Below, in pieces: positions 1 to 64,000 of a DNA stretch of 64,000 bases. Within the stretch, counting starts at the first letter, position 1. Each line of letters opens with the position of its first letter. The position numbers and the translations under genes were made by a program. The DNA is from Verrucomicrobiota bacterium (GTDB taxonomy: Bacteria > Verrucomicrobiota > Verrucomicrobiia > Limisphaerales > UBA8199). The notes beneath the pieces are model-generated. The model was not told the DNA's origin, made no database searches, and saw only the letters and a program-made list of their open reading frames with translations. Location: NCBI GenBank assembly GCA_012517205.1, contig JAAYVL010000153.1:24667-88666 (forward strand). The letters run 5' to 3'.

Positions 1-481
1 CATGAGCATTCGCTTTGCCGAGGAAGACGTGCGGCCCATGGGGCGCCCGGCGGCGGGCGTGCGCGGCATCAACCTGGAGAAAGCCGATGCCGTCGTGGCC
101 CTCGCGCTGGCGGTTCCTGACGCGACCTTGCTGGTGGCCGGCGAAAACGGCATCGGCAAGCGAACCCCCTTTGACCTGGCCCGGGAGGATGGAACGACCG
201 AGCCGGTCTATCGCCTCCAGTCGCGGGGCGGCAAGGGCATCATTACGATGAAAGCCAATGAGAAGACCGGCGCCGTGGTGGGCGCCCTGACCGTTCAGGA
301 CGGCGACGAAGTTATGCTGATAACGGCAGGCGGGCAACTGGTGCGCACCTACGTGAAGGACATTCGGGAGACAGGCCGGAATGCGCAGGGCGTTCGGCTG
401 ATTAACCTGGCCGAAGGCGATCAACTGCAGGCTATCGCGCCAGTGATCAGCGAGCAGCAGGAGAACGGTGCGGAAGAATAG
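1..481 (+). CDS. gyrA: DNA gyrase subunit A, C-terminal fragment (gene starts before the window)
   Basis: Frame open from window edge; SIRFAEEDVRPMGRPAAGVRGI and GGKGIITMKANEKTGAVVG...GQLVRTYVKDIRETGRNAQGVRLINL are typical GyrA C-terminal beta-pinwheel motifs. Confidence 0.93.
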   Translation, partial: MSIRFAEEDVRPMGRPAAGVRGINLEKADAVVALALAVPDATLLVAGENGIGKRTPFDLAREDGTTEPVYRLQSRGGKGIITMKANEKTGAVVGALTVQDGDEVMLITAGGQLVRTYVKDIRETGRNAQGVRLINLAEGDQLQAIAPVISEQQENGAEE

Positions 482-559
482 CCGGGGGCAGCGCCGCCCG
501 GCGGCAACCGCGGTCGCGGGAAACAGCCGCCGCCGCGAGGCGGGGCGCGTCGGGAAGAC

Positions 560-1267
560 TCAGGGCGACAGGCGCTCGATCCGCCAGGTGTTATCCGGCT
601 GCCGGGTATAGCGAAACCGATCGTGGAGGCGGTTGGGGCGGCCCTGCCAGAACTCGATCCGCGCGGGCCAAAGCCGGTAGCCCCCCCAGAACGGAGGGCG
701 GGGCACTTCCTTCCCGGCGTAGCGGGCTTCGATCTGCCGCCACTTCTCCTCCAGGGCTGCCCGATCCGGAATCACGGTGCTTTGCGGCGAGGCCCAGGCC
801 GCCTCCTGGCTGCCCCGTGGCCGCGAATGGAAATAGGCATCGGACTCCGCCGGCGGCAGTTGGCTGATTTCGCCCGCGATGCACACTTGCCGCTCCTGGT
901 TCGACCAATAAAACACCAACGCCGCCCGGGGATTTCCAGCCAACTCCTGCCCTTTGCGGCTTTCGTAATTGGTGAAGAATACAAAGCCGCGCTCATCCAC
1001 ACCCTTGAGCAGCACCACCCGCGCCGACGGATGCCCATGCGAGTCCACCGTCGCCAGCGTCATCGCCGTCAGGTCGAGCGGCTCAGCGCCGCTGGCCAGG
1101 AGCAGTTTCTTGTAGAGCTTGATGCCAAACTTCCGCAGCCGCCCGCTGGCGCGGACTCCCGCCGCCTGCTCAAACCACTTCTTGAACTGGGCGATGGGAT
1201 CCGCCTCCAAATCCCGCCGCCGCAGACCGGTCAGGTTGTATTCACGCCGCAAGTCCGCAATAGCCAT
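560..1267 (-). CDS. pdxH: Pyridoxamine 5'-phosphate oxidase
   Basis: MTLATVDSHGHPSARVVLLKGVDERGFVFFTNYESRKGQELAGNPRAALVFYW...RQVCIAGE, C-terminal WQGRPNRLHDRFRY...W.IERLSP. Confidence 0.95.
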   Translation of the reverse strand: MAIADLRREYNLTGLRRRDLEADPIAQFKKWFEQAAGVRASGRLRKFGIKLYKKLLLASGAEPLDLTAMTLATVDSHGHPSARVVLLKGVDERGFVFFTNYESRKGQELAGNPRAALVFYWSNQERQVCIAGEISQLPPAESDAYFHSRPRGSQEAAWASPQSTVIPDRAALEEKWRQIEARYAGKEVPRPPFWGGYRLWPARIEFWQGRPNRLHDRFRYTRQPDNTWRIERLSP

Positions 1268-1351
1268 AACCCAAAATCAAAACCCCGCCCGTTATCCCGC
1301 CAGGCGGGAGCCGGGGAGTGAGGGCGAATCGCGCATACAGGCGTCGCCGGG

Positions 1352-1918
1352 CTACGACTGCGCGGCCGAACTGGCAGGCATCATCCCCGTCTTGCGCGCA
1401 TAATTGAAGATGCCTCCGGCATCCACCACGGGCCGCACATCCCCCAGGGACTTAAACGGATAGACCTTGCCCGAATCCTTGCTGGTGACGGTGCCGGCAT
1501 CCAGATCCACCGTCACGACCTCGCCTGTTTTGAGGGCGTCGCAGAGCCGTTCGACGGTTTCGCAGGGATACAACTCGCCCGTGGCAACGGCATTGCGGAA
1601 GAAAATGCGCGCAAAGCTTTCCGCCAGAACGACCTTGCAGCCCGCGGAACCCAACGCAATCGGCGCATGTTCCCGCGAGCTGCCGCAGCCAAAATTGCGC
1701 CCGGCCACCACGATCGGATATTGGCTGTCGAGCTGGCCTTCGTCCACATAACGCTTCGGATACGCCGATTCCGGCAATCCCGCGAAGGCGTAAGCCCCCA
1801 GCTTTTCGTACTCCTGCGGAATCGTCGGCACGAGATTCAAGTATTGCGCCGGGATAATCTGATCCGTGTCTATATTATCCCGCACCACAAAGACTGGTCC
1901 GGCAAAAACAGATTGCAT
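1352..1918 (-). CDS. leuD: 3-isopropylmalate dehydratase small subunit (start placed at MQSVFAG; the longer ORF reads through the upstream repeat)
   Basis: VVRDNIDTDQIIPAQYL, GRNFGCGSSREHAPIAL, AESFARIFFRNAV motifs of the aconitase small-subunit family. Confidence 0.93.
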   Translation of the reverse strand: MQSVFAGPVFVVRDNIDTDQIIPAQYLNLVPTIPQEYEKLGAYAFAGLPESAYPKRYVDEGQLDSQYPIVVAGRNFGCGSSREHAPIALGSAGCKVVLAESFARIFFRNAVATGELYPCETVERLCDALKTGEVVTVDLDAGTVTSKDSGKVYPFKSLGDVRPVVDAGGIFNYARKTGMMPASSAAQS

Positions 1919-2093
1919 GAGCCCAACTTGGACGACGGCCAGCCCATTTTCAATCAGATATTGACAGGAATCTACTTTTCGAACGCCTGCCTGGATAACT
2001 CGTCCGCCCAAAGGAACGGCTAAAACTGGACGCAACCTCGCACCCCAAACCCGAATAAAGCCGAAAGCCAACTCCAACCAAATCCTGCCGAAC

Positions 2094-2110
2094 TGTCCAA
2101 TTATTGGACA
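2094..2110. repeat. 17-bp palindrome TGTCCAATTATTGGACA (companion motif, copy 1)
   Basis: 8-bp arms around a central T; identical sequence at 29947-29963. Confidence 0.85.
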
Positions 2111-2198
2111 CTTGCCTGCTTTCGGCCTCAATAGCCATTTCCAATGCCAGATTTCGCCTAACCTGCATAATTTCACGGACATCCATAGATACCAGCTG

Positions 2199-2308
2199 GC
2201 CGTGTACAAGGGGTGTACAAGGGGAGTACAACGGATGCTCAGCAGAGGAACAATGAAAAATCCGTTGTGCATCCGGTGAGCATCCCTTGTACACCCCTTG
2301 TACACGGC
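2199..2308. repeat. Long hairpin repeat, copy 1
   Basis: 25-bp perfect inverted repeat GCCGTGTACAAGGGGTGTACAAGGG (2199-2223) / CCCTTGTACACCCCTTGTACACGGC (2284-2308); related copies at 30051-30151 and 42523-42622. Confidence 0.95.
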
Positions 2309-2460
2309 GCTTTGAGATGGTATCGAGAGGGTGGGGGCAGGGAAGTGCCGACGAGAGCGTGCCAGGGCAGGGGACGGTATGGCCTTAAAAACTATCGGAA
2401 ACGACGAAATTTACAGGGACAACGGATTGACATTGCTTTCCCGGATGGTTTTCGGCATCC

Positions 2461-2691
2461 TTGCCTGTGAAACCTATGAAGCAGAAGGGTCGAATCGCTG
2501 TCGCGCCACTGGCTACTGGCCAGGTTTGGCGGATGGCGGATTCACATCTTCATGTTGACCTCGTAGGCAAGCACCTGGTCCATTACAAGCTCATCAAGCG
2601 CGACGCCAAGCGCACCCCCATGTCGCTTTCCAACAAGAAGACTGTGGAGAAATACCTCAGGACCAACAAAGCCGTTTTGGTGCAGGGATAA
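2461..2691 (+). CDS. Small uncharacterised protein (start may be internal at MKQKGRIAVAPLATGQVW)
   Basis: 76-aa ORF in an otherwise unassigned gap; basic, regular composition. Confidence 0.5.
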   Translation: MPVKPMKQKGRIAVAPLATGQVWRMADSHLHVDLVGKHLVHYKLIKRDAKRTPMSLSNKKTVEKYLRTNKAVLVQG

Positions 2692-2964
2692 ACGCATTTG
2701 CCCCAAAAACGGGGTGGCCTGGCAGAAAAGAGACAGAGCGTGCTGGCGGCGGGCTGCGCACCTCAAAACCGAGTCGTTCCCCCGAGGAGTCCGTGCCTTC
2801 GCCCCCCAAAGGCTCACCCCCAATATACGACGCTCTCTTTAAGCTCCGGTTAAAGACTCCGCCCGCTGGGAACACCATGCCCTGCGGACACAAGCCTGTA
2901 TTCAGCCGCCCCGGAGATTTTATCCCGGCTTGTCTTTTCGCCAACTCCGGCTTAACAGGGAAAC

Positions 2965-4314
2965 ATGAACCGCAGACAATTCATCCAAGCCGGTGCGGCG
3001 GGATTGGCGTTGGCGTCCCTCGGCGGCTATGCCGCTGAATTCGCAGACCAGAAGAAGCGTGTTGGCCTCATCGGCTGCGGTTGGTACGGCAAGAGTGATT
3101 TGCTCCGCCTGATCCAGGTTGCGCCGGTCGAGGTGGTCTCGCTATGCGACGTGGATAAGCAGATGCTCGCCGGGGCGGCGGAGATCGTCGCCGCGCGCCA
3201 GGCCTCCAGGAAGGCGCCCCGCACCTATCATGACTACCGGGAGATGCTCCGCGAAAAGGACCTGGAGATTGTCCTGATCGCCACGCCGGACCATTGGCAC
3301 GCCCTGCCGATGATCGCCGCGGTGGAAGCCGGCGCGGATGTTTATGTGCAGAAGCCAATCAGCGTGGATGTGGTCGAGGGGCAGGCCATGCTGGCCGCCG
3401 CGCGCAAGCATAAACGCGTCGTGCAGGTCGGCACCCAGCGCCGCAGCACCCCGCATCTCATCGAAGCCCGGGACGCCATTCTGCGCGAGGGAAAGCTTGG
3501 CAAAATCGGGCTGGTGGAGATTTACAGCTATTACGGCGGCGGCGCCGGAACGGAGCCCGAGGACAGTGCGCCGCCCGATTACCTTGACTGGGAGATGTGG
3601 ACCGGCCCGGCGCCTCTGCGTCCCTACAACCGCATGAAGCACCCGCGCGGCTGGCGATCGTTCATGGAATATGGCAACGGCACCGTCGGCGATCTCTGCA
3701 TCCACATGCTCGATGCGGCGCGCTGGATGCTGGGTCTTGGCGCGCCGCGAACGGTCAGCTCCGCCGGTGGCATTTTCGTGCGCCAGGGCCGGAAGGCCAA
3801 CATCGCCGACACCCAAACCGCGATCTTCGACTTCGGCGATTTGCAGGTGGTCTGGCAGCATCGCCGCTGGGGCCAATCACCCGACCCGCGCTATCCCTGG
3901 GGCATTACGTTCTGGGGAGAGAAGGGACATCTCAAGGCCAGCATTAACAGCTATACCTTTGTGCCCGCCGATAACCGTCCCCCTCTGCACCGCGAAGTGA
4001 CGATGGAGTTGGAGCAATACCCCGAGGACCGGGAGGAAAAGGAACTGGAAAAACAAGTCGCGCCCGCGATACGGGGCCACATGAAAGACTTTCTGGCCGC
4101 CATTGCCACGCGTGGCAAGCCCGTAGCCGATATCGAGCAGGGGTATATTTCCACGACGGCCTGCATCCTGGCCAACCTGTCCATGAAGCTGGGCCGCAGC
4201 CTGGCGTGGGACGCCGCACGGGGGCGCGTGGTCGGTGATGAGGAAGCCAACGGTCTCCTGGCACGGCCCTACCGCGCGCCCTGGGAGCATCCCGAGCCGT
4301 TGAAATTCAGTTAG
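2965..4314 (+). CDS. Gfo/Idh/MocA family oxidoreductase, Tat-exported
   Basis: Tat-like N-terminus MNRRQFIQAGAAGLALASLGG; VGLIGCGWYGKSDLLRL nucleotide-binding motif; ATPDHWHALPMIAAVEAGADVYVQKPIS. Confidence 0.92.
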   Translation: MNRRQFIQAGAAGLALASLGGYAAEFADQKKRVGLIGCGWYGKSDLLRLIQVAPVEVVSLCDVDKQMLAGAAEIVAARQASRKAPRTYHDYREMLREKDLEIVLIATPDHWHALPMIAAVEAGADVYVQKPISVDVVEGQAMLAAARKHKRVVQVGTQRRSTPHLIEARDAILREGKLGKIGLVEIYSYYGGGAGTEPEDSAPPDYLDWEMWTGPAPLRPYNRMKHPRGWRSFMEYGNGTVGDLCIHMLDAARWMLGLGAPRTVSSAGGIFVRQGRKANIADTQTAIFDFGDLQVVWQHRRWGQSPDPRYPWGITFWGEKGHLKASINSYTFVPADNRPPLHREVTMELEQYPEDREEKELEKQVAPAIRGHMKDFLAAIATRGKPVADIEQGYISTTACILANLSMKLGRSLAWDAARGRVVGDEEANGLLARPYRAPWEHPEPLKFS

Positions 4315-4360
4315 TCCCGGCCCGCCGGGTGGGCCACCGCTTCCGGCGCCGCCGCCGCGC

Positions 4361-5866
4361 CTACACCTTCGCCGGCACGACAAACGGTGGGCGATAAGGG
4401 CGCGTCAGCATTTCGTTGGCCGCCCGGTTTCCCGCAAAGCGTTCTTTCCGGGGGTCAAACTTGAGCGGCATCCCCAACCACACCTTGTCCTTCGCCAGAT
4501 CCACGCCGTTGGCATCCAGATGCCCGGCCATGCGGTCAAAGGCCTCGGCCAGGCTCCGGTTATCCGCAAGCGCCTGCCGGATTTCTCCCGGCGCCTTTTG
4601 CGCCCCCAGCCGATAGGAGATATTCCCGGTATGAACCAGGCCCGCCGACAAATGGCCTTCCAGGATCTCCGCGTTGAGCGCTTGGACGTTGCGGCTCCGG
4701 ACAGCGGCGATCCAGTTGCCATGATGGCCGCCCGATTCCGCCGTCAACCCCACCGGAGTCTTCACCGAATCGGCCGCGGCCTTCTTTCGGCCCGTGAAGC
4801 GCGTGATTTCCTTGCCGTCGCGGTCATAGATGATCGCTTCGGTATAGCTGGGGACTACCACGCTGCCATGCTCGCACTCGATGACGTTGCCGATGCTCAC
4901 GCCCCGGTAGTTGTCCATCTTCCAGCCCTGGCTTTGCGCCGCCTGGTCGTGCGGCAAGCCGCGCACTTCAAAGAGCAGCGGGGTTTTGTATCCGTGATAG
5001 ACAATGAGAGTGTTGGGGGTTTCGGCGGAATCCTGGTAGCCCAGGCGCCCGCCAATGGCTTGCGTGAAGGGCGCAATGGTCTTTTCGCCCAGAAACCAGC
5101 GGGCAATATCCAACTGGTGCGGGCCCTGGTTCCCATAATCGCCGTTGCCGTAGTTCCAAAACCAATGCCAGTCGTAGTGAATCGTCCCATTGCCGGTTTT
5201 GCGGCGCGGTGGTTCGTTTGGGGCCGGGCCACACCAGAGATCATACTCGATGTAAGCGGGCACCGGCTGCGGCCCATCCACCGTTCCGATACTCCTGCGG
5301 GCCTTGTAACAAAAGCCGCGCGCCAGCAGAATCCGGCCCAGGCGCCCCTCGCGCACATACTGCACCGCCTCCTGCAGCCCTCCTGACGAACGGCACTGCG
5401 TGCCGCATTGGACGATGCGCTTATATTTGCGGGCCGCTTCAACCATTTTGCGGCCCTCGAAAAGGTTGTGGCTGGCCGGTTTCTCGACGTAAACATCCTT
5501 GCCCGCCTGGCAGGCCCACACTGTTGCCAGCGCGTGCCAATGGTTCGGCGTCGCGATGGAAACCGCGTCCACATCCTTGTTGTCGAGCACCCGGCGCAGA
5601 TCGGTGCAGGCCTGGACGCTGCTGCCCAGTTCCCGGGCCTTGGCTTCCAGCACCTGGCGGTCCACGTCGCAAATAGCCACCACCCGCACGCCGCTGAGCC
5701 TGTTCAGGGCCTTGATATGGCCGGCGCCCTGGCCGCGAAAGCCAATCACCGCAACGCGGATGTCGTCATTGGCCCCGACAGCCCGGCTCCAGGTGCGAGC
5801 GTCCAGACTGAAAGCGGCGGCGCCGAGGGCAACGGTTTTGAGGAAATCACGACGATTCAGGTTCAT
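4361..5866 (-). CDS. Gfo/Idh/MocA family oxidoreductase, Tat-exported
   Basis: MNLNRRDFLKTVALGAAAFS; VIGFRGQGAGHIKAL; ATPNHWHALATVWACQAGKDVYVEKPASHN. Confidence 0.92.
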   Translation of the reverse strand: MNLNRRDFLKTVALGAAAFSLDARTWSRAVGANDDIRVAVIGFRGQGAGHIKALNRLSGVRVVAICDVDRQVLEAKARELGSSVQACTDLRRVLDNKDVDAVSIATPNHWHALATVWACQAGKDVYVEKPASHNLFEGRKMVEAARKYKRIVQCGTQCRSSGGLQEAVQYVREGRLGRILLARGFCYKARRSIGTVDGPQPVPAYIEYDLWCGPAPNEPPRRKTGNGTIHYDWHWFWNYGNGDYGNQGPHQLDIARWFLGEKTIAPFTQAIGGRLGYQDSAETPNTLIVYHGYKTPLLFEVRGLPHDQAAQSQGWKMDNYRGVSIGNVIECEHGSVVVPSYTEAIIYDRDGKEITRFTGRKKAAADSVKTPVGLTAESGGHHGNWIAAVRSRNVQALNAEILEGHLSAGLVHTGNISYRLGAQKAPGEIRQALADNRSLAEAFDRMAGHLDANGVDLAKDKVWLGMPLKFDPRKERFAGNRAANEMLTRPYRPPFVVPAKV

Positions 5867-6129
5867 AATAGTATTGTATTGTCTTTGGATTCAGTAGGGG
5901 AAGGCGGAGGTCAATTCAACTCCTTTTTCCTTAACTGGCAGAAAACCGCGCACTGTCTGCCAGCCGCCAGGCATTCCGCGAGACCCTTTTTGCGACGCTG
6001 AGAGGGCCCCTGGAGCATCGGGCACTTCAGCTCCACAGCAGCCGATTCGGCAAGGAGGAGCACTTTCGCATTCGCTTGACGGAGATGGGCTTTCCATCAT
6101 ACGATAGATCTATATAAACAGTTAGAGCC

Positions 6130-6488
6130 CAATCCCGCGCCTCTCCATCCAGGCTCTGCGCCAGCGCAAAGCTCACCGCCTGCGCTCCCTCAAGCTGCCG
6201 CCCCGCCTCATTTACACCTCCCTGCTGGAACGGTTCCTGACCTGCGGGCGCCCCCACTGCTCCTGTCATCAAGGCCACAAACACGGTCCCTTCTTCTACC
6301 TCAACCGCTGCCTGTCCAAAGGTCGCATGAGCAGCCTGCTGCTCAAATCCGACGCTCAGATCACCCAAGCCCGCCAAGCGGTCCAGGCCTACCGCCAGGT
6401 GCTCGCAGCTCTCGACCAACTCTCTTGGATCAATCTGGAACTGCTGCGGCGCGATGAGCCCTTGTTCGGGAAACCAACCCCAGTATGA
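6130..6488 (+). pseudogene. Small IS-associated accessory ORF (ERFLTCGRPHCSCHQGHKHGPFFYLN motif), no clear start; remnant
   Basis: Translated by hand: LRQRKAHRLRSLKLPPRLIYTSLLERFLTCGRPHCSCHQGHKHGPFFYLNRCLSKG...LFGKPTPV*; its TGA (6486-6488) overlaps the ATG (6485) of the following transposase frame. Confidence 0.6.
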
Positions 6489-7732
6489 GACTGCGTCAGT
6501 TCGCCGCCTATGTTCGCAAAGTCTTTCGCCTCCACCGGCTGGCCGGCCGCATCAGCGGCTCCCGTTGTGACCCCGACATCCCCCTCGGCCATCTGGTTAA
6601 GTTTGGACTTCGGTGCCGTGTTCACCCCCCCCCCCAGCTTTCTTCAACTCCAAAGCGAGCCGCGCCGGAAAGCCTGGCGCAACACGCTGGGCTACGCCAA
6701 GCCCATCCGCGATGATGCCCTGGCTTATGCCACCGCGCGGATGCGGTTGGAGCCGTTGCGGACCGCGCTGGCGACCACCAACAAAGTGCTCAAGCGCAAC
6801 AAGGCTTTCGTGCGCAATCAGATGAGCGGCCTGCTGGCTCTGAACATTGATGCCAATGAACATTTCAAGAGCCGGAGCCACTGCTGTCCGCAGTGCCTGC
6901 AACGCCAGCTCACGGTCAAGAATGCTCAGGGCCAGGAGGAAGAAGTTACCGAGTATTATCACAAAGAGGTTTATGCCCAACTCAGCGGACCGGCCTGGAA
7001 CACGCTGTTGGATGGCGAACCCCTGCGTCCGGGGAGGAGGGCGGGCGGTGGCGTTGCGCTTGTTGGGCCGGCGGCGGCGTCTCTATGGCGTGCGCTTCCT
7101 GGATGTGGTCGTGGCCGATGCCGGGTACGCCAAGGGGCCGTTCCTCAAAGCGGTGACCGCTTTGGGCTGGGCCCTCGTCGTGGTGCTCAAGCAAGGGGAT
7201 TACGACGTCTACCAGGAAGCCTGGGCCTTGACCCAAGGCCAACCCACCCACCAGTTCCGACAAGAGGAGCGCGAGGTCCGCCTTTGGGAAGTGCGCAGCC
7301 TGACCTTCTCCAAAACCTATGGCCGAGCCGTACGGGGGGTGCAGGCCGAGAAGAAATGGACCCAGTTCAAGGTCGTGGGCGGCAAAAAGATACCCGTTCC
7401 CAAACAGTCCGACTGGTTATGGGGGGTGACCGAGGACCTCGGCGGCTATGGTGGCCGGACCATTGGGAACCTGGGGCACGGTTGGTGGCGGATCGAGAAC
7501 TACGCCTTCAACGTCCTGGCCCAGCACTGGCACCTGCGGCACTGCGCCCATCATGATCCGACTTCGATCCTAGCCTGTTTGCTCATTACGCTGCTGCCCT
7601 CAACCTGTTTCATGCCTTTGTTCTGCTCTAGGGCAAACTCTATCGGCAGGGCAAGATCACCCTGCAAGAACTGCGCCTGCAACTCTACCGGGCCGTTGAA
7701 CACGGCTCGCTCCTGCTCCTGTTCAGCGGGTG
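6485..7732 (+). pseudogene. DDE-type transposase, degenerate (at least three frame changes plus an internal stop)
   Basis: Frames must be stitched: MRLRQFAAYVRKVFRLHR -> FGAVFTPPPSFLQLQSEPRRKAWRN...HCCPQCLQRQLTV...YYHKEVYAQLSG -> LYGVRFLDVVVADAGYAKGPFLKAVTALGWALVVVLKQ...WGVTEDLGGYGGRTIGNLGHGWWRIENYAFN -> NLFHAFVLL*GKLYRQGKITLQELRLQLYRAVEHGSLLLLFSG*. Confidence 0.8.
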
Positions 7733-8023
7733 AGCGCAAGGATAGGCTTTCGGCCGTCTGTTCTTTGATACTTCAAAACTGGCCGGCGGACCTTCACACA
7801 AGAAGTGTGTACTGGTGGAACGGGCGCGGCCCCCTCGACCGACTCGAAGGAACCTCTCGCCCCAGTTTTCCCAGCGCGAGTGCCGCCCCAATCATGGTGG
7901 AGACCAGCATACGGAATTTCTGCCGGGGCGGATGCGGGGTTGCCGTGCGCGGCGGTTTGCAGTATGCTCGGCCGCACGATGGCTTACATGGACAGGCCGG
8001 TCTGGCGGCGGAACTAAAGGTGC

Positions 8024-8854
8024 ATGGCGCGGCAAAGACATAACGTGCTACCTGGCTTCAGCCTGACGATGGGCTTTACGCTTTTCTACCTGGGCGCAAT
8101 TGTTCTGATTCCTTTTGCCGCCTTGGTTTTGCGCGCGCTGGAGCTGTCGTGGCTGGATTTCTGGCGTTTGGCGACGACGGAACGGGCGCTGGCGGCGTAT
8201 CGGCTGACGTTCGGGGCATCGCTGATTGCCGCGGCGGCCAACGGGGTGTTTGGCACGCTGCTGGCCTGGGTGCTTGTGCGCTATCATTTCCCCGGCCGCC
8301 GCAGTCTGGATGCGCTCATTGATTTCCCGTTTGCGCTGCCCACCGCGGTGGCAGGATTGACGCTGGCCAGCCTGTTTGCCCCCGACGGCTGGCTGGGGCG
8401 TTACCTGGTGCCGCTGGGAATCAAAGGTGCGTTTACGCCGCTGGGGGTGGTAATTGCGCTGACGTTTGTGGGGCTGCCTTTTGTGGTGCGGACGCTCCAA
8501 CCGGTGTTGCAGAACCTGGAGCGGGAGGTCGAGGAGGCGGCGGCCACGCTGGGCGCGGGCCGGTTGCGCACGTTCGCGCAGATCATAGCCCCAACGCTGC
8601 TGCCGGCGGTGCTGACCGGGCTGGCGCTAGCGTTTGCCCGGGCCGTCGGGGAATACGGGTCCATTGTATTTATTTCGGGCAACCTTCCCTTCAAGACGGA
8701 GATTGCGCCGTACTTGATCGTGCAGCGCCTGGAAGAATATGACTACACGGGAGCGATTGCGCTGGCGGTGGTGCTGCTGGTCTTTTCGTTTCTGCTGCTC
8801 GGGGCCATCAATTTGCTGGAACAGTGGTCCCGCCATGCGCGCCGCCCCGCTTGA
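8024..8854 (+). CDS. cysT: Sulfate/thiosulfate ABC transporter permease
   Basis: FPFALPTAVAGLTLASLF, EEAAATLGAGRLRTFAQIIAPTLLPA EAA loop, FARAVGEYGSIVFISGNLPFKTEIAPYLIVQRLEEYDY. Confidence 0.93.
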   Translation: MARQRHNVLPGFSLTMGFTLFYLGAIVLIPFAALVLRALELSWLDFWRLATTERALAAYRLTFGASLIAAAANGVFGTLLAWVLVRYHFPGRRSLDALIDFPFALPTAVAGLTLASLFAPDGWLGRYLVPLGIKGAFTPLGVVIALTFVGLPFVVRTLQPVLQNLEREVEEAAATLGAGRLRTFAQIIAPTLLPAVLTGLALAFARAVGEYGSIVFISGNLPFKTEIAPYLIVQRLEEYDYTGAIALAVVLLVFSFLLLGAINLLEQWSRHARRPA

Positions 8855-8858
8855 GGTT

Positions 8859-9764
8859 ATGACGACCTTTTTCCCAGGCAAGCGTGGAACGGCGCCGCGC
8901 GCCGCGCAGCGAGGCGTGGAGGAATCGTCGCTGGCGAAGTGGACGCTTATTGGCATTGCCCTGGTTTTCTGCGTGGGGTTTCTGCTGCTGCCGCTGCTGA
9001 ACGTCTTTGCGCAGGCCCTGGCGAAGGGGGGGGCGCATTATTGGCGTTCGCTGACGGAACCAGATTCGCGGGCGGCCATTCGCCTCACACTCATGGTGGC
9101 CGCCATCTGCGTGCCGCTCAATGTGCTGTTTGGATTGGCGGCGGCGTGGGCCATTGCCAAGTTCGAGTTCCGGGGCAAGCCGTTTCTGGTCACGTTGATA
9201 GATTTGCCGTTTTCGGTTTCGCCGGTCGTGGCCGGGCTGATGCTTGTCGTGCTGCTGGGGCAGCAAGGTTTCTTTGGCGAATGGCTCGCGGCGCATGAGA
9301 TTAAAATTATTTTTGCGGTGCCCGGCCTTGTGCTGGCGACGGTATTCATCACCTTTCCTTTCGTCGCCCGGGAGTTGATTCCCGTAATGCAGGCCGCCGG
9401 CACGGAGCAGGAAGAAGCGGCGCTAACGCTGGGGGCCAGTGGCTGGCAGACATTTTGGCACGTCACGCTGCCTTCGGTGAAGTGGGGCCTGATCTACGGG
9501 GTCATCCTTTGCAACGCGCGCGCGATGGGAGAGTTTGGCGCCGTCTCGGTTGTTTCCGGGCACATTGCCGGACTCACGGAGACGATGCCGCTGCGGGTGC
9601 AGGCGCTTTACGAGGGCGCGACCACGGCGACCACGGCGGCGGCGTTTGCGGTGGCCAGCTTGCTCGCCTTGCTGGCGCTGCTTACCCTGGGGGTCAAGAG
9701 TGCCCTGGAATGGCGGCAGGCACGGGCGGAGCGGATAGCCGCCAGCGGGGCAGGCCAACGATGA
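8859..9764 (+). CDS. cysW: Sulfate/thiosulfate ABC transporter permease (start MTTFFPGK or MRAAPLEV at 8835)
   Basis: DLPFSVSPVVAGLMLVVLLG, EEAALTLGASGWQTFWHVTLPSVKW, NARAMGEFGAVSVVSGHIAGLTETMPLRVQALYEG. Confidence 0.93.
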   Translation: MTTFFPGKRGTAPRAAQRGVEESSLAKWTLIGIALVFCVGFLLLPLLNVFAQALAKGGAHYWRSLTEPDSRAAIRLTLMVAAICVPLNVLFGLAAAWAIAKFEFRGKPFLVTLIDLPFSVSPVVAGLMLVVLLGQQGFFGEWLAAHEIKIIFAVPGLVLATVFITFPFVARELIPVMQAAGTEQEEAALTLGASGWQTFWHVTLPSVKWGLIYGVILCNARAMGEFGAVSVVSGHIAGLTETMPLRVQALYEGATTATTAAAFAVASLLALLALLTLGVKSALEWRQARAERIAASGAGQR

Positions 9765-10864
9765 GCATAGAACTGCAAGGCGTCACCAAGAAGTTCGGCG
9801 ATACCGTGGCCGTCAACAACGTCAGCTTTTCCGTTAGGGAAGGCGAGTTAATGGCCCTGCTGGGCCCGAGCGGCGGGGGGAAGACCACGGTGTTGCGGCT
9901 GGTAGCGGGGCTGGAAATGCCGACGGCGGGAGACGTATTTATCCGCGGCCGGCGGGTGAATGATTTATCGGTGCAACAGCGGAACATAGGGTTCGTGTTT
10001 CAGAATTATGCCCTGTTCAAGAACATGAACGTGTTCCGGAATATTGCTTTTGGCCTGAAGATTAAAAAGTGGAAGCGCGCCCGGATGCAGGCGCGGATTG
10101 AGGAGCTGTTGAAGCTCTTTGGGCTGGAGGGGTTGGAACGGCGCTACCCGCACCAGTTGTCGGGCGGCCAGCGCCAGCGGGTGGCCATCGCCCGGGCGCT
10201 GGCGCCGCAACCAAGTGTTTTATTGCTGGATGAGCCGTTCGGCGCTGTGGACGCCCGAATTCGCCAGGAACTGCGGGAATGGCTGGTGACGCTGCATCAT
10301 GATTTGAACGTGACGACGGTGTTCGTCACGCACGATCAGGAAGAAGCATTGGAGGTCGCCAACCGCATCGTTATCTTTTCCGGCGGCGTTCTGGAGCAGG
10401 TGGGCACCCCGCGCGAGGTTTATGACCAACCGGCGAATGAGTTCGTCGCGCGCTTCATCGGCGCGATGAATGTGCTGGAAGCGAAAGTGCGGGAGGGCGT
10501 GGCGCGCATCGGCGAACTGGAGTTCCCCGCCTCCGGCGAGGCCGAGGGGCAGCAGGTACGAGTGGGGTTTCGTCCTTATGCGGTGCAGGTTTCCGCGGAT
10601 CTGACACGTTATCGCTATCACGCGGTATTGCAGCATACGTTTTTCCTGGGGGTGCTGCTGCGGCTCGAATTGGAGTTGCCCAGCGGGTTGACCCTCCGCG
10701 CCCGCATGACCAAGGAAGACTACGCGCAGCAGGGGCTGGAGGATGGGCGGCGCGTCTCTTTCCAAATCCGCCAATACCGCCTGCTCGCCGGAGAGGCGGC
10801 GGCGTTGGGGCCGGAGGCCGAGTTGCAGCCAGAGACGCCGCCGGTGCTGGGAGACTATATTTGA
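9761..10864 (+). CDS. cysA: Sulfate/thiosulfate ABC transporter ATP-binding protein
   Basis: Walker A LLGPSGGGKTTVLRL, signature LSGGQRQRVAIARALA, Walker B VLLLDEPFGAVDA; ATGA overlap with cysW. Confidence 0.94.
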   Translation: MSIELQGVTKKFGDTVAVNNVSFSVREGELMALLGPSGGGKTTVLRLVAGLEMPTAGDVFIRGRRVNDLSVQQRNIGFVFQNYALFKNMNVFRNIAFGLKIKKWKRARMQARIEELLKLFGLEGLERRYPHQLSGGQRQRVAIARALAPQPSVLLLDEPFGAVDARIRQELREWLVTLHHDLNVTTVFVTHDQEEALEVANRIVIFSGGVLEQVGTPREVYDQPANEFVARFIGAMNVLEAKVREGVARIGELEFPASGEAEGQQVRVGFRPYAVQVSADLTRYRYHAVLQHTFFLGVLLRLELELPSGLTLRARMTKEDYAQQGLEDGRRVSFQIRQYRLLAGEAAALGPEAELQPETPPVLGDYI

Positions 10865-10956
10865 GCGGCAGATTCCGGGAGGTGCCGGCGCTTTCCGTTG
10901 CGGTTTGCGCTGCCAACAGCCGGCAGTTGACGCGAGGCTTCGTTCCGGGATAAGGT

Positions 10957-11859
10957 GTGAGCGGCAATGGCACTATGCCTTCCATACTAACCAAACGAAT
11001 GAGATCATCTGTGAATTATAATTCATCTTCCGCTTTGAATCGCCGCGAGTTTATCGGGGCAGTCGGCCTTACCGCCATGGTTCTGGGAACTGCGCCCTGG
11101 GCCCAGGGCGCCCCGGGCAAAAAGATTCCAATTGGGCTGCAACTCTATTCGCTGCGCGAACAGTGCAAGACCGACTTGCCGGGTATGTTGGCGGCCGTAG
11201 CAAAAATCGGATATCGCGGTGTCGAATTTGCCGGGTATCATGGCCGCAGCGCGAAGGAATTACGCAAGCTGCTTGACGATCATGGCCTGGTCGCCTGCGG
11301 CACGCATACGCCGTACGAATCTGTGTTGCCGAATAAGCTGGAAGAGACGGTCGAGTTCAACCGCATCCTGGGCAACAAGTTTCTCATCGTTCCCTGGATG
11401 AGCGAGGCGAAGTCCAAGCAGGAATGGCTGGATCGGGCGAAACTGTTCAACGAAATCGCCGACAAAGTGAAGGCCCAGGGCATGTGGATCGGCTACCATG
11501 CGCACGCCCATGACTTCAAGCAGATTGATGGGGTATCAGCCTGGGACCTGTTCTTTGGCAACACCAAGCCCACGGTGGTCATGCAGCTCGACACCAGTAA
11601 TTGCCTGGCCGGAGGGGCGGACCCAGTCGCCGTGCTGAATCGGTATCCCGGGCGGGAGCAGACGATTCACCTCAAAGCCCACGGTGGCGGACCCGATGCC
11701 GTCATAGGCGAAGACAAAGTGGATTGGAAGTCGGTTTTTGCCTTTTGCGAGCGCAAGGGCAAAACCCAGTGGTATATTGTCGAGCATGAGAGTGCGCGGG
11801 ATCCCCTTGATGCGGTCGCGCGCTGTTTCGAGGCGCTGCGAAAATTCGGCAAAGTGTGA
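10957..11859 (+). CDS. Sugar phosphate isomerase/epimerase family TIM-barrel protein with Tat-like signal
   Basis: RREFIGAVGLTAMVLGTAPWAQG; IPIGLQLYSLREQ...IGYRGVEFAGYHG; GYHAHAHDF. Confidence 0.88.
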   Translation: MSGNGTMPSILTKRMRSSVNYNSSSALNRREFIGAVGLTAMVLGTAPWAQGAPGKKIPIGLQLYSLREQCKTDLPGMLAAVAKIGYRGVEFAGYHGRSAKELRKLLDDHGLVACGTHTPYESVLPNKLEETVEFNRILGNKFLIVPWMSEAKSKQEWLDRAKLFNEIADKVKAQGMWIGYHAHAHDFKQIDGVSAWDLFFGNTKPTVVMQLDTSNCLAGGADPVAVLNRYPGREQTIHLKAHGGGPDAVIGEDKVDWKSVFAFCERKGKTQWYIVEHESARDPLDAVARCFEALRKFGKV

Positions 11860-11923
11860 GCTGAAAAGCCTGGCGCAACATTGCGTCCGCCGTGGCCCGG
11901 TTAATCGCTCGGGCAAGCTCCCG

Positions 11924-12883
11924 TCAGCGTCTCCCGCGCCCGGAGTTCGGTAGTTTTTGGGCGAATACGCCGAGGTGGTTGGCCACTCTGCGCTCAACCC
12001 CAACCGGTAATCCGCACGGGCGGTTTAGCAGTTCCGGAGAGCCGTCCGGGCCTTCGATGACCAATGCGGTGCTGCCGCCGCCGTCCAGGTTTAGCGCGTT
12101 GTAAGCCCCGAGTTTACGCATCCATTCCGCCGTCTCCGCCGTGGTGGTGCCCTCGCTGTAGCCACTTTGCCGGCCATCAATTGCGACAAGGTAGAGGTAG
12201 CGCAAATTACGGCTGATTCCCACTGCGGAGCGCGGGTGGCGGCTGACCATCGTGCCATTGTTCGTGCCATTGATCAGCAGGGCATGGAATCCGCTCAGGC
12301 CATTATAGGCTCCTCGGACGTCCACTGGTGAACGTGCCACCCAAGCCCGCCGGTCCTGGCTGATCAGGAGCGCGTCCCAATCATGCCGGGATTGATAGAG
12401 GTCTCCGCGAGACAATGACAGGCCCTGCACGCGGGTCGGATCACCCCGCTGTTTGGCAAATACGTCAAAGATTGAGCCATTGAGCGCGGCTTGGCATTTA
12501 AACTCACTTAGAAACTCGGAAGTGGTACGGCCTCCCCAGGCGTTGGTGCCGTTGCCGATCCGCGGTGTGACCAGAAAACGGATGGTCGGTTCACGCAGAT
12601 CTATCCGAACTGCCCGAACTTGCAGGCGTCGAGGAACCTTGGTCGCGCCCTCGCATATTTCCACGCCCCGAAAGATCGGTTTCCAGCGCGAAAGCGTGGC
12701 TTGAGCGACGACATCGGTCGGTTTTGCGGCCGGGGCATTGGTAATTACGACCACTCGCGCGGCTGGCACGGAAGGTTGGCAATTCGCCACTAGCGGCGCG
12801 AGCGCGACCATAAAAACGGCGATTATCTGGCAGCTCCCCGGTCGCCGATACATCTTGCCGCAGCCATTCATTTTGGATTTCAT
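11924..12883 (-). CDS. Phosphodiester glycosidase (NAGPA-like) family exported protein
   Basis: AALNGSIFD..., SGFHALLINGT, RSAVGISRNLRYLYLVAIDGRQSGYSEG, YNALNLDGGGSTALVIEG. Start re-set to MKSKMNGCGK because the longer ORF is antisense to tRNA-Phe. Confidence 0.85.
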   Translation of the reverse strand: MKSKMNGCGKMYRRPGSCQIIAVFMVALAPLVANCQPSVPAARVVVITNAPAAKPTDVVAQATLSRWKPIFRGVEICEGATKVPRRLQVRAVRIDLREPTIRFLVTPRIGNGTNAWGGRTTSEFLSEFKCQAALNGSIFDVFAKQRGDPTRVQGLSLSRGDLYQSRHDWDALLISQDRRAWVARSPVDVRGAYNGLSGFHALLINGTNNGTMVSRHPRSAVGISRNLRYLYLVAIDGRQSGYSEGTTTAETAEWMRKLGAYNALNLDGGGSTALVIEGPDGSPELLNRPCGLPVGVERRVANHLGVFAQKLPNSGRGRR

Positions 12884-13140
12884 CGGCGGCAACCCTAACA
12901 TTCCGCTCAGAGAAATAGCAACGGCAGGTTCGCCATGCTCATCTTTGCTTTTTTCGGGGCTTGCGCTTGGGCTGGGAATTGTGGCACAGTGGCAGCGTGT
13001 TAAGACGGAAGTGAGTCTTGCGCCTGTTGAGCGTGCCTGCGTGCGAGGGAGCCGGGGCACTGCCCAAGGCCACAATGTGGTCGGGTCATCGGGGAGCAGC
13101 GTACGGGGTTCGCTGCGCGGACTGAACGGGCGGCGGGGCA

Positions 13141-13216
<76 letters not shown>

Positions 13217-13732
13217 CCGCAATTCCTCCGTGGCAATCAAGGGTTTCTGAACATCGGCCATCCTCCGTATCAGAATTTGCCCGCGGACTAAAATTTAGGC
13301 GGGCTCAGTTGAAATAAAAGAGCCGCGGTTTTACGTTGAGGGAGGTATTGCCTTTCCAAAAGCGGAGACATTTTTATTTCGCTGTCTCCACCTGCAGATC
13401 TCTCGCAGGTTGCCCTCCGCCAGCACTCGCTGCTATTTCTGTGAAAGATTAATACAAGTTGAGGAGGTGGCTCTGGGGCTGATTTGAGTTTGCGGGGTTG
13501 CTCCTAGCGTTGTTGACTCACGGCCACCAGTTCGACTGGCCTGAAAATAGCAGACGGGAGGACGTAAGCCGCAGGGTAATCTGTCGTTTCTCAAGGTTAT
13601 GCCCGGAAAAAGCTGTTCATAAACTGAGATGCGGTTACAACGAATTGACAACGAATCGAGGCTTGACTGTTTTAGACGCGGTTCATAACTTCTATGCTAG
13701 AACGGTACAAATTGCTGGTTCGCCAGTTCGCG

Positions 13733-13765
13733 AAAGTCGGAAGAGCCTTATCTACCGACTTTTTT
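13733..13765 (+). terminator. Candidate intrinsic terminator/attenuator immediately upstream of nusA
   Basis: AAGTCGG (13734-13740) / CCGACTT (13755-13761), 14-nt loop, run of six T. Confidence 0.6.
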
Positions 13766-13797
13766 ATTCCCCCGTGAGGGGTTGCCGTTGAAAATTT

Positions 13798-15078
13798 ATG
13801 AACGCCGACTTTTTAGCAGTCTTGGAATTCTGGGAGCGCGAGAAGGGCCTCAGTCGAGAGGTCCTGACCGCTGCGGTCCAGGAAGCTCTGTTGTCCGCCG
13901 CGAAGAAAGCGGTTGGCCCGGCGCGGGAATTGCGTGTGGATATAGACCAGAAGAGCGGGGATATACGCGCGTTTGCGAAGCTGCAGGTAGCAGAAAGAGT
14001 CATTTCCAGGCATGGCCAGATTGCGCTTTTCGACGCCCGACGGATAAAAGCGGACGCGCAAGTGGGAGATGAGTTGGAGGTGGAAGTGACGCCTGTGGGT
14101 TTTGGCCGCATCGCCGCCCAGTATGCGCGGCAGGCGCTGATGCAGCACATTCGGCGCGCGGAAAAAGCACTGATTTTTACCGAGTTCAAAGACCGCGTGG
14201 GCGACGTTGTTAGCGGGGCGGTTCGGCGTTTCGATCGGTCCGACGTGTTTGTGGATTTGGGGAAATACGAAGCGTTGCTGCCCAACCGGGAGCGCGTGCC
14301 GACCGAAGAATATCAACTGGGAGAGCGGATTCGCTGTTATGTCAAAGCGGTGGAAGAAGGCCCGCATGGCCCCGAGATTATCCTGTCTCGTTCCGATCCG
14401 CGCTTTGTCGTCAAGCTGTTTCAGATTGAGGTTTCGGAGATCAATGATGGCACCATTGAAATCAAGGGAATTGCTCGTGAGCCGGGTTTCCGGACCAAGC
14501 TGGCGGTGTGGACGCGTGACGAGAAAGTAGATCCGGTAGGCGCCTGTGTTGGATTGCGCGGGCAGCGCGTCAAGAACATCGTGCGTGAACTCAATAACGA
14601 GAAGGTGGATATTATTCGCTGGGATGCGAATATAAAGAACTTTATCACTAACGCACTGGCGCCGGCCAAGTTAAAGGCCTTCGAGATAGACGAGGCCCAC
14701 AAGCGAGTCAAAATTACGGTTAGCGCGGACCAACTTTCCCTGGCCATTGGCAAGCGGGGTCAGAACGCGCGGTTGACCTCGAAGCTGACGGGTTGGCAGG
14801 TGGACATCGAGCCGGAAGTAGTGGTGACCAAAGGGTTCGAGGAAAAAGTGGCCGAAGCGGTGGATTCCCTGGCGGCGATTACCGGGATTACGCGGGAGCA
14901 GGCGGATGTGCTGGTGCATCATGGATTGACACGGCTGGAGGATTTGTTGCAGGCCGATGAAAGTGACTTGGCGGAAATCCCGGGTTTGGGCGATCAGGGG
15001 GCGGCTATTTTGGAAGCCGCGCGTGCTGAGGCGGCCCGACGTACGCTCAAAGTTGGTGAAACTCCAATTTCCAATTAA
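13798..15078 (+). CDS. nusA: Transcription termination/antitermination factor NusA
   Basis: VGDVVSGAVRRFDRSDVFVDLGKYEALLPNRERVPTE (S1), GACVGLRGQRVKNIVRELNNEKVDIIRW (KH), LAIGKRGQNARLTSKLTGWQVDI. Confidence 0.97.
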   Translation: MNADFLAVLEFWEREKGLSREVLTAAVQEALLSAAKKAVGPARELRVDIDQKSGDIRAFAKLQVAERVISRHGQIALFDARRIKADAQVGDELEVEVTPVGFGRIAAQYARQALMQHIRRAEKALIFTEFKDRVGDVVSGAVRRFDRSDVFVDLGKYEALLPNRERVPTEEYQLGERIRCYVKAVEEGPHGPEIILSRSDPRFVVKLFQIEVSEINDGTIEIKGIAREPGFRTKLAVWTRDEKVDPVGACVGLRGQRVKNIVRELNNEKVDIIRWDANIKNFITNALAPAKLKAFEIDEAHKRVKITVSADQLSLAIGKRGQNARLTSKLTGWQVDIEPEVVVTKGFEEKVAEAVDSLAAITGITREQADVLVHHGLTRLEDLLQADESDLAEIPGLGDQGAAILEAARAEAARRTLKVGETPISN

Positions 15079-15177
15079 TTCGAGTTGATTATACTGGTAT
15101 TGTCAGAAAGTCTTACGATTTGGGATCGAGCCCCGTGAAAGCTGCATAGCAACCTGGGTTTGAGGTGATAGAGAAAT

Positions 15178-17694
15178 ATGCCCGTTCGGATATACGAAAT
15201 TGCAAAGAAACTCGGCTGGGAGAGCAAGCAAGTTCTCGCCAAGGCGAAGTCTCTGGGCATTACCACTGCGCGGGTAGCTTCCAGTTCATTGGACAAGATA
15301 ACGGCTGAATACCTCGAACTGGAGATTCTCAAAGAGCATCCGGAGCTTGCCGAACCGGCTCCGGTTCCGGCGCAAGAAACCTCACCAATCCCGGTTGAAC
15401 AGCCGACAGAAACTGCCGCTGCGCCACCGGTAATCGAGATCAAGCCGAGCGTGGAGCCCGAAGTAGCGGAAGCGGTGGTTCCGCCGGTGATAGAGGAACT
15501 TCCCGCTATTCCAGCTCCGGAAGCGGAGGTGGCGGACGTGCCAAGCGAACCCTCGCTCGCGCCGCAAGTTGTGGCGGAGGTTCAACCTCAACCACAATTG
15601 GAATCAGCCGTGGTAGAGCCGCCACCGCCGCCGGTTTTCAAGGTGGGCGACAAGGTTGGATTCATTCAGTTGCGGCCGAAGCCGCCCCCCAAAGGGAGCG
15701 AAAGATCAGGTGCACAAAAAGCGCCGCCTCGAGGGGCAAGTCCAGGGAAGAAGGCCGACTTTTTTCCACGCGAAGGCGGCTCTGGTGGACGAACCGGCAC
15801 GGTGGCTTCGGGGACGACGGGGGGCAAAGGAGTAGGGGTTACGAAAGGGGCGGTGGCGGCGAAAGCCAGTGCCGAAGCCAAGTTGCAACTGCCGCTCGAT
15901 GCCCAGGTTATTACTATCAAGCCGCCGATCGTAGTGCGAGATCTGGCGGAACAGCTTAAACAGAGGCCGTTCAAGATCATTGCGGACTTGATGGAATTGG
16001 GCGTGTTAGCCAGCGTCAACCAGGCTATTGACGAGAAAGAGGCGCAGAGGATTTGCGCCAAGTATGGCTACCGGTTTGAAGCGGAAAGGCGCGTGCGCGA
16101 CGGTGGGCTTCATAAACCTATTGGCCCCACGATTGATCAGGATCCGGAAGATAAAGCCGAGGATTTGATTCCGCGGCCTCCGGTGGTGACCATCATGGGC
16201 CACGTTGACCACGGCAAGACCACCTTGCTTGATGTAATTCGCAAGGCCAATGTTGTCGCCAGCGAAGCGGGCGGCATAACGCAGCACATTGGTGCTTATA
16301 CGATTTCCTTCCCGCACCCCGACCGCAAGAAGGCACTGGCCCAAGTTACATTCCTGGATACTCCGGGGCATGCTGCCTTTAGTTCAATGCGGGCTCGTGG
16401 GGCGAATGTGACTGACGTGGTTGTGCTGGTCGTAGCTGCCAACGACGGAGTAATGCCGCAAACCCTAGAGGCGCTCAGCCACGCGCAGGCAGCTAAAGTG
16501 CCGGTGCTGGTCGCAGTGAATAAAATAGACCACCCCAACGCCAACGCCTTGAGGGTTCGTCAGCAATTGCAGGATAAAGGGCTGGTTCCGGACGATTGGG
16601 GTGGCGACACTATTTTTGTGGATGTTTCCGCGCTGACAAAACAGGGCGTGGACAAGTTGATCGAAATGATCCTGCTCCAAGCCGATCTGCTGGAACTCAA
16701 GGCCAATCCCAATCGGCGCGCTAAGGGGAATGTGATTGAATCAGGTCTGGAGCCGGGAGGACCTACGGCTACCGTGCTGGTGCGCAAAGGCACCTTGCGC
16801 GTCAGCGATGTGGTGCTTTGCGGGCAATACTATGGCCGCGTGCGAGCGTTGATCAACGAAGAGAGCAAGCGCCTGAAAGAAGCCGCGCCTTCGGTGGCGG
16901 TGAAGATCCTGGGCTTGAATGGCGTGCCGGAAGCGGGGTTGGAGTTTAATGTAGTAGAGAATGAGAAAGCGGCGCGCGAACTTGCCGAGCAGCGTATTTT
17001 GGAAGCCCGGGCGCTGGGGCAGGAACCTGCGCGCGCCAAGGTCACTTTGGAGAATCTCTTTGACCGTCTCGATTCGAGTTCGGGCAAGGAACTCAAGGTG
17101 GTGGTCAAGGCTGACACGCAAGGCTCGGTCGAGGCCATCGTGGATGCCCTCAAAAAGATCGAATCGGACAAGGTATCGCTGGAAGTCATTCATAGCGCCG
17201 TCGGCACCATCACCGAATCTGATGTGGCGCTGGCCTCAGCTTCGAATGCTGTAATTCTGGGTTTTCACGCGCGCATTGACAGTGGCGTGGCTGACCGGGC
17301 CAAGCACGAAGGCGTGCAGATCAAGCAATATGCCATTATTTATGAGCTGATTGACCAGGTAAAAGAAGCGATGGCCGGATTGCTGGAACCGCTGGTGAAG
17401 GATATCACGGTCGGCGCAGCGGAAGTGCGCAAGATTTTTGAACTGTCCAAAGGCGCCCCGGTGGCCGGGTGCATGGTTGTTAGCGGCCGCATTGCCAAGG
17501 GGAAAGTTCGGGTGCGACGGCGCAAAGAGATCATTTATGAAGGAATCGTCCAGTCGCTGCGTCGGTTTCAGGACGAGGTCAACGAGGTGCGTGCCGGTAT
17601 GGAATGTGGCATTCGGATCGAAGGGTTCCGTGAATTTCAGATTGGCGATAGCATCGAGTGCTACACGATGGAAAAAATCGCCCAGAAGTTGTGA
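15178..17694 (+). CDS. infB: Translation initiation factor IF-2
   Basis: [59 protein letters not shown]2N domain at start. Confidence 0.98.
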
Positions 17695-17803
17695 AAATCG
17701 TAGCAGCGGAGGCGCTGAATTGCCGGGCTAATTGGGTTAGCAATGTCTGCCCGTCTTGCGGCCAGCGAAGGTTTGCCATTACCTCCTAACGGATCGATCA
17801 GAC

Positions 17804-18169
17804 ATGGTTTCTCTCAGGCTCCAACGCGTGCGCGAATTGCTGAAGCGGGAGATCGGCGAGGTCATTCGCCGGGAATTCCAAGTCAGCGAGGCGGGTTTGA
17901 TCACGGTCAACGATGTGGAGGTGGCTGGTGACTTGAAGTCGGCGTTTGTCTTCATCAGCATCCTGGGCAGTGCCGACCAGCAGCGCCAGGGATTAAGCCT
18001 GCTGCGACAACATCGCCGGCGTATTCAAGAATTAGTGGCAGGAGCGGTTATTTTGAAGTACACACCGCGGCTGCGCTTTCTGGTGGACGATTCTATCGCG
18101 CGCGGGAACCGTGTGCTGGAGATCATCGAGGAATTGGAAAAGACCCTTCCGGAGGAGCCCCCGGAATAA
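17804..18169 (+). CDS. rbfA: Ribosome-binding factor A
   Basis: LQRVRELLKREIGEVIRREFQ...GLITVNDVEVAGDLKSAFVFISILG...YTPRLRFLVDDSIARGNRVLEIIEEL. Confidence 0.93.
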   Translation: MVSLRLQRVRELLKREIGEVIRREFQVSEAGLITVNDVEVAGDLKSAFVFISILGSADQQRQGLSLLRQHRRRIQELVAGAVILKYTPRLRFLVDDSIARGNRVLEIIEELEKTLPEEPPE

Positions 18170-18215
18170 CCGTTCGAAACGGAAATTGCTGCAGTGCTGA
18201 GGTTGTTTTCACTAA

Positions 18216-19199
18216 ATGAGACCACACCCCAGGATTATTGATCGCATCATCGCAGGCCTTCAGGAAAGCCGGACAATTTGTGTAGCGGGGCATATTCGAC
18301 CGGATGGGGATTGTGTCGGGTCGCAACTTGGATTGACGCTCGCGCTGCGCAACGCCGGCAAGCAAGTAGTGTGCTGGAATGAAGACCGCATCCCGCAAAA
18401 GTACGAATTTCTTGATGCGGACGGCATTATCCAGAAACCAATGCCCGGATTGGAATTTGACTGCGTGGTTGCGGTGGATGCCGCCACATTCGATCGCTTG
18501 GGCTCGGTCGGGCAATACATTAGCCGGCGCAAGCTCTTCATCAACATTGACCACCATGAGAGCAACTCACGGTTCGCTGACCTCAACTGGGTTTCGGTGC
18601 GCGAACCCTCTACCGGAGAACTGGTTTACCGGCTGCTGAAGATTGCGAAATGGCCCATCACTCGGCGCATCGCCGACTGTCTGTTCACGGCGGTATCCAC
18701 GGATACAGGCTCGTTTCAGTATGCCAGCACCCAGCCCGGCACGTACCACGTAGCAGGTGAATTGGTGAGCCGCGGCGCCAATCTGGCCAGGATCTGTAAT
18801 GAAGTGTACCAGTCTTATCCGCTCTCCCGTGCCCGGTTGCTGCGCCATATCTACAGCCACTTCCGTCTGGCACATCAAAATCAGATAGCCTATTTCTGGC
18901 TCAAAAAGGCTGATTTAACCCGCACCGGGGCCGATAGCAGCGACACCGAAGGGTTGATTGATCATATCCGCGCCATCGCCCCGGTTGTGGTGGCTTGCGT
19001 TTTCGAGGAAGTAGAGCCGGAACTGACCCGGGTCAGCCTGCGCTCAAAAAGTGCGAAGGTGAATGTAAGTGAAATCGCCGCTCAATTCGGAGGCGGAGGA
19101 CACTCCGCAGCGGCTGGAGCGCGTATTCTCGGCAAACCCCTTTCCGTGCAGCGGAAGGTCATCGGAGCAGTCAGGCAGATGCTCAACTCGATTCACTGA
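18216..19199 (+). CDS. nrnA: DHH family phosphoesterase (NrnA-like oligoribonuclease/pAp phosphatase)
   Basis: AGHIRPDGDCVGSQLGLTLAL, NIDHHESNSRF, FTAVSTDTGSFQYAST, FGGGGHSAAAGARI. Confidence 0.92.
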   Translation: MRPHPRIIDRIIAGLQESRTICVAGHIRPDGDCVGSQLGLTLALRNAGKQVVCWNEDRIPQKYEFLDADGIIQKPMPGLEFDCVVAVDAATFDRLGSVGQYISRRKLFINIDHHESNSRFADLNWVSVREPSTGELVYRLLKIAKWPITRRIADCLFTAVSTDTGSFQYASTQPGTYHVAGELVSRGANLARICNEVYQSYPLSRARLLRHIYSHFRLAHQNQIAYFWLKKADLTRTGADSSDTEGLIDHIRAIAPVVVACVFEEVEPELTRVSLRSKSAKVNVSEIAAQFGGGGHSAAAGARILGKPLSVQRKVIGAVRQMLNSIH

Positions 19200-19348
19200 T
19201 TCGACGCCGTTTCTTAACACGTACCTATTGTTCGTGTGGGCCGGTAGGGATGGTCCTACCCATGGAGAACGAGTCTTTATAGAAACGGTAACGAATGGAA
19301 CCCCTTGGCGAGGTGCGATATGACCTCATCGCGGCTGCCTGACGAATT

Positions 19349-20038
19349 TCAGAGCTTTCCCGCTGCCGCCGGATCGGCCAATACCAGAGTTCGGTCGCGG
19401 CGCACACGGCTAGCCGGGATCGTCAGCTCTCCCTCACACAATCGTAACAGCATCTCCGCTTTGTCCGCGCCCGTCACCACCCACAGGATGCGTCGTGCGC
19501 GATTGAGAATCGGATAGGTCAACGTCATTCGCCGACGGCCCTGGTAAGGTTGGGTTGGTGCCACGTCCGCTTCCGTGACTTGGAGCACCGGATCGCCCGG
19601 TATCAATGACGCGGTGTGCCCGTCCGCGCCAAGGCCCAGGTGGACGAGGTCAAGAACTGGCGGAATGCCGGCGATTCCCTGCAGTACGTGAGCGTAGTTT
19701 CGGGATGCCGTTTCGAGGTCCGGAAAATCCACAGGCATAGCCTGGATTTGTTTCGCGAGCAGCGAGACGCACCCCAGCAAACTCTCACGCAAGTGAACAA
19801 GATTTCGGTCTGGATGTTCCGGTGGTGCCACCCGTTCATCTACCTGCACCACGTAGACGCGATCCCACGGAACTTGCTCGCACGTTAACGCACGCAGCAT
19901 TTTCCAAGGCGTGCGGCCCCCGCTGACGGCCAGGACGAATCGACCCCGCGCCGCCACGGCTTCCCTAGCCGTGCAGGCGATTTCCCTGGCCGCCGCGGCG
20001 GCGACCGCCTCGACGTCCGGTTGCACACGAATTTCCAT
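19349..20038 (-). CDS. pgl: 6-phosphogluconolactonase
   Basis: FVLAVSGGRTPWKML, DRVYVVQVDERVAPPEHPDRNLVHLRESLL, LGLGADGHTASLIPGD. Confidence 0.92.
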   Translation of the reverse strand: MEIRVQPDVEAVAAAAAREIACTAREAVAARGRFVLAVSGGRTPWKMLRALTCEQVPWDRVYVVQVDERVAPPEHPDRNLVHLRESLLGCVSLLAKQIQAMPVDFPDLETASRNYAHVLQGIAGIPPVLDLVHLGLGADGHTASLIPGDPVLQVTEADVAPTQPYQGRRRMTLTYPILNRARRILWVVTGADKAEMLLRLCEGELTIPASRVRRDRTLVLADPAAAGKL

Positions 20039-20150
20039 GATGCCGGCTAGAGCGGTTTCACTGGCCTCGTAGCCGTTTGGTGGCCAAGAACAGGCTGTAA
20101 ACATTGGCGATTAAAGATTCTGCGGCGGCCACAGTTTAGTTTAAACCGCT

Positions 20151-21791
20151 CTAACGCTTTTTCAACCGCCGATAGCGACAAATAAGATTGTTTGTGGAAC
20201 TGTCATGCTTCAGCTCCGGATCACCCGTACTTTCCAGTTCAGCAGCGATATTCTGCGCCAGCACTTTGCCGAGTTGGACGCCCCATTGGTCGAAAGAGTT
20301 GATGTTCCAAATTACGCCTTGGGTGAAAACAACATGTTCATAGAGTGCCACGAGCGCACCCAGCGTGGTGGGCGTGAGGCGTTCAGCCAGAAGGGTGTTT
20401 GACGGGCGATTGCCCGTGAATACCCGGTGTGGTACGAGCCAACTCGGCGTGTCCCGGACCTCCTCTGGCCTCAGGCCAAAAGCCAGCGCCTCACCTTGCG
20501 CAAAGGCATTTGCCAGTAGCAGTTCATGATGATGCCCTAGCGGCACGAGTTCCTGAGCAAATGCGATGAAATCGCACGGAATAAGCCGCGTTCCTTGGTG
20601 AATCAATTGGTAGAATGAGTGCTGCCCGTTGGTTCCCGGTTCGCCAAAATAGACGGGGCAAGTATCATAATTTACCGCTTGGCCATCCAAGGTGACGTTC
20701 TTGCCGTTGCTTTCCATGGTCAACTGTTGCAAGTAAGCCGGAAAGCGTTTGAGGTACTGTTCGTAAGGCAGAACCGCCACCGCCGGCGCTCCAAAGAAGT
20801 TGTTGTTCCAGATGTTCAGCAAGGCCATGATCACCGGCAGATTCCTCTCAAACGGTTCCCGGCGGAAATGTTCGTCCATTTGGCGGAAGCCGTCCAACAT
20901 CGCGCGGAAGTGCTCCGGGCCTATGGCTATCATTGTGGAAAGGCCAATCGCTGATCCCATGGAGTAGCGGCCGCCAACCCAATCCCAAAAGCCAAACATG
21001 TTGGTCGTATCTATGCCAAAGTCAGCCACACGCTGGGCTTGGGTGGAAACGGCGACAAAATGTTTTGCGACCGCTTTTTCATCCGCGCCCAATCCATTGA
21101 GCAGCCACTGACGGGCGCTTCTGGCATTTGTAATAGTCTCCAGTGTATTGAACATCTTGGAGGACACGATGAACAGCGTCTCCGCCGGATCCAAGCCCCG
21201 AGTCGCTTCCTCCAAGTCGCTTCCATCTATGTTAGAGACAAATCGGAAGGTTATAGTCCGGGTGCTGTAATGCTTGAGGGCTTCATAGGCCATCACCGGG
21301 CCGAGGTCGGAGCCTCCAATGCCAATGTTGACAAGATTACGGATCGGTTTGCCGGTGTACCCCTTCCAGGTCCCACACCGAACGCGATCGGCAAAATCAG
21401 CCATCCGGTCGAGAACCGCATGCACTTCCGGCACCACATTCCGGTTGTCCACGAGCATGGACTCACTCCTGGGGGCGCGCAAAGCTACGTGCAGGGCGGC
21501 GCGATCTTCGGTGAAATTAATCTTATCCCCGCGGAACATCGCTTCAATGCGTTCGGACAATCTGGATTCCCGCGCCAGTTGCAGGAGAAGTTTAATCGTT
21601 TCGTCCGTGATACGATTCTTGGAATAGTCCAGGAACCATCCTGCGGCTTCGGCATTTAGCCGTTCCCCGCGCTGCGGATCGTTAGCGAAGAGATCCCGCA
21701 AATGCCATTGGCGGGCAGTCCGAAAATGCGCAGCCAGCGTCTTCCAGGCATCGCGCTCTACAAGAAATTTGGGGCTAACAGTAGGATTCAT
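20151..21791 (-). CDS. pgi: Glucose-6-phosphate isomerase
   Basis: [67 protein letters not shown]. Confidence 0.97.
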
Positions 21792-21834
21792 GATTCTTGA
21801 TCGCCCCGGCCGTTAAGCGAAGGCCGGCGGCCTT

Positions 21835-23517
21835 TTAGTCATTCAAAGCAAGGCTGACAATGTTCTGCGCTTCATGGACAATAGCTTCCAAGTGTTTCTC
21901 ATCGCAGAAACTTTCGGCATAAATCTTGTAAAGGTTCTCGGTGCCAGAAGGTCGGGCGGCGAACCAACCATTGGCTGCCACCACCTTTAACCCACCGAAG
22001 GGTTCATGGGATCCCGGCGCGTGCGTCAGCCTGGCAATGATGGTTTCACCCGCCAGGCTCGGCGCCTTGACCGCTTCGGGTGATAGTTTTGCCAGGCGCG
22101 CTTTCTTCTCTGGGGTGATTGCAGCGTCAATTCGCGTGTAGAAAGGCACCCCAAGTTCCATAGTGAGCATCTGATAATGCTCTCCCGGATCCTTACCGGT
22201 GCAGGCCGTAATCTCTGCAGCCAACAAAGCCAGCAAAATGCCATCTTTATCCGTAGTCCAAACTGTTCCTTCACGCCGCAAAAAGCTGGCCCCTGCACTT
22301 TCCTCGCCGCCAAAACAAAAGGAGCCTTCAAACAGCCCCGATGCAAAATACTTGAATCCCACCGGCACCTCGATCAACGTCCAGCCCAGTTTTCGCACTA
22401 CGCGATCAATCAGGCTACTGCTGACCAGCGTCTTGCCCACCGCAGCCTTAGGATTCCAGTTTGGCCGGTGACTGAGCAAATAGTGAATGGCCACTGCTAA
22501 ATAGTGATTTGGATTCAACAACCCTGCCGACGGTGTAACAATGCCATGCCGATCAGCGTCCGGGTCGTTGCCAAAAGCCACTTGGTAATGCTCCTTCAAT
22601 CCAACCAATCCGGCCATTGCGTAAGCACTTGAACAATCCATACGAACTTTACCATCATGGTCCACTGGCATGAATGAAAAGGTCGGATCCAGCCGCGGGT
22701 TAACCACGGTGAGGTCCAACTTATAGATGGAGTTTATCATTTCCCAGAACGGCAGTGAGGCCCCACCCAGCGGGTCCACCCCTAACCGAAGTCCGCCCGC
22801 ATGAACCGCATCCATGTCAATGGCATTACGCAAATCCTGGACATACGCTAAAACGAGATCTTCCTTGTGAGTGGTTGCCGCCGAAAGTGCCCGGTCGAAT
22901 GGGATCCGGCTCACACCAGCATTGCCGTCGCGTAGCAGTTCATTAGCCCGCCGTTCAATCCATTTCGTAACCCCTGTGTCCGCCGGGCCGCCATTTGACG
23001 GATTATACTTAAATCCGCCATCCTCCGGTGGGTTATGCGATGGTGTAATAACAATACCATCCGCCAAGGCTTCCTTACGGTTCCGGTTATAAACCAGAAT
23101 AGCCCGCGAGATAACCGGAGTGGGGGTTACGCCATCGTTGCGCTGAATGATCACCTCGACATTATTGGCGGCCAGTACTTCGAGGGCGGAGCGTTGGGCC
23201 ACCCCCGAAAGCGCATGTGTATCCTTGCCCATGTACAGCGGCCCACGGATACCTTGGCAACGCCGATAATCACAAATCGCTTGAGTAATCGCTAGAACGT
23301 GAGCTTCGGTAAAAGTCCCGCGCAGCGGACTGCCACGATGCCCCGACGTGCCGAAACTGACCGCTTGGTTGCGGTTGCCGGGGTCAGGTTTCTGGTGGTA
23401 ATATTCGCGCGCAAGTTGCTTGAGGTCCACCAGTTTTTCCCGCGGTATGAGTTTGCCAGCGAGCGGTGAAGCTCCCGTCGGCTTATTTGTATTGCTGCTA
23501 ACCATCGCGAGACTCAT
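21835..23517 (-). CDS. pgm: Phosphoglucomutase, alpha-D-glucose specific type (start near MSLAMVSS or MVSSNTN)
   Basis: [102 protein letters not shown]. Confidence 0.95.
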
Positions 23518-23840
23518 AAAGGGAAATCTACGCCGATTCAATATTAACTGTTGTCCCAAACTAACTTTAACCTGATTTGCCGGATACGCTGAACTTTCAA
23601 ACTCCTGTGGACTTTCGAAAACCAACTAAACGAAACCGCAGCGATTCAGTTGGGTGGTTCAACTGCCTGCCCTCATTTCATCCCAAAAAACTAGGTTGCG
23701 GTGGTTTTCATAGAGGGTGAAGCGGTCTGGTTCCAAGCTGAGAGGCTCGGAATCGCGGGACTGGAATTGAACTCTCCGCAGTTGGCTTCGGCCAGCGTAA
23801 TACCACTTCTCTATAATAATCAGAACAATATGCTTGCGAT

Positions 23841-24924
23841 TTGGAAGGGGATGTGAGACGCATCGGCATGGCCCGAGCCCGACTCAAACTGACCGTCCTT
23901 CCGGCCCAGAAAGCCGAGTTGGAACAACGATTCAAGGCGGCGAACAACGTTCGCCAGCGTCAACGACTCCAAGCGATCCTGTTGGCCACCACGGGGCGGC
24001 ACGGCTACCGAGACATCGCCCAGATAGTGGGCTGTGCCCCGAGCACCTTCGCCCTGTGGCTCAACAAGTATCTGGCCGGCGGGGTGGAGGAATTGCTGCG
24101 CCGGGACACGCCCCCCGGTTCGAGCAGTCCGATCGGGGCCCCCGCCGTGCAGGAAGCGTTGGTGGCAGGCTTGAAATCCGGGCGTTGGCGCACGGCGGGA
24201 CAGGTCGCCGCTTGGCTGCAGGAGGAACACGGGATCAAGCGGGCGGCCAAATCCCTGTATCGGTGGTTGGGAAAAGCCGGAGGCGCGCTGCGGGTTCCGC
24301 GCCCTGCCCACGTGTTGCAGAACCCGTTGGCCCGCGCCGCCTTCCGCGCCGAGTTGGAGGAACGGCTTAAACGGCTGGCCTTGCCCAAAGATCGACCGGT
24401 GAAGATCTGGGTGGCCGATGAAAGCCGGTTTGGTCTGCATACGCACCGTCGGCGTTGTTGGACGCTGCGCGGGCAGCGGGTGGTGATTGCGCAACAGCAG
24501 CGCTATGAGTGGGAATATGTATATGGGGCCCTGGAAGGGTTGACGGGGCAGGCTCAGTTCCGGTTTATGCCTTCGGTCGGTCTGGACTTCAGCCGGGATT
24601 TTCTGGGGCAAATTGCCGCCCGCGATCCGTTTGCCGAGCCTGTGGTAATTGGGGATCAGGCCGGTTTTCACCCGCGCGCGGAGGATAAGCATCTGCCCCA
24701 ACGGGTTCATCTGCTTCCCTTGCCCCCCCTACAGCCCAGAACTCAATCCTATCGAGGGGCTATGGGACCAAGTGCAGGACATCACGTGCAATCAACGTCA
24801 CACCAGCTTGGACACTTTGGAGGAATCGCTGACCCGGGCGCTGCGCCCATTCTGGGAAACGCCGGCCAAAGTCTTATCCCTCATTCACCACTGGCTTCAC
24901 GCTAAAGCAAACGCTACGCTTTGA
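23841..24924 (+). mobile_element. IS630-family element, transposase split by a +1 frame change at a C7 run
   Basis: HTH N-terminus QRLQAILLATTGRHGYRDIAQIVGCAPSTFALWLNKY; WVADESRFGLHT; continuation CPPYSPELNPIEGLWDQVQD lies in the frame starting 24649. Confidence 0.85.
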
Positions 24925-24965
24925 CCCACTGTTCCGATTCACGGTGAGAAATGGTATGACATATA

Positions 24966-25581
24966 AAAAAAGACACTCCGCGCCAGCGAACAGGATCGGT
25001 CGGACATAGCGCAGGTCCGCCGAGAATGGAAACGTCGCCAGGCCGGGTTGGATCCGGCAAAACTGATCTTCCTGGATGAATCCGGAGCCAAGACCAACAT
25101 GACGCGCCTGCGCGGCAGGGCATTGCGAGGGCAACGCGTGCATGCCAAGAGTCCGCATGGTCATTGGCGAACCACCACGATGTTATGCGCCATACGGATG
25201 GACGGTTCCACCGCCTGCATGGCCGTGGACGGGCCGACCGATACGGAGGTGTTTCGAGCTTATGTGGAGGGCGTATTGTGTCCCACCGTTAAAGAAGGAG
25301 ACATGGTGGTGATGGACAATCTCTCCCCTCACAAAAGCGAAGCAACCCGCTCGGTGCTTAAGGCTGCGGGTGCCCAAGTGATGTTTCTGCCTGCCTATTC
25401 GCCGGACCTCAATCCGATCGAGAACATGTGGAGCAAGGTTAAAAACCACCCCCGTGGCCAAGAGGCACGCAGCGACTCGGAACGGATCGGGGCAATAGCC
25501 TCAGCTTTGAAGACTATCACACGTCAGGATGCAACAAACTGGTTTGCCCATTGCGGTTACAGTTTTATTAATTTGCTCTAG
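24966..25581 (+). pseudogene. Second, 5'-truncated IS630-family transposase
   Basis: Frame KKTLRASEQDRSDIAQVRREWKRRQAGLDPAKLIFLDESGAKTNM...VVMDNLSPHKS...LPAYSPDLNPIENMWSKVK; N-terminal HTH part absent. Confidence 0.82.
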
Positions 25582-25602
25582 CGTTCGTTGGGAGCCCCGC
25601 GG

Positions 25603-26616
25603 CTACGGGCGATGGGAATGCGCGTAGGCGCAAAGGGCGCGGAGATTTTCGTGGGGAGTATCACGGGGAACTTCACAACCGGCACCGACGATGAATCGCG
25701 GCCCGGCCTGGCGGTGGCATTCCGCTATGGCCCGGGTGACGTCGTCCGGATTCCCATTGCGCAGAATGGTGACCGGGTTCAGGTTGCCAAGCAGGACGGG
25801 ATCCGGCCCCATCTTTTGCCGCGCCTCGGTGAGCGGGGCTAGGGAGTCCAGGTCAATAATATCACAACCGAGCCGGCTCATGCCCTCCAGTATCTGGCGG
25901 GTATTGCCACAGATATGCAGGCGGACCCGGCCGCCAAGGGCGTGGATGCCGTCCACAAGCTGCTTTTCGTAAGGCCAGACAAACTCGTTGTAAATCCCCG
26001 GGCCGACGAGCGACGCGGCGGCATCGCCAACGCCGATGATGTCCGCCCCGGCCTTGATCTGCTCGCGCGCAAACCGCAGCTCCATTTCAATAACGAAAGC
26101 GAAGAGGTCGCGCACAAAAGCCGGGTCATCGTAGAAGTCCATCATCAGGGTGTTAATGCCGCGCAGGTCGGCGGCTTCGGCGATGGGCCCCTCGACCCAG
26201 CCCTCAATGATCATTTCCTTCCCGACGCGCTGCTGGTACAACTCCAGCGCCTTGAGGGCGTTGTGCATACGGCCGCCGCCGCGCGGGTCCGGAACTTTCA
26301 GGGAGAGCAGCCGGGCCTTATCCGCCAGCAGGGACTGGCCTTCCACGAGCGCGACGGGCTGATGATCGAAATACTCCACCGCCGCGCCGCAATCCGCCGC
26401 CTCGCGTGCGGGATCGGACATGGTGTTGACGTAGTCGAAGCCGAAGGCCTCCGCGGTGCGAATTTGCCCCTCGACCAGCACCCGGTAGTCGGTGCAGTAA
26501 TCACGGTAGCGCGCGCCGATCAGCGAGCCGGCGAACATCATGGTGATGGGCATGAGCGGCAGCCGGTCAACCGGCTGGCCGGCCAAGTGCGCCAGAACTC
26601 GCTCCCGGCGGGTCAT
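25603..26616 (-). CDS. UroD-family protein (MtaA/CmuA-like methyltransferase type)
   Basis: RRERVLAHLAGQPVDRLPLMPITMMFAG, GWVEGPIAEAADLRG, HICGNTRQILEGMSRLGCDIIDLDSLAPLTEARQKMGPDPVLLGNLNP. Confidence 0.87.
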   Translation of the reverse strand: MTRRERVLAHLAGQPVDRLPLMPITMMFAGSLIGARYRDYCTDYRVLVEGQIRTAEAFGFDYVNTMSDPAREAADCGAAVEYFDHQPVALVEGQSLLADKARLLSLKVPDPRGGGRMHNALKALELYQQRVGKEMIIEGWVEGPIAEAADLRGINTLMMDFYDDPAFVRDLFAFVIEMELRFAREQIKAGADIIGVGDAAASLVGPGIYNEFVWPYEKQLVDGIHALGGRVRLHICGNTRQILEGMSRLGCDIIDLDSLAPLTEARQKMGPDPVLLGNLNPVTILRNGNPDDVTRAIAECHRQAGPRFIVGAGCEVPRDTPHENLRALCAYAHSHRP

Positions 26617-26622
26617 CGGCGG

Positions 26623-27498
26623 TCAGCGATGGCGCAGGGCGCGCCCGGCGGCGACAATAAACTCGGGCCGCGTGCCGCAGCACCCCCCGACCAGGTTGGC
26701 ACCCGCCTGAACCAAGGCCGGAATAGAACCGGCAAACTCCTCGGGAGTCGTAGTGTAGCGGGGTTGCCCGGCCACCATAATCGGCAGCCCGGCATTGGGC
26801 TTCATCCAAATGGGCCGGTCAGTGACCGCGCGCATTCGCCGGCAGATCCCGATGAATCCGGCGGCCCCCTGACCGCAGTTGGCGCCGACGACATCCGCGC
26901 CCGCCGTGATCAGCGCCTGGACGGCTTGCTCGGGCGTATTTCCCATCATGGTGCGATCCTTTTCTTTGCCGCTGTCGAAGACCATGCTGGCCACGACCGG
27001 CAGGCCCGTCTCGCGCGCGGCGCCGATGGCCACCGTGGCCTCCGCCAGGTCGGACATCGTTTCGACAACCAGCGCGTCGGCCCCGGCGCCGGCCAGGGCG
27101 CGGGCCTGCTCGCGGAAGGCCGCCCACAGCTCGGCTTCGGTGACATCGCCGTTCATGAGCAGTTTGCCGGTCGGGCCGATCGAGGCGAACACGCGGGCGC
27201 GGCCAGCGGCGGCCTGGCGCGAAATCTCCACGCCGCGCGCGTTGATCTCGCCGGCTTGATCTCCGGCAGCCGCTTCGGCAAGGCGGATGCGGTTGGCGCC
27301 GAAGGTATTGGTGAGAATCACCCGGCTGCCGGCGGCCACATACGCCGCGGCAACTTCGCCGACGCGCTCCGGGTGGGTGAGGTTCCAAAGGTCCGGCGTC
27401 TCCCCCGCGCCCAGGCCCCGCGCCTGAAGTTCGGTGCCCCATGCGCCGTCGGTTATGACCGGCCCCTGGGAAAGGAGTTCCTCAAGAAGCGGATGCAT
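26623..27498 (-). CDS. Homocysteine S-methyltransferase family protein (MetH N-terminal-like)
   Basis: ITDGAWGTELQARGL...NLTHPERVGEVAAAYVAAGSRVILTNTFGANRIRL; ADVVGANCGQG; GANLVGGCCGTRPEFI zinc-binding Cys motif. Confidence 0.9.
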   Translation of the reverse strand: MHPLLEELLSQGPVITDGAWGTELQARGLGAGETPDLWNLTHPERVGEVAAAYVAAGSRVILTNTFGANRIRLAEAAAGDQAGEINARGVEISRQAAAGRARVFASIGPTGKLLMNGDVTEAELWAAFREQARALAGAGADALVVETMSDLAEATVAIGAARETGLPVVASMVFDSGKEKDRTMMGNTPEQAVQALITAGADVVGANCGQGAAGFIGICRRMRAVTDRPIWMKPNAGLPIMVAGQPRYTTTPEEFAGSIPALVQAGANLVGGCCGTRPEFIVAAGRALRHR

Positions 27499-27526
27499 GG
27501 CCGGCGGAGAAACCCGTGCCGCGGGA

Positions 27527-28165
27527 TCAGGCCACTCCCACGGCCTTCTTGGCCAGGGCCACGGCGCCCACCGCGTTCTCGCTGTAGCCATCCGCGCCGA
27601 TTTCGTCGGCGTATTTCTGGGTAATGGGCGCGCCGCCGATGAGAACCTTGACCTTGCCGCGCACGCCCGCCTGGGTGAGCGCGTCAATCGTGGTCTTCAT
27701 GGCGGGCATGGTCGTGGTCAGCAGGGCGGACATGGCCACAATGTCGGCCTGCTTGGCATTGACCGCTTCAATAAACTTCTCCGGGGAAACATTGACGCCC
27801 AGGTCGAGAACCTCAAAACCGCCGCCCTCGAGCAGGGAAGCGACCAGGTTCTTGCCGATATCGTGCAAATCGCCTTTGACGGTGCCGATGGCGACGCGCC
27901 CAACCGGCTTGTCGCCGCGCGCGATCAGGAGCGGCCGGATGAGCTCGAGGGCGCCCTTCATGGCGCGCGCGGAGATGAGCAACTCGGGCACGAAATACTC
28001 GTTCGCCTCGAAACGGCGTCCCACCTCGTCCATGGCGGGCACCATGTGTTCGTTGACCAGCTTCAGCGGGTCAATCCCGGCGGCCAGGGCTTCTTTGGTG
28101 ATTAGTTGGGCGGTCTTGGCGTCGCCGCTTACCACGGCATCGTAGAGTTGTTTTAGATCCGGCAT
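27527..28165 (-). CDS. Corrinoid (cobalamin-binding) methyltransferase protein
   Basis: VGRVAIGTVKGDLHDIGKNLVASLLEGGGFEVLDLGVNVSPEKF (DxHxxG B12-binding motif), SALLTTTMPAMK, VLIGGAPITQKYADEIGADGYSENA. Confidence 0.95.
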   Translation of the reverse strand: MPDLKQLYDAVVSGDAKTAQLITKEALAAGIDPLKLVNEHMVPAMDEVGRRFEANEYFVPELLISARAMKGALELIRPLLIARGDKPVGRVAIGTVKGDLHDIGKNLVASLLEGGGFEVLDLGVNVSPEKFIEAVNAKQADIVAMSALLTTTMPAMKTTIDALTQAGVRGKVKVLIGGAPITQKYADEIGADGYSENAVGAVALAKKAVGVA

Positions 28166-28231
28166 GAAGTTCCTTTTAATACGATTTGCACACGTTGTTG
28201 CGGCCACACTAGGCGGGGAAGATATTTCGAG

Positions 28232-28897
28232 TCAACGCCGAATTGCAGATTTTGGCGTCCGCCCCGCACGCCTGGCGCAAGTGGCAAAGGCGGCCGGCGC
28301 TCTTCGCCCGCCGGGCTGGGTTATCCGGACCGGCAGGGCCTCCGGGCCGGGCGCAGCGTCCAGGGGCAATTCCGTCAGCAACTGCCACACCGGCTTCGCC
28401 TGGCCGGGAAGCACCAGGTCCGGCGCAATTTCGCTCAACGGCTGGAGCACAAAGCGGCGCAGGTGGGCGCGCGGATGGGGTAGCGTCAGCCGCTGGCTGG
28501 CGCGGGTTTCGCGGCCAAACGCAATCAAATCCAGGTCGAGCGGGCGCGGTTCGTTCATCACTTTCTTTGGCCTTCGGCCAAAGGCGCGCTCCAGCGCGCG
28601 CAGGCGCGTCAGCAACGCTTCCGGGGTTGCCCCCCGCCGCGGCGCAAAAGCCACGACCGCGTTCACGAACGCCGGCGAGCCCGGAGGACAATCTACCGGT
28701 TCCGTTTGCCACAAGGAGGACTTGCGCAAGGGATGCCGGGAGAATTGCCGCAAGCAGGCCATCGCCCGCAGCACATTCTGCCGCGAATTCCCCAGGTTTG
28801 AGCCCAGGGCCACGATGGCCCACTCCCCGAGGTCCGCTGTTTCTTTCCGCGCGGCCGGACGGCGGGGGCGGGCGGGGCTTTGTCTTTTCGCCTTCAT
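28232..28897 (-). CDS. folK: 2-amino-4-hydroxy-6-hydroxymethyldihydropteridine diphosphokinase
   Basis: VALGSNLGNSRQNVLRAMACL, SSLWQTEPVDCPPGSPAFVNAVV, RPLDLDLIAFG, LPHPRAHLRRFVLQPLSEIAP. Confidence 0.93.
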   Translation of the reverse strand: MKAKRQSPARPRRPAARKETADLGEWAIVALGSNLGNSRQNVLRAMACLRQFSRHPLRKSSLWQTEPVDCPPGSPAFVNAVVAFAPRRGATPEALLTRLRALERAFGRRPKKVMNEPRPLDLDLIAFGRETRASQRLTLPHPRAHLRRFVLQPLSEIAPDLVLPGQAKPVWQLLTELPLDAAPGPEALPVRITQPGGRRAPAAFATCARRAGRTPKSAIRR

Positions 28898-29628
28898 TTA
28901 AGCCCCAGCACGTGCTGCATATCGTAGAGCCCGGGCGGTTGCTTCACCGCCCACACCGCCGCCCGCAGCGCGCCCTCGGCAAACGTCTCCCGCGTGGAAG
29001 CCTTATGGGTCAGTTCAACGCGCTCGCCCGCGCCGGCAAAAATGACCGTATGGTCCCCCACCACGTCGCCGCCGCGCACGGAGTGCAGGCCGATCTCCTC
29101 CGCCGGACGCTCGCCCACGATGCCGGCGCGTCCATGCCGCAGGACCTGACCAAGCTGCTGCTGGCGGACCTCCGCCAGAATCTCCGCCAGCGTCCGCGCC
29201 GTCCCGCTGGGCGCATCGCGCTTCAGGCGGTGGTGCATTTCAACAATCTCCAAATCAAAGCCCGCTCCCAGTATCTCCGCCGCCTTGCGCGTCAGCCAGA
29301 ACAGGGTGTTGATGCCCGTGGAAAAGTTCGAGGACAGCACCACGGGGATTCGCGCCTGGCAACCGGTGATCTGCGATTTCTCCAGATCCGAATGGCCGGT
29401 AGTGCCGACGACCAGCGCCTTCCGATGCGCGGCACACAGGGCCGCAATGCCTGGGGAGGCACTGTGCAGGCTAAAATCAATGACCACCTCCCCCCGGTCC
29501 AACACCGAACGCAGGTCGTCGCCCTGGTCAATCAGGCCGACAATTTGCAAATCCGAATGATGCGCGGCGCAGGCGGCCAGCGCCTGGCCCATGCGGCCTT
29601 TCGAGCCCGTGATGATGATCTTCGTCAT
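28894..29628 (-). CDS. dapB: 4-hydroxy-tetrahydrodipicolinate reductase
   Basis: KIIITGSKGRMGQALAA, VVGTTGHSD, VLSSNFSTGINTLFWL, EIVEMHHRLKRDAPSGTA; overlaps folK start. Confidence 0.95.
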   Translation of the reverse strand: MTKIIITGSKGRMGQALAACAAHHSDLQIVGLIDQGDDLRSVLDRGEVVIDFSLHSASPGIAALCAAHRKALVVGTTGHSDLEKSQITGCQARIPVVLSSNFSTGINTLFWLTRKAAEILGAGFDLEIVEMHHRLKRDAPSGTARTLAEILAEVRQQQLGQVLRHGRAGIVGERPAEEIGLHSVRGGDVVGDHTVIFAGAGERVELTHKASTRETFAEGALRAAVWAVKQPPGLYDMQHVLGLK

Positions 29629-29946
29629 ACGTGGCGCGCCGCGCGGGGCGCGTCCGCCCACGGACCACGCGGCGCACGGCGCTTTGCCGTCCCAATACGC
29701 CCGTCGCCGGGGGAAAAGTCAAACGGATAAGCAATAGCCCTTTACGCCCCCAAGCGCCCCGGATACGGCAAGGATGGTGGGAAATTGGCCTGGAGGCTCG
29801 TCCGGCAGGTGCCGCGATAGCCAGAACCCGCCCAGGCGCAGGCTCGCATTTTTGCGGCGGCAGAAATCCCCCGATGTTTTGCTCAATAGCCCATGTTCGG
29901 AACCGGAATAATGCCAGACGCCGCAACTCACCACCCGTCGCAGAAC

Positions 29947-29963
29947 TGTCCAATTATTGGACA
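29947..29963. repeat. 17-bp palindrome TGTCCAATTATTGGACA (companion motif, copy 2)
   Basis: Identical to 2094-2110. Confidence 0.85.
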
Positions 29964-30050
29964 CTAAGCTGTTTTCGCCCCTGCAAATCCTTCCCAAGGC
30001 CACTTTGAATTTAACCCGCGTAATTTCAGGCCCATAAATAGCCACCAACT

Positions 30051-30151
30051 AGCCGTGTACAAGGGGTGTACAAGGGATGCTCACCGGGAGAACAACAGAA
30101 AATCCGATGGGCATCCGGGGTGCATCCCTTGTACACCCCTTGTACACGGCT
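30051..30151. repeat. Long hairpin repeat, copy 2
   Basis: 30-bp perfect inverted repeat AGCCGTGTACAAGGGGTGTACAAGGGATGC / GCATCCCTTGTACACCCCTTGTACACGGCT. Confidence 0.95.
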
Positions 30152-30369
30152 GGAAGGGATGGGGGCAGGAGGGGATAGGGAAGAGGTAGGGATGCCGTTA
30201 TTGGGAAGGGATTTGGGAATGGAATTCCGGCTGGTACTGAAGGCTGGGCGATTGCGGCGAGTTTTTCTCTTGAGCCGGGGCAAGGTTCCTGCCATAAGAA
30301 GCGCATTGTGGATGGCCCTTCTTTCGAGGGCGATCAATGGCATCAACCGAAAACGATCAGGAGTATAGA

Positions 30370-31929
30370 ATGACAGACAACAAAGTGCGCTGTGTTTACC
30401 CGAGGCTGCAGTTGGCCTATCTGCTGCAATTTGCGATTTGGGGGAGTTGGTGTGTGGCCTTGGGCGGCTATTTGAACGGGAAGATGAGCGGCCCGCATAT
30501 TGGCTACCTGTATATGGCGATTCCGTGGGGGGCGATTATTGCGCCGATGTTTATCGGGCCGATTGCGGATCGGTATTTTTCCGCTCAAAAGATGCTGGGG
30601 CTTCTGCACCTGATCTCAGGGGCGGCGCTGGTGGCGAGCGGCGTGATTTGCGCGCAGGCCGAGGCGGGGGCGGCGGCTGGCACGGTCTCGATCCCCTTCG
30701 GGCCACTGATGGCGTTGATGTTGATTTCCGGGGTCTGCTTTATGCCGTCCATCCCGCTGATTAACACGGTGGTGTTCAAGCACATACCGGATTCAGCCAA
30801 GGCGCCCAAGGTCTTTATCTTTGGGACGGCCGGCTGGATTATCGTGAACCTGGTCGTGGAAGTCTTCGGGGGAGGGGCGGCTCGTCCTAATTTCTTTTTC
30901 ATCGGTGGCGGCTGCGGGCTGTTCCTCGGGCTTTACTCATTTACATTGCCGGATACTCCGCCCAAGGGGGCGCCGGCGAAAGGAGCCCGGACGGATACTT
31001 TCGGCCTGGGGGCCTTGTCGTTGTTGAAGTCCCCCACGTTTAGCGTCTTCATACTTTGCGCGTTCATGGCGAGCATTTTCGGGAGCAACTACTTTTTCCC
31101 GTCGGTGGTGCCCTATCTGAGCGAGTATGGTTACCCGGCGCCGGTGGCACTGGGCACGCTCAACCAGTTTTCCGAGCTGTTTTTCATGGCAATCCTGCCG
31201 TTTTGCGTCGCCCGGATAGGGCTCAAGTGGGTGCTGGTGATTGGCATGGGTGCCTGGGCGGCCCGCTATTTCATCTTTACGCTGGCGGGGTTCCAGTTTG
31301 CGCTGATCGGGTTGCTCTTCCACGGGATGGGGTATGCGTTCCTTTATGTGGCGGCCTATATGTTTGGCGACCGGGTGGCCCCGGCGCATCTCAAGGCGAG
31401 CGTCCAGAGTTTGCTGGCGTTTTTGCTGTTGGGAGTCGGCCAGGTGCTCAGCGGTTACGCGTTCGGCTACCAGTTTGACCGCAATGCCCCGGCCATCACC
31501 AAGACGGTGGCGGTCGAGGAAGGGCAGCCGGGGAAAGCGCTCCCGGCATGGAATGACCCGGCGATGGAAACCTCGGCTTGGCGTTATTTGGACCTGACCA
31601 AGTCGGTCAAATATCTCTGTGGCGATAAGAACGTATTCAACTTCGGGGAGCACCTCGGGATGTACACCCAGCCGGACGGTTCCATTGACCTGGATAAGCT
31701 GCCGGAAAACTGGGAAGCGGGCGGGGTGAATTACACCCGGGCAGAGTTGAAGGCGACGTTCGAGCGGATTGGGACCAAGGTCACCCGCGAGGACTATTTG
31801 AAAGCCCAGCGGCACAACTGGAAGGGGTTCTTCATTCCGGCAGCCATTTTCGTGCTCGTGTGGACGCTCTTGTTCAGTGTGTTTGGCCGGCAGCCGGCGG
31901 CGGCGCCGGCTGAGCCCGCGAAGAGCTAA
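30370..31929 (+). CDS. MFS transporter, nucleoside permease (NupG-like) type
   Basis: Multiple TM helices; LQLAYLLQFAIWGSWCVALGGYL, IAPMFIGPIADRYFSAQKMLGLLHLISG, MGAWAARYFIF. Confidence 0.8.
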   Translation: MTDNKVRCVYPRLQLAYLLQFAIWGSWCVALGGYLNGKMSGPHIGYLYMAIPWGAIIAPMFIGPIADRYFSAQKMLGLLHLISGAALVASGVICAQAEAGAAAGTVSIPFGPLMALMLISGVCFMPSIPLINTVVFKHIPDSAKAPKVFIFGTAGWIIVNLVVEVFGGGAARPNFFFIGGGCGLFLGLYSFTLPDTPPKGAPAKGARTDTFGLGALSLLKSPTFSVFILCAFMASIFGSNYFFPSVVPYLSEYGYPAPVALGTLNQFSELFFMAILPFCVARIGLKWVLVIGMGAWAARYFIFTLAGFQFALIGLLFHGMGYAFLYVAAYMFGDRVAPAHLKASVQSLLAFLLLGVGQVLSGYAFGYQFDRNAPAITKTVAVEEGQPGKALPAWNDPAMETSAWRYLDLTKSVKYLCGDKNVFNFGEHLGMYTQPDGSIDLDKLPENWEAGGVNYTRAELKATFERIGTKVTREDYLKAQRHNWKGFFIPAAIFVLVWTLLFSVFGRQPAAAPAEPAKS

Positions 31930-32404
31930 ATGGGAGCCGGTCCCCGAGGGGCGCGGCATCGAGCGCCACGGCTGGCGGCGAGGGTTCGTCGCGCGCCGGC
32001 GCGGCGGTTTTGGTGAAAGGCCGCAAATGCGAGGGTGCGTGATAGGGGCTGCTGCCGGCTGGCCGCCTTTGGCGCGGACTGCTGCTGGGGTGGCAGGGAT
32101 GTCGTGGGCTGCAGTCCAGTAGCGCCCCGCCGAGGGCGGTCGGGGGCCTGCCGGCACGGTTTCTAAAGGGGCGGCCTTGCGAAGGCGAGTCGTTCCTGAC
32201 CGGGGATTTATCCGTCTCCGTGCCCCAAACAGCCGTCGGCTATCCGCGCACGCCCGCATTGTCGCCGCGCAGGCGGCGCTCTTCCAAACAAACCGCTTGG
32301 GGGACAGGCTCTAAACGGGGGGCTGCTCTATCCGGTTTGGAGCGTGGAGTGCGGGGTGCGGCCTCGCGCACGGCGCGACCCCGGATCGCCGGCGGCCTTG
32401 TTGC

Positions 32405-33283
32405 CTACTTCAACACTCCCACTGCCTTCATCGTCGCCTGCAGAACCCGCCGTTTTCGCGGGGGCAGGGGCACGAGGGGCAGGCGGTATTCCTCTTTGAT
32501 CAGGCCGAGCATCGCCAGAGCCGCCTTTACGGGAATCGGGTTGGTCTCGAGGAACAGGTCTTTGAAAAGCGGGTAGTATCGTTGGTGCAGCTTGAGGGCC
32601 GTTTCGGTTTTGCCGGCGGCAAACGCGCGCACCATGCGCGCAACCTGGCGCGGGATGACATTTGAGGCCACGCTGATGACGCCCTGCGCGCCCACCGCCA
32701 TGAACGGCAGGGTGAGCGAATCGTCGCCGCTGAGAATCACGAAGCGCGGCCCGAGCGCGGCCCGCAACTGGCTCACGCGGTCCGCGTGGCCGCCCGCTTC
32801 CTTGATGCCGATGATGTTCCGGCATTCGCGCGCCAGCCGCCGGGTGGTGTCCACGCCGATTTCGACGCCGCAGCGGCCGGGGATGCTGTAGAGCATGAGG
32901 GGCAGGCGCGTGCTCCGCGCGACCTGGCGGAAGTGCTGGAACAGGCCTTCGGGCGTGGGTTTGTTGTAGTAGGGCGCCACTTGGAGGGAGCCGTCGGCCC
33001 CGGCTCGCTCCGCCTGTTCCGTCAAAAAGACCGCTTCGCTGGTGGAATTGCCTCCCGTGCCCGCGAGCACTTTAATTTGCCGCCGCGCAAACTTTACGGC
33101 CAGCGCAATGAGGTGGACGTGCTCGTTGTAATCCACCGTCGGCGATTCGCCGGTGGTGCCCACGGGGACGATTCCGTCCACGCCCGCCTGCACCTGGAGT
33201 CGGACCAGCCGTTCCAGCGCCAGCTCGTCAATCGCGCCGTTCCGGAACGGCGTCACCAGGGCGGTGTAGGTTCCGGCAAACAT
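32405..33283 (-). CDS. dapA: 4-hydroxy-tetrahydrodipicolinate synthase
   Basis: GTYTALVTPFRNGAIDELALERLV, GIVPVGTTGESPTVDYNEH, YYNKPTPEGLFQHF, MLYSIPGRCGVEI, GIKEAGG. Confidence 0.95.
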   Translation of the reverse strand: MFAGTYTALVTPFRNGAIDELALERLVRLQVQAGVDGIVPVGTTGESPTVDYNEHVHLIALAVKFARRQIKVLAGTGGNSTSEAVFLTEQAERAGADGSLQVAPYYNKPTPEGLFQHFRQVARSTRLPLMLYSIPGRCGVEIGVDTTRRLARECRNIIGIKEAGGHADRVSQLRAALGPRFVILSGDDSLTLPFMAVGAQGVISVASNVIPRQVARMVRAFAAGKTETALKLHQRYYPLFKDLFLETNPIPVKAALAMLGLIKEEYRLPLVPLPPRKRRVLQATMKAVGVLK

Positions 33284-33284
33284 C

Positions 33285-34094
33285 CTAAAGCTCAATCCTT
33301 CCTTCGAAGACGAATTCCGCGGGGCCGCTCAGCCGCACGTCGGCAAATTCCCCGCCTTCATCCTTGAAGCTGACTTCCAATTCCCCGCCGCTGCGGACCT
33401 GGATTCTGACGGGGGACGAGAGGCCGTATCGCCGCGCCGCAATCAGCGCCACGGCGGTCACCCCGGTGCCGCACGCCAACGTTTCGCCCTCCACTCCGCG
33501 CTCGAAGGTTCGCACCCGGAGGTGGTTGGGCCCCAGCCGTTGCGCAAAATCCACGTTGGTGCCCTGGGGGCCGAAGTGCGGGTGCTGGCGGATTTCCGGC
33601 CCGAGCTGCGCCATCGCCACTCGATCGGTATCCGGCACGAAGATTACCGCGTGCGGCACTCCCGTATTGATCGAATGAATCGTTTCCGTGCCCGTGGAAA
33701 GCGGCACCGGTTCATTAAGCCGCAGATCCCGGGGGCGGGTCAGGTTGACGGTGACGCGCTCGCCCTGAAAGCTCGCGGTGATGATGCCCGCCCCGGTCTC
33801 GAAGGTGAGTTCGCCCGGCGGCCCGGTCAGCCGTTGCACGAACCGGGCAAAACAGCGCGCGCCGTTGCCGCACATCTCGCCGGAGCTTCCATCGCAGTTA
33901 TAGAACTCCCAGCCCCAGTCCGCCTGGCCCGAGGGGGAGGGGCCCAGGAGTATGACGCCGTCCGCGCCCACTCCCCGATGCCGGTCGCAGAGGCGCACGA
34001 TTTGATCGCGGGTGAGCCGGACTTTCTGTGCCCGGTTGTCAACCAGCACAAAGTCGTTTCCCGCGCCGTTCATTTTGGTGAAGTCCAGAACCAT
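33285..34094 (-). CDS. dapF: Diaminopimelate epimerase
   Basis: FTKMNGAGNDFVLVDNR, NCDGSSGEMCGNGARCFARFV, RTFERGVEGETLACGTGVTAVAL. Confidence 0.97.
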   Translation of the reverse strand: MVLDFTKMNGAGNDFVLVDNRAQKVRLTRDQIVRLCDRHRGVGADGVILLGPSPSGQADWGWEFYNCDGSSGEMCGNGARCFARFVQRLTGPPGELTFETGAGIITASFQGERVTVNLTRPRDLRLNEPVPLSTGTETIHSINTGVPHAVIFVPDTDRVAMAQLGPEIRQHPHFGPQGTNVDFAQRLGPNHLRVRTFERGVEGETLACGTGVTAVALIAARRYGLSSPVRIQVRSGGELEVSFKDEGGEFADVRLSGPAEFVFEGRIEL

Positions 34095-34156
34095 TAAGCG
34101 GAAGGCTAAGGCGTGGCGGGGCAAGTGTCGAGACGGGAGTCGCGCCGATGGCGGCA

Positions 34157-35452
34157 TCACAGCCTAAGCAGGATGCCGGCGCGGGTCGCGCTCCACGTGA
34201 TGACCATGATCAGAAGGGTCAGGACGCCGGCGTTCAGGGCGCCGGGCCAGCCGCTATGGTATTGCCACAGCAAGCCCGGCAGGCCCAGCACGGTAAAGAA
34301 GTTGGCGAGAATGCCAGGCAGAATGTAGGCCAGCAGCGCGTTCTGGCCGATGGGCACCAGCGGCCTGGCCCAGCGCTGCAGGTGGCCCAGGTCCATAAGG
34401 CAATACACGAACAAAAACGCCAGGCAGCAAAGCCCGCCGGTGACCAGGGTGTAGGAATCCGTCGCGGCGGTTTTATTGATGCCATGCAGCGGGCGGAGCA
34501 GGGTGCCCGCGAGGTAGAGCCCCAGCCCAAACCCCAGCAGGAACCGAACCCGGACGGCGGGCCGGAGCGCGGCTGCTTCCCCCACGAAACTATTTCCGAC
34601 CAGCACGCCAATCATGACATTGGCAGCCGTGCTGCCCAGAACCGGCCCGACCCCGACGAAGCTGCGGATGGGGCCTAGCCAATCGAGCACGCCGTGCTTG
34701 TCGCCGATGTAAAGCGCGATCAGAAAGCCGAGCATGCCCATGAGCGCAACGGAGCTGCCGCGAAATGCCAGGTAGGCCAGGCAGCAGACGAGATAGGCCC
34801 AGCCAATCAGGCCCAGAATGCCCCACCAGGCATGTTGCAGCCAGACAACCTGCCCCTCCGCATTCTGGCCGCGGAAAGCAATCAGCAAACCTGCCAGCAC
34901 GAGGGCGGCCAGGGCGCGCAGCCCCAGGAAAATCCGCTGTTTCATGCGCGGCGCGACGGCAGGATAACTATTCCACAGCGCCACGACCGCCAGCATGGCC
35001 AGCAGAAACCAAAGGCTTTTGCTCAGGCCGGTGGCGTCGGCCGAGTAATAACTCGAATTGACCATGATGACCCCGACGAACAGCAGCGCGGCGGAGCGCG
35101 TAACCACGCGCCGCAGCAGAGAGAATCCGGATTCGCCCCGGGCCATGCGCTTATGCAGCGCCAATGGAATTGCGACGCCGACGATGAACAGAAACCCTGG
35201 AAACACCACATCTACAAACGTATAGCCTTCCTGTTCCGGGGGCAGGTGTTTGGCCCACGCGGGGATGTTTTTCACCCCGGCGAGATAGTTGACGAGCGTC
35301 ATTGCCAGGATCACCAGGCCGCGGAAGGCATCCAGCGAGACCAGGCGGCCGGGCGCGCCCGCGGACGGGACGCCGGAGAGGCCCGGGGATGCGCGGTGCG
35401 GCAAAGTCTGCAGGATGGCGGCAGAAGCGGGGGCAGCCGGCGACGGTTTCAT
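34157..35452 (-). CDS. DUF5009/acyltransferase-like (HGSNAT-like) integral membrane protein
   Basis: RLVSLDAFRGLVILAMTLVNYLAG...FVDVVFPGFLFIVGVAIPLAL; approximately ten TM segments. Confidence 0.8.
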   Translation of the reverse strand: MKPSPAAPASAAILQTLPHRASPGLSGVPSAGAPGRLVSLDAFRGLVILAMTLVNYLAGVKNIPAWAKHLPPEQEGYTFVDVVFPGFLFIVGVAIPLALHKRMARGESGFSLLRRVVTRSAALLFVGVIMVNSSYYSADATGLSKSLWFLLAMLAVVALWNSYPAVAPRMKQRIFLGLRALAALVLAGLLIAFRGQNAEGQVVWLQHAWWGILGLIGWAYLVCCLAYLAFRGSSVALMGMLGFLIALYIGDKHGVLDWLGPIRSFVGVGPVLGSTAANVMIGVLVGNSFVGEAAALRPAVRVRFLLGFGLGLYLAGTLLRPLHGINKTAATDSYTLVTGGLCCLAFLFVYCLMDLGHLQRWARPLVPIGQNALLAYILPGILANFFTVLGLPGLLWQYHSGWPGALNAGVLTLLIMVITWSATRAGILLRL

Positions 35453-35872
35453 GCTCCGCAATCTGAACCAATCGCGGGCCGGCGACAAGCAGAAGCCGCT
35501 GGCGGGCGGATGCTCTGTTCTGCCCGGCGGGCGGGCGCCCCGGATACTCCAAGCCCGGGCGCAACTCCAGGGAGTCACGCCCGGGCTTATTCCCAGGACA
35601 GGGCAGCTTTCATACCTTTCCCCGCCGCCCCTGGTCTTTAATCCCCACAAACACCACCAACTCTCGCGCGGTATCCAGAACCGCAAGAGTAAGTTAACGC
35701 AAAGCCCCCGGGAGGTATAGTCAGCCAATGGCGGATTATTTTGTAAGGGAAATCCTTATCGATCGGGGGCCGACGCGCTCTGCTTCCTTTCCCAAAAAAA
35801 AGCGCAGTCAGCGAAGACCGCGCTAAGGGCGGGCGGCGCGGAGGTAGAGCGTTTCCGGCCGCCATCAGCCTG

Positions 35873-35887
35873 TTCCGTTTAACGGAA
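35873..35887. promoter_or_regulatory. 15-bp palindrome TTCCGTTTAACGGAA, candidate operator
   Basis: 7-bp arms around one base; in the intergenic region upstream of pilB. Confidence 0.35.
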
Positions 35888-36051
35888 TACAGCACTATCC
35901 TTTCTCGTTGGAGAGGCCGCAATGCCAATAAATACGCAAGCAACCGCTGTGTAGTTCTACGGATAAAAGCGCCGCGGCGGGAACAGGCCGGGGGCAGCCT
36001 CCCAGCCAGGGGGGGGGCGCGCCTGATGGCCAGATTTTGGCACCGCGCGGA

Positions 36052-36079
36052 TTGACATTACCGATTGGGTTAGTATGCT
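36052..36079 (+). promoter_or_regulatory. Candidate sigma70-type promoter for the pil operon
   Basis: TTGACA (36052-36057), 16-bp spacer, TATGCT (36074-36079), about 47 bp before the GTG start. Confidence 0.55.
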
Positions 36080-36125
36080 GCTACACAAGTTTCTAACGAC
36101 ATTCGTGCGTAGCATAAAATAAACT

Positions 36126-37844
<1,719 letters not shown>

Positions 37845-37975
37845 ATGCCCCGCCGGAAAGCAACGCAATGAGCAGTGTGACGAAAGCGCGGCGGCGCTGT
37901 CCAATGATTCAAAGCCCGGGGACGGTGCAGCGGGGTGGCGCGCCGGCGGGAACCGCCGCTTAACTGGATTCAAGC

Positions 37976-39097
37976 ATGTCTTACTCAATGTCCGATCTGT
38001 TGCAGTTGGTCGTCTCCGAAGGAGCGTCCGACCTCCACATCCGCGTGGGCACGGCGCCCGTCATCCGCGTGCACGGCATTTTGCACCGGGTGGAAGGCCC
38101 CTCCTTGTCGCCGGAAGACAGCGAAGAACTGATGCGCAGCATCACCTCGGAAGACCACATCCAGCACGTGCGCGAGCGCGGCGGCGCCGACTTCGGCTTT
38201 GCCTTTGGCGATATGGCCCGCTTCCGCGTCAGCGTGTTCAAGGAAAAGGGCAACTTCGGCCTGGTGCTGCGCCAGATTCCCAACAAGATGCTCACCATGG
38301 AGCAGATCGGGCTGCCGCCCTCGGCCAAGGAACTGCTCTACAAGCCGCGCGGCCTGGTGCTCGTGACCGGCCCCACCGGCTCGGGCAAGACCACCACGCT
38401 CGCGTCCATGATCAACATCATCAACGAAGAACGCGACGAGGCGCACATCGTCACCATCGAAGACCCCATCGAGTACTACCACAAACACAAGAAAGCCCTC
38501 ATCACCCAGCGCGAAATCGGCGTGGACGTGCCGAACTTCGCCGAGGCGCTCCGGCGCGTGCTGCGCCAGGACCCGGACGTGATCCTAGTCGGGGAAATGC
38601 GCGATTTGGAGACCATTGACGCGGCCATCACGGCGGCCGAGACCGGGCACCTGGTATTCGGCACGCTGCACACCACCGGCGCCGCCAAGACGATTGACCG
38701 TCTCGTCAACGCTTTCCCCACGAACCAGCAGGAGCAAATCCGCATCCAGCTCTCCACCGTCTTGCAGAGCGTCATCTCCCAACTGCTGATCCCGCGCGTG
38801 GACAAGCCGGGGCGCGTGGCGGTCTTCGAGATCATGATGAACACCCCGTCGGTGGCCGCCTTGATTCGCGACAACAAGACCTTCCGCATTCAGTCCGACA
38901 TCCAGACCGGCGCCAAATACGGGATGGTGACGCTGGATAGCTTCCTGATTGACAAATACCTGGCCGGGATGATTGCCCGCGAGGAAGTGATCACCAAGTC
39001 CCAGGACCCGGTTACCATCCAGGCCAAACTGCAGGAGCTGGAGCTGGCGGCGGCGGTGGGCGCCGACGCGCAAGCCGTGGTCGAAGGAAAAGTGTAA
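37976..39097 (+). CDS. pilT: Pilus retraction ATPase PilT
   Basis: [101 protein letters not shown]. Confidence 0.97.
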
Positions 39098-39109
39098 TCC
39101 CGCCGTCGT

Positions 39110-40816
39110 ATGTCCGAAGAGATTCACGATCCCCTGCTGGCCCTGATCAAATCCCAAGGCCTGATTGACGACCTGCAGTACGAGGAGGTGCTCGGCGAAC
39201 TCAAGCGCACCGGCAAGCCCGTGGCGCAAATCCTGACGGACTTTGGCCTCCTGGACTTGGACACCGTTCTGCAGGTCATCGCGGATCACCTGGGCGCTTC
39301 GACCGTGACCATCCACGAGCGGGATTTGACGCCAGAGCTGCTGCGCGTCATTCCGGCCAAGACCGCGCGCATGTACCAGTGCCTGCCCGTGGGAATGGCC
39401 GGCTCCACCGTGCAAGTCGCGCTGGCCGACCCGCTGAATGTCAGCCGCATTGACGAACTTGGTTTCGTCATCAAACGGGACATCCAACTGGTCGTGGCCG
39501 ACCCGGGCCAGGTCCAGAAAGCCATCGAGAAGTTCTATCCGCAGGAGAGCGAAAGCGTCGCGGACGTGCTGAAGGAGCTGGGCGACGACCAGGAAATCGC
39601 GCGGGAAGCCAGCGAGCTGGCCGTCACCGATGACGCGGCCATGATGGCGCACATGGCCGACCAGGCCCCCATCGTCCGCTTCGTCAATCTCGTCCTGTTC
39701 CAGGCCGTCCAGGACCGCGCCAGCGACATTCACTTCGAGCCGTTCGAGACCGAGTTCAAAATCCGCTACCGCGTGGACGGCGCCCTTTACGAGATGGCCC
39801 CGCCGCCCAAGCACCTGGCCTTGCCGGTGGTTTCCCGCCTCAAGGTCATGGCCAACCTGAACATCTCGGAGCGCCGCCTGCCGCAGGACGGGCGCATCAC
39901 TTACCCTCTCGGCAATCGCACCATTGACCTGCGCGTTTCGACCCTGCCCACGCAATTCGGCGAGTCGGTCGTGCTGCGTGTTCTGGACCGCGCCGCCGTC
40001 AGCCTCGAACTCGAAACGCTGGGCTTCCCCAAGTTCCTCTACGATTACACCGTCGAGACTATTCAGCGGCCCAATGGCATCTTCGTCGTCACCGGGCCGA
40101 CCGGCTGCGGCAAGACCACCACCCTCTACTCCTGCCTCCGCCGGGTGAACACCATTGACTCCAAGCTGCTCACCGCGGAAGACCCGGTCGAATACGACAT
40201 TGACGGCATCATGCAGGTGGCCATCAACGAGAGCGTCGGGCTGACCTTCAGCAAAGCCCTGCGCTCCTTCCTGCGCCAGGACCCCGATATCATCATGGTC
40301 GGCGAAATGCGCGACCTGGAGACGGCGCAGATCTCCATCCAGGCCTCCCTGACGGGGCACCTGGTGCTCAGCACCCTGCACACCAACGACGCCCCCGGCG
40401 CCGTCACGCGTCTGATTGACATGGGCGTGGAGCCCTTCCTGATTTCCTCGACCATGGTGGCCGTCATTGGCCAGCGGCTGGTGCGCACCATCTGCAAGAA
40501 CTGCCGCACCCCCTTCGAGCCCACCGAAGCGCAGTTGGCGCTCCTCAACCTGTCCGCGCACGATCTGGGCGATAAATCCTTTTATTATGGCCGCGGTTGC
40601 TCCGCCTGCAACGACACCGGCTACCGGGGGCGCAAGGGCATCTTTGAATTGCTCATTATCAATGACGCCATCCGCCTCTTGATCAATGAACGCGCCCCCA
40701 CCGTCGTCATGCGCCAGAAGGCCGTCGAGCAGGGCATGATCCCCCTCCGCGAGGACGGCCTGCGCAGCATTTTCGACGGCGACACCACCATCGAAGAAGT
40801 CGTCAAATACACCTAA
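39110..40816 (+). CDS. Second PilB/GspE-type assembly ATPase
   Basis: [53 protein letters not shown]...[19 protein letters not shown]. Confidence 0.95.
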
Positions 40817-40831
40817 CGCGAACGGACCCTT

Positions 40832-42154
40832 ATGCCCAAATACACCTACGTGGCGATGGACGCCCATGGCAAGGAGAGCAAAGGCACGCTCGAGGTCGCC
40901 AGCCAGAACGAGGCCATCAGCCGGGTCAAAGACATGGGCCTCTTCCCGACCAAAATCGTGGAAGTGGACAAGGCCAAGGCCAAGCCCGACAAAAAGAGCG
41001 CGCCGGCGGCCAAATCCGGCGCTAAAAAGGGCGGCAAGGGCCTCAATGTCAACATCAACATCAAAATCCCCGGCCTGGGCGGACGGGTTAAATCCAAGGT
41101 TCTGACCACCTTCACCCGCCAGCTAGCCACGCTGGTGGATGCCGGCCTGCCGCTGCTGCGCGGTTTGCGCGTGCTGGAAAAGCAGGAACGCAACGCCACC
41201 CTCAAGGGCATCATTAACGAACTGGCGATAGCCATCGAAGGCGGCAGCACCTTCTCCGAGGGCCTGGCCCAGCATCCGAAAGTCTTTAACCGGCTCTTCG
41301 TCAACATGGTCAAGGCCGGCGAACTGGGCGGCGTGCTCGAAGTGGTCTTGAACCGCCTGTCCGAATTCATGGAGAAAGCCCAGAAGATCAAGGGCAAAGT
41401 AGTCGCGGCCATGTTCTATCCCGTTGCCGTGCTGGTTGTTGCCGTGATCATCCTGAGCATCCTCATGGTCTATGTCATCCCCAAGTTCAAAGAGGTATTC
41501 GCCGGCATGTTGGAGGGCGCGCAGCTCCCCGCCTTCACCCGTTTCGTCCTCGCCATCAGCGATACCATCCGGGAACACTTTGTGGCCACGCTCTCCATAT
41601 TGGGAGGCTTCGTCGTCCTGCTCATGCTGTTTATCCGCACCAAGTTCGGCCGGCGGGTCTTTGACAAGTTCAAGCTCAAAATGCCCGTCGTCGGCCCGGT
41701 GATCAACAAGGTCGCCATCTCCCGCTTTACCCGCACCTTGGGCACCCTGGTCAGCAGCGGCGTTCCCATCCTGCAAGCCCTGACCATCGTCAAGGAAACC
41801 GCCGGCAACGTCATCATCGCCAACGCCGTCGCCGCCGTCCATGAAAACGTCAAAGAGGGCGAAACCATCACCGCGCCGCTCGAAGCTTCCGGGGTCTTCC
41901 CCCCCATGGTCATCAGCATGGTGGACGTCGGTGAACAAACCGGCGCCCTGCCCGAAATGCTCCTCAAGATCGCTGATACCTACGACGATGAGGTGGACAA
42001 CGCCGTCGCGGCCATGACCTCCCTGCTCGAACCCATCATGATCATCTTCCTGGCCGTTATCGTTGGCAGTATCGTCATCGCCATGTTTCTGCCGCTTATC
42101 GAGCTGATGAACAAGGTCGGCAGCGAAGGTGGCGGCGGCGGCAAAGACGAATAA
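40832..42154 (+). CDS. pilC: Type II secretion system F family / PilC inner-membrane protein
   Basis: YVAMDAHGKESKGTLEVASQNEAISRVKDMGLFPTKI, TFTRQLATLVDAGLPLLRGLRVLE, FVNMVKAGELGGVLEVVLNRLSEFMEKAQKIKGKVVAAMFYP. Confidence 0.96.
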   Translation: MPKYTYVAMDAHGKESKGTLEVASQNEAISRVKDMGLFPTKIVEVDKAKAKPDKKSAPAAKSGAKKGGKGLNVNINIKIPGLGGRVKSKVLTTFTRQLATLVDAGLPLLRGLRVLEKQERNATLKGIINELAIAIEGGSTFSEGLAQHPKVFNRLFVNMVKAGELGGVLEVVLNRLSEFMEKAQKIKGKVVAAMFYPVAVLVVAVIILSILMVYVIPKFKEVFAGMLEGAQLPAFTRFVLAISDTIREHFVATLSILGGFVVLLMLFIRTKFGRRVFDKFKLKMPVVGPVINKVAISRFTRTLGTLVSSGVPILQALTIVKETAGNVIIANAVAAVHENVKEGETITAPLEASGVFPPMVISMVDVGEQTGALPEMLLKIADTYDDEVDNAVAAMTSLLEPIMIIFLAVIVGSIVIAMFLPLIELMNKVGSEGGGGGKDE

Positions 42155-42335
42155 CCCGTTCGCGCGAAAACCGAACTACCGGCAGCCACTGGCCGGCTTT
42201 GCGGCCCGCCCAGCCTGACCGGGTGGCAGGCTGGCGCAACCGCCCCTCGCAAGCCGGCCACGCAACCGGTGGGACATTGACAGCCAAAACCCAAGTGATA
42301 ATGGCTCCAGCAAGTCGCAATTATCGCAGCCGAAC

Positions 42336-42352
42336 TGTGCCAATTTGGCACA
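42336..42352. repeat. 17-bp palindrome TGTGCCAATTTGGCACA (companion motif, copy 3 left)
   Basis: 8-bp arms around central T; reverse complement occurs at 42800-42816. Confidence 0.85.
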
Positions 42353-42522
42353 CCGGCGCGCAGATAGCGCGACGGTTATCGTTGCCCAATCAGCCGCCAA
42401 AAACTTCGGGCATATAAAGCCACTCCGGAACCTCCGATCAGGCGAAGCAACTGCCCCGGCCACCAACCGCGTTCCATTTTAGCCAACTTCACTCCTTACA
42501 GGCTTTTCCCTGGCCAACCTCA

Positions 42523-42622
42523 AGCCGTGTACAAGGGGTGTACAACGGATGCTCATCGGATGTACAAAGGATTTTTCCTTGTAATCCCGGTGAGCATCCG
42601 TTGTACACCCCTTGTACACGGC
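42523..42622. repeat. Long hairpin repeat, copy 3
   Basis: 32-bp perfect inverted repeat GCCGTGTACAAGGGGTGTACAACGGATGCTCA (42524-42555) / TGAGCATCCGTTGTACACCCCTTGTACACGGC (42591-42622), with further pairing inside the loop. Confidence 0.95.
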
Positions 42623-42799
42623 CATATAGTCGGGTGAAAATAGGGTAAATTAGCGGAAATCAGAGGATTGGCTGATAAGACGTGGGGCAGGGGAGCGCCT
42701 GACTGGCTGAGGTGGATTGGGAGGGTATTTTGGATTTGAGGAAGCCTTCGGATGGGGTTTGCGCGTGAGGGTATGCAGGAATGGCCGCAGAGATGAGAG

Positions 42800-42816
42800 T
42801 GTGCCAAATTGGCACA
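42800..42816. repeat. 17-bp palindrome TGTGCCAAATTGGCACA (companion motif, copy 3 right)
   Basis: Exact reverse complement of 42336-42352. Confidence 0.85.
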
Positions 42817-42963
42817 GCTTGGCTGGTGGATTGGAGGGTTGCCCAAGACAAGCAGTATCTGTGGGCCAGAGATCAGCTTCGGTTATCTGGGGGCAAGGAT
42901 CAATGAGCCGTGCTCCAAATTGCCTGGAAGCGCATGGTGGCGAAAAAAAAGCGAAAAAATCTT

Positions 42964-43011
42964 TTGACAAACACTTGCTGCCAGGTGTAAATACATTGTA
43001 GATACATTGTA
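42964..43011 (+). promoter_or_regulatory. Candidate promoter with twin palindromic operator for the TA module
   Basis: TTGACA (42964-42969), TAAATA (42988-42993), then TACATTGTA at 42992-43000 and 43003-43011, 11 bp centre to centre. Confidence 0.6.
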
Positions 43012-43039
43012 TGGGCTTTATACAGACGAGAAAGTCTCT

Positions 43040-43327
43040 ATGGATTTTGACTGGAATAATCCGCCCTTCAATTTAGACAGGTCTTTGACGTTGCGGGAAA
43101 TCGAGGAATCGTTTGAGGATCCGTTTGCCATTCGGCTGTTGCCGGACTCGGCACGGTTTGCCGTGCAGGCGCGGTTCTTTAACCTGGGGGTTTCGGCGGC
43201 CGGGACGGGGATTTTCAGTGTGTATCGGACCAACGGCAAGCAGGCCCGCGTGTTGTTCGCGCGGCCATTCGAACCCGAGGAACGGTTTTTCTACCAGCGC
43301 AAAGTGGATCAGGCCCTGGCGCAGTAG
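43040..43327 (+). CDS. BrnT-like toxin family protein
   Basis: MDFDWNNPPFN...SFEDPFAIRLLPD...ARFFNLGVSAAGTGIFSVYRTNGKQARVLFARPFEPEERFFYQRK matches the overall BrnT layout; followed by a CopG-type partner. Confidence 0.6.
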   Translation: MDFDWNNPPFNLDRSLTLREIEESFEDPFAIRLLPDSARFAVQARFFNLGVSAAGTGIFSVYRTNGKQARVLFARPFEPEERFFYQRKVDQALAQ

Positions 43328-43365
43328 GCGCCGGGCGTGGAGAGAAGTTATCGCGGACAAGTTAA

Positions 43366-43653
43366 GTGAGCAGAACAATGCGCGCCATTGCCAAATGGGA
43401 AGAAGTGCCAATCTTCGACAGCGAAGAGGCTGAGGCGGATTTCTGGGCGGAGAACAAGCCGGATCTGCGCCTGATGGAAGGCGCGGTGGCGACGCCCTCG
43501 GAGACGGCGGGCTCGGTGGCCATCTCGTTGCGAATTGACGCCCGGATGCTGGCCCGCATCAAGCGCCTGGCCCAGTCCCGTTACTTGAATTACCAGAGCA
43601 TGATCAAGCAATGGCTCAGTGAGCGATTGGAATCCGAATTGCGCGAACGATGA
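43366..43653 (+). CDS. BrnA/CopG-like (ribbon-helix-helix) antitoxin
   Basis: WEEVPIFDSEEAEADFWAEN...VAISLRIDARMLARIKRLAQSRYLNYQSMIKQWLSERLESE. Confidence 0.75.
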   Translation: MSRTMRAIAKWEEVPIFDSEEAEADFWAENKPDLRLMEGAVATPSETAGSVAISLRIDARMLARIKRLAQSRYLNYQSMIKQWLSERLESELRER

Positions 43654-44423
43654 AGGGAGACGAACGAATGAAGAAGGCAAATGGCGAAAGACCGAATCGG
43701 GAACGCGTCCCGAGGTCCGCGGCGGCCCGGCGTGTGCGGCGCGCCCGTCCGCGGGGCGGTGCGTTCACGCTGATCGAGCTCCTGGTTGTCATCGCGGTCA
43801 TTGCCATCCTGGCGGCTTTGACGTTTCCCGCGGTGCGCGGCGTCCGGATTTCCATGACGCGCGCCCGGGCCAAGGGCGAGATGGCGCAGATTGAAACCGC
43901 CATTGAGCGCTACAAGGACAAGCTCGGCCACTACCCGCCCGACGCCCGGCTGGCGGGCAATCCCAATCCGTATGCCCTGAATACGCTTTATTATGAATTG
44001 CTGGGGACCACCAATGCCGGCGGCGTCTTCCGCACGCTCGACGACAGCGCGCAAATCGAGGAGGCGAGGATTCCCCTGGTGTTTGGCCCGGAGGTCAGGG
44101 GATTCGTGAACTGCGCCCACTCCGGCGGGGATGAAGCCGTGGTCGCGAGGTCATTTTTGCGGGGGCTCAATGGGAAGCAATACCTGGCCATCACCAATGG
44201 CGCCTCGGCGGATCCGGTTTGCACGGTGCTGGGCAGCGCGCTGGAGGGGCCGCTGGTTTACCAGGATGCCCGGGGCGCCAAGCTCAACCCCTGGCGCTAT
44301 AACTCTTCCAATCCGACCAATAATCCCAACTCGTTCGATTTGTGGATGGATATCGCGGTTGGCGGCAAGACCAACCGCATTTGCAACTGGAGCGACAAGC
44401 CGCTGGTGGTCAGCGCGCCGTGA
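43650..44423 (+). CDS. Type II secretion/type IV pilus pseudopilin (GspG-like)
   Basis: Prepilin motif GGAFTLIELLVVIAVIAILAALTFPAVRGVRISMTRARAKGEMAQIETAIERYKDKLGHYPP. Confidence 0.9.
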   Translation: MKGDERMKKANGERPNRERVPRSAAARRVRRARPRGGAFTLIELLVVIAVIAILAALTFPAVRGVRISMTRARAKGEMAQIETAIERYKDKLGHYPPDARLAGNPNPYALNTLYYELLGTTNAGGVFRTLDDSAQIEEARIPLVFGPEVRGFVNCAHSGGDEAVVARSFLRGLNGKQYLAITNGASADPVCTVLGSALEGPLVYQDARGAKLNPWRYNSSNPTNNPNSFDLWMDIAVGGKTNRICNWSDKPLVVSAP

Positions 44424-44680
44424 ATGCCATGACTGCGCCCGCTCAACTTCGATTACCCCGGGGCGCTTGCGGAAGCGGCCGCGCCGGGCGACCCCGGGCG
44501 GCCCAGCGGGTGCCGATTGCCTGGCAGGAGAACGAGTGGCGTCCGGCGATTGTCGTTTCCGCCGCGCGTCCGCGCCGCGCGCCCGTCCGCGCCGGAAATC
44601 CGCGCGTTCCCCGGTTTTCCCGGGCCGGTTTTATTTTCCGTCAAACCCATCCCCGGCGCTTTGCCGCGCCCGCCAAATTT

Positions 44681-45592
44681 ATGAAATACCTTGCTTCGCT
44701 TCATTCCTGCTCCGCCCCAGCCCGGCCGCGGGCGCCGCATCGCGGCCGCCGTTCGCGCCGGGGGTTCACCCTGATCGAACTGCTCGTCGTCATCGCCATC
44801 ATCGCCATCCTGGCGGCGCTGCTGTTGCCCGCGCTGGCCCGGGTGAAGGTGCAGGCCCAAGTCAAGAAGGCGCACTTGGACGTGGGCAGCATTGCCAATG
44901 CGATTCATACCTACGAGGCGGATTACAGCAAGTTCCCCGTCTCCAGCGCCGGGACAATCAGCGCCCTCAGCGAAGCCGCGCGGCAAGGCGAGGATTTCAC
45001 CTATGGCACCAAAGGGGTGAGTTGCGTGGGGCCGAGCGGCCCCAATGGGATGGACCAGGGCTTCAGCACTCCCGCGGGCGGCGCGTTGCAGAAAGTGGAA
45101 GCGATGGGTTCCTACCAGACCAATAACGCCGAGGTCATGGCGGTGCTGCTGGACGTGGAGTCCTGGCCCAACTCGCCCAGCCAGCCCACCATCAACAAGG
45201 GACACGTCAAGAATCCCAACAAGACCCGCTATCTCAATGCCACCATGGCCGGCAACAACGAGATGCCCGGCGTGGGCACGGACGGCACCTATCGCGATCC
45301 CTGGGGCAACCCCTACATCATTACCATTGACTTGAACTTTGATGACAAGGCGCGGGATGCGTTTTACTGCCAGCAGGCCGTCTCGGAGGATCCGGCCGAT
45401 GCCAATAAAGGGTTGAATGGGCTTATCCTCAAGCGCGACAGCAATGGCAACCCCGCCCCCGTCAACGGGAGGCGGGTCTTTGAGGCCAACGCGCCGGTGA
45501 TGGTCTGGTCGGCCGGGCCGGATACCCGGATTGATCCGCACGCGAAGGCCACCCAGGGCGCCAACAAAGATAACGTGGTGAGTTGGAAATAG
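44681..45592 (+). CDS. Pseudopilin (GspG-like)
   Basis: RRGFTLIELLVVIAIIAILAALLLPALARVKVQAQVKKAHLDVGSIANAIHTYEADYSKFP. Confidence 0.9.
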   Translation: MKYLASLHSCSAPARPRAPHRGRRSRRGFTLIELLVVIAIIAILAALLLPALARVKVQAQVKKAHLDVGSIANAIHTYEADYSKFPVSSAGTISALSEAARQGEDFTYGTKGVSCVGPSGPNGMDQGFSTPAGGALQKVEAMGSYQTNNAEVMAVLLDVESWPNSPSQPTINKGHVKNPNKTRYLNATMAGNNEMPGVGTDGTYRDPWGNPYIITIDLNFDDKARDAFYCQQAVSEDPADANKGLNGLILKRDSNGNPAPVNGRRVFEANAPVMVWSAGPDTRIDPHAKATQGANKDNVVSWK

Positions 45593-45603
45593 CCGCCGTG
45601 AAG

Positions 45604-46500
45604 ATGAAACTTCCCATGCCCCGGCTCGCGCCCATCCCCGCTCGCGGGGCGTGGCCGCGCGGCGTGACCGCCCCGGGGAACCGGGGCGAACGGGCCGCCG
45701 GTTCTCCGCCATCCCGCGCCGTGAGCGGTGGCCGGCGGCGGGCGTTTACGCTGCTCGAATTGCTGGCGGTGATAGCCATTATGGGCATCCTGGCGGCCAT
45801 TTCCCTTCCGGCGATTCGGGGGCTTAAGCCCAACGCCAAAGTGGCCGCCACCCGGCAGTTGCTCGATGCGGTCAGCCGCGCCCGGCAGTTGGCCATCAGC
45901 CAGCGCACCACCGTTTACATGGTGTTTTTATCCACCAATTTCTTCAATGGCCTGAGCGGCGCCAACCTGGACCGCGTCCGGCCGCTGCTGGATAAACAGA
46001 TGATTGGCTATGCGTATGTCTCCCCGCGCAGCGTGGGGGATCAACCCGGCGCGCACACGCCCCGCTATCTTTCCTCGTGGAAGACGCTGCCGCAGGGCGC
46101 CTTCATCCCGCTGGGGAAGTTCGATCGGGGGCTGACGCTGACCAACACCTCGCTGCTGCCGGCGGGAGCGTCGCTGTTTGTCCCCGGGTTTGCCTATACC
46201 AACAGTCTTCCCTTTCCCTCGGAGGCGGACCCGGTGACCGTGCCGGTGTGGCTGCCTTATATCGCCTTTGACGCCACCGGTTCGCTGGTGCGGGAGCCGG
46301 GGAAAGAGGGCCAGCCGGAACTCATCCCGCTGTCGGAGGGGAACATCCTCTTTGCGCGCGACCGGGATAGCAAGGCGGCGCAGCCGCTGCCGCCGCAGGC
46401 GAACGAGCAGCCGCCCGGCAACACGCTCGAAAACTACAGCATGATTTACATAGAACCGCTCACCGGCCGGGCCCGGGTGGAGAGTCGAAAGGTGCAATGA
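45604..46500 (+). CDS. Pseudopilin (GspH-like)
   Basis: RRAFTLLELLAVIAIMGILAAISLPAIRGLKPNAKVAATRQLLDAVSRARQLAISQRTTVYMVF. Confidence 0.88.
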   Translation: MKLPMPRLAPIPARGAWPRGVTAPGNRGERAAGSPPSRAVSGGRRRAFTLLELLAVIAIMGILAAISLPAIRGLKPNAKVAATRQLLDAVSRARQLAISQRTTVYMVFLSTNFFNGLSGANLDRVRPLLDKQMIGYAYVSPRSVGDQPGAHTPRYLSSWKTLPQGAFIPLGKFDRGLTLTNTSLLPAGASLFVPGFAYTNSLPFPSEADPVTVPVWLPYIAFDATGSLVREPGKEGQPELIPLSEGNILFARDRDSKAAQPLPPQANEQPPGNTLENYSMIYIEPLTGRARVESRKVQ

Positions 46501-47381
46501 AAACCGCAGACCGAGAAAGGGAGCTTCGCGGCGGGAGGGCGGCGGCCGGGGGGCCGGACGGGCAGGGGCTCCCGTATTCCGCCCGGCGCGCAGCGCGGGC
46601 CTTTACGATGATCGAGATCGCGATCAGCCTGGCGGTGATTGCGTTTGCCATGGTCGCCATCATCGGCGTGCTGCCCATCGGGATGAACACGCAAAAGGAT
46701 AACCGCGAGGAGACCATCATCAACCAGGATGCCGTGCTGCTGATGGAGGCCATTTGCTCGGGCGCCCGGGGGCTGGACTACCTGACCAACTACGTCGTGG
46801 CGATTACCAACTGGGTGACCCTTTGCGATCCCAGCGGGCATCCCAGCTTGGCGACCGATGTTTATGGCTATACGTACACCGAATCTTCGTGCAACGGGAC
46901 GCCGCTGGATCCGCCTTTCCCGCTCACCAACGGCCTGCGCATCGTGGGGCTGCTGAGCACGCCCAAGTACCTGCTGCCGCCGGGCGGGGGATGGGGGAAC
47001 ACCAGCTACCTCAGCAACCGGGTGGTGGCTTACGTCCGCTCCCTGAGCGGGTCCGCGAGCGAGAAGGCGCCCCAGGACAATAAAGACGCGCAGGATTTCG
47101 CCTTCAGCTATCGCGTGACGGCGGAAGTGGTTCCCTGCTGGACCAACTATATTGATCCGAGCTGGATACAGTCGCCGGCGGATCTGGCGGTGGCCAAAAA
47201 CCTGCAGGCCAATCTGCATGACGTGCGTTTGCTCTTTCGCTGGCCGCTCCGCTCGCGGGGGCAGTTGGGGACGGGCAGCCAAAGTTATCGCACGCTGGTG
47301 GGCGGCCGGCTGGCGCAGATCAATGATATTGGGTACCCGCTCTTCTTCTTCGAAGCCCGCAACTACACCAACGCGCCGTGA
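46497..47381 (+). CDS. Pseudopilin (PilV/GspI-like)
   Basis: ARAFTMIEIAISLAVIAFAMVAIIGVLPIGMNTQKDNREETIINQDAVLLMEAI; ATGA overlap with preceding ORF. Confidence 0.85.
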   Translation: MKTADRERELRGGRAAAGGPDGQGLPYSARRAARAFTMIEIAISLAVIAFAMVAIIGVLPIGMNTQKDNREETIINQDAVLLMEAICSGARGLDYLTNYVVAITNWVTLCDPSGHPSLATDVYGYTYTESSCNGTPLDPPFPLTNGLRIVGLLSTPKYLLPPGGGWGNTSYLSNRVVAYVRSLSGSASEKAPQDNKDAQDFAFSYRVTAEVVPCWTNYIDPSWIQSPADLAVAKNLQANLHDVRLLFRWPLRSRGQLGTGSQSYRTLVGGRLAQINDIGYPLFFFEARNYTNAP

Positions 47382-48385
47382 AATCCCTTCTGACTATTGC
47401 CCGCGGACTGCGGAATGCGCGCCGTTCCCGGCACGGCTTCACGCTGGTCGAAATCCTCGTCACCGTCGCGCTGCTGGCGTTCATCATCCTGGGGTTGTAT
47501 GCCATGTTCAGCCAGGTGCAGCGCGCGTTTCGCCAGAGCATGGGCCAGGTGGACCTGCTGGAGGCCGGCCGGGCCGTTACGGAAATGCTCCCGCGTGAGC
47601 TGGAGCAGGTTGTTCCCGCCGGGCATCCGTATCCCTACGGCGTCAACTTCTGCGTGCAGCTCCCGCCCGGGACGCCCTTGACCCTGCCGCTGCCGGGCAG
47701 CTCTCTGCTGCGGACGAACCTGCTGCAGGATTGCTTTTTGCTGCGGCGGGACAACCAGACGTGGGAGGGGATTGGCTACTGCGTGCGCACCAACGATGCC
47801 GAGGGGCGCCTTTGGCTGGCTGAGTCCGGCCCTGGTCAGATGAGCGTTGGCTCGCTTTACCGCTTCTACGCCCGGACCAATTTCCTGGGGCCCAGGGGGC
47901 TGCCTTCGGACCCGAGCATCCTCTACCGGGATTTTCAGGCGGCCTGTGTTTCCGGATCGGCCGCCTCGCGCAATATCTCCAATCGCATTTGCGATGGGGT
48001 CATACACTTTTACTTCCGCACCTTTGCCCCCAACAGCTTCCCCATTTTCAGCGATGGCGTTCGGACGAACGCGTTCTACCGCGCGGATGGGGGCTTGAGC
48101 TACCCGTGGGTTTATGGGGAGATCGTGGGGGCTTGGACCGATGGCAATTTCCGTTATCCGGATAATTTGGCCGGCTGTTATTTTCTCAGCAATGCGCTGC
48201 CCGCTTATGTGGAAATGGAACTGGGCATCCTGGACCAGCGCGCCTGGAAGCGCTTCAACGCGATTGGCGCGCCCGCCGCCCAACTCGCTTACCTGCGCGA
48301 TCCGGAAAACCTGATTAGCGGCCGGCTCCAGCTTTTCCGCCAGCGCATTCCGATTCGCAACGTTGATCCCTCGGCCTACCAATGA
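47378..48385 (+). CDS. Pseudopilin (GspJ/PilW-like)
   Basis: RHGFTLVEILVTVALLAFIILGLYAMFSQVQRAFRQSMGQVDLLEAGRAVTEMLPRELEQ. Confidence 0.85.
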   Translation: MKSLLTIARGLRNARRSRHGFTLVEILVTVALLAFIILGLYAMFSQVQRAFRQSMGQVDLLEAGRAVTEMLPRELEQVVPAGHPYPYGVNFCVQLPPGTPLTLPLPGSSLLRTNLLQDCFLLRRDNQTWEGIGYCVRTNDAEGRLWLAESGPGQMSVGSLYRFYARTNFLGPRGLPSDPSILYRDFQAACVSGSAASRNISNRICDGVIHFYFRTFAPNSFPIFSDGVRTNAFYRADGGLSYPWVYGEIVGAWTDGNFRYPDNLAGCYFLSNALPAYVEMELGILDQRAWKRFNAIGAPAAQLAYLRDPENLISGRLQLFRQRIPIRNVDPSAYQ

Positions 48386-51300
48386 GAAGAGAATGCAGCA
48401 TGAAGGATGAAGAATGCAGATTGCCGGGTGTGGCGGCGACCCTTCCGCGCTCCGCGCTCCGCCTCAGGGCCGGTGACAAAGCCGGCGGCGCGCGGGCGTC
48501 CTCGCCCGCTTTGGGCTTGGGGGGGGCGAAAACCAGCCTTTTCGCGCGGAACTGCAGACGGTTTAAGCGGGCGGGGACGCCCGCGCGCCGGCACGATGGG
48601 GACTTCGCCACTGGCCCTGCTCTCCGAGCTCCGCGCTCCGAATGCGGAGTTGCCTTGGTCGTTACCCTGGTGTTGATCACCGTCATCACGTTCATGGCGG
48701 TCACCTTTTTGATCGTCAGCCGCAGCCAGCATGGCGCCGTCGCCACCACCACCGACCAGGCCATCGCGCGCCTGGCGGCCAATGCCGCCCGCGATCGGGC
48801 CATCGTCGAGGCCCTGTCCCGGATGATGGCCCAGACCAACGAATTCAGTTATGGGATGTTGGTGGCCACCAATTACTTCAATCCGCTGGGGTTCGACCCC
48901 GGGGCGGTGCCGCAGGCGTCTCCCAATCCGACCAATGTCAACTACGATTATACGATCACGGGCGCGCCGCTTACTCCGGAACAGCGGCTGCAGAATATCG
49001 CCAACCTGTTATACGCGCCCCGCCCGCCGGTCTTCATCACCAACCGCCTAAGCCAGGCGAATGAGTTTCGGTTCTATCTCGATCTGAACCGCAACGGACT
49101 TCATGATCCCAGCGGTTTGTTGCCGGAAATTAACCCGCTGGGCGGCTTCTACGATTTGAATGGTGATTGGGTTCCTTATGCCTGGCCGCCGCCGTCTGGC
49201 ATCGTGAGCAACTTCTGCATGGGTGACCCGGAATGGATTGGCCTGTTGCAGCGCCCCGAATATGCGCACTCCAGTTCGAACCTCTTTATCGCCCGTTATA
49301 CGTACCTGGTGGTGCCGGCGGGGCAGACGCTGGATATCAATACGATCCATAACGACGCCAAGCTGCGGGTCATGACCGCCCCCGGGGACGGCTTTCTCCG
49401 CAACCAGGGCGTGGGCACTTGGGAAATCAACTTGGCTGCGTTTCTGGCGGACCTCAATACCAACCTTTGGCCAACGACGCCGTTGAATTTCTACAGCTTT
49501 GCACCTTACGCTTATGATGTCAGCTTTCCACCGCTGGCCAATCAGGGAGCGGCATTCGATGACGCTTTCGGCCTGTTGCATTACCGATACGCCACCAATG
49601 TGGACAACCTGGCGAAAGTTCAGGATCTGTTCGGCAACCCCGGGGCGCTCGCGTTCCAGGCTGACTTTGCGGATGTTTACTCCGGCGGTCCGGTGATGGA
49701 CGGGCTTTGGTGGCCGCCGCCCTTCTTCGGTAACATCAACCAGCCCAAGATCAGCCGCGACCCGTGGTCGGGTGGGGATAATCCCAACCGCTACTTTACC
49801 ACGCAGGATTTGTTCGATTCGGCCAAAACCCGGCCCGGCTGGCTTTCCGCGGGGGTGCCGTCTTTTACCGACCGTCTCAAGATGGCGGGAACCAATGTGG
49901 ATTCCTACAACCGCTACACGTTCTACCGCCTGCTTTCCCAGCTCGGCACGGATTCGGCGCCCGAGCCGAGCGGCAAGATGAATCTTAATTACCGCAATGT
50001 GGATGAGCACGGCTATGTGGTGCCGAATATGGTCACCAACTTCATCCCCTGGACGCCGGAACAGTTCTTCACAAATGCTGCCGTGCGGTTGCTGGCGGAT
50101 GCCGGCTATGCGGTTGGTCATGGCCGCAGCACCTCAAACCTGCTGGTTCTGGTCACCAATTCCTTTGGCGGCCGTGGGATCGTGACGACCAATCTCAACA
50201 TTCCGATCTGGCCTACGAATTACTATACCCCCAGCGTGCATCGCCTTTTGCAGCTTGCTGCCAACCTTTACGATGCCACGACCGTCACGAATGAGGCGGG
50301 CACCACGGCGACCGGGATCAAGCTCTCGCTTCCCACCATATTCCGGCCGGTGTTCGCTGGCAACGCGGCCAGCGGGTACATTTCCGTGGTTGGTTATCGT
50401 GAAGTCACCAGTGCGGACACCGCCGACTTGGTTGACAATAGATATGATTTGGTGCGTGATCTGACCGATACCAACGATCTGCCACAGTTTGATCCCGCCC
50501 GGGATATGGCCTACAACGTTCCGCTGGTGATTGGGGCCAAAAAAGGCTTTCCCAACTTTAATGAGTTTGTCCTGCAAACCCAGATTCAGGTTACGCGCAA
50601 GCTGCAGTTCCACCGGCCCGGAGTTTCCACGACCGAACCCGTCAACGAGATTGACCAGATGTTTGTCGTAGGTATTACCAATACGCTGGGGATCGAGGCT
50701 TGGAACTCCTACGCGACCAACTTTCCCCGAGGCCTTACCATGGTGGTTTGGCCGGACATCGGTCTTTATCTCACCAATCGTGAGTCGGGCAAATGGCTCA
50801 ATGAGCCGCCGCTGTTGTCGCGGTATCGGCAGGGAACCCCCGCCGTGAAAACGAATTTCCCCGCGAACTCATGGCCGGGTTATGCTTCGGAATCGCCCAA
50901 GGCGTCTTTTCAAATTCCCCTGGCGTCCAACGTCGTTTTCTTGCCCAAGATGACGTATCGAAGAACGCCGACGGATGGTTTCGTGCCCTTGACCGGCGCG
51001 TTCGAACGCACGATTGGTTCCACCAACTTCTATATCCCCCAATGGAGCGTGAGAGTCAAAGCCCGGCTGCGGTTTGCGCTGGTGGATGACGGGACAGGGC
51101 GGATTGTGGATTATGTGAACCTTGCCGATGATAATTTCCAGGACCTGACGGAGGTTCTCACCCAGGGCGGAAATAATAGTGTGACCTACACGCCCGACGG
51201 CAGAAATGGCAGCATGTGGCTCACCAACCGCATGTATGGCCGGCCGGCAAACGATGTCACCACGGCGACCTTTGGCATTCAAAATCAAATTGAGGCCTGC

Positions 51301-52653
51301 TTTAACAAGATTACGGTGGACTGGAAAAGCGCCCTCGAAGAGCACCCGGCCGGGATGAGCCGGGAAGAGGCGATTCAGTTTTTCAAGGGCCAGTTTATCC
51401 GTGGTTACCAGAAAGCGTCCAATACCTTCCACGCCCCCTTCCAGCCGTTCCGGAATGTTTACCTGGTGACTTCCTGGCAGGCTAATGATCCGCTGGTGCA
51501 TTATATGACCGGCGACCTGCGGGATGAATCAGGAACGCAACCCAGGCTAGTGCTCGACCAGTTCAGCAGTGGTGCGCCCACTGAGAATCTTGGCCGGGTG
51601 AACGACCGCTATGAGCCTTGGGGCCGGCTTCGCAGCGGTTCGGCCGGTGCCCTCAATAGCCGCTACGAGATGGCGGTTAAAGACCCCGTTTCAACCGCTA
51701 CCGTAAAGCGGCCTGAGGGGCGCTCGGACGACTGGGATTTCCCTACCAACCGGCTCCCGAACATAGGCTGGGTGGGGCGCATTCATCGCGGGACACCCTG
51801 GCAGACGGTTTATTTGAAGCCGCAAGGCTATGACCCGGCCAACTGGCAGCGGTGGACCGGCAATGGCGTTGCGATGACTAATTTCGGCCAGCTTGCCGCT
51901 TCGGTGCCGATTCCGGTGAATTCTGTTTATGCCGATGCGTACCTGTCCCAGCCGACCAACGATTGGCGGTTGCTGGATCTGTTCACCACGGCCCTCAACG
52001 ATAATGCCACCCGCGGCCAGTTATCCATCAATCAGACCAATCTGGCAGCCTGGTCGGCTGTTTTAAGCGGCGTTATTGCGCTCACCAACTTTGACGTGAA
52101 CGGCAAACCTGGATTGACTCCGTATGTGATCGCGCCCGCGGGCGTATATAATCCACGCAATACCAACACCTGGACACCCGTGGCGCGGATCGTTAATGCG
52201 ATTAATGCCGCGCGAGCCAACACCAATGCCGGCCGGTTTATCTTCCCGAATCAGACTTTCCGCCGTCTGGGGGATATTCTGACCGTGCCAGAACTCACGA
52301 TTGCGTCGCCCTTCCTGAATACCAACGTGCCGCCGGGCGACCCGAACTACGCCTTGAACGATGCCGCCTATGAACGATTGCCGCAGCAAATAGCCGGATT
52401 GTTGAAGGTGGATTCCGTCCCCCGGTTCGTGATCTACTCTTTCGGCCAGGCCCTTAAACCCGCATTGCGGGCGCCGTTTGTCACTAGCGGCGACTTCCGT
52501 GGCCTGTGTACGAACTATCAAATTATGGCTGAAACCGCCACGCGCACCGTCGTGCGTTTCGAGGGCGTCAGCCCTTATCAGCGTGGCACTCCAGCGGCCA
52601 CCCGGGTCCTGCATCCGGTAATTGAAAGCAGTAACGTGCTGCCCCTCGACTAA
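48382..52653 (+). CDS. Very large PilX/GspK-like surface or pilus-tip protein (1423 aa)
   Basis: Single N-terminal TM GVALVVTLVLITVITFMAVTFLIVSRSQHGAVATTTDQAIARLAANAARDRAI; long extracytoplasmic region; ATGA overlap with preceding pseudopilin. Confidence 0.75.
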   Translation: MRRECSMKDEECRLPGVAATLPRSALRLRAGDKAGGARASSPALGLGGAKTSLFARNCRRFKRAGTPARRHDGDFATGPALRAPRSECGVALVVTLVLITVITFMAVTFLIVSRSQHGAVATTTDQAIARLAANAARDRAIVEALSRMMAQTNEFSYGMLVATNYFNPLGFDPGAVPQASPNPTNVNYDYTITGAPLTPEQRLQNIANLLYAPRPPVFITNRLSQANEFRFYLDLNRNGLHDPSGLLPEINPLGGFYDLNGDWVPYAWPPPSGIVSNFCMGDPEWIGLLQRPEYAHSSSNLFIARYTYLVVPAGQTLDINTIHNDAKLRVMTAPGDGFLRNQGVGTWEINLAAFLADLNTNLWPTTPLNFYSFAPYAYDVSFPPLANQGAAFDDAFGLLHYRYATNVDNLAKVQDLFGNPGALAFQADFADVYSGGPVMDGLWWPPPFFGNINQPKISRDPWSGGDNPNRYFTTQDLFDSAKTRPGWLSAGVPSFTDRLKMAGTNVDSYNRYTFYRLLSQLGTDSAPEPSGKMNLNYRNVDEHGYVVPNMVTNFIPWTPEQFFTNAAVRLLADAGYAVGHGRSTSNLLVLVTNSFGGRGIVTTNLNIPIWPTNYYTPSVHRLLQLAANLYDATTVTNEAGTTATGIKLSLPTIFRPVFAGNAASGYISVVGYREVTSADTADLVDNRYDLVRDLTDTNDLPQFDPARDMAYNVPLVIGAKKGFPNFNEFVLQTQIQVTRKLQFHRPGVSTTEPVNEIDQMFVVGITNTLGIEAWNSYATNFPRGLTMVVWPDIGLYLTNRESGKWLNEPPLLSRYRQGTPAVKTNFPANSWPGYASESPKASFQIPLASNVVFLPKMTYRRTPTDGFVPLTGAFERTIGSTNFYIPQWSVRVKARLRFALVDDGTGRIVDYVNLADDNFQDLTEVLTQGGNNSVTYTPDGRNGSMWLTNRMYGRPANDVTTATFGIQNQIEACFNKITVDWKSALEEHPAGMSREEAIQFFKGQFIRGYQKASNTFHAPFQPFRNVYLVTSWQANDPLVHYMTGDLRDESGTQPRLVLDQFSSGAPTENLGRVNDRYEPWGRLRSGSAGALNSRYEMAVKDPVSTATVKRPEGRSDDWDFPTNRLPNIGWVGRIHRGTPWQTVYLKPQGYDPANWQRWTGNGVAMTNFGQLAASVPIPVNSVYADAYLSQPTNDWRLLDLFTTALNDNATRGQLSINQTNLAAWSAVLSGVIALTNFDVNGKPGLTPYVIAPAGVYNPRNTNTWTPVARIVNAINAARANTNAGRFIFPNQTFRRLGDILTVPELTIASPFLNTNVPPGDPNYALNDAAYERLPQQIAGLLKVDSVPRFVIYSFGQALKPALRAPFVTSGDFRGLCTNYQIMAETATRTVVRFEGVSPYQRGTPAATRVLHPVIESSNVLPLD

Positions 52654-52665
52654 CTACCACTTCTT

Positions 52666-55600
52666 ATGCGTTTGCGACCTTTAGGCTGGCTTCTGGTAAG
52701 CGCGCTGTGCTTTGGCGGCGCCTATTATTTCTGGCGGTTGGGAGATCGAACCGTCGCTACTCGGGGAAAGGCCGGGCAAAGATCTCCCGGAGAGGAAGCT
52801 GGAAGCGCTCCTTTCCGCCATGCCGTGGCAACTCCGTTTCAGCTTTTGACGCAGTCCGGCAGCCTCCTTGCCACACAGCCGGGCGCGCCGGCCACGAATC
52901 GTGCGGCCATGACGGCGCGCCACCTGGCTTTGCGCCTGAGTAATACCTCCGCCTCGCTTACGGAGTTGCAGCGCAGCGATCGGGCTATTCTGCTCGAAAA
53001 TGCCTTGCTCGATACCGCCCAGGCCGTCCCTGCCATCCCTGGCCACCTGCGCGCCCAGGGTGATCCGGGCGCTTACCTGGTGCAGGCGCGCGGGCCAGTG
53101 GATAACTCCTTCCGCGCTTTGCTGCGGCAGGCCGGGGCGGAGATTGTATCCTATATCCCGAATAACGCCTTTCTGGTTCGCGCTTCGGCGCAGGTGGCGG
53201 GACAGTTAAAAGCGGCGCCGGGAATGCAGGCGGTTTTGCCTTATGAGCCCTATTACAAGCTGAAGCTGTCCCTTCTCCAGTGCGCGGTGGCGCGGGAACC
53301 CTTGCCCGCCGGTAGCGCGCTGAACGTGCTGCTCTTTGCCGATGCGCGCGAAGCGACGCGCGCAGAATTGGAGAAGCTGGGAGCCCGGATTCTCGGGGAT
53401 GAGGAGCGTACGCCCTTTGGCCCGGTGTTCACCGTGGCGGCCCCTGCCGACAGCCTGGCGGCCATTGCCGGCTTGCCGGGGGTGCAGGAAGTGGAATGGG
53501 CGCAGCGGCGCGCTCTGGCCAATGATTTTAGCCGCGTGGGAATCGGGGTCGCGCCGGACGCGCTCGACACGAATAACTACCTGGGGCTGAGCGGTGCCAA
53601 TGTGCTGGTGAACCTCAATGATTCCGGCGTGGATACGAACCATCCCGATCTCCAGGGGCGGGTGTATTTTGCGGATCCGGCCAGCGGGGTTGATACCAAC
53701 GGCCACGGCACGCACGTGGCTGGCATCATCGCCAGCAGCGGCGGCCAGTCCGAGACCGTGACCAATGCCTCCAGCCCTGCGGGCCCCTATGTTGGTGTCG
53801 GCAACCAGTTTCGTGGCAAGGCTCCCGCCGCCAGCTTGTTTGTGCTGCCCGTCGGTATGGACCTCAAACCGTCCTCCGACGGAGCCACCCTGACCTGGCC
53901 GTCCGACCGCTATTTGCAGGAAACTGCCGTGCGCAGCAATGCCTTCATCGCCAATAACAGTTGGAGTTATGTTGGCAATGATTCCCAGACCTACGACCTG
54001 CACGCCGCCAGCTACGACGCGGCCGTCCGCGATGCCCTCCCCACCGTGCCCGGATCCCAGCCGCTTTTAGTGGTCTTTCCCGCTGGCAACGGCGGCCGCG
54101 GCGATTCCGATGGAACCGGGGGCGAACCCGATTCCATCGCATCGCCGGGGACGGCCAAGAATGTCATCACGGTGGGCGCTGTCGAACAACTGCGCTTGAT
54201 TACGAACGAGACCTGGAAATGCTCAATGGTCAGCACGAACTGCCAGACCAATCAACCGTGGCTCGGCCTTTCGGATGCCACGAACGGGCAGGTCGCCGCT
54301 TTCTCCGGTCGCGGCCCGGTCGGCGTCGGCATCGAGGGCAAGAATGGCCGGTTTAAACCCGACGTAGTGGCGCCCGGCACTTTTGTCATTTCGACCCGCT
54401 CACAGCAGTGGGATACCAATGCCTACTACAACCCCACCAGCAGTATCTGGCGCGTTGAACGGAATATATTGGTTCCCACCAATGACCTTTATCTGGACTG
54501 GATTTTCGTTCCTGAAAACGCCGTGCAGCTTAATGTCTTTGTCTCCCCGAATACCAATTCGCCGGTTCCGTTCCCCGACCTGCCTATTTATATCAACCCG
54601 ACGGACTTCCCGACCAATACCGATCCGGTAATCGGCACCAACTACGTTTCCCTGCCGCCGGCGCTCAACTTGAGCCCGGTGGGTGCCGACTGGTATTATG
54701 GGATAGGCAACTATACCTCACGGCCCGTCCGGTGCGATTTGTGGACGGAGATTGTTGTCACTAACGAGCACGGTAACGAACTGGAGGTGCTGGCCGGGAT
54801 AAACGATTCGCTCGGCCCCTGGTATCGTTATGAGTCAGGCACCAGCCTGGCGGCGGGCGGCGTCTCCGGCACCCTCGCCCTGATGCAGGAATTCTTCGAG
54901 CAGCGTTTAGGGCGGACTAATAGCCCCGCCTTGATGAAGGCGCTGTTAATTAATGGGGCTCGCTCGGTTGGGTCACATTACTTCTTCAGCCCCCGCGGCG
55001 GTGTTAATTCCCAGGGGTGGGGATTGGTCAATTTACCCACCACGTTGCCAGGATCGCTGACCAATGCCAGTCCCACGACCAATGCCATGGTCATGATTGA
55101 CCAAAATCCCGCCGACGCGTTGGCAACCGGCCAATCCCGCACCTATAAAATTTCGCTGTCGCCCTCCGCCCGGCGGGATCCCCTGCGCATCACGCTTGTC
55201 TGGACCGACCCTCCCGGCAATCCGGTTGCCGGCATTAAGCTCGTCAACAACCTGGATTTGGTTGTTACCAATCTCGACAACACGAACTTCGTTTACTACG
55301 GCAATGACATCGCTTCCCGCATGGAGTTTAACGAGGCGTGGGATACCAATCTGGTCGCCAACTTGGACATGGTGAACAATGTCGAGAATGTTTACCTTTC
55401 TCCATCCATGGGGATTGATTCTCAGCTCAGCGAGAACTACTCGATCACGGTGGTGGGACGCCGGGTGAACGTCAATGCCGTCACCGCGCAGACCAATAAT
55501 GTTTGCCAGGATTATGCCCTGGTGATCTCCGGCGGCGATGGGCTCATTACCAATGCGATCAGCTTTGATGCCAGTTCCCCCGTGGTTGCCGATGACCAAC

Positions 55601-58600
55601 CGCTGGTGACCATCATCACTAACAGCTTCACGGGTTCTCCGGACTTCGTTGGTGGCATCTTGTTTAATCAACGGGCCGGGGCCAGTCCGCAATTACTGGG
55701 CACGAATACCATGCCTATTTCCAATGCCGCTAATGCCGTTCTTACTTTCGGGGTGACCAATCAATGGCGCTTCTATGCGATCACCAACGATACGCCTTTT
55801 ACCAACGCTGCCTTTTTGACCTTCCTACCTGCCAACCTTGCCGTGCCACGCGAGGGCGTGTTCCAGCCCAGCGCGGATCGTGCGGCGCGCCCGGAAGCCG
55901 ACATTGACCTTTATGTTGCGCCGCCCAGCATCCCCAATAATGCGGCGCTGACAAACCTGGCTCCGGCGGTGGTGGACGCAGCTACCAAATCGCTTGGCCG
56001 GGGCGGTACGGAGACGATTGTCTATTCCAATGCCATCCCCGGCGTCTATTACCTTGCTGTGAAATCCGAAGACCAACAGGCCGCGGAATACGCGCTGTTG
56101 GGGGTCTTCAGCCGGAATCCGTTTAGCAGTGGCGACAGCAACGGCGTCCACATGATCGGCATTCCCACCCTGCAACCGATTCCGGATGGATCGCCGGAGT
56201 TGCCGGGCGTGGCCAGCATTCTAGGCATCGCCGTTGATAGCCTGATGGTGCGCCGGGTGATTGTGACCAATATTGTCAATCATGAACTGATCGGCGATTT
56301 GATCGCCGGGCTGAGTCATGGCGCCGATTATGCCGTTCTCAATAATCATACCTGCGTGCGGGAAGACGCTTCCGGCCCCTGTCAGGTCCTGACCAGTTAT
56401 ATCTTTGACGACAGCAGCGAACTGAATGTGGGGCCTGACCCCAATTTTCCTTACGTTAATCAATACGTGCAGCATACAGATGGCCCCGGCAGTTTGGATG
56501 CTTTCGCTGGAAAGGATGGCCAGGGCCAGTGGATGCTCACGATGGTGGATAACGCCACCAATCACATCGGCACCAATATTGCCCTGAGCATCTTTTTGGA
56601 ACGCCAGGAAGACCTGACGGGCAATGGCGTTATCGCGACCATCCGAGCCGGAGCCTGTCGCAACGATTTTATTGAAGTGCCCGCCGATGCGATCAGTCTC
56701 ACCGTCACCGTCGCGGTGGTTTCCGCTACGGGGCCGATTGACTACACCATTGAGGTTTGCCCGCTGGCGGGAGGAGGTTGCCAACAAACGGAGGTTACCA
56801 ATGCGCTCGGCGGTGCCGTCACCATTGATCAAACCGATATCCCGCCGCTGCAGGCTGGCACCTATCGGGTGCGCGTCTGCAATCGAGCAACAACGGACAT
56901 CACGGTGAATATCCGCGTGGTCCTGCGCTATTCTTCGCTCACCGTCCACCCTTTTGTCTCCACGAGCATTACCTCGGCCGTGCCCATTCTCGACGATGCG
57001 ATCACCTTTGTCCACCTCACCAACGATACGCACGGCATCATTTCGTCGGTGGACGTCGGCCTGCTCATCAGCGACCCGCGTATCTCCGACCTCGCCATTA
57101 CGCTCATCAGCCCTAACGGCACCCGGGTTTTGCTCTTCGAGAATCGGGGCGCCGACTCCCCGGATGGGATAGGCACCTTCAATCTTGGCACCAACTACTT
57201 CATGCGGCCATTCTACACCAACGACTTCGACCTTGCCCCGGTCGGTCTCTATACCACCGGTGCGGTGTTCCAGGGCTGGAGCGTGGTGAGCAATTTCGTG
57301 GAGGTCTTGGACGACTTCGCCTGCCTCTGCCTCAGCAATCATGTTTTGGGCCTCCTCGACGGGGCGGTTTCCAATGCTCTTCCTACCACCCGTTCTTTGC
57401 TGGCCACCAACGCCAGTCCCTATGCCCTGACGTTCAAAGTTAATCACCTGCCACGACTCGAAGGCATGGTCGCCTGGTGGCCGTTTGATACCGATGGGAC
57501 CGATATCTTCGGCGGCTTCAATGGGTTCCTGTTGGGCAACACAGCTTTTTCCACCGGTCAAACCGCCTCATTTGCGGACGACTTTGATGGCACCGGACTC
57601 AACGCTATCTGGCAGCCTTCCTTGCCCGCCAGCGGCACGGGTGCTGGCGCAACGCCCGTCGTGGCTTACGCCGGTGCGCCCAGCTACACCTTTACGACTG
57701 TTGCTTCAAACACCGTTTTGCGAATGTCCAATACTCTCGGCCCCTGGCAGCGGCGCGGATGGAGTTCGGATACCATTTTCGTGGGGCAGGATTTTCGCTA
57801 TGAAGTCCGTTTTAACACCCTGGCTCAGGGAGCGGGAATCAGCGCGGGCGGGTTTGTCGAAATCTGGGTGTTGGATGCGGCCAATCCCAATCGCTTCGAT
57901 GTCCTTTCTCCTTTTGGCGGCGAATTTGGCACCAATCGCGTCCTGCTGGCGGGCAGCAGCATAGATAGCTCATTCAACACACTTGCCTTCAACTTCCAGG
58001 GTCATACTTGGTACCGGTTGGTGCTGTCCGCCGCACCCAATCAGGGCGTGCGCGCGGCGGTGCTGAATGACAGCGGCGTGGAACTGGCCGGGACTTCCTT
58101 CATTCACGGGGCGGCAGCTTTCGGATCCGGTTTCCGGATTGGCCTTTCCCAATTTGTGGCGGCGGGCGTCGTTCCCGCCCCAGTGGATGTGGCGTTGGAT
58201 TCGATCCGGGTGACGAGCGGGTTGTCGGGCAAGGTCAATCAGGCCTGCTTTGGTGATGGTATCGCCACGCGCATGATCGTTCCACGCTGCCCCGAACTGG
58301 ACCTCGGCTTGCGTCGCGGCTTTAGCATTGAAGGCTGGATTAACCCCGTCAACGTTGGTCGATCGGCGCCATTGGCAGAATGGTATGATCCCGTGCCGCC
58401 CACTAACCAACCCTCGACGGGAGTTCAATTCTGGCTGGCTCTGACTAATGGTGCTGGTTCACTTGGCGCGTTGATTTGGGACACCAATTCCCAGCCCCAT
58501 GTGGTCTCGTCTCCGCCTGGAGTGATTACGAATTCCGGCTGGCAGCATGTCGCACTTACCTACGACACTAACAGCGGTCTAGCCGCCCTGTATGTCAACG

Positions 58601-61600
58601 GCCTCACCAACAACCAACCGCTGGTAGCCACCAACTTAGGTATTTTCGTGCCTCGCACTTCCGGTGATCTGTATTTCGGCTTCGACCCAACTGTCCTGCC
58701 TGTGCCGATCAACTATATTAACTTCCTCTCTCTCGCCGGGCTTAACCTGGCTGGTAGTGCCGGGCAAACTGGAGCCGTCTTGCGGCTCACCGCCGCGGCC
58801 GATAGTTTGGTAGGCGGAGCGTTTGCTTCCAAGAAGCAGTTGTGCGCCACCGGCTTCGATACGCGTTTTCAGTTCCAAATCACGAGCCCCGGGGCTCGTC
58901 CGGGAACCACTCCCGGCGGGGATGGATTCATGTTCACGGTGCAGAATCTCGGGCCCAATGATTCCGGCTGGCACCCGCCTCCCACGCCCGTCAACAATTA
59001 CGTGGGTGTGTTCTTTAACACCTTCCTCAACTGGCCGGGCTGCACTAACTATACTGAGTGCGATGTCAGCTCTAACGCGGTCGGCATCGTTTCCAATGGA
59101 TTGTACGTGGCCCAGACCGATTTGACTCCCTTGGGCATCAATCTGAAGGATGGTGCTGTCCACGCAGCCCATATCGCCTTTGATGGCGAAGCCTTGACGG
59201 TTTGGCTGGATGGCGTGATGGTGTTGACCAATGTGCCCGTGCCGGGACTGGCCACGGCTGTGGATGCTGCCGGCTACGCCTGGGTGGGATTTGGAGCGGG
59301 AACGGGCTGGGCGTGGGAAAACCATGATATCCTGAGCTGGACTTTTGGTGGCCCGACGCCAGGCACTTCGTTTGCCGGCGGACTGGATGAGTTTAGTGTC
59401 TATGGCCGCGCCCTTTCTCCCTGCGAGGTCAATGCCATTTACAACGCCGGCAGTCACGGCAAATATGGCACCAATGCGCTCATCTGCCCGGTTGTAACGG
59501 AAGTTACCTTGTCCAACAGTCTGTCGGGGACGCAGGTTTTCACTTTCACCAACGGACTGGACTGGGCTGTCAATGGTCCGCGTTGGGAAACCAATACCAT
59601 TGCTTTTTCCTCCTCCACCAATCCAACGGCGATCACTCTCCGCGGGCTCAACCCATATGATTCGAATGATCCCAACGCCCCTAATAACCTCAATGTCATG
59701 GTGGACGATTTCGTCCTGTCTGAACTGGTCCCGCAAACATTTGATGGGTTACTGCACTTCTCTGAAAATACCAATCTGGCCACCATTCCGATCAAGTTTG
59801 CGCCCGCTCCGTTCTTGGCGTCAAACTTCCCGCCCGTGCTCGTTTTCTCCAATGATTTCGTTTGGGCTACGTCCGGCGTTTACCAGGCGGGCGAGATCAT
59901 CGCCGGAAATCCGAACAGTCCCGGGGTCGGCCAACGGGACTGGACCGTTATAGCCAGTCCGGTTTCCGTCGTCAGCAATGCGTTCCTGGCTCCGACTCTG
60001 ACCAACTGGCTGGCTATGGCGACCGGTGCCGTGCAGTGCTTGCTTCCGACCATCCCCGGGCATCGTTATGAGCTAAGCTACAATCTGCGTGGCCCCTGTG
60101 CTGTCGGTTGGTGGGATGGCTCGGTTGACCCGCTGAGCCGGCGTGCCCGCGATATTATTGGCGGCAATCATGGTGCATTCATCAATTCCGCCACCACGAC
60201 ACCCGCCGGATACGTCAACGACCGGAACGCTTCCGAAGCGCTCTGGTTCCCAGGCATTCCGTGGCCGACGACCAATTCCCCCTGGTATGCTTTTGCTCCC
60301 AAAATCGAGTTGGGTGATCCGGCCAACCTTCACTTCACCAACTCGTTCACCATCGAAGGCTGGATCAATTCTGTCCCACATCATACCAACGACATCGGGG
60401 TCTCCACTCTCCAACAGATATTTTTCCGGGGTGACTCCCGAGACTGCCGCGATCCATACTACCTGGCCTTGCAGTGGCACCGCACTTGGGAGTTCGATTT
60501 GATCTTTCATGTCGAAGGCGCCAATAGCCCCGGCTGCGGGGTATCGCTGATCACCACGAATCACCCGGTCAAAACCAACACCTGGATGCATGTGGCCGCC
60601 GTCTTCGAGGCCAATGTGCCATGGGCGCCCAACGCACCCTGGCCCACCAATGAGTTGCGCCTTTACCTCGATGGCCAACTGCTCACCAATGTTTTCCTTT
60701 CCGATCCGGCTTTGGGAGCGATCGAATCTTCTTTCACGGGCGAATCTCCCTTCGCGGATCTGGCTGCGTCCTACCAACCCGGCATCACCATTGGCAATAG
60801 CAGCCGCTACGACAACTACGAACCTTTCTGCGGATATATTGATGAGCTGTCAGTTTACGCGCGTGCCCTCACTGCCCCAGAAATCGTTGCTATTGCCGCC
60901 GCGGGAACTGTCGGCAAGGCCGATCTTTCCGTCCCGGTGGCCCAAAGCCTGGCCCGGGTTAACGTGTCCGTGGACGGCAAACAACTTGGAATTGGCTATG
61001 GCGACAATTCCCGCTGGAGCAATCACACATTGGAGTTCACCGCGTTGGGGACGAACGCGATTCTCACTCTGCAAAGCCTCCTCCCGGGGACTTTGTTGGC
61101 TGACGTGACGCTCACTGAATTAGCTCCGGAACTATACTACTTGCCCGAGGAATCATTGGCCGATCTCGCGGGTGAAGACATGTTCGGCATTTGGACGCTA
61201 GAGATTTGGGACAATCGGATGGGGCCAGGAACCAACAATGCGCAGTTGGTCGACTGGGTGCTCAACCTTGGTTTGGCCCCGAGCAATCCGCCCCCGGTCA
61301 TTACTCTCGCCCATGGGCTGCCTTATACGAACTCCTTGCCGGCCCACGGCATTCAGTATTTTGTGATTCCAACACCACAGTGGGCGCTGCTGGCAACCAA
61401 TGTTTTGCAATTCGCGCAGCAAGTCCGCACGGGTAATCCGCTGCCGCTTACCGTTCTCTTTAATCAAACCAACTTTCCTGCGCCCGGAGACTTCCCGTTG
61501 TTGGGGCCGCTGGTATCGGCCGGGGTCGCCACTCTGAACTCCAACAGCACGCCGCTCTTGATACCCGGCCAGACTTACTATCTCGCCGTGACTAACCCCA

Positions 61601-62862
61601 ATCCCGTCGGCATCACCTTCGCTCTCGGAGTCTGGTTTGACATCACCACTCTTCCCAACTGTCAACTGGTCGTTTCCAACCTCGTCAGCCCGGCAGGCAT
61701 TCCGCGCTACTTCCAGTTTGATGTTCTTCCGAATGCTGCCACCCCCGGTCTGCCACCCGAATCGGTGGCGTTCTGGCTCTCGGGTGCCGATTGCAATCTT
61801 AAAGTGGTCTTGAGCGAACACTTGCCGTTGCCAGATCTCAATCATTATGACTACATCAGCCAGCAGCCTTGCACGAACATTCAGGTAATCATGCTGGTCA
61901 CTAACTACACGCCTTTCCCCATCCAAACCAATCGCTGGTACGTCGGCGTCTTTAATACTGGTCCCACCAACATGTTCGTTGACGTCCAGGCCTGCTACAC
62001 TACCAATTCTCCGGTTATTATTCCTCTGACCAACGGGGTTCCTTTCGTCGTTCCTTTCACCAATAGCCTGTTTGCCGCTCCTCCTGGGCCACCTCGTTGG
62101 TTCTTCTTCGAGTTCCAGGTTACCAATTCCGTCCCCGGAGTTCTGTTTGAACTCTACAATCTCTCCGGCGATGCTGATCTGCTGCTCCAGCAGAATGTGC
62201 CGCCCACGATGGCACCGTATTTCAGCAGCAGTTTCTTCTCGGGACGCAACGCTGAACAGATTGTCGTGCGCACTTCTGCGACGCGCCCGGCTTCCACTGC
62301 CTTCTCCGATTTGCGTGGCCACTGGTACTTGGGTGTTTATAACTACGAAGATGCAAATGTGACCTATACCATCCGTGCAATGTTGCCCAACGACGATGGT
62401 CTCCTGTCTAGTGCGCTGCCGCTCCGCCTTTCGGTCACTTCTCTGGCATTCCCCCGCGGCCTGGTGCTGAGTTGGAACTCGGTCGTTGGCGAGCGCTACA
62501 TCGTCCAATACACGCCCAGCATTGCCGCTCCAGTCATTTGGACCAATGTGGGAGCGGTCACTGCTACTACCACGTTGACCACCTTCGAGGTGCTTCCGAT
62601 CAAGACCGGCGGTTTCTACCGTGTAGTCCAGATTTTCGACTTCCAACCGCGGCTTAAAATACAACTTTCCACCACCAACCAGGTTCGTATTTCGTGGCCC
62701 ACCCTTTTCTCTGGATACACGCTCCAGTACAAACTGGGACTCTTCGGAACGTGGACTAATGTTGCCTTTCCACCGGCAACCGGTGTATTCACGATCGGGG
62801 ACGAGTTTGTGGTCTATGACCCCATCGGCCCTGTGCCCAAATACTACCGGTTAATCAAATAG
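52666..62862 (+). CDS. Giant exported S8 (subtilisin-like) protease with P-domain-like, LamG/ConA-like and C-terminal beta modules (3398 aa)
   Basis: Catalytic blocks NLNDSGVDTNHPDL / VDTNGHGTHVAGIIASS / ESGTSLAAGGVSGTLALMQEF; FSIEGWINPVN and FTIEGWINSVP LamG motifs; FGIWTLEIWDNRMG P-domain-like motif. Confidence 0.9.
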   Translation: MRLRPLGWLLVSALCFGGAYYFWRLGDRTVATRGKAGQRSPGEEAGSAPFRHAVATPFQLLTQSGSLLATQPGAPATNRAAMTARHLALRLSNTSASLTELQRSDRAILLENALLDTAQAVPAIPGHLRAQGDPGAYLVQARGPVDNSFRALLRQAGAEIVSYIPNNAFLVRASAQVAGQLKAAPGMQAVLPYEPYYKLKLSLLQCAVAREPLPAGSALNVLLFADAREATRAELEKLGARILGDEERTPFGPVFTVAAPADSLAAIAGLPGVQEVEWAQRRALANDFSRVGIGVAPDALDTNNYLGLSGANVLVNLNDSGVDTNHPDLQGRVYFADPASGVDTNGHGTHVAGIIASSGGQSETVTNASSPAGPYVGVGNQFRGKAPAASLFVLPVGMDLKPSSDGATLTWPSDRYLQETAVRSNAFIANNSWSYVGNDSQTYDLHAASYDAAVRDALPTVPGSQPLLVVFPAGNGGRGDSDGTGGEPDSIASPGTAKNVITVGAVEQLRLITNETWKCSMVSTNCQTNQPWLGLSDATNGQVAAFSGRGPVGVGIEGKNGRFKPDVVAPGTFVISTRSQQWDTNAYYNPTSSIWRVERNILVPTNDLYLDWIFVPENAVQLNVFVSPNTNSPVPFPDLPIYINPTDFPTNTDPVIGTNYVSLPPALNLSPVGADWYYGIGNYTSRPVRCDLWTEIVVTNEHGNELEVLAGINDSLGPWYRYESGTSLAAGGVSGTLALMQEFFEQRLGRTNSPALMKALLINGARSVGSHYFFSPRGGVNSQGWGLVNLPTTLPGSLTNASPTTNAMVMIDQNPADALATGQSRTYKISLSPSARRDPLRITLVWTDPPGNPVAGIKLVNNLDLVVTNLDNTNFVYYGNDIASRMEFNEAWDTNLVANLDMVNNVENVYLSPSMGIDSQLSENYSITVVGRRVNVNAVTAQTNNVCQDYALVISGGDGLITNAISFDASSPVVADDQPLVTIITNSFTGSPDFVGGILFNQRAGASPQLLGTNTMPISNAANAVLTFGVTNQWRFYAITNDTPFTNAAFLTFLPANLAVPREGVFQPSADRAARPEADIDLYVAPPSIPNNAALTNLAPAVVDAATKSLGRGGTETIVYSNAIPGVYYLAVKSEDQQAAEYALLGVFSRNPFSSGDSNGVHMIGIPTLQPIPDGSPELPGVASILGIAVDSLMVRRVIVTNIVNHELIGDLIAGLSHGADYAVLNNHTCVREDASGPCQVLTSYIFDDSSELNVGPDPNFPYVNQYVQHTDGPGSLDAFAGKDGQGQWMLTMVDNATNHIGTNIALSIFLERQEDLTGNGVIATIRAGACRNDFIEVPADAISLTVTVAVVSATGPIDYTIEVCPLAGGGCQQTEVTNALGGAVTIDQTDIPPLQAGTYRVRVCNRATTDITVNIRVVLRYSSLTVHPFVSTSITSAVPILDDAITFVHLTNDTHGIISSVDVGLLISDPRISDLAITLISPNGTRVLLFENRGADSPDGIGTFNLGTNYFMRPFYTNDFDLAPVGLYTTGAVFQGWSVVSNFVEVLDDFACLCLSNHVLGLLDGAVSNALPTTRSLLATNASPYALTFKVNHLPRLEGMVAWWPFDTDGTDIFGGFNGFLLGNTAFSTGQTASFADDFDGTGLNAIWQPSLPASGTGAGATPVVAYAGAPSYTFTTVASNTVLRMSNTLGPWQRRGWSSDTIFVGQDFRYEVRFNTLAQGAGISAGGFVEIWVLDAANPNRFDVLSPFGGEFGTNRVLLAGSSIDSSFNTLAFNFQGHTWYRLVLSAAPNQGVRAAVLNDSGVELAGTSFIHGAAAFGSGFRIGLSQFVAAGVVPAPVDVALDSIRVTSGLSGKVNQACFGDGIATRMIVPRCPELDLGLRRGFSIEGWINPVNVGRSAPLAEWYDPVPPTNQPSTGVQFWLALTNGAGSLGALIWDTNSQPHVVSSPPGVITNSGWQHVALTYDTNSGLAALYVNGLTNNQPLVATNLGIFVPRTSGDLYFGFDPTVLPVPINYINFLSLAGLNLAGSAGQTGAVLRLTAAADSLVGGAFASKKQLCATGFDTRFQFQITSPGARPGTTPGGDGFMFTVQNLGPNDSGWHPPPTPVNNYVGVFFNTFLNWPGCTNYTECDVSSNAVGIVSNGLYVAQTDLTPLGINLKDGAVHAAHIAFDGEALTVWLDGVMVLTNVPVPGLATAVDAAGYAWVGFGAGTGWAWENHDILSWTFGGPTPGTSFAGGLDEFSVYGRALSPCEVNAIYNAGSHGKYGTNALICPVVTEVTLSNSLSGTQVFTFTNGLDWAVNGPRWETNTIAFSSSTNPTAITLRGLNPYDSNDPNAPNNLNVMVDDFVLSELVPQTFDGLLHFSENTNLATIPIKFAPAPFLASNFPPVLVFSNDFVWATSGVYQAGEIIAGNPNSPGVGQRDWTVIASPVSVVSNAFLAPTLTNWLAMATGAVQCLLPTIPGHRYELSYNLRGPCAVGWWDGSVDPLSRRARDIIGGNHGAFINSATTTPAGYVNDRNASEALWFPGIPWPTTNSPWYAFAPKIELGDPANLHFTNSFTIEGWINSVPHHTNDIGVSTLQQIFFRGDSRDCRDPYYLALQWHRTWEFDLIFHVEGANSPGCGVSLITTNHPVKTNTWMHVAAVFEANVPWAPNAPWPTNELRLYLDGQLLTNVFLSDPALGAIESSFTGESPFADLAASYQPGITIGNSSRYDNYEPFCGYIDELSVYARALTAPEIVAIAAAGTVGKADLSVPVAQSLARVNVSVDGKQLGIGYGDNSRWSNHTLEFTALGTNAILTLQSLLPGTLLADVTLTELAPELYYLPEESLADLAGEDMFGIWTLEIWDNRMGPGTNNAQLVDWVLNLGLAPSNPPPVITLAHGLPYTNSLPAHGIQYFVIPTPQWALLATNVLQFAQQVRTGNPLPLTVLFNQTNFPAPGDFPLLGPLVSAGVATLNSNSTPLLIPGQTYYLAVTNPNPVGITFALGVWFDITTLPNCQLVVSNLVSPAGIPRYFQFDVLPNAATPGLPPESVAFWLSGADCNLKVVLSEHLPLPDLNHYDYISQQPCTNIQVIMLVTNYTPFPIQTNRWYVGVFNTGPTNMFVDVQACYTTNSPVIIPLTNGVPFVVPFTNSLFAAPPGPPRWFFFEFQVTNSVPGVLFELYNLSGDADLLLQQNVPPTMAPYFSSSFFSGRNAEQIVVRTSATRPASTAFSDLRGHWYLGVYNYEDANVTYTIRAMLPNDDGLLSSALPLRLSVTSLAFPRGLVLSWNSVVGERYIVQYTPSIAAPVIWTNVGAVTATTTLTTFEVLPIKTGGFYRVVQIFDFQPRLKIQLSTTNQVRISWPTLFSGYTLQYKLGLFGTWTNVAFPPATGVFTIGDEFVVYDPIGPVPKYYRLIK

Positions 62863-62935
62863 CACTTTGGACTTGTCTTCGTTTCAGGGTTGCGCGACAA
62901 CATTTCAGGAAGACTGGTGAAACACAGAGTGTGAT

Positions 62936-63547
62936 ATGAGATTCTTGCTTTCTATTGTGATGCTGGCAGTTGTCTGTTCGGCCCGAGCCCAAGGAACTTC
63001 CCAGGCAATCCTAGGATATACTAACGCCATTGTGGGCCTTTTCAGCGGAACCGCCGGTTGGACTTTCCAAGTCACCAACGCAGTAACCGTCACTGAACTG
63101 GGATGCCTGGCCAATTTTTTTGTCAATAATCCTACCGCTAATCAAGTGCAGGTAGGGCTTTGGGCGTCAGATCACTCACTTTTGGCTTCCAGCAGCATTT
63201 CTCCCACGAATGCACAGGTGGAGCTTTCACTTTATGACTCCATTGCTCCAGTGTTGCTAACTCCCGGTCAGCCCTACTATATCGGAGTTTATTACCCGGG
63301 GGGCCTTGTTGGTCTGGATGTCGTCACCCCGACAATCGGAGGCCTTGTCTTCGCTTCCACGCACATCGTCTCTCTCGCGGCTGCCTATAGCCCAGGCGGT
63401 TTCAGTTGGCCCGCCATGGAAGCGGGGACCATAGGTGCAGCCTACCTTGGCCCCAACTTCCGCTATGTCCCGGAACCTTCCAGCATCGTGCTTTTCGGAT
63501 TGGGAGTCTTGTGGTTAGCAATTCGACGCGGCTTTAAACTGCTCTAA
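62936..63547 (+). CDS. Secreted PEP-CTERM sorting-domain protein
   Basis: N-terminal signal peptide MRFLLSIVMLAVVCSARAQ; C-terminal VPEPSSIVLFGLGVLWLAIRRGFKLL. Confidence 0.88.
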   Translation: MRFLLSIVMLAVVCSARAQGTSQAILGYTNAIVGLFSGTAGWTFQVTNAVTVTELGCLANFFVNNPTANQVQVGLWASDHSLLASSSISPTNAQVELSLYDSIAPVLLTPGQPYYIGVYYPGGLVGLDVVTPTIGGLVFASTHIVSLAAAYSPGGFSWPAMEAGTIGAAYLGPNFRYVPEPSSIVLFGLGVLWLAIRRGFKLL

Positions 63548-63722
63548 TCCTGTCATGGAGATTGCGCATTTGGGCGTAAGCGGTCATTCTGTCCTACCGT
63601 AACCGGGCGCCTCGTGGCCATCTGAGGGCCGATTTAGAATGCTTTGCTGCCATTTTCCACCCCAATGGATTGGCCGGTTCGTTCTTCTTCATCCTTGCTA
63701 AAACTGGTAGTGTCCTAAAATT

Positions 63723-63801
63723 CTGCAAAAAGCAGCGGGTCATGGTAAGCCACTGGGGTGAATAGAGGCCCCAGAAACGAAAGGCAAAGAACCATGACCC
63801 G
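63723..63801. repeat. Nested inverted repeats (structured region, possible IS end or RNA)
   Basis: CTGC-AAAAA-GCAG (63723-63735); CGGGTCATGGT (63736-63746)/ACCATGACCCG (63791-63801) enclosing CTGGGG (63753-63758)/CCCCAG (63769-63774). Confidence 0.75.
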
Positions 63802-63900
63802 AAAGGTTGAAAAGAACGTAAAGACAGTAGCATTGGAGTTGGATGAAGTGAAGCAGGCCTTATACCATTTCCTGTTAGTAGTTGCATTGTATTGAGAGGC

Positions 63901-64000
63901 ATGGCAAGAACAGTCATGCCGAAACGATTTCATCTGAACCGGCCCGACCTTGCGCAAGCCGTGGCGGCGGCGCTGCCGGGTTGCAAGGACGTCAAAGCCC
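63901..64000 (+). CDS. ORF running off the window (MARTVMPKRFHLNRPDLAQAVAAALPGCKDVKA...), function unknown
   Basis: Open frame from ATG at 63901 to the window edge. Confidence 0.35.
   Translation, partial: MARTVMPKRFHLNRPDLAQAVAAALPGCKDVKA

Follow-up and report, generated by a model that had tools for sequence, protein, structure and literature searches.

A palindrome of about 100 bp recurs three times in the window, as we call the whole 64,000-nt stretch of DNA analyzed here, and raises the question of what this repeat is and what keeps its arms matched. The initial annotation had described three near-perfect hairpins with compensatory changes and had proposed a mobile or REP/MITE-like element, a structured RNA, or a DNA-binding or chromosome-organizing site under selection for palindromy. 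All three hairpins were found at the places given for them and are far from chance: the window contains 14 occurrences of GTGTACAAGG (at most one mismatch) compared with 1.9 expected, a count reached in 0 of 100 shuffles, and 12 of the 14 occurrences fall inside the hairpins. As read, the arms span 2199-2308, 30051-30151 and 42524-42622; the coordinates of the first two copies stand, while the start of the third had been placed one base early, at 42523. Direct reading confirmed perfect outer arms of 25, 30 and 32 bp as well as the absence of a T-tract, and the tandem unit of about 11 bp is borne out by an arm autocorrelation of 0.69/0.63 at lag 11 versus 0.13-0.36 at the other lags from 5 to 20. 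Each hairpin folds as a single long stem, with predicted energies of -84, -79 and -76 kcal/mol for the strands of copies 1, 2 and 3 (z = -18, -13 and -12). The features are as follows, palindromes C and G being parts of larger elements described below.

2200..2307, no strand: copy 1, palindrome core of 108 bp (the 97-bp architecture with an additional 11-bp unit in the left arm)
30053..30149, no strand: copy 2, 97-bp palindrome core
42525..42621, no strand: copy 3, 97-bp palindrome core (the feature under study)
42527..42548, + strand: copy 3, left arm units 1-2 (GTGTACAAGGG GTGTACAACGG)
42598..42619, - strand: copy 3, right arm units 1-2, inverted
2092..2115 (C91:26758-26781), - strand: palindrome C (GTGTCCAATAATTGGACAGTT), accessory to the class II element that surrounds copy 1
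29945..29968 (C91:54611-54634), - strand: palindrome C, accessory to the class II element that surrounds copy 2
42327..42353, + strand: outer repeat on the left side of the copy 3 element, containing palindrome G (AACTGTGCCAATTTGGCACA)
42799..42825, - strand: outer repeat (palindrome G) on the right side of the copy 3 element

The two outer repeats around copy 3 are 93% complementary to each other, and the hairpin is centered between them. Elsewhere in the window, an open reading frame of 3398 aa occupies 52666-62862 on the + strand, and a 26-bp GC-rich inverted repeat (48486-48511 / 48565-48590; 96% complementary, 53 nt apart) lies inside a 1423-aa open reading frame.

Copy number and architecture

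A genome-wide search with the arm GTGTACAAGGGGTGTACAA (up to three mismatches) returned 167 and 165 matches on the two strands, compared with none for a reversed-pattern control. These 332 matches rule out a family limited to the three copies of the window and correspond to about 165 elements, nearly all found via sequence patterns, in a 3.6-Mb genome of the freshwater Verrucomicrobia type (93% complete, 181 contigs). Among 100 extracted copies, the core measured 97 bp in 93 and 108 bp in seven. The 97-bp form, which runs CCGTGTACAAGG...CCTTGTACACGG, consists of CC, four 11-bp units, a 5-bp center, four inverted units and GG, and the 108-bp form carries one further 11-bp unit. The unit consensus is RTGYWCANSGG, with GTGTACAAGGG in the outermost two units. 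Arms occur almost only as pairs at fixed spacing, and on some sides the raised lag-11 autocorrelation extends 60-100 bp into the flanks.

Intergenic placement within larger elements

Intergenic placement was complete in the sample examined, as all 100 extracted copies lay outside the genes predicted by our own simple codon-usage gene caller. There are at least two kinds of larger, MITE-like context: sorting by flanks assigned 53 of them to class I, 30 to class II and 17 to neither. Class I copies are nested in MITE-like elements of about 0.6-0.8 kb (from -264 or -407 on the left to about +254 on the right) with terminal inverted repeats TTAGCCGGAACGATTCAG / CTGAATCGTTCCGGCTAA flanked by TA on both sides, a flank that is equally expected from a terminal inverted repeat ending in TA; a search with these repeats returned mostly hairpin elements, plus a few other matches. 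Class II is marked by further 17-bp palindromes; palindrome C often lies at +109 or +126 and palindrome G roughly 150-265 bp out on one or both sides. A hairpin was also present at each of four additional C sites and at one additional G pair that were followed up. The window copies are class II-like, copies 1 and 2 having palindrome C and copy 3 two G repeats. No target-site duplication was seen in class II, and no empty site was seen.

Class II copies were flanked by divergent genes in 13, co-directional genes in 13 and convergent genes in one of 27 cases, and the orientation of class I neighbors looks random. An enrichment of class II near promoters was rejected because the intergenic sequence of the window likewise lies for the most part between divergent or co-directional genes, and a function as transcription terminator was rejected on the absence of a T-tract and the rarity of convergent neighbors. 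No common function and no regulon was visible among the neighbors of ten class II copies. Outside the hairpins, TGTACA occurs twice compared with nine times expected by base composition; a genome depleted of TGTACA was discarded as an explanation, since several other palindromic hexamers are low as well.

Two end sequences related to each other, starting TTGTGTCCGTCAAGTTC and GTGTCCTAAAAGTTC, were observed near hairpins and often at contig ends (L030, L033, L056, L057, L060, L084, L102, L113 and L130); these are possibly the ends of insertion sequences that insert near hairpins.

Pairing and the structured-RNA reading

If the palindrome were transcribed in 5' or 3' UTRs or as small RNAs and selected for pairing, as a structured RNA would be, compensatory changes should be found in its stem. 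The G-C to C-G swap reported between copies 2 and 3 is real and corresponds to core pair 22/76, but it is a minor variant and no sign of pervasive covariation: over 92 distinct copies this pair is GC in 80, CG in five and something else in seven (CC in four, GG, AC and GT in one each, that is six unpaired and one GU wobble). When 66 copies were aligned together with their 12-bp flanks, the covariation score of the whole structure was 0.111 versus 0.085 (0 of 500 shuffles, relatedness being retained in the control), which favors the RNA reading together with the folding z-scores of the three window copies and an A25-T73 to G25-C73 change between L185 and L189. The covariation is, however, concentrated in a variable 11-bp outer extension of the stem (columns 1-11 with 111-121), where compensatory changes are frequent and clear, while the core holds few; the refuting outcome of no covariation is thus borne out in part. 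Core arms also pair no better with their own partner than with arms of different copies (0.980/0.980, 0.931/0.926 and 0.647/0.682 for own-arm/cross-element pairing), inner pairs drift to C-A or A-C, and 20 of the 48 aligned pairs never vary, so that sequence and not pairing alone is kept. Further points against an RNA are the frequent position of class II between divergent genes, the missing T-tract, and an Rfam search in which only tRNAs matched at the gathering threshold and the hairpin had no match. Taken together, a structured RNA appears improbable.

Conservation of the outer units and age of the copies

Divergence from the consensus was determined in two samples collected independently of the arms, 74 copies via the center motif and 16 via palindrome C. 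Units 1-2 diverge by only 0.2-0.3% and 0-0.3%, respectively, unit 3 by 3-5%, unit 4 and the center by 4-30%, and the flanks by 23-50%, the class II share of which is partly loss of homology and makes the contrast an upper bound. Five ortholog pairs from contigs of close relatives showed changes at 3 of 240 positions in units 1-2, 9 of 110 in unit 3, 13 of 135 in the inner part and 332 of 5082 in the flanks (Fisher P = 0.0002 for units 1-2 versus flanks). Two of the three changes in units 1-2 are adjacent, between L122 and L191, and bring the right arm of L122 into agreement with its left arm. This paired change looks templated, as quasipalindrome template switching, a mechanism treated in PMC7202029 and PMC8604942, would give. 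Gene conversion is unlikely as a cause of the invariance because the center between two invariant arms diverges freely.

The five hairpins tested in relatives all occupy the same locus in the genome under study, with the palindrome kept. Flank identity between paralogs does not exceed 88% (median of the best matches 80% in class I; the L107/L120 pair left aside), compared with about 93-95% for orthologs; hence no recent transposition is seen, and the paralog flanks predate the ortholog split. L107 (C43) and L120 (C72) are two contig ends sharing a class I copy whose flanks are 98% identical and probably represent one locus assembled twice. By these comparisons, the copies look old, fixed in place and constrained in the exact sequence of units 1-2.

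Arm invariance could also be transpositional in origin, if a transposase recognized units 1-2 of a still-mobile non-autonomous element and only copies with intact arms spread. The inverted repeats expected at the ends of a MITE are present (TTAGCCGGAACGATTCAG...CTGAATCGTTCCGGCTAA in class I, inverted palindrome G in class II), copies are dispersed and intergenic, and contig breaks are frequent near them, all in keeping with such an element. Yet recent paralogs are lacking beyond the one contig-end pair, all five sites are common to relatives, the copies found by palindrome C include none with decayed arms, the invariant arms do not coincide with the ends of the elements, and no transposase with matching ends was found. 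Ongoing mobility is thus a doubtful explanation, although the one among the alternatives that we take most seriously. What stands of the mobile or MITE-like proposal is its historical part, to which dispersal, intergenic placement, nesting and terminal inverted repeats with TA all point; recent movement and a cognate transposase were not found.

Comparison with known repeat families

The family shares high copy number, intergenic location and palindromy with the GTAG/CGTC REPs and REPINs, some REPs lying inside longer palindromes (PMC3733652, PMC3116915), and GTAG REPs have been reported in the verrucomicrobium O. terrae (PMC3733652). A REP/REPIN-type repeat would be spread by a RAYT (Y1) transposase, and three Y1_Tnp genes exceed the curated cut-off in this genome (G000): L040 (C98), L041 (C173) and L042 (C1). 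Only L042 has a hairpin nearby, about 1 kb away and on one side only, and with one hairpin per ~22 kb a chance neighbor is not unlikely. No hairpin lies within about 1.5 kb of L040 or L041; these are surrounded by repeated short palindromes of their own types (CACCCCTGACGGGGTTGG-like and GCCCCAACGGGGC-like), which suggests separate RAYT/REP families. No cognate RAYT flanked by the present repeat was found, and the 97-bp core lacks the terminal GTAG or CGTC tag of the 20-40-bp REP palindromes, whose length it exceeds two to five times. The REP-like label is therefore not supported, and spread by a RAYT is very unlikely.

Resemblance is also found to the enterobacterial repeats ERIC/RU-1 (127 bp) and YPAL/RU-2 (168 bp), which are thought to be non-autonomous MITE-like elements (PMC2267715, PMC2759123). 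Like these, the present repeats are dispersed intergenic palindromes in the range of 100-170 bp that form a long stem-loop and number tens to hundreds per genome. Compared by description, they differ in their 11-bp units and in the invariance of units 1-2 amid diverged flanks, as well as in being nested in two larger element types and belonging to another phylum. No description of the present palindrome family was found in the literature searched. DNA uptake sequences have a smaller size and occur in much larger numbers. Pairs of them (Hin-1, Nem-4 and Pam-1; PMC2267715) likewise have a near-invariant short motif in inverted orientation, while the arms described here exist almost exclusively as fixed-spacing pairs in about 165 copies.

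Distribution in relatives and association with gene X

The exact palindrome pattern was present in five of 321 genomes of the order, G000 included. Two of the five, G102 and G112, represent misbinned relatives of G000, which leaves G008 and G010 with few copies each. In the GTDB collection, scanning picked up five contigs, three in Verrucomicrobia MAGs (one named subdivision 3) and two misbinned. Spread to other phyla or families was rejected, since the contigs of G006, G102 and G112 and those filed under Chloroflexota, Lentisphaerae and other families are misbinned from the G000 organism or close relatives (L192, JALHHX010000281.1; L191, JAKQFH010000085.1; G006:C238; G102:C118; G112:C10/C72/C88) and are 92-100% identical to G000 over the aligned length, genes included. 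High copy number is confined to one Verrucomicrobia-type lineage.

In G008, G012 and contig C4 of G000, 11-bp arrays or hairpins follow the tail of a protein of ~226 aa, X, lying at most about 150 nt downstream of it or in frame with it (L036, L037, L207, L196 and L172). X carries the conserved motif EDIM(V/L)FGQAPCSxGR and had no Pfam, NCBIfam or significant PHROG match. Viral origin was rejected, as no viral contig contained the arm motif or gene X and X was without phage or plasmid match. The arrays at the tail of X would fit an origin of the hairpins in the 3' region of a multi-copy gene X to which the 11-bp array belongs, but no X gene lies closer than about 1.5 kb to the other hairpins examined, the array at L038 has no X, and X itself matches no family; such an origin is highly improbable. 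It is conceivable, if speculative, that the ~165 two-fold-symmetric sites constitute a lineage-specific system for a protein reading 11-bp-phased units (TGTACAAGG), and that they were recruited from a mobile element of ancient origin, the 11-bp arrays of which still adjoin X genes in related genera.

Proposed origin and maintenance

With a probability of roughly one half, we interpret the family as an old dispersed MITE-like palindromic repeat that no longer moves and whose units are kept by selection as putative protein sites. The copies would have spread long ago as non-autonomous MITE-like elements and would now be fixed in position. Judged from sequence comparison, they are probably kept by sequence-specific selection at the DNA level as a putative protein-binding site. 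Among the proposals of the initial annotation, a DNA-binding or chromosome-organizing site is thus the best supported, by the conservation of units 1-2. Selection for palindromy does not suffice by itself, as conservation extends beyond pairing to the exact sequence. A sequence-specific DNA-binding protein may use units 1-2 and thereby keep the copies, given that an 11-bp spacing puts the tandem units on approximately the same helix face and that inversion of the two halves provides two-fold symmetry. As a secondary process, template-switch (quasipalindrome) correction may keep the arms matched and would account for at least one paired change. Candidate benefits include nucleoid organization, transcriptional insulation or control of a mobile element.

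Palindromic repeats of bacteria are frequently taken to be selfish or neutral. A frozen core amid drifted flanks and center, combined with orthologous sites, allows selection on a dispersed repeat to be measured at individual sites, and the two 11-bp units or the 97-bp duplex offer a defined DNA bait for seeking the putative protein.
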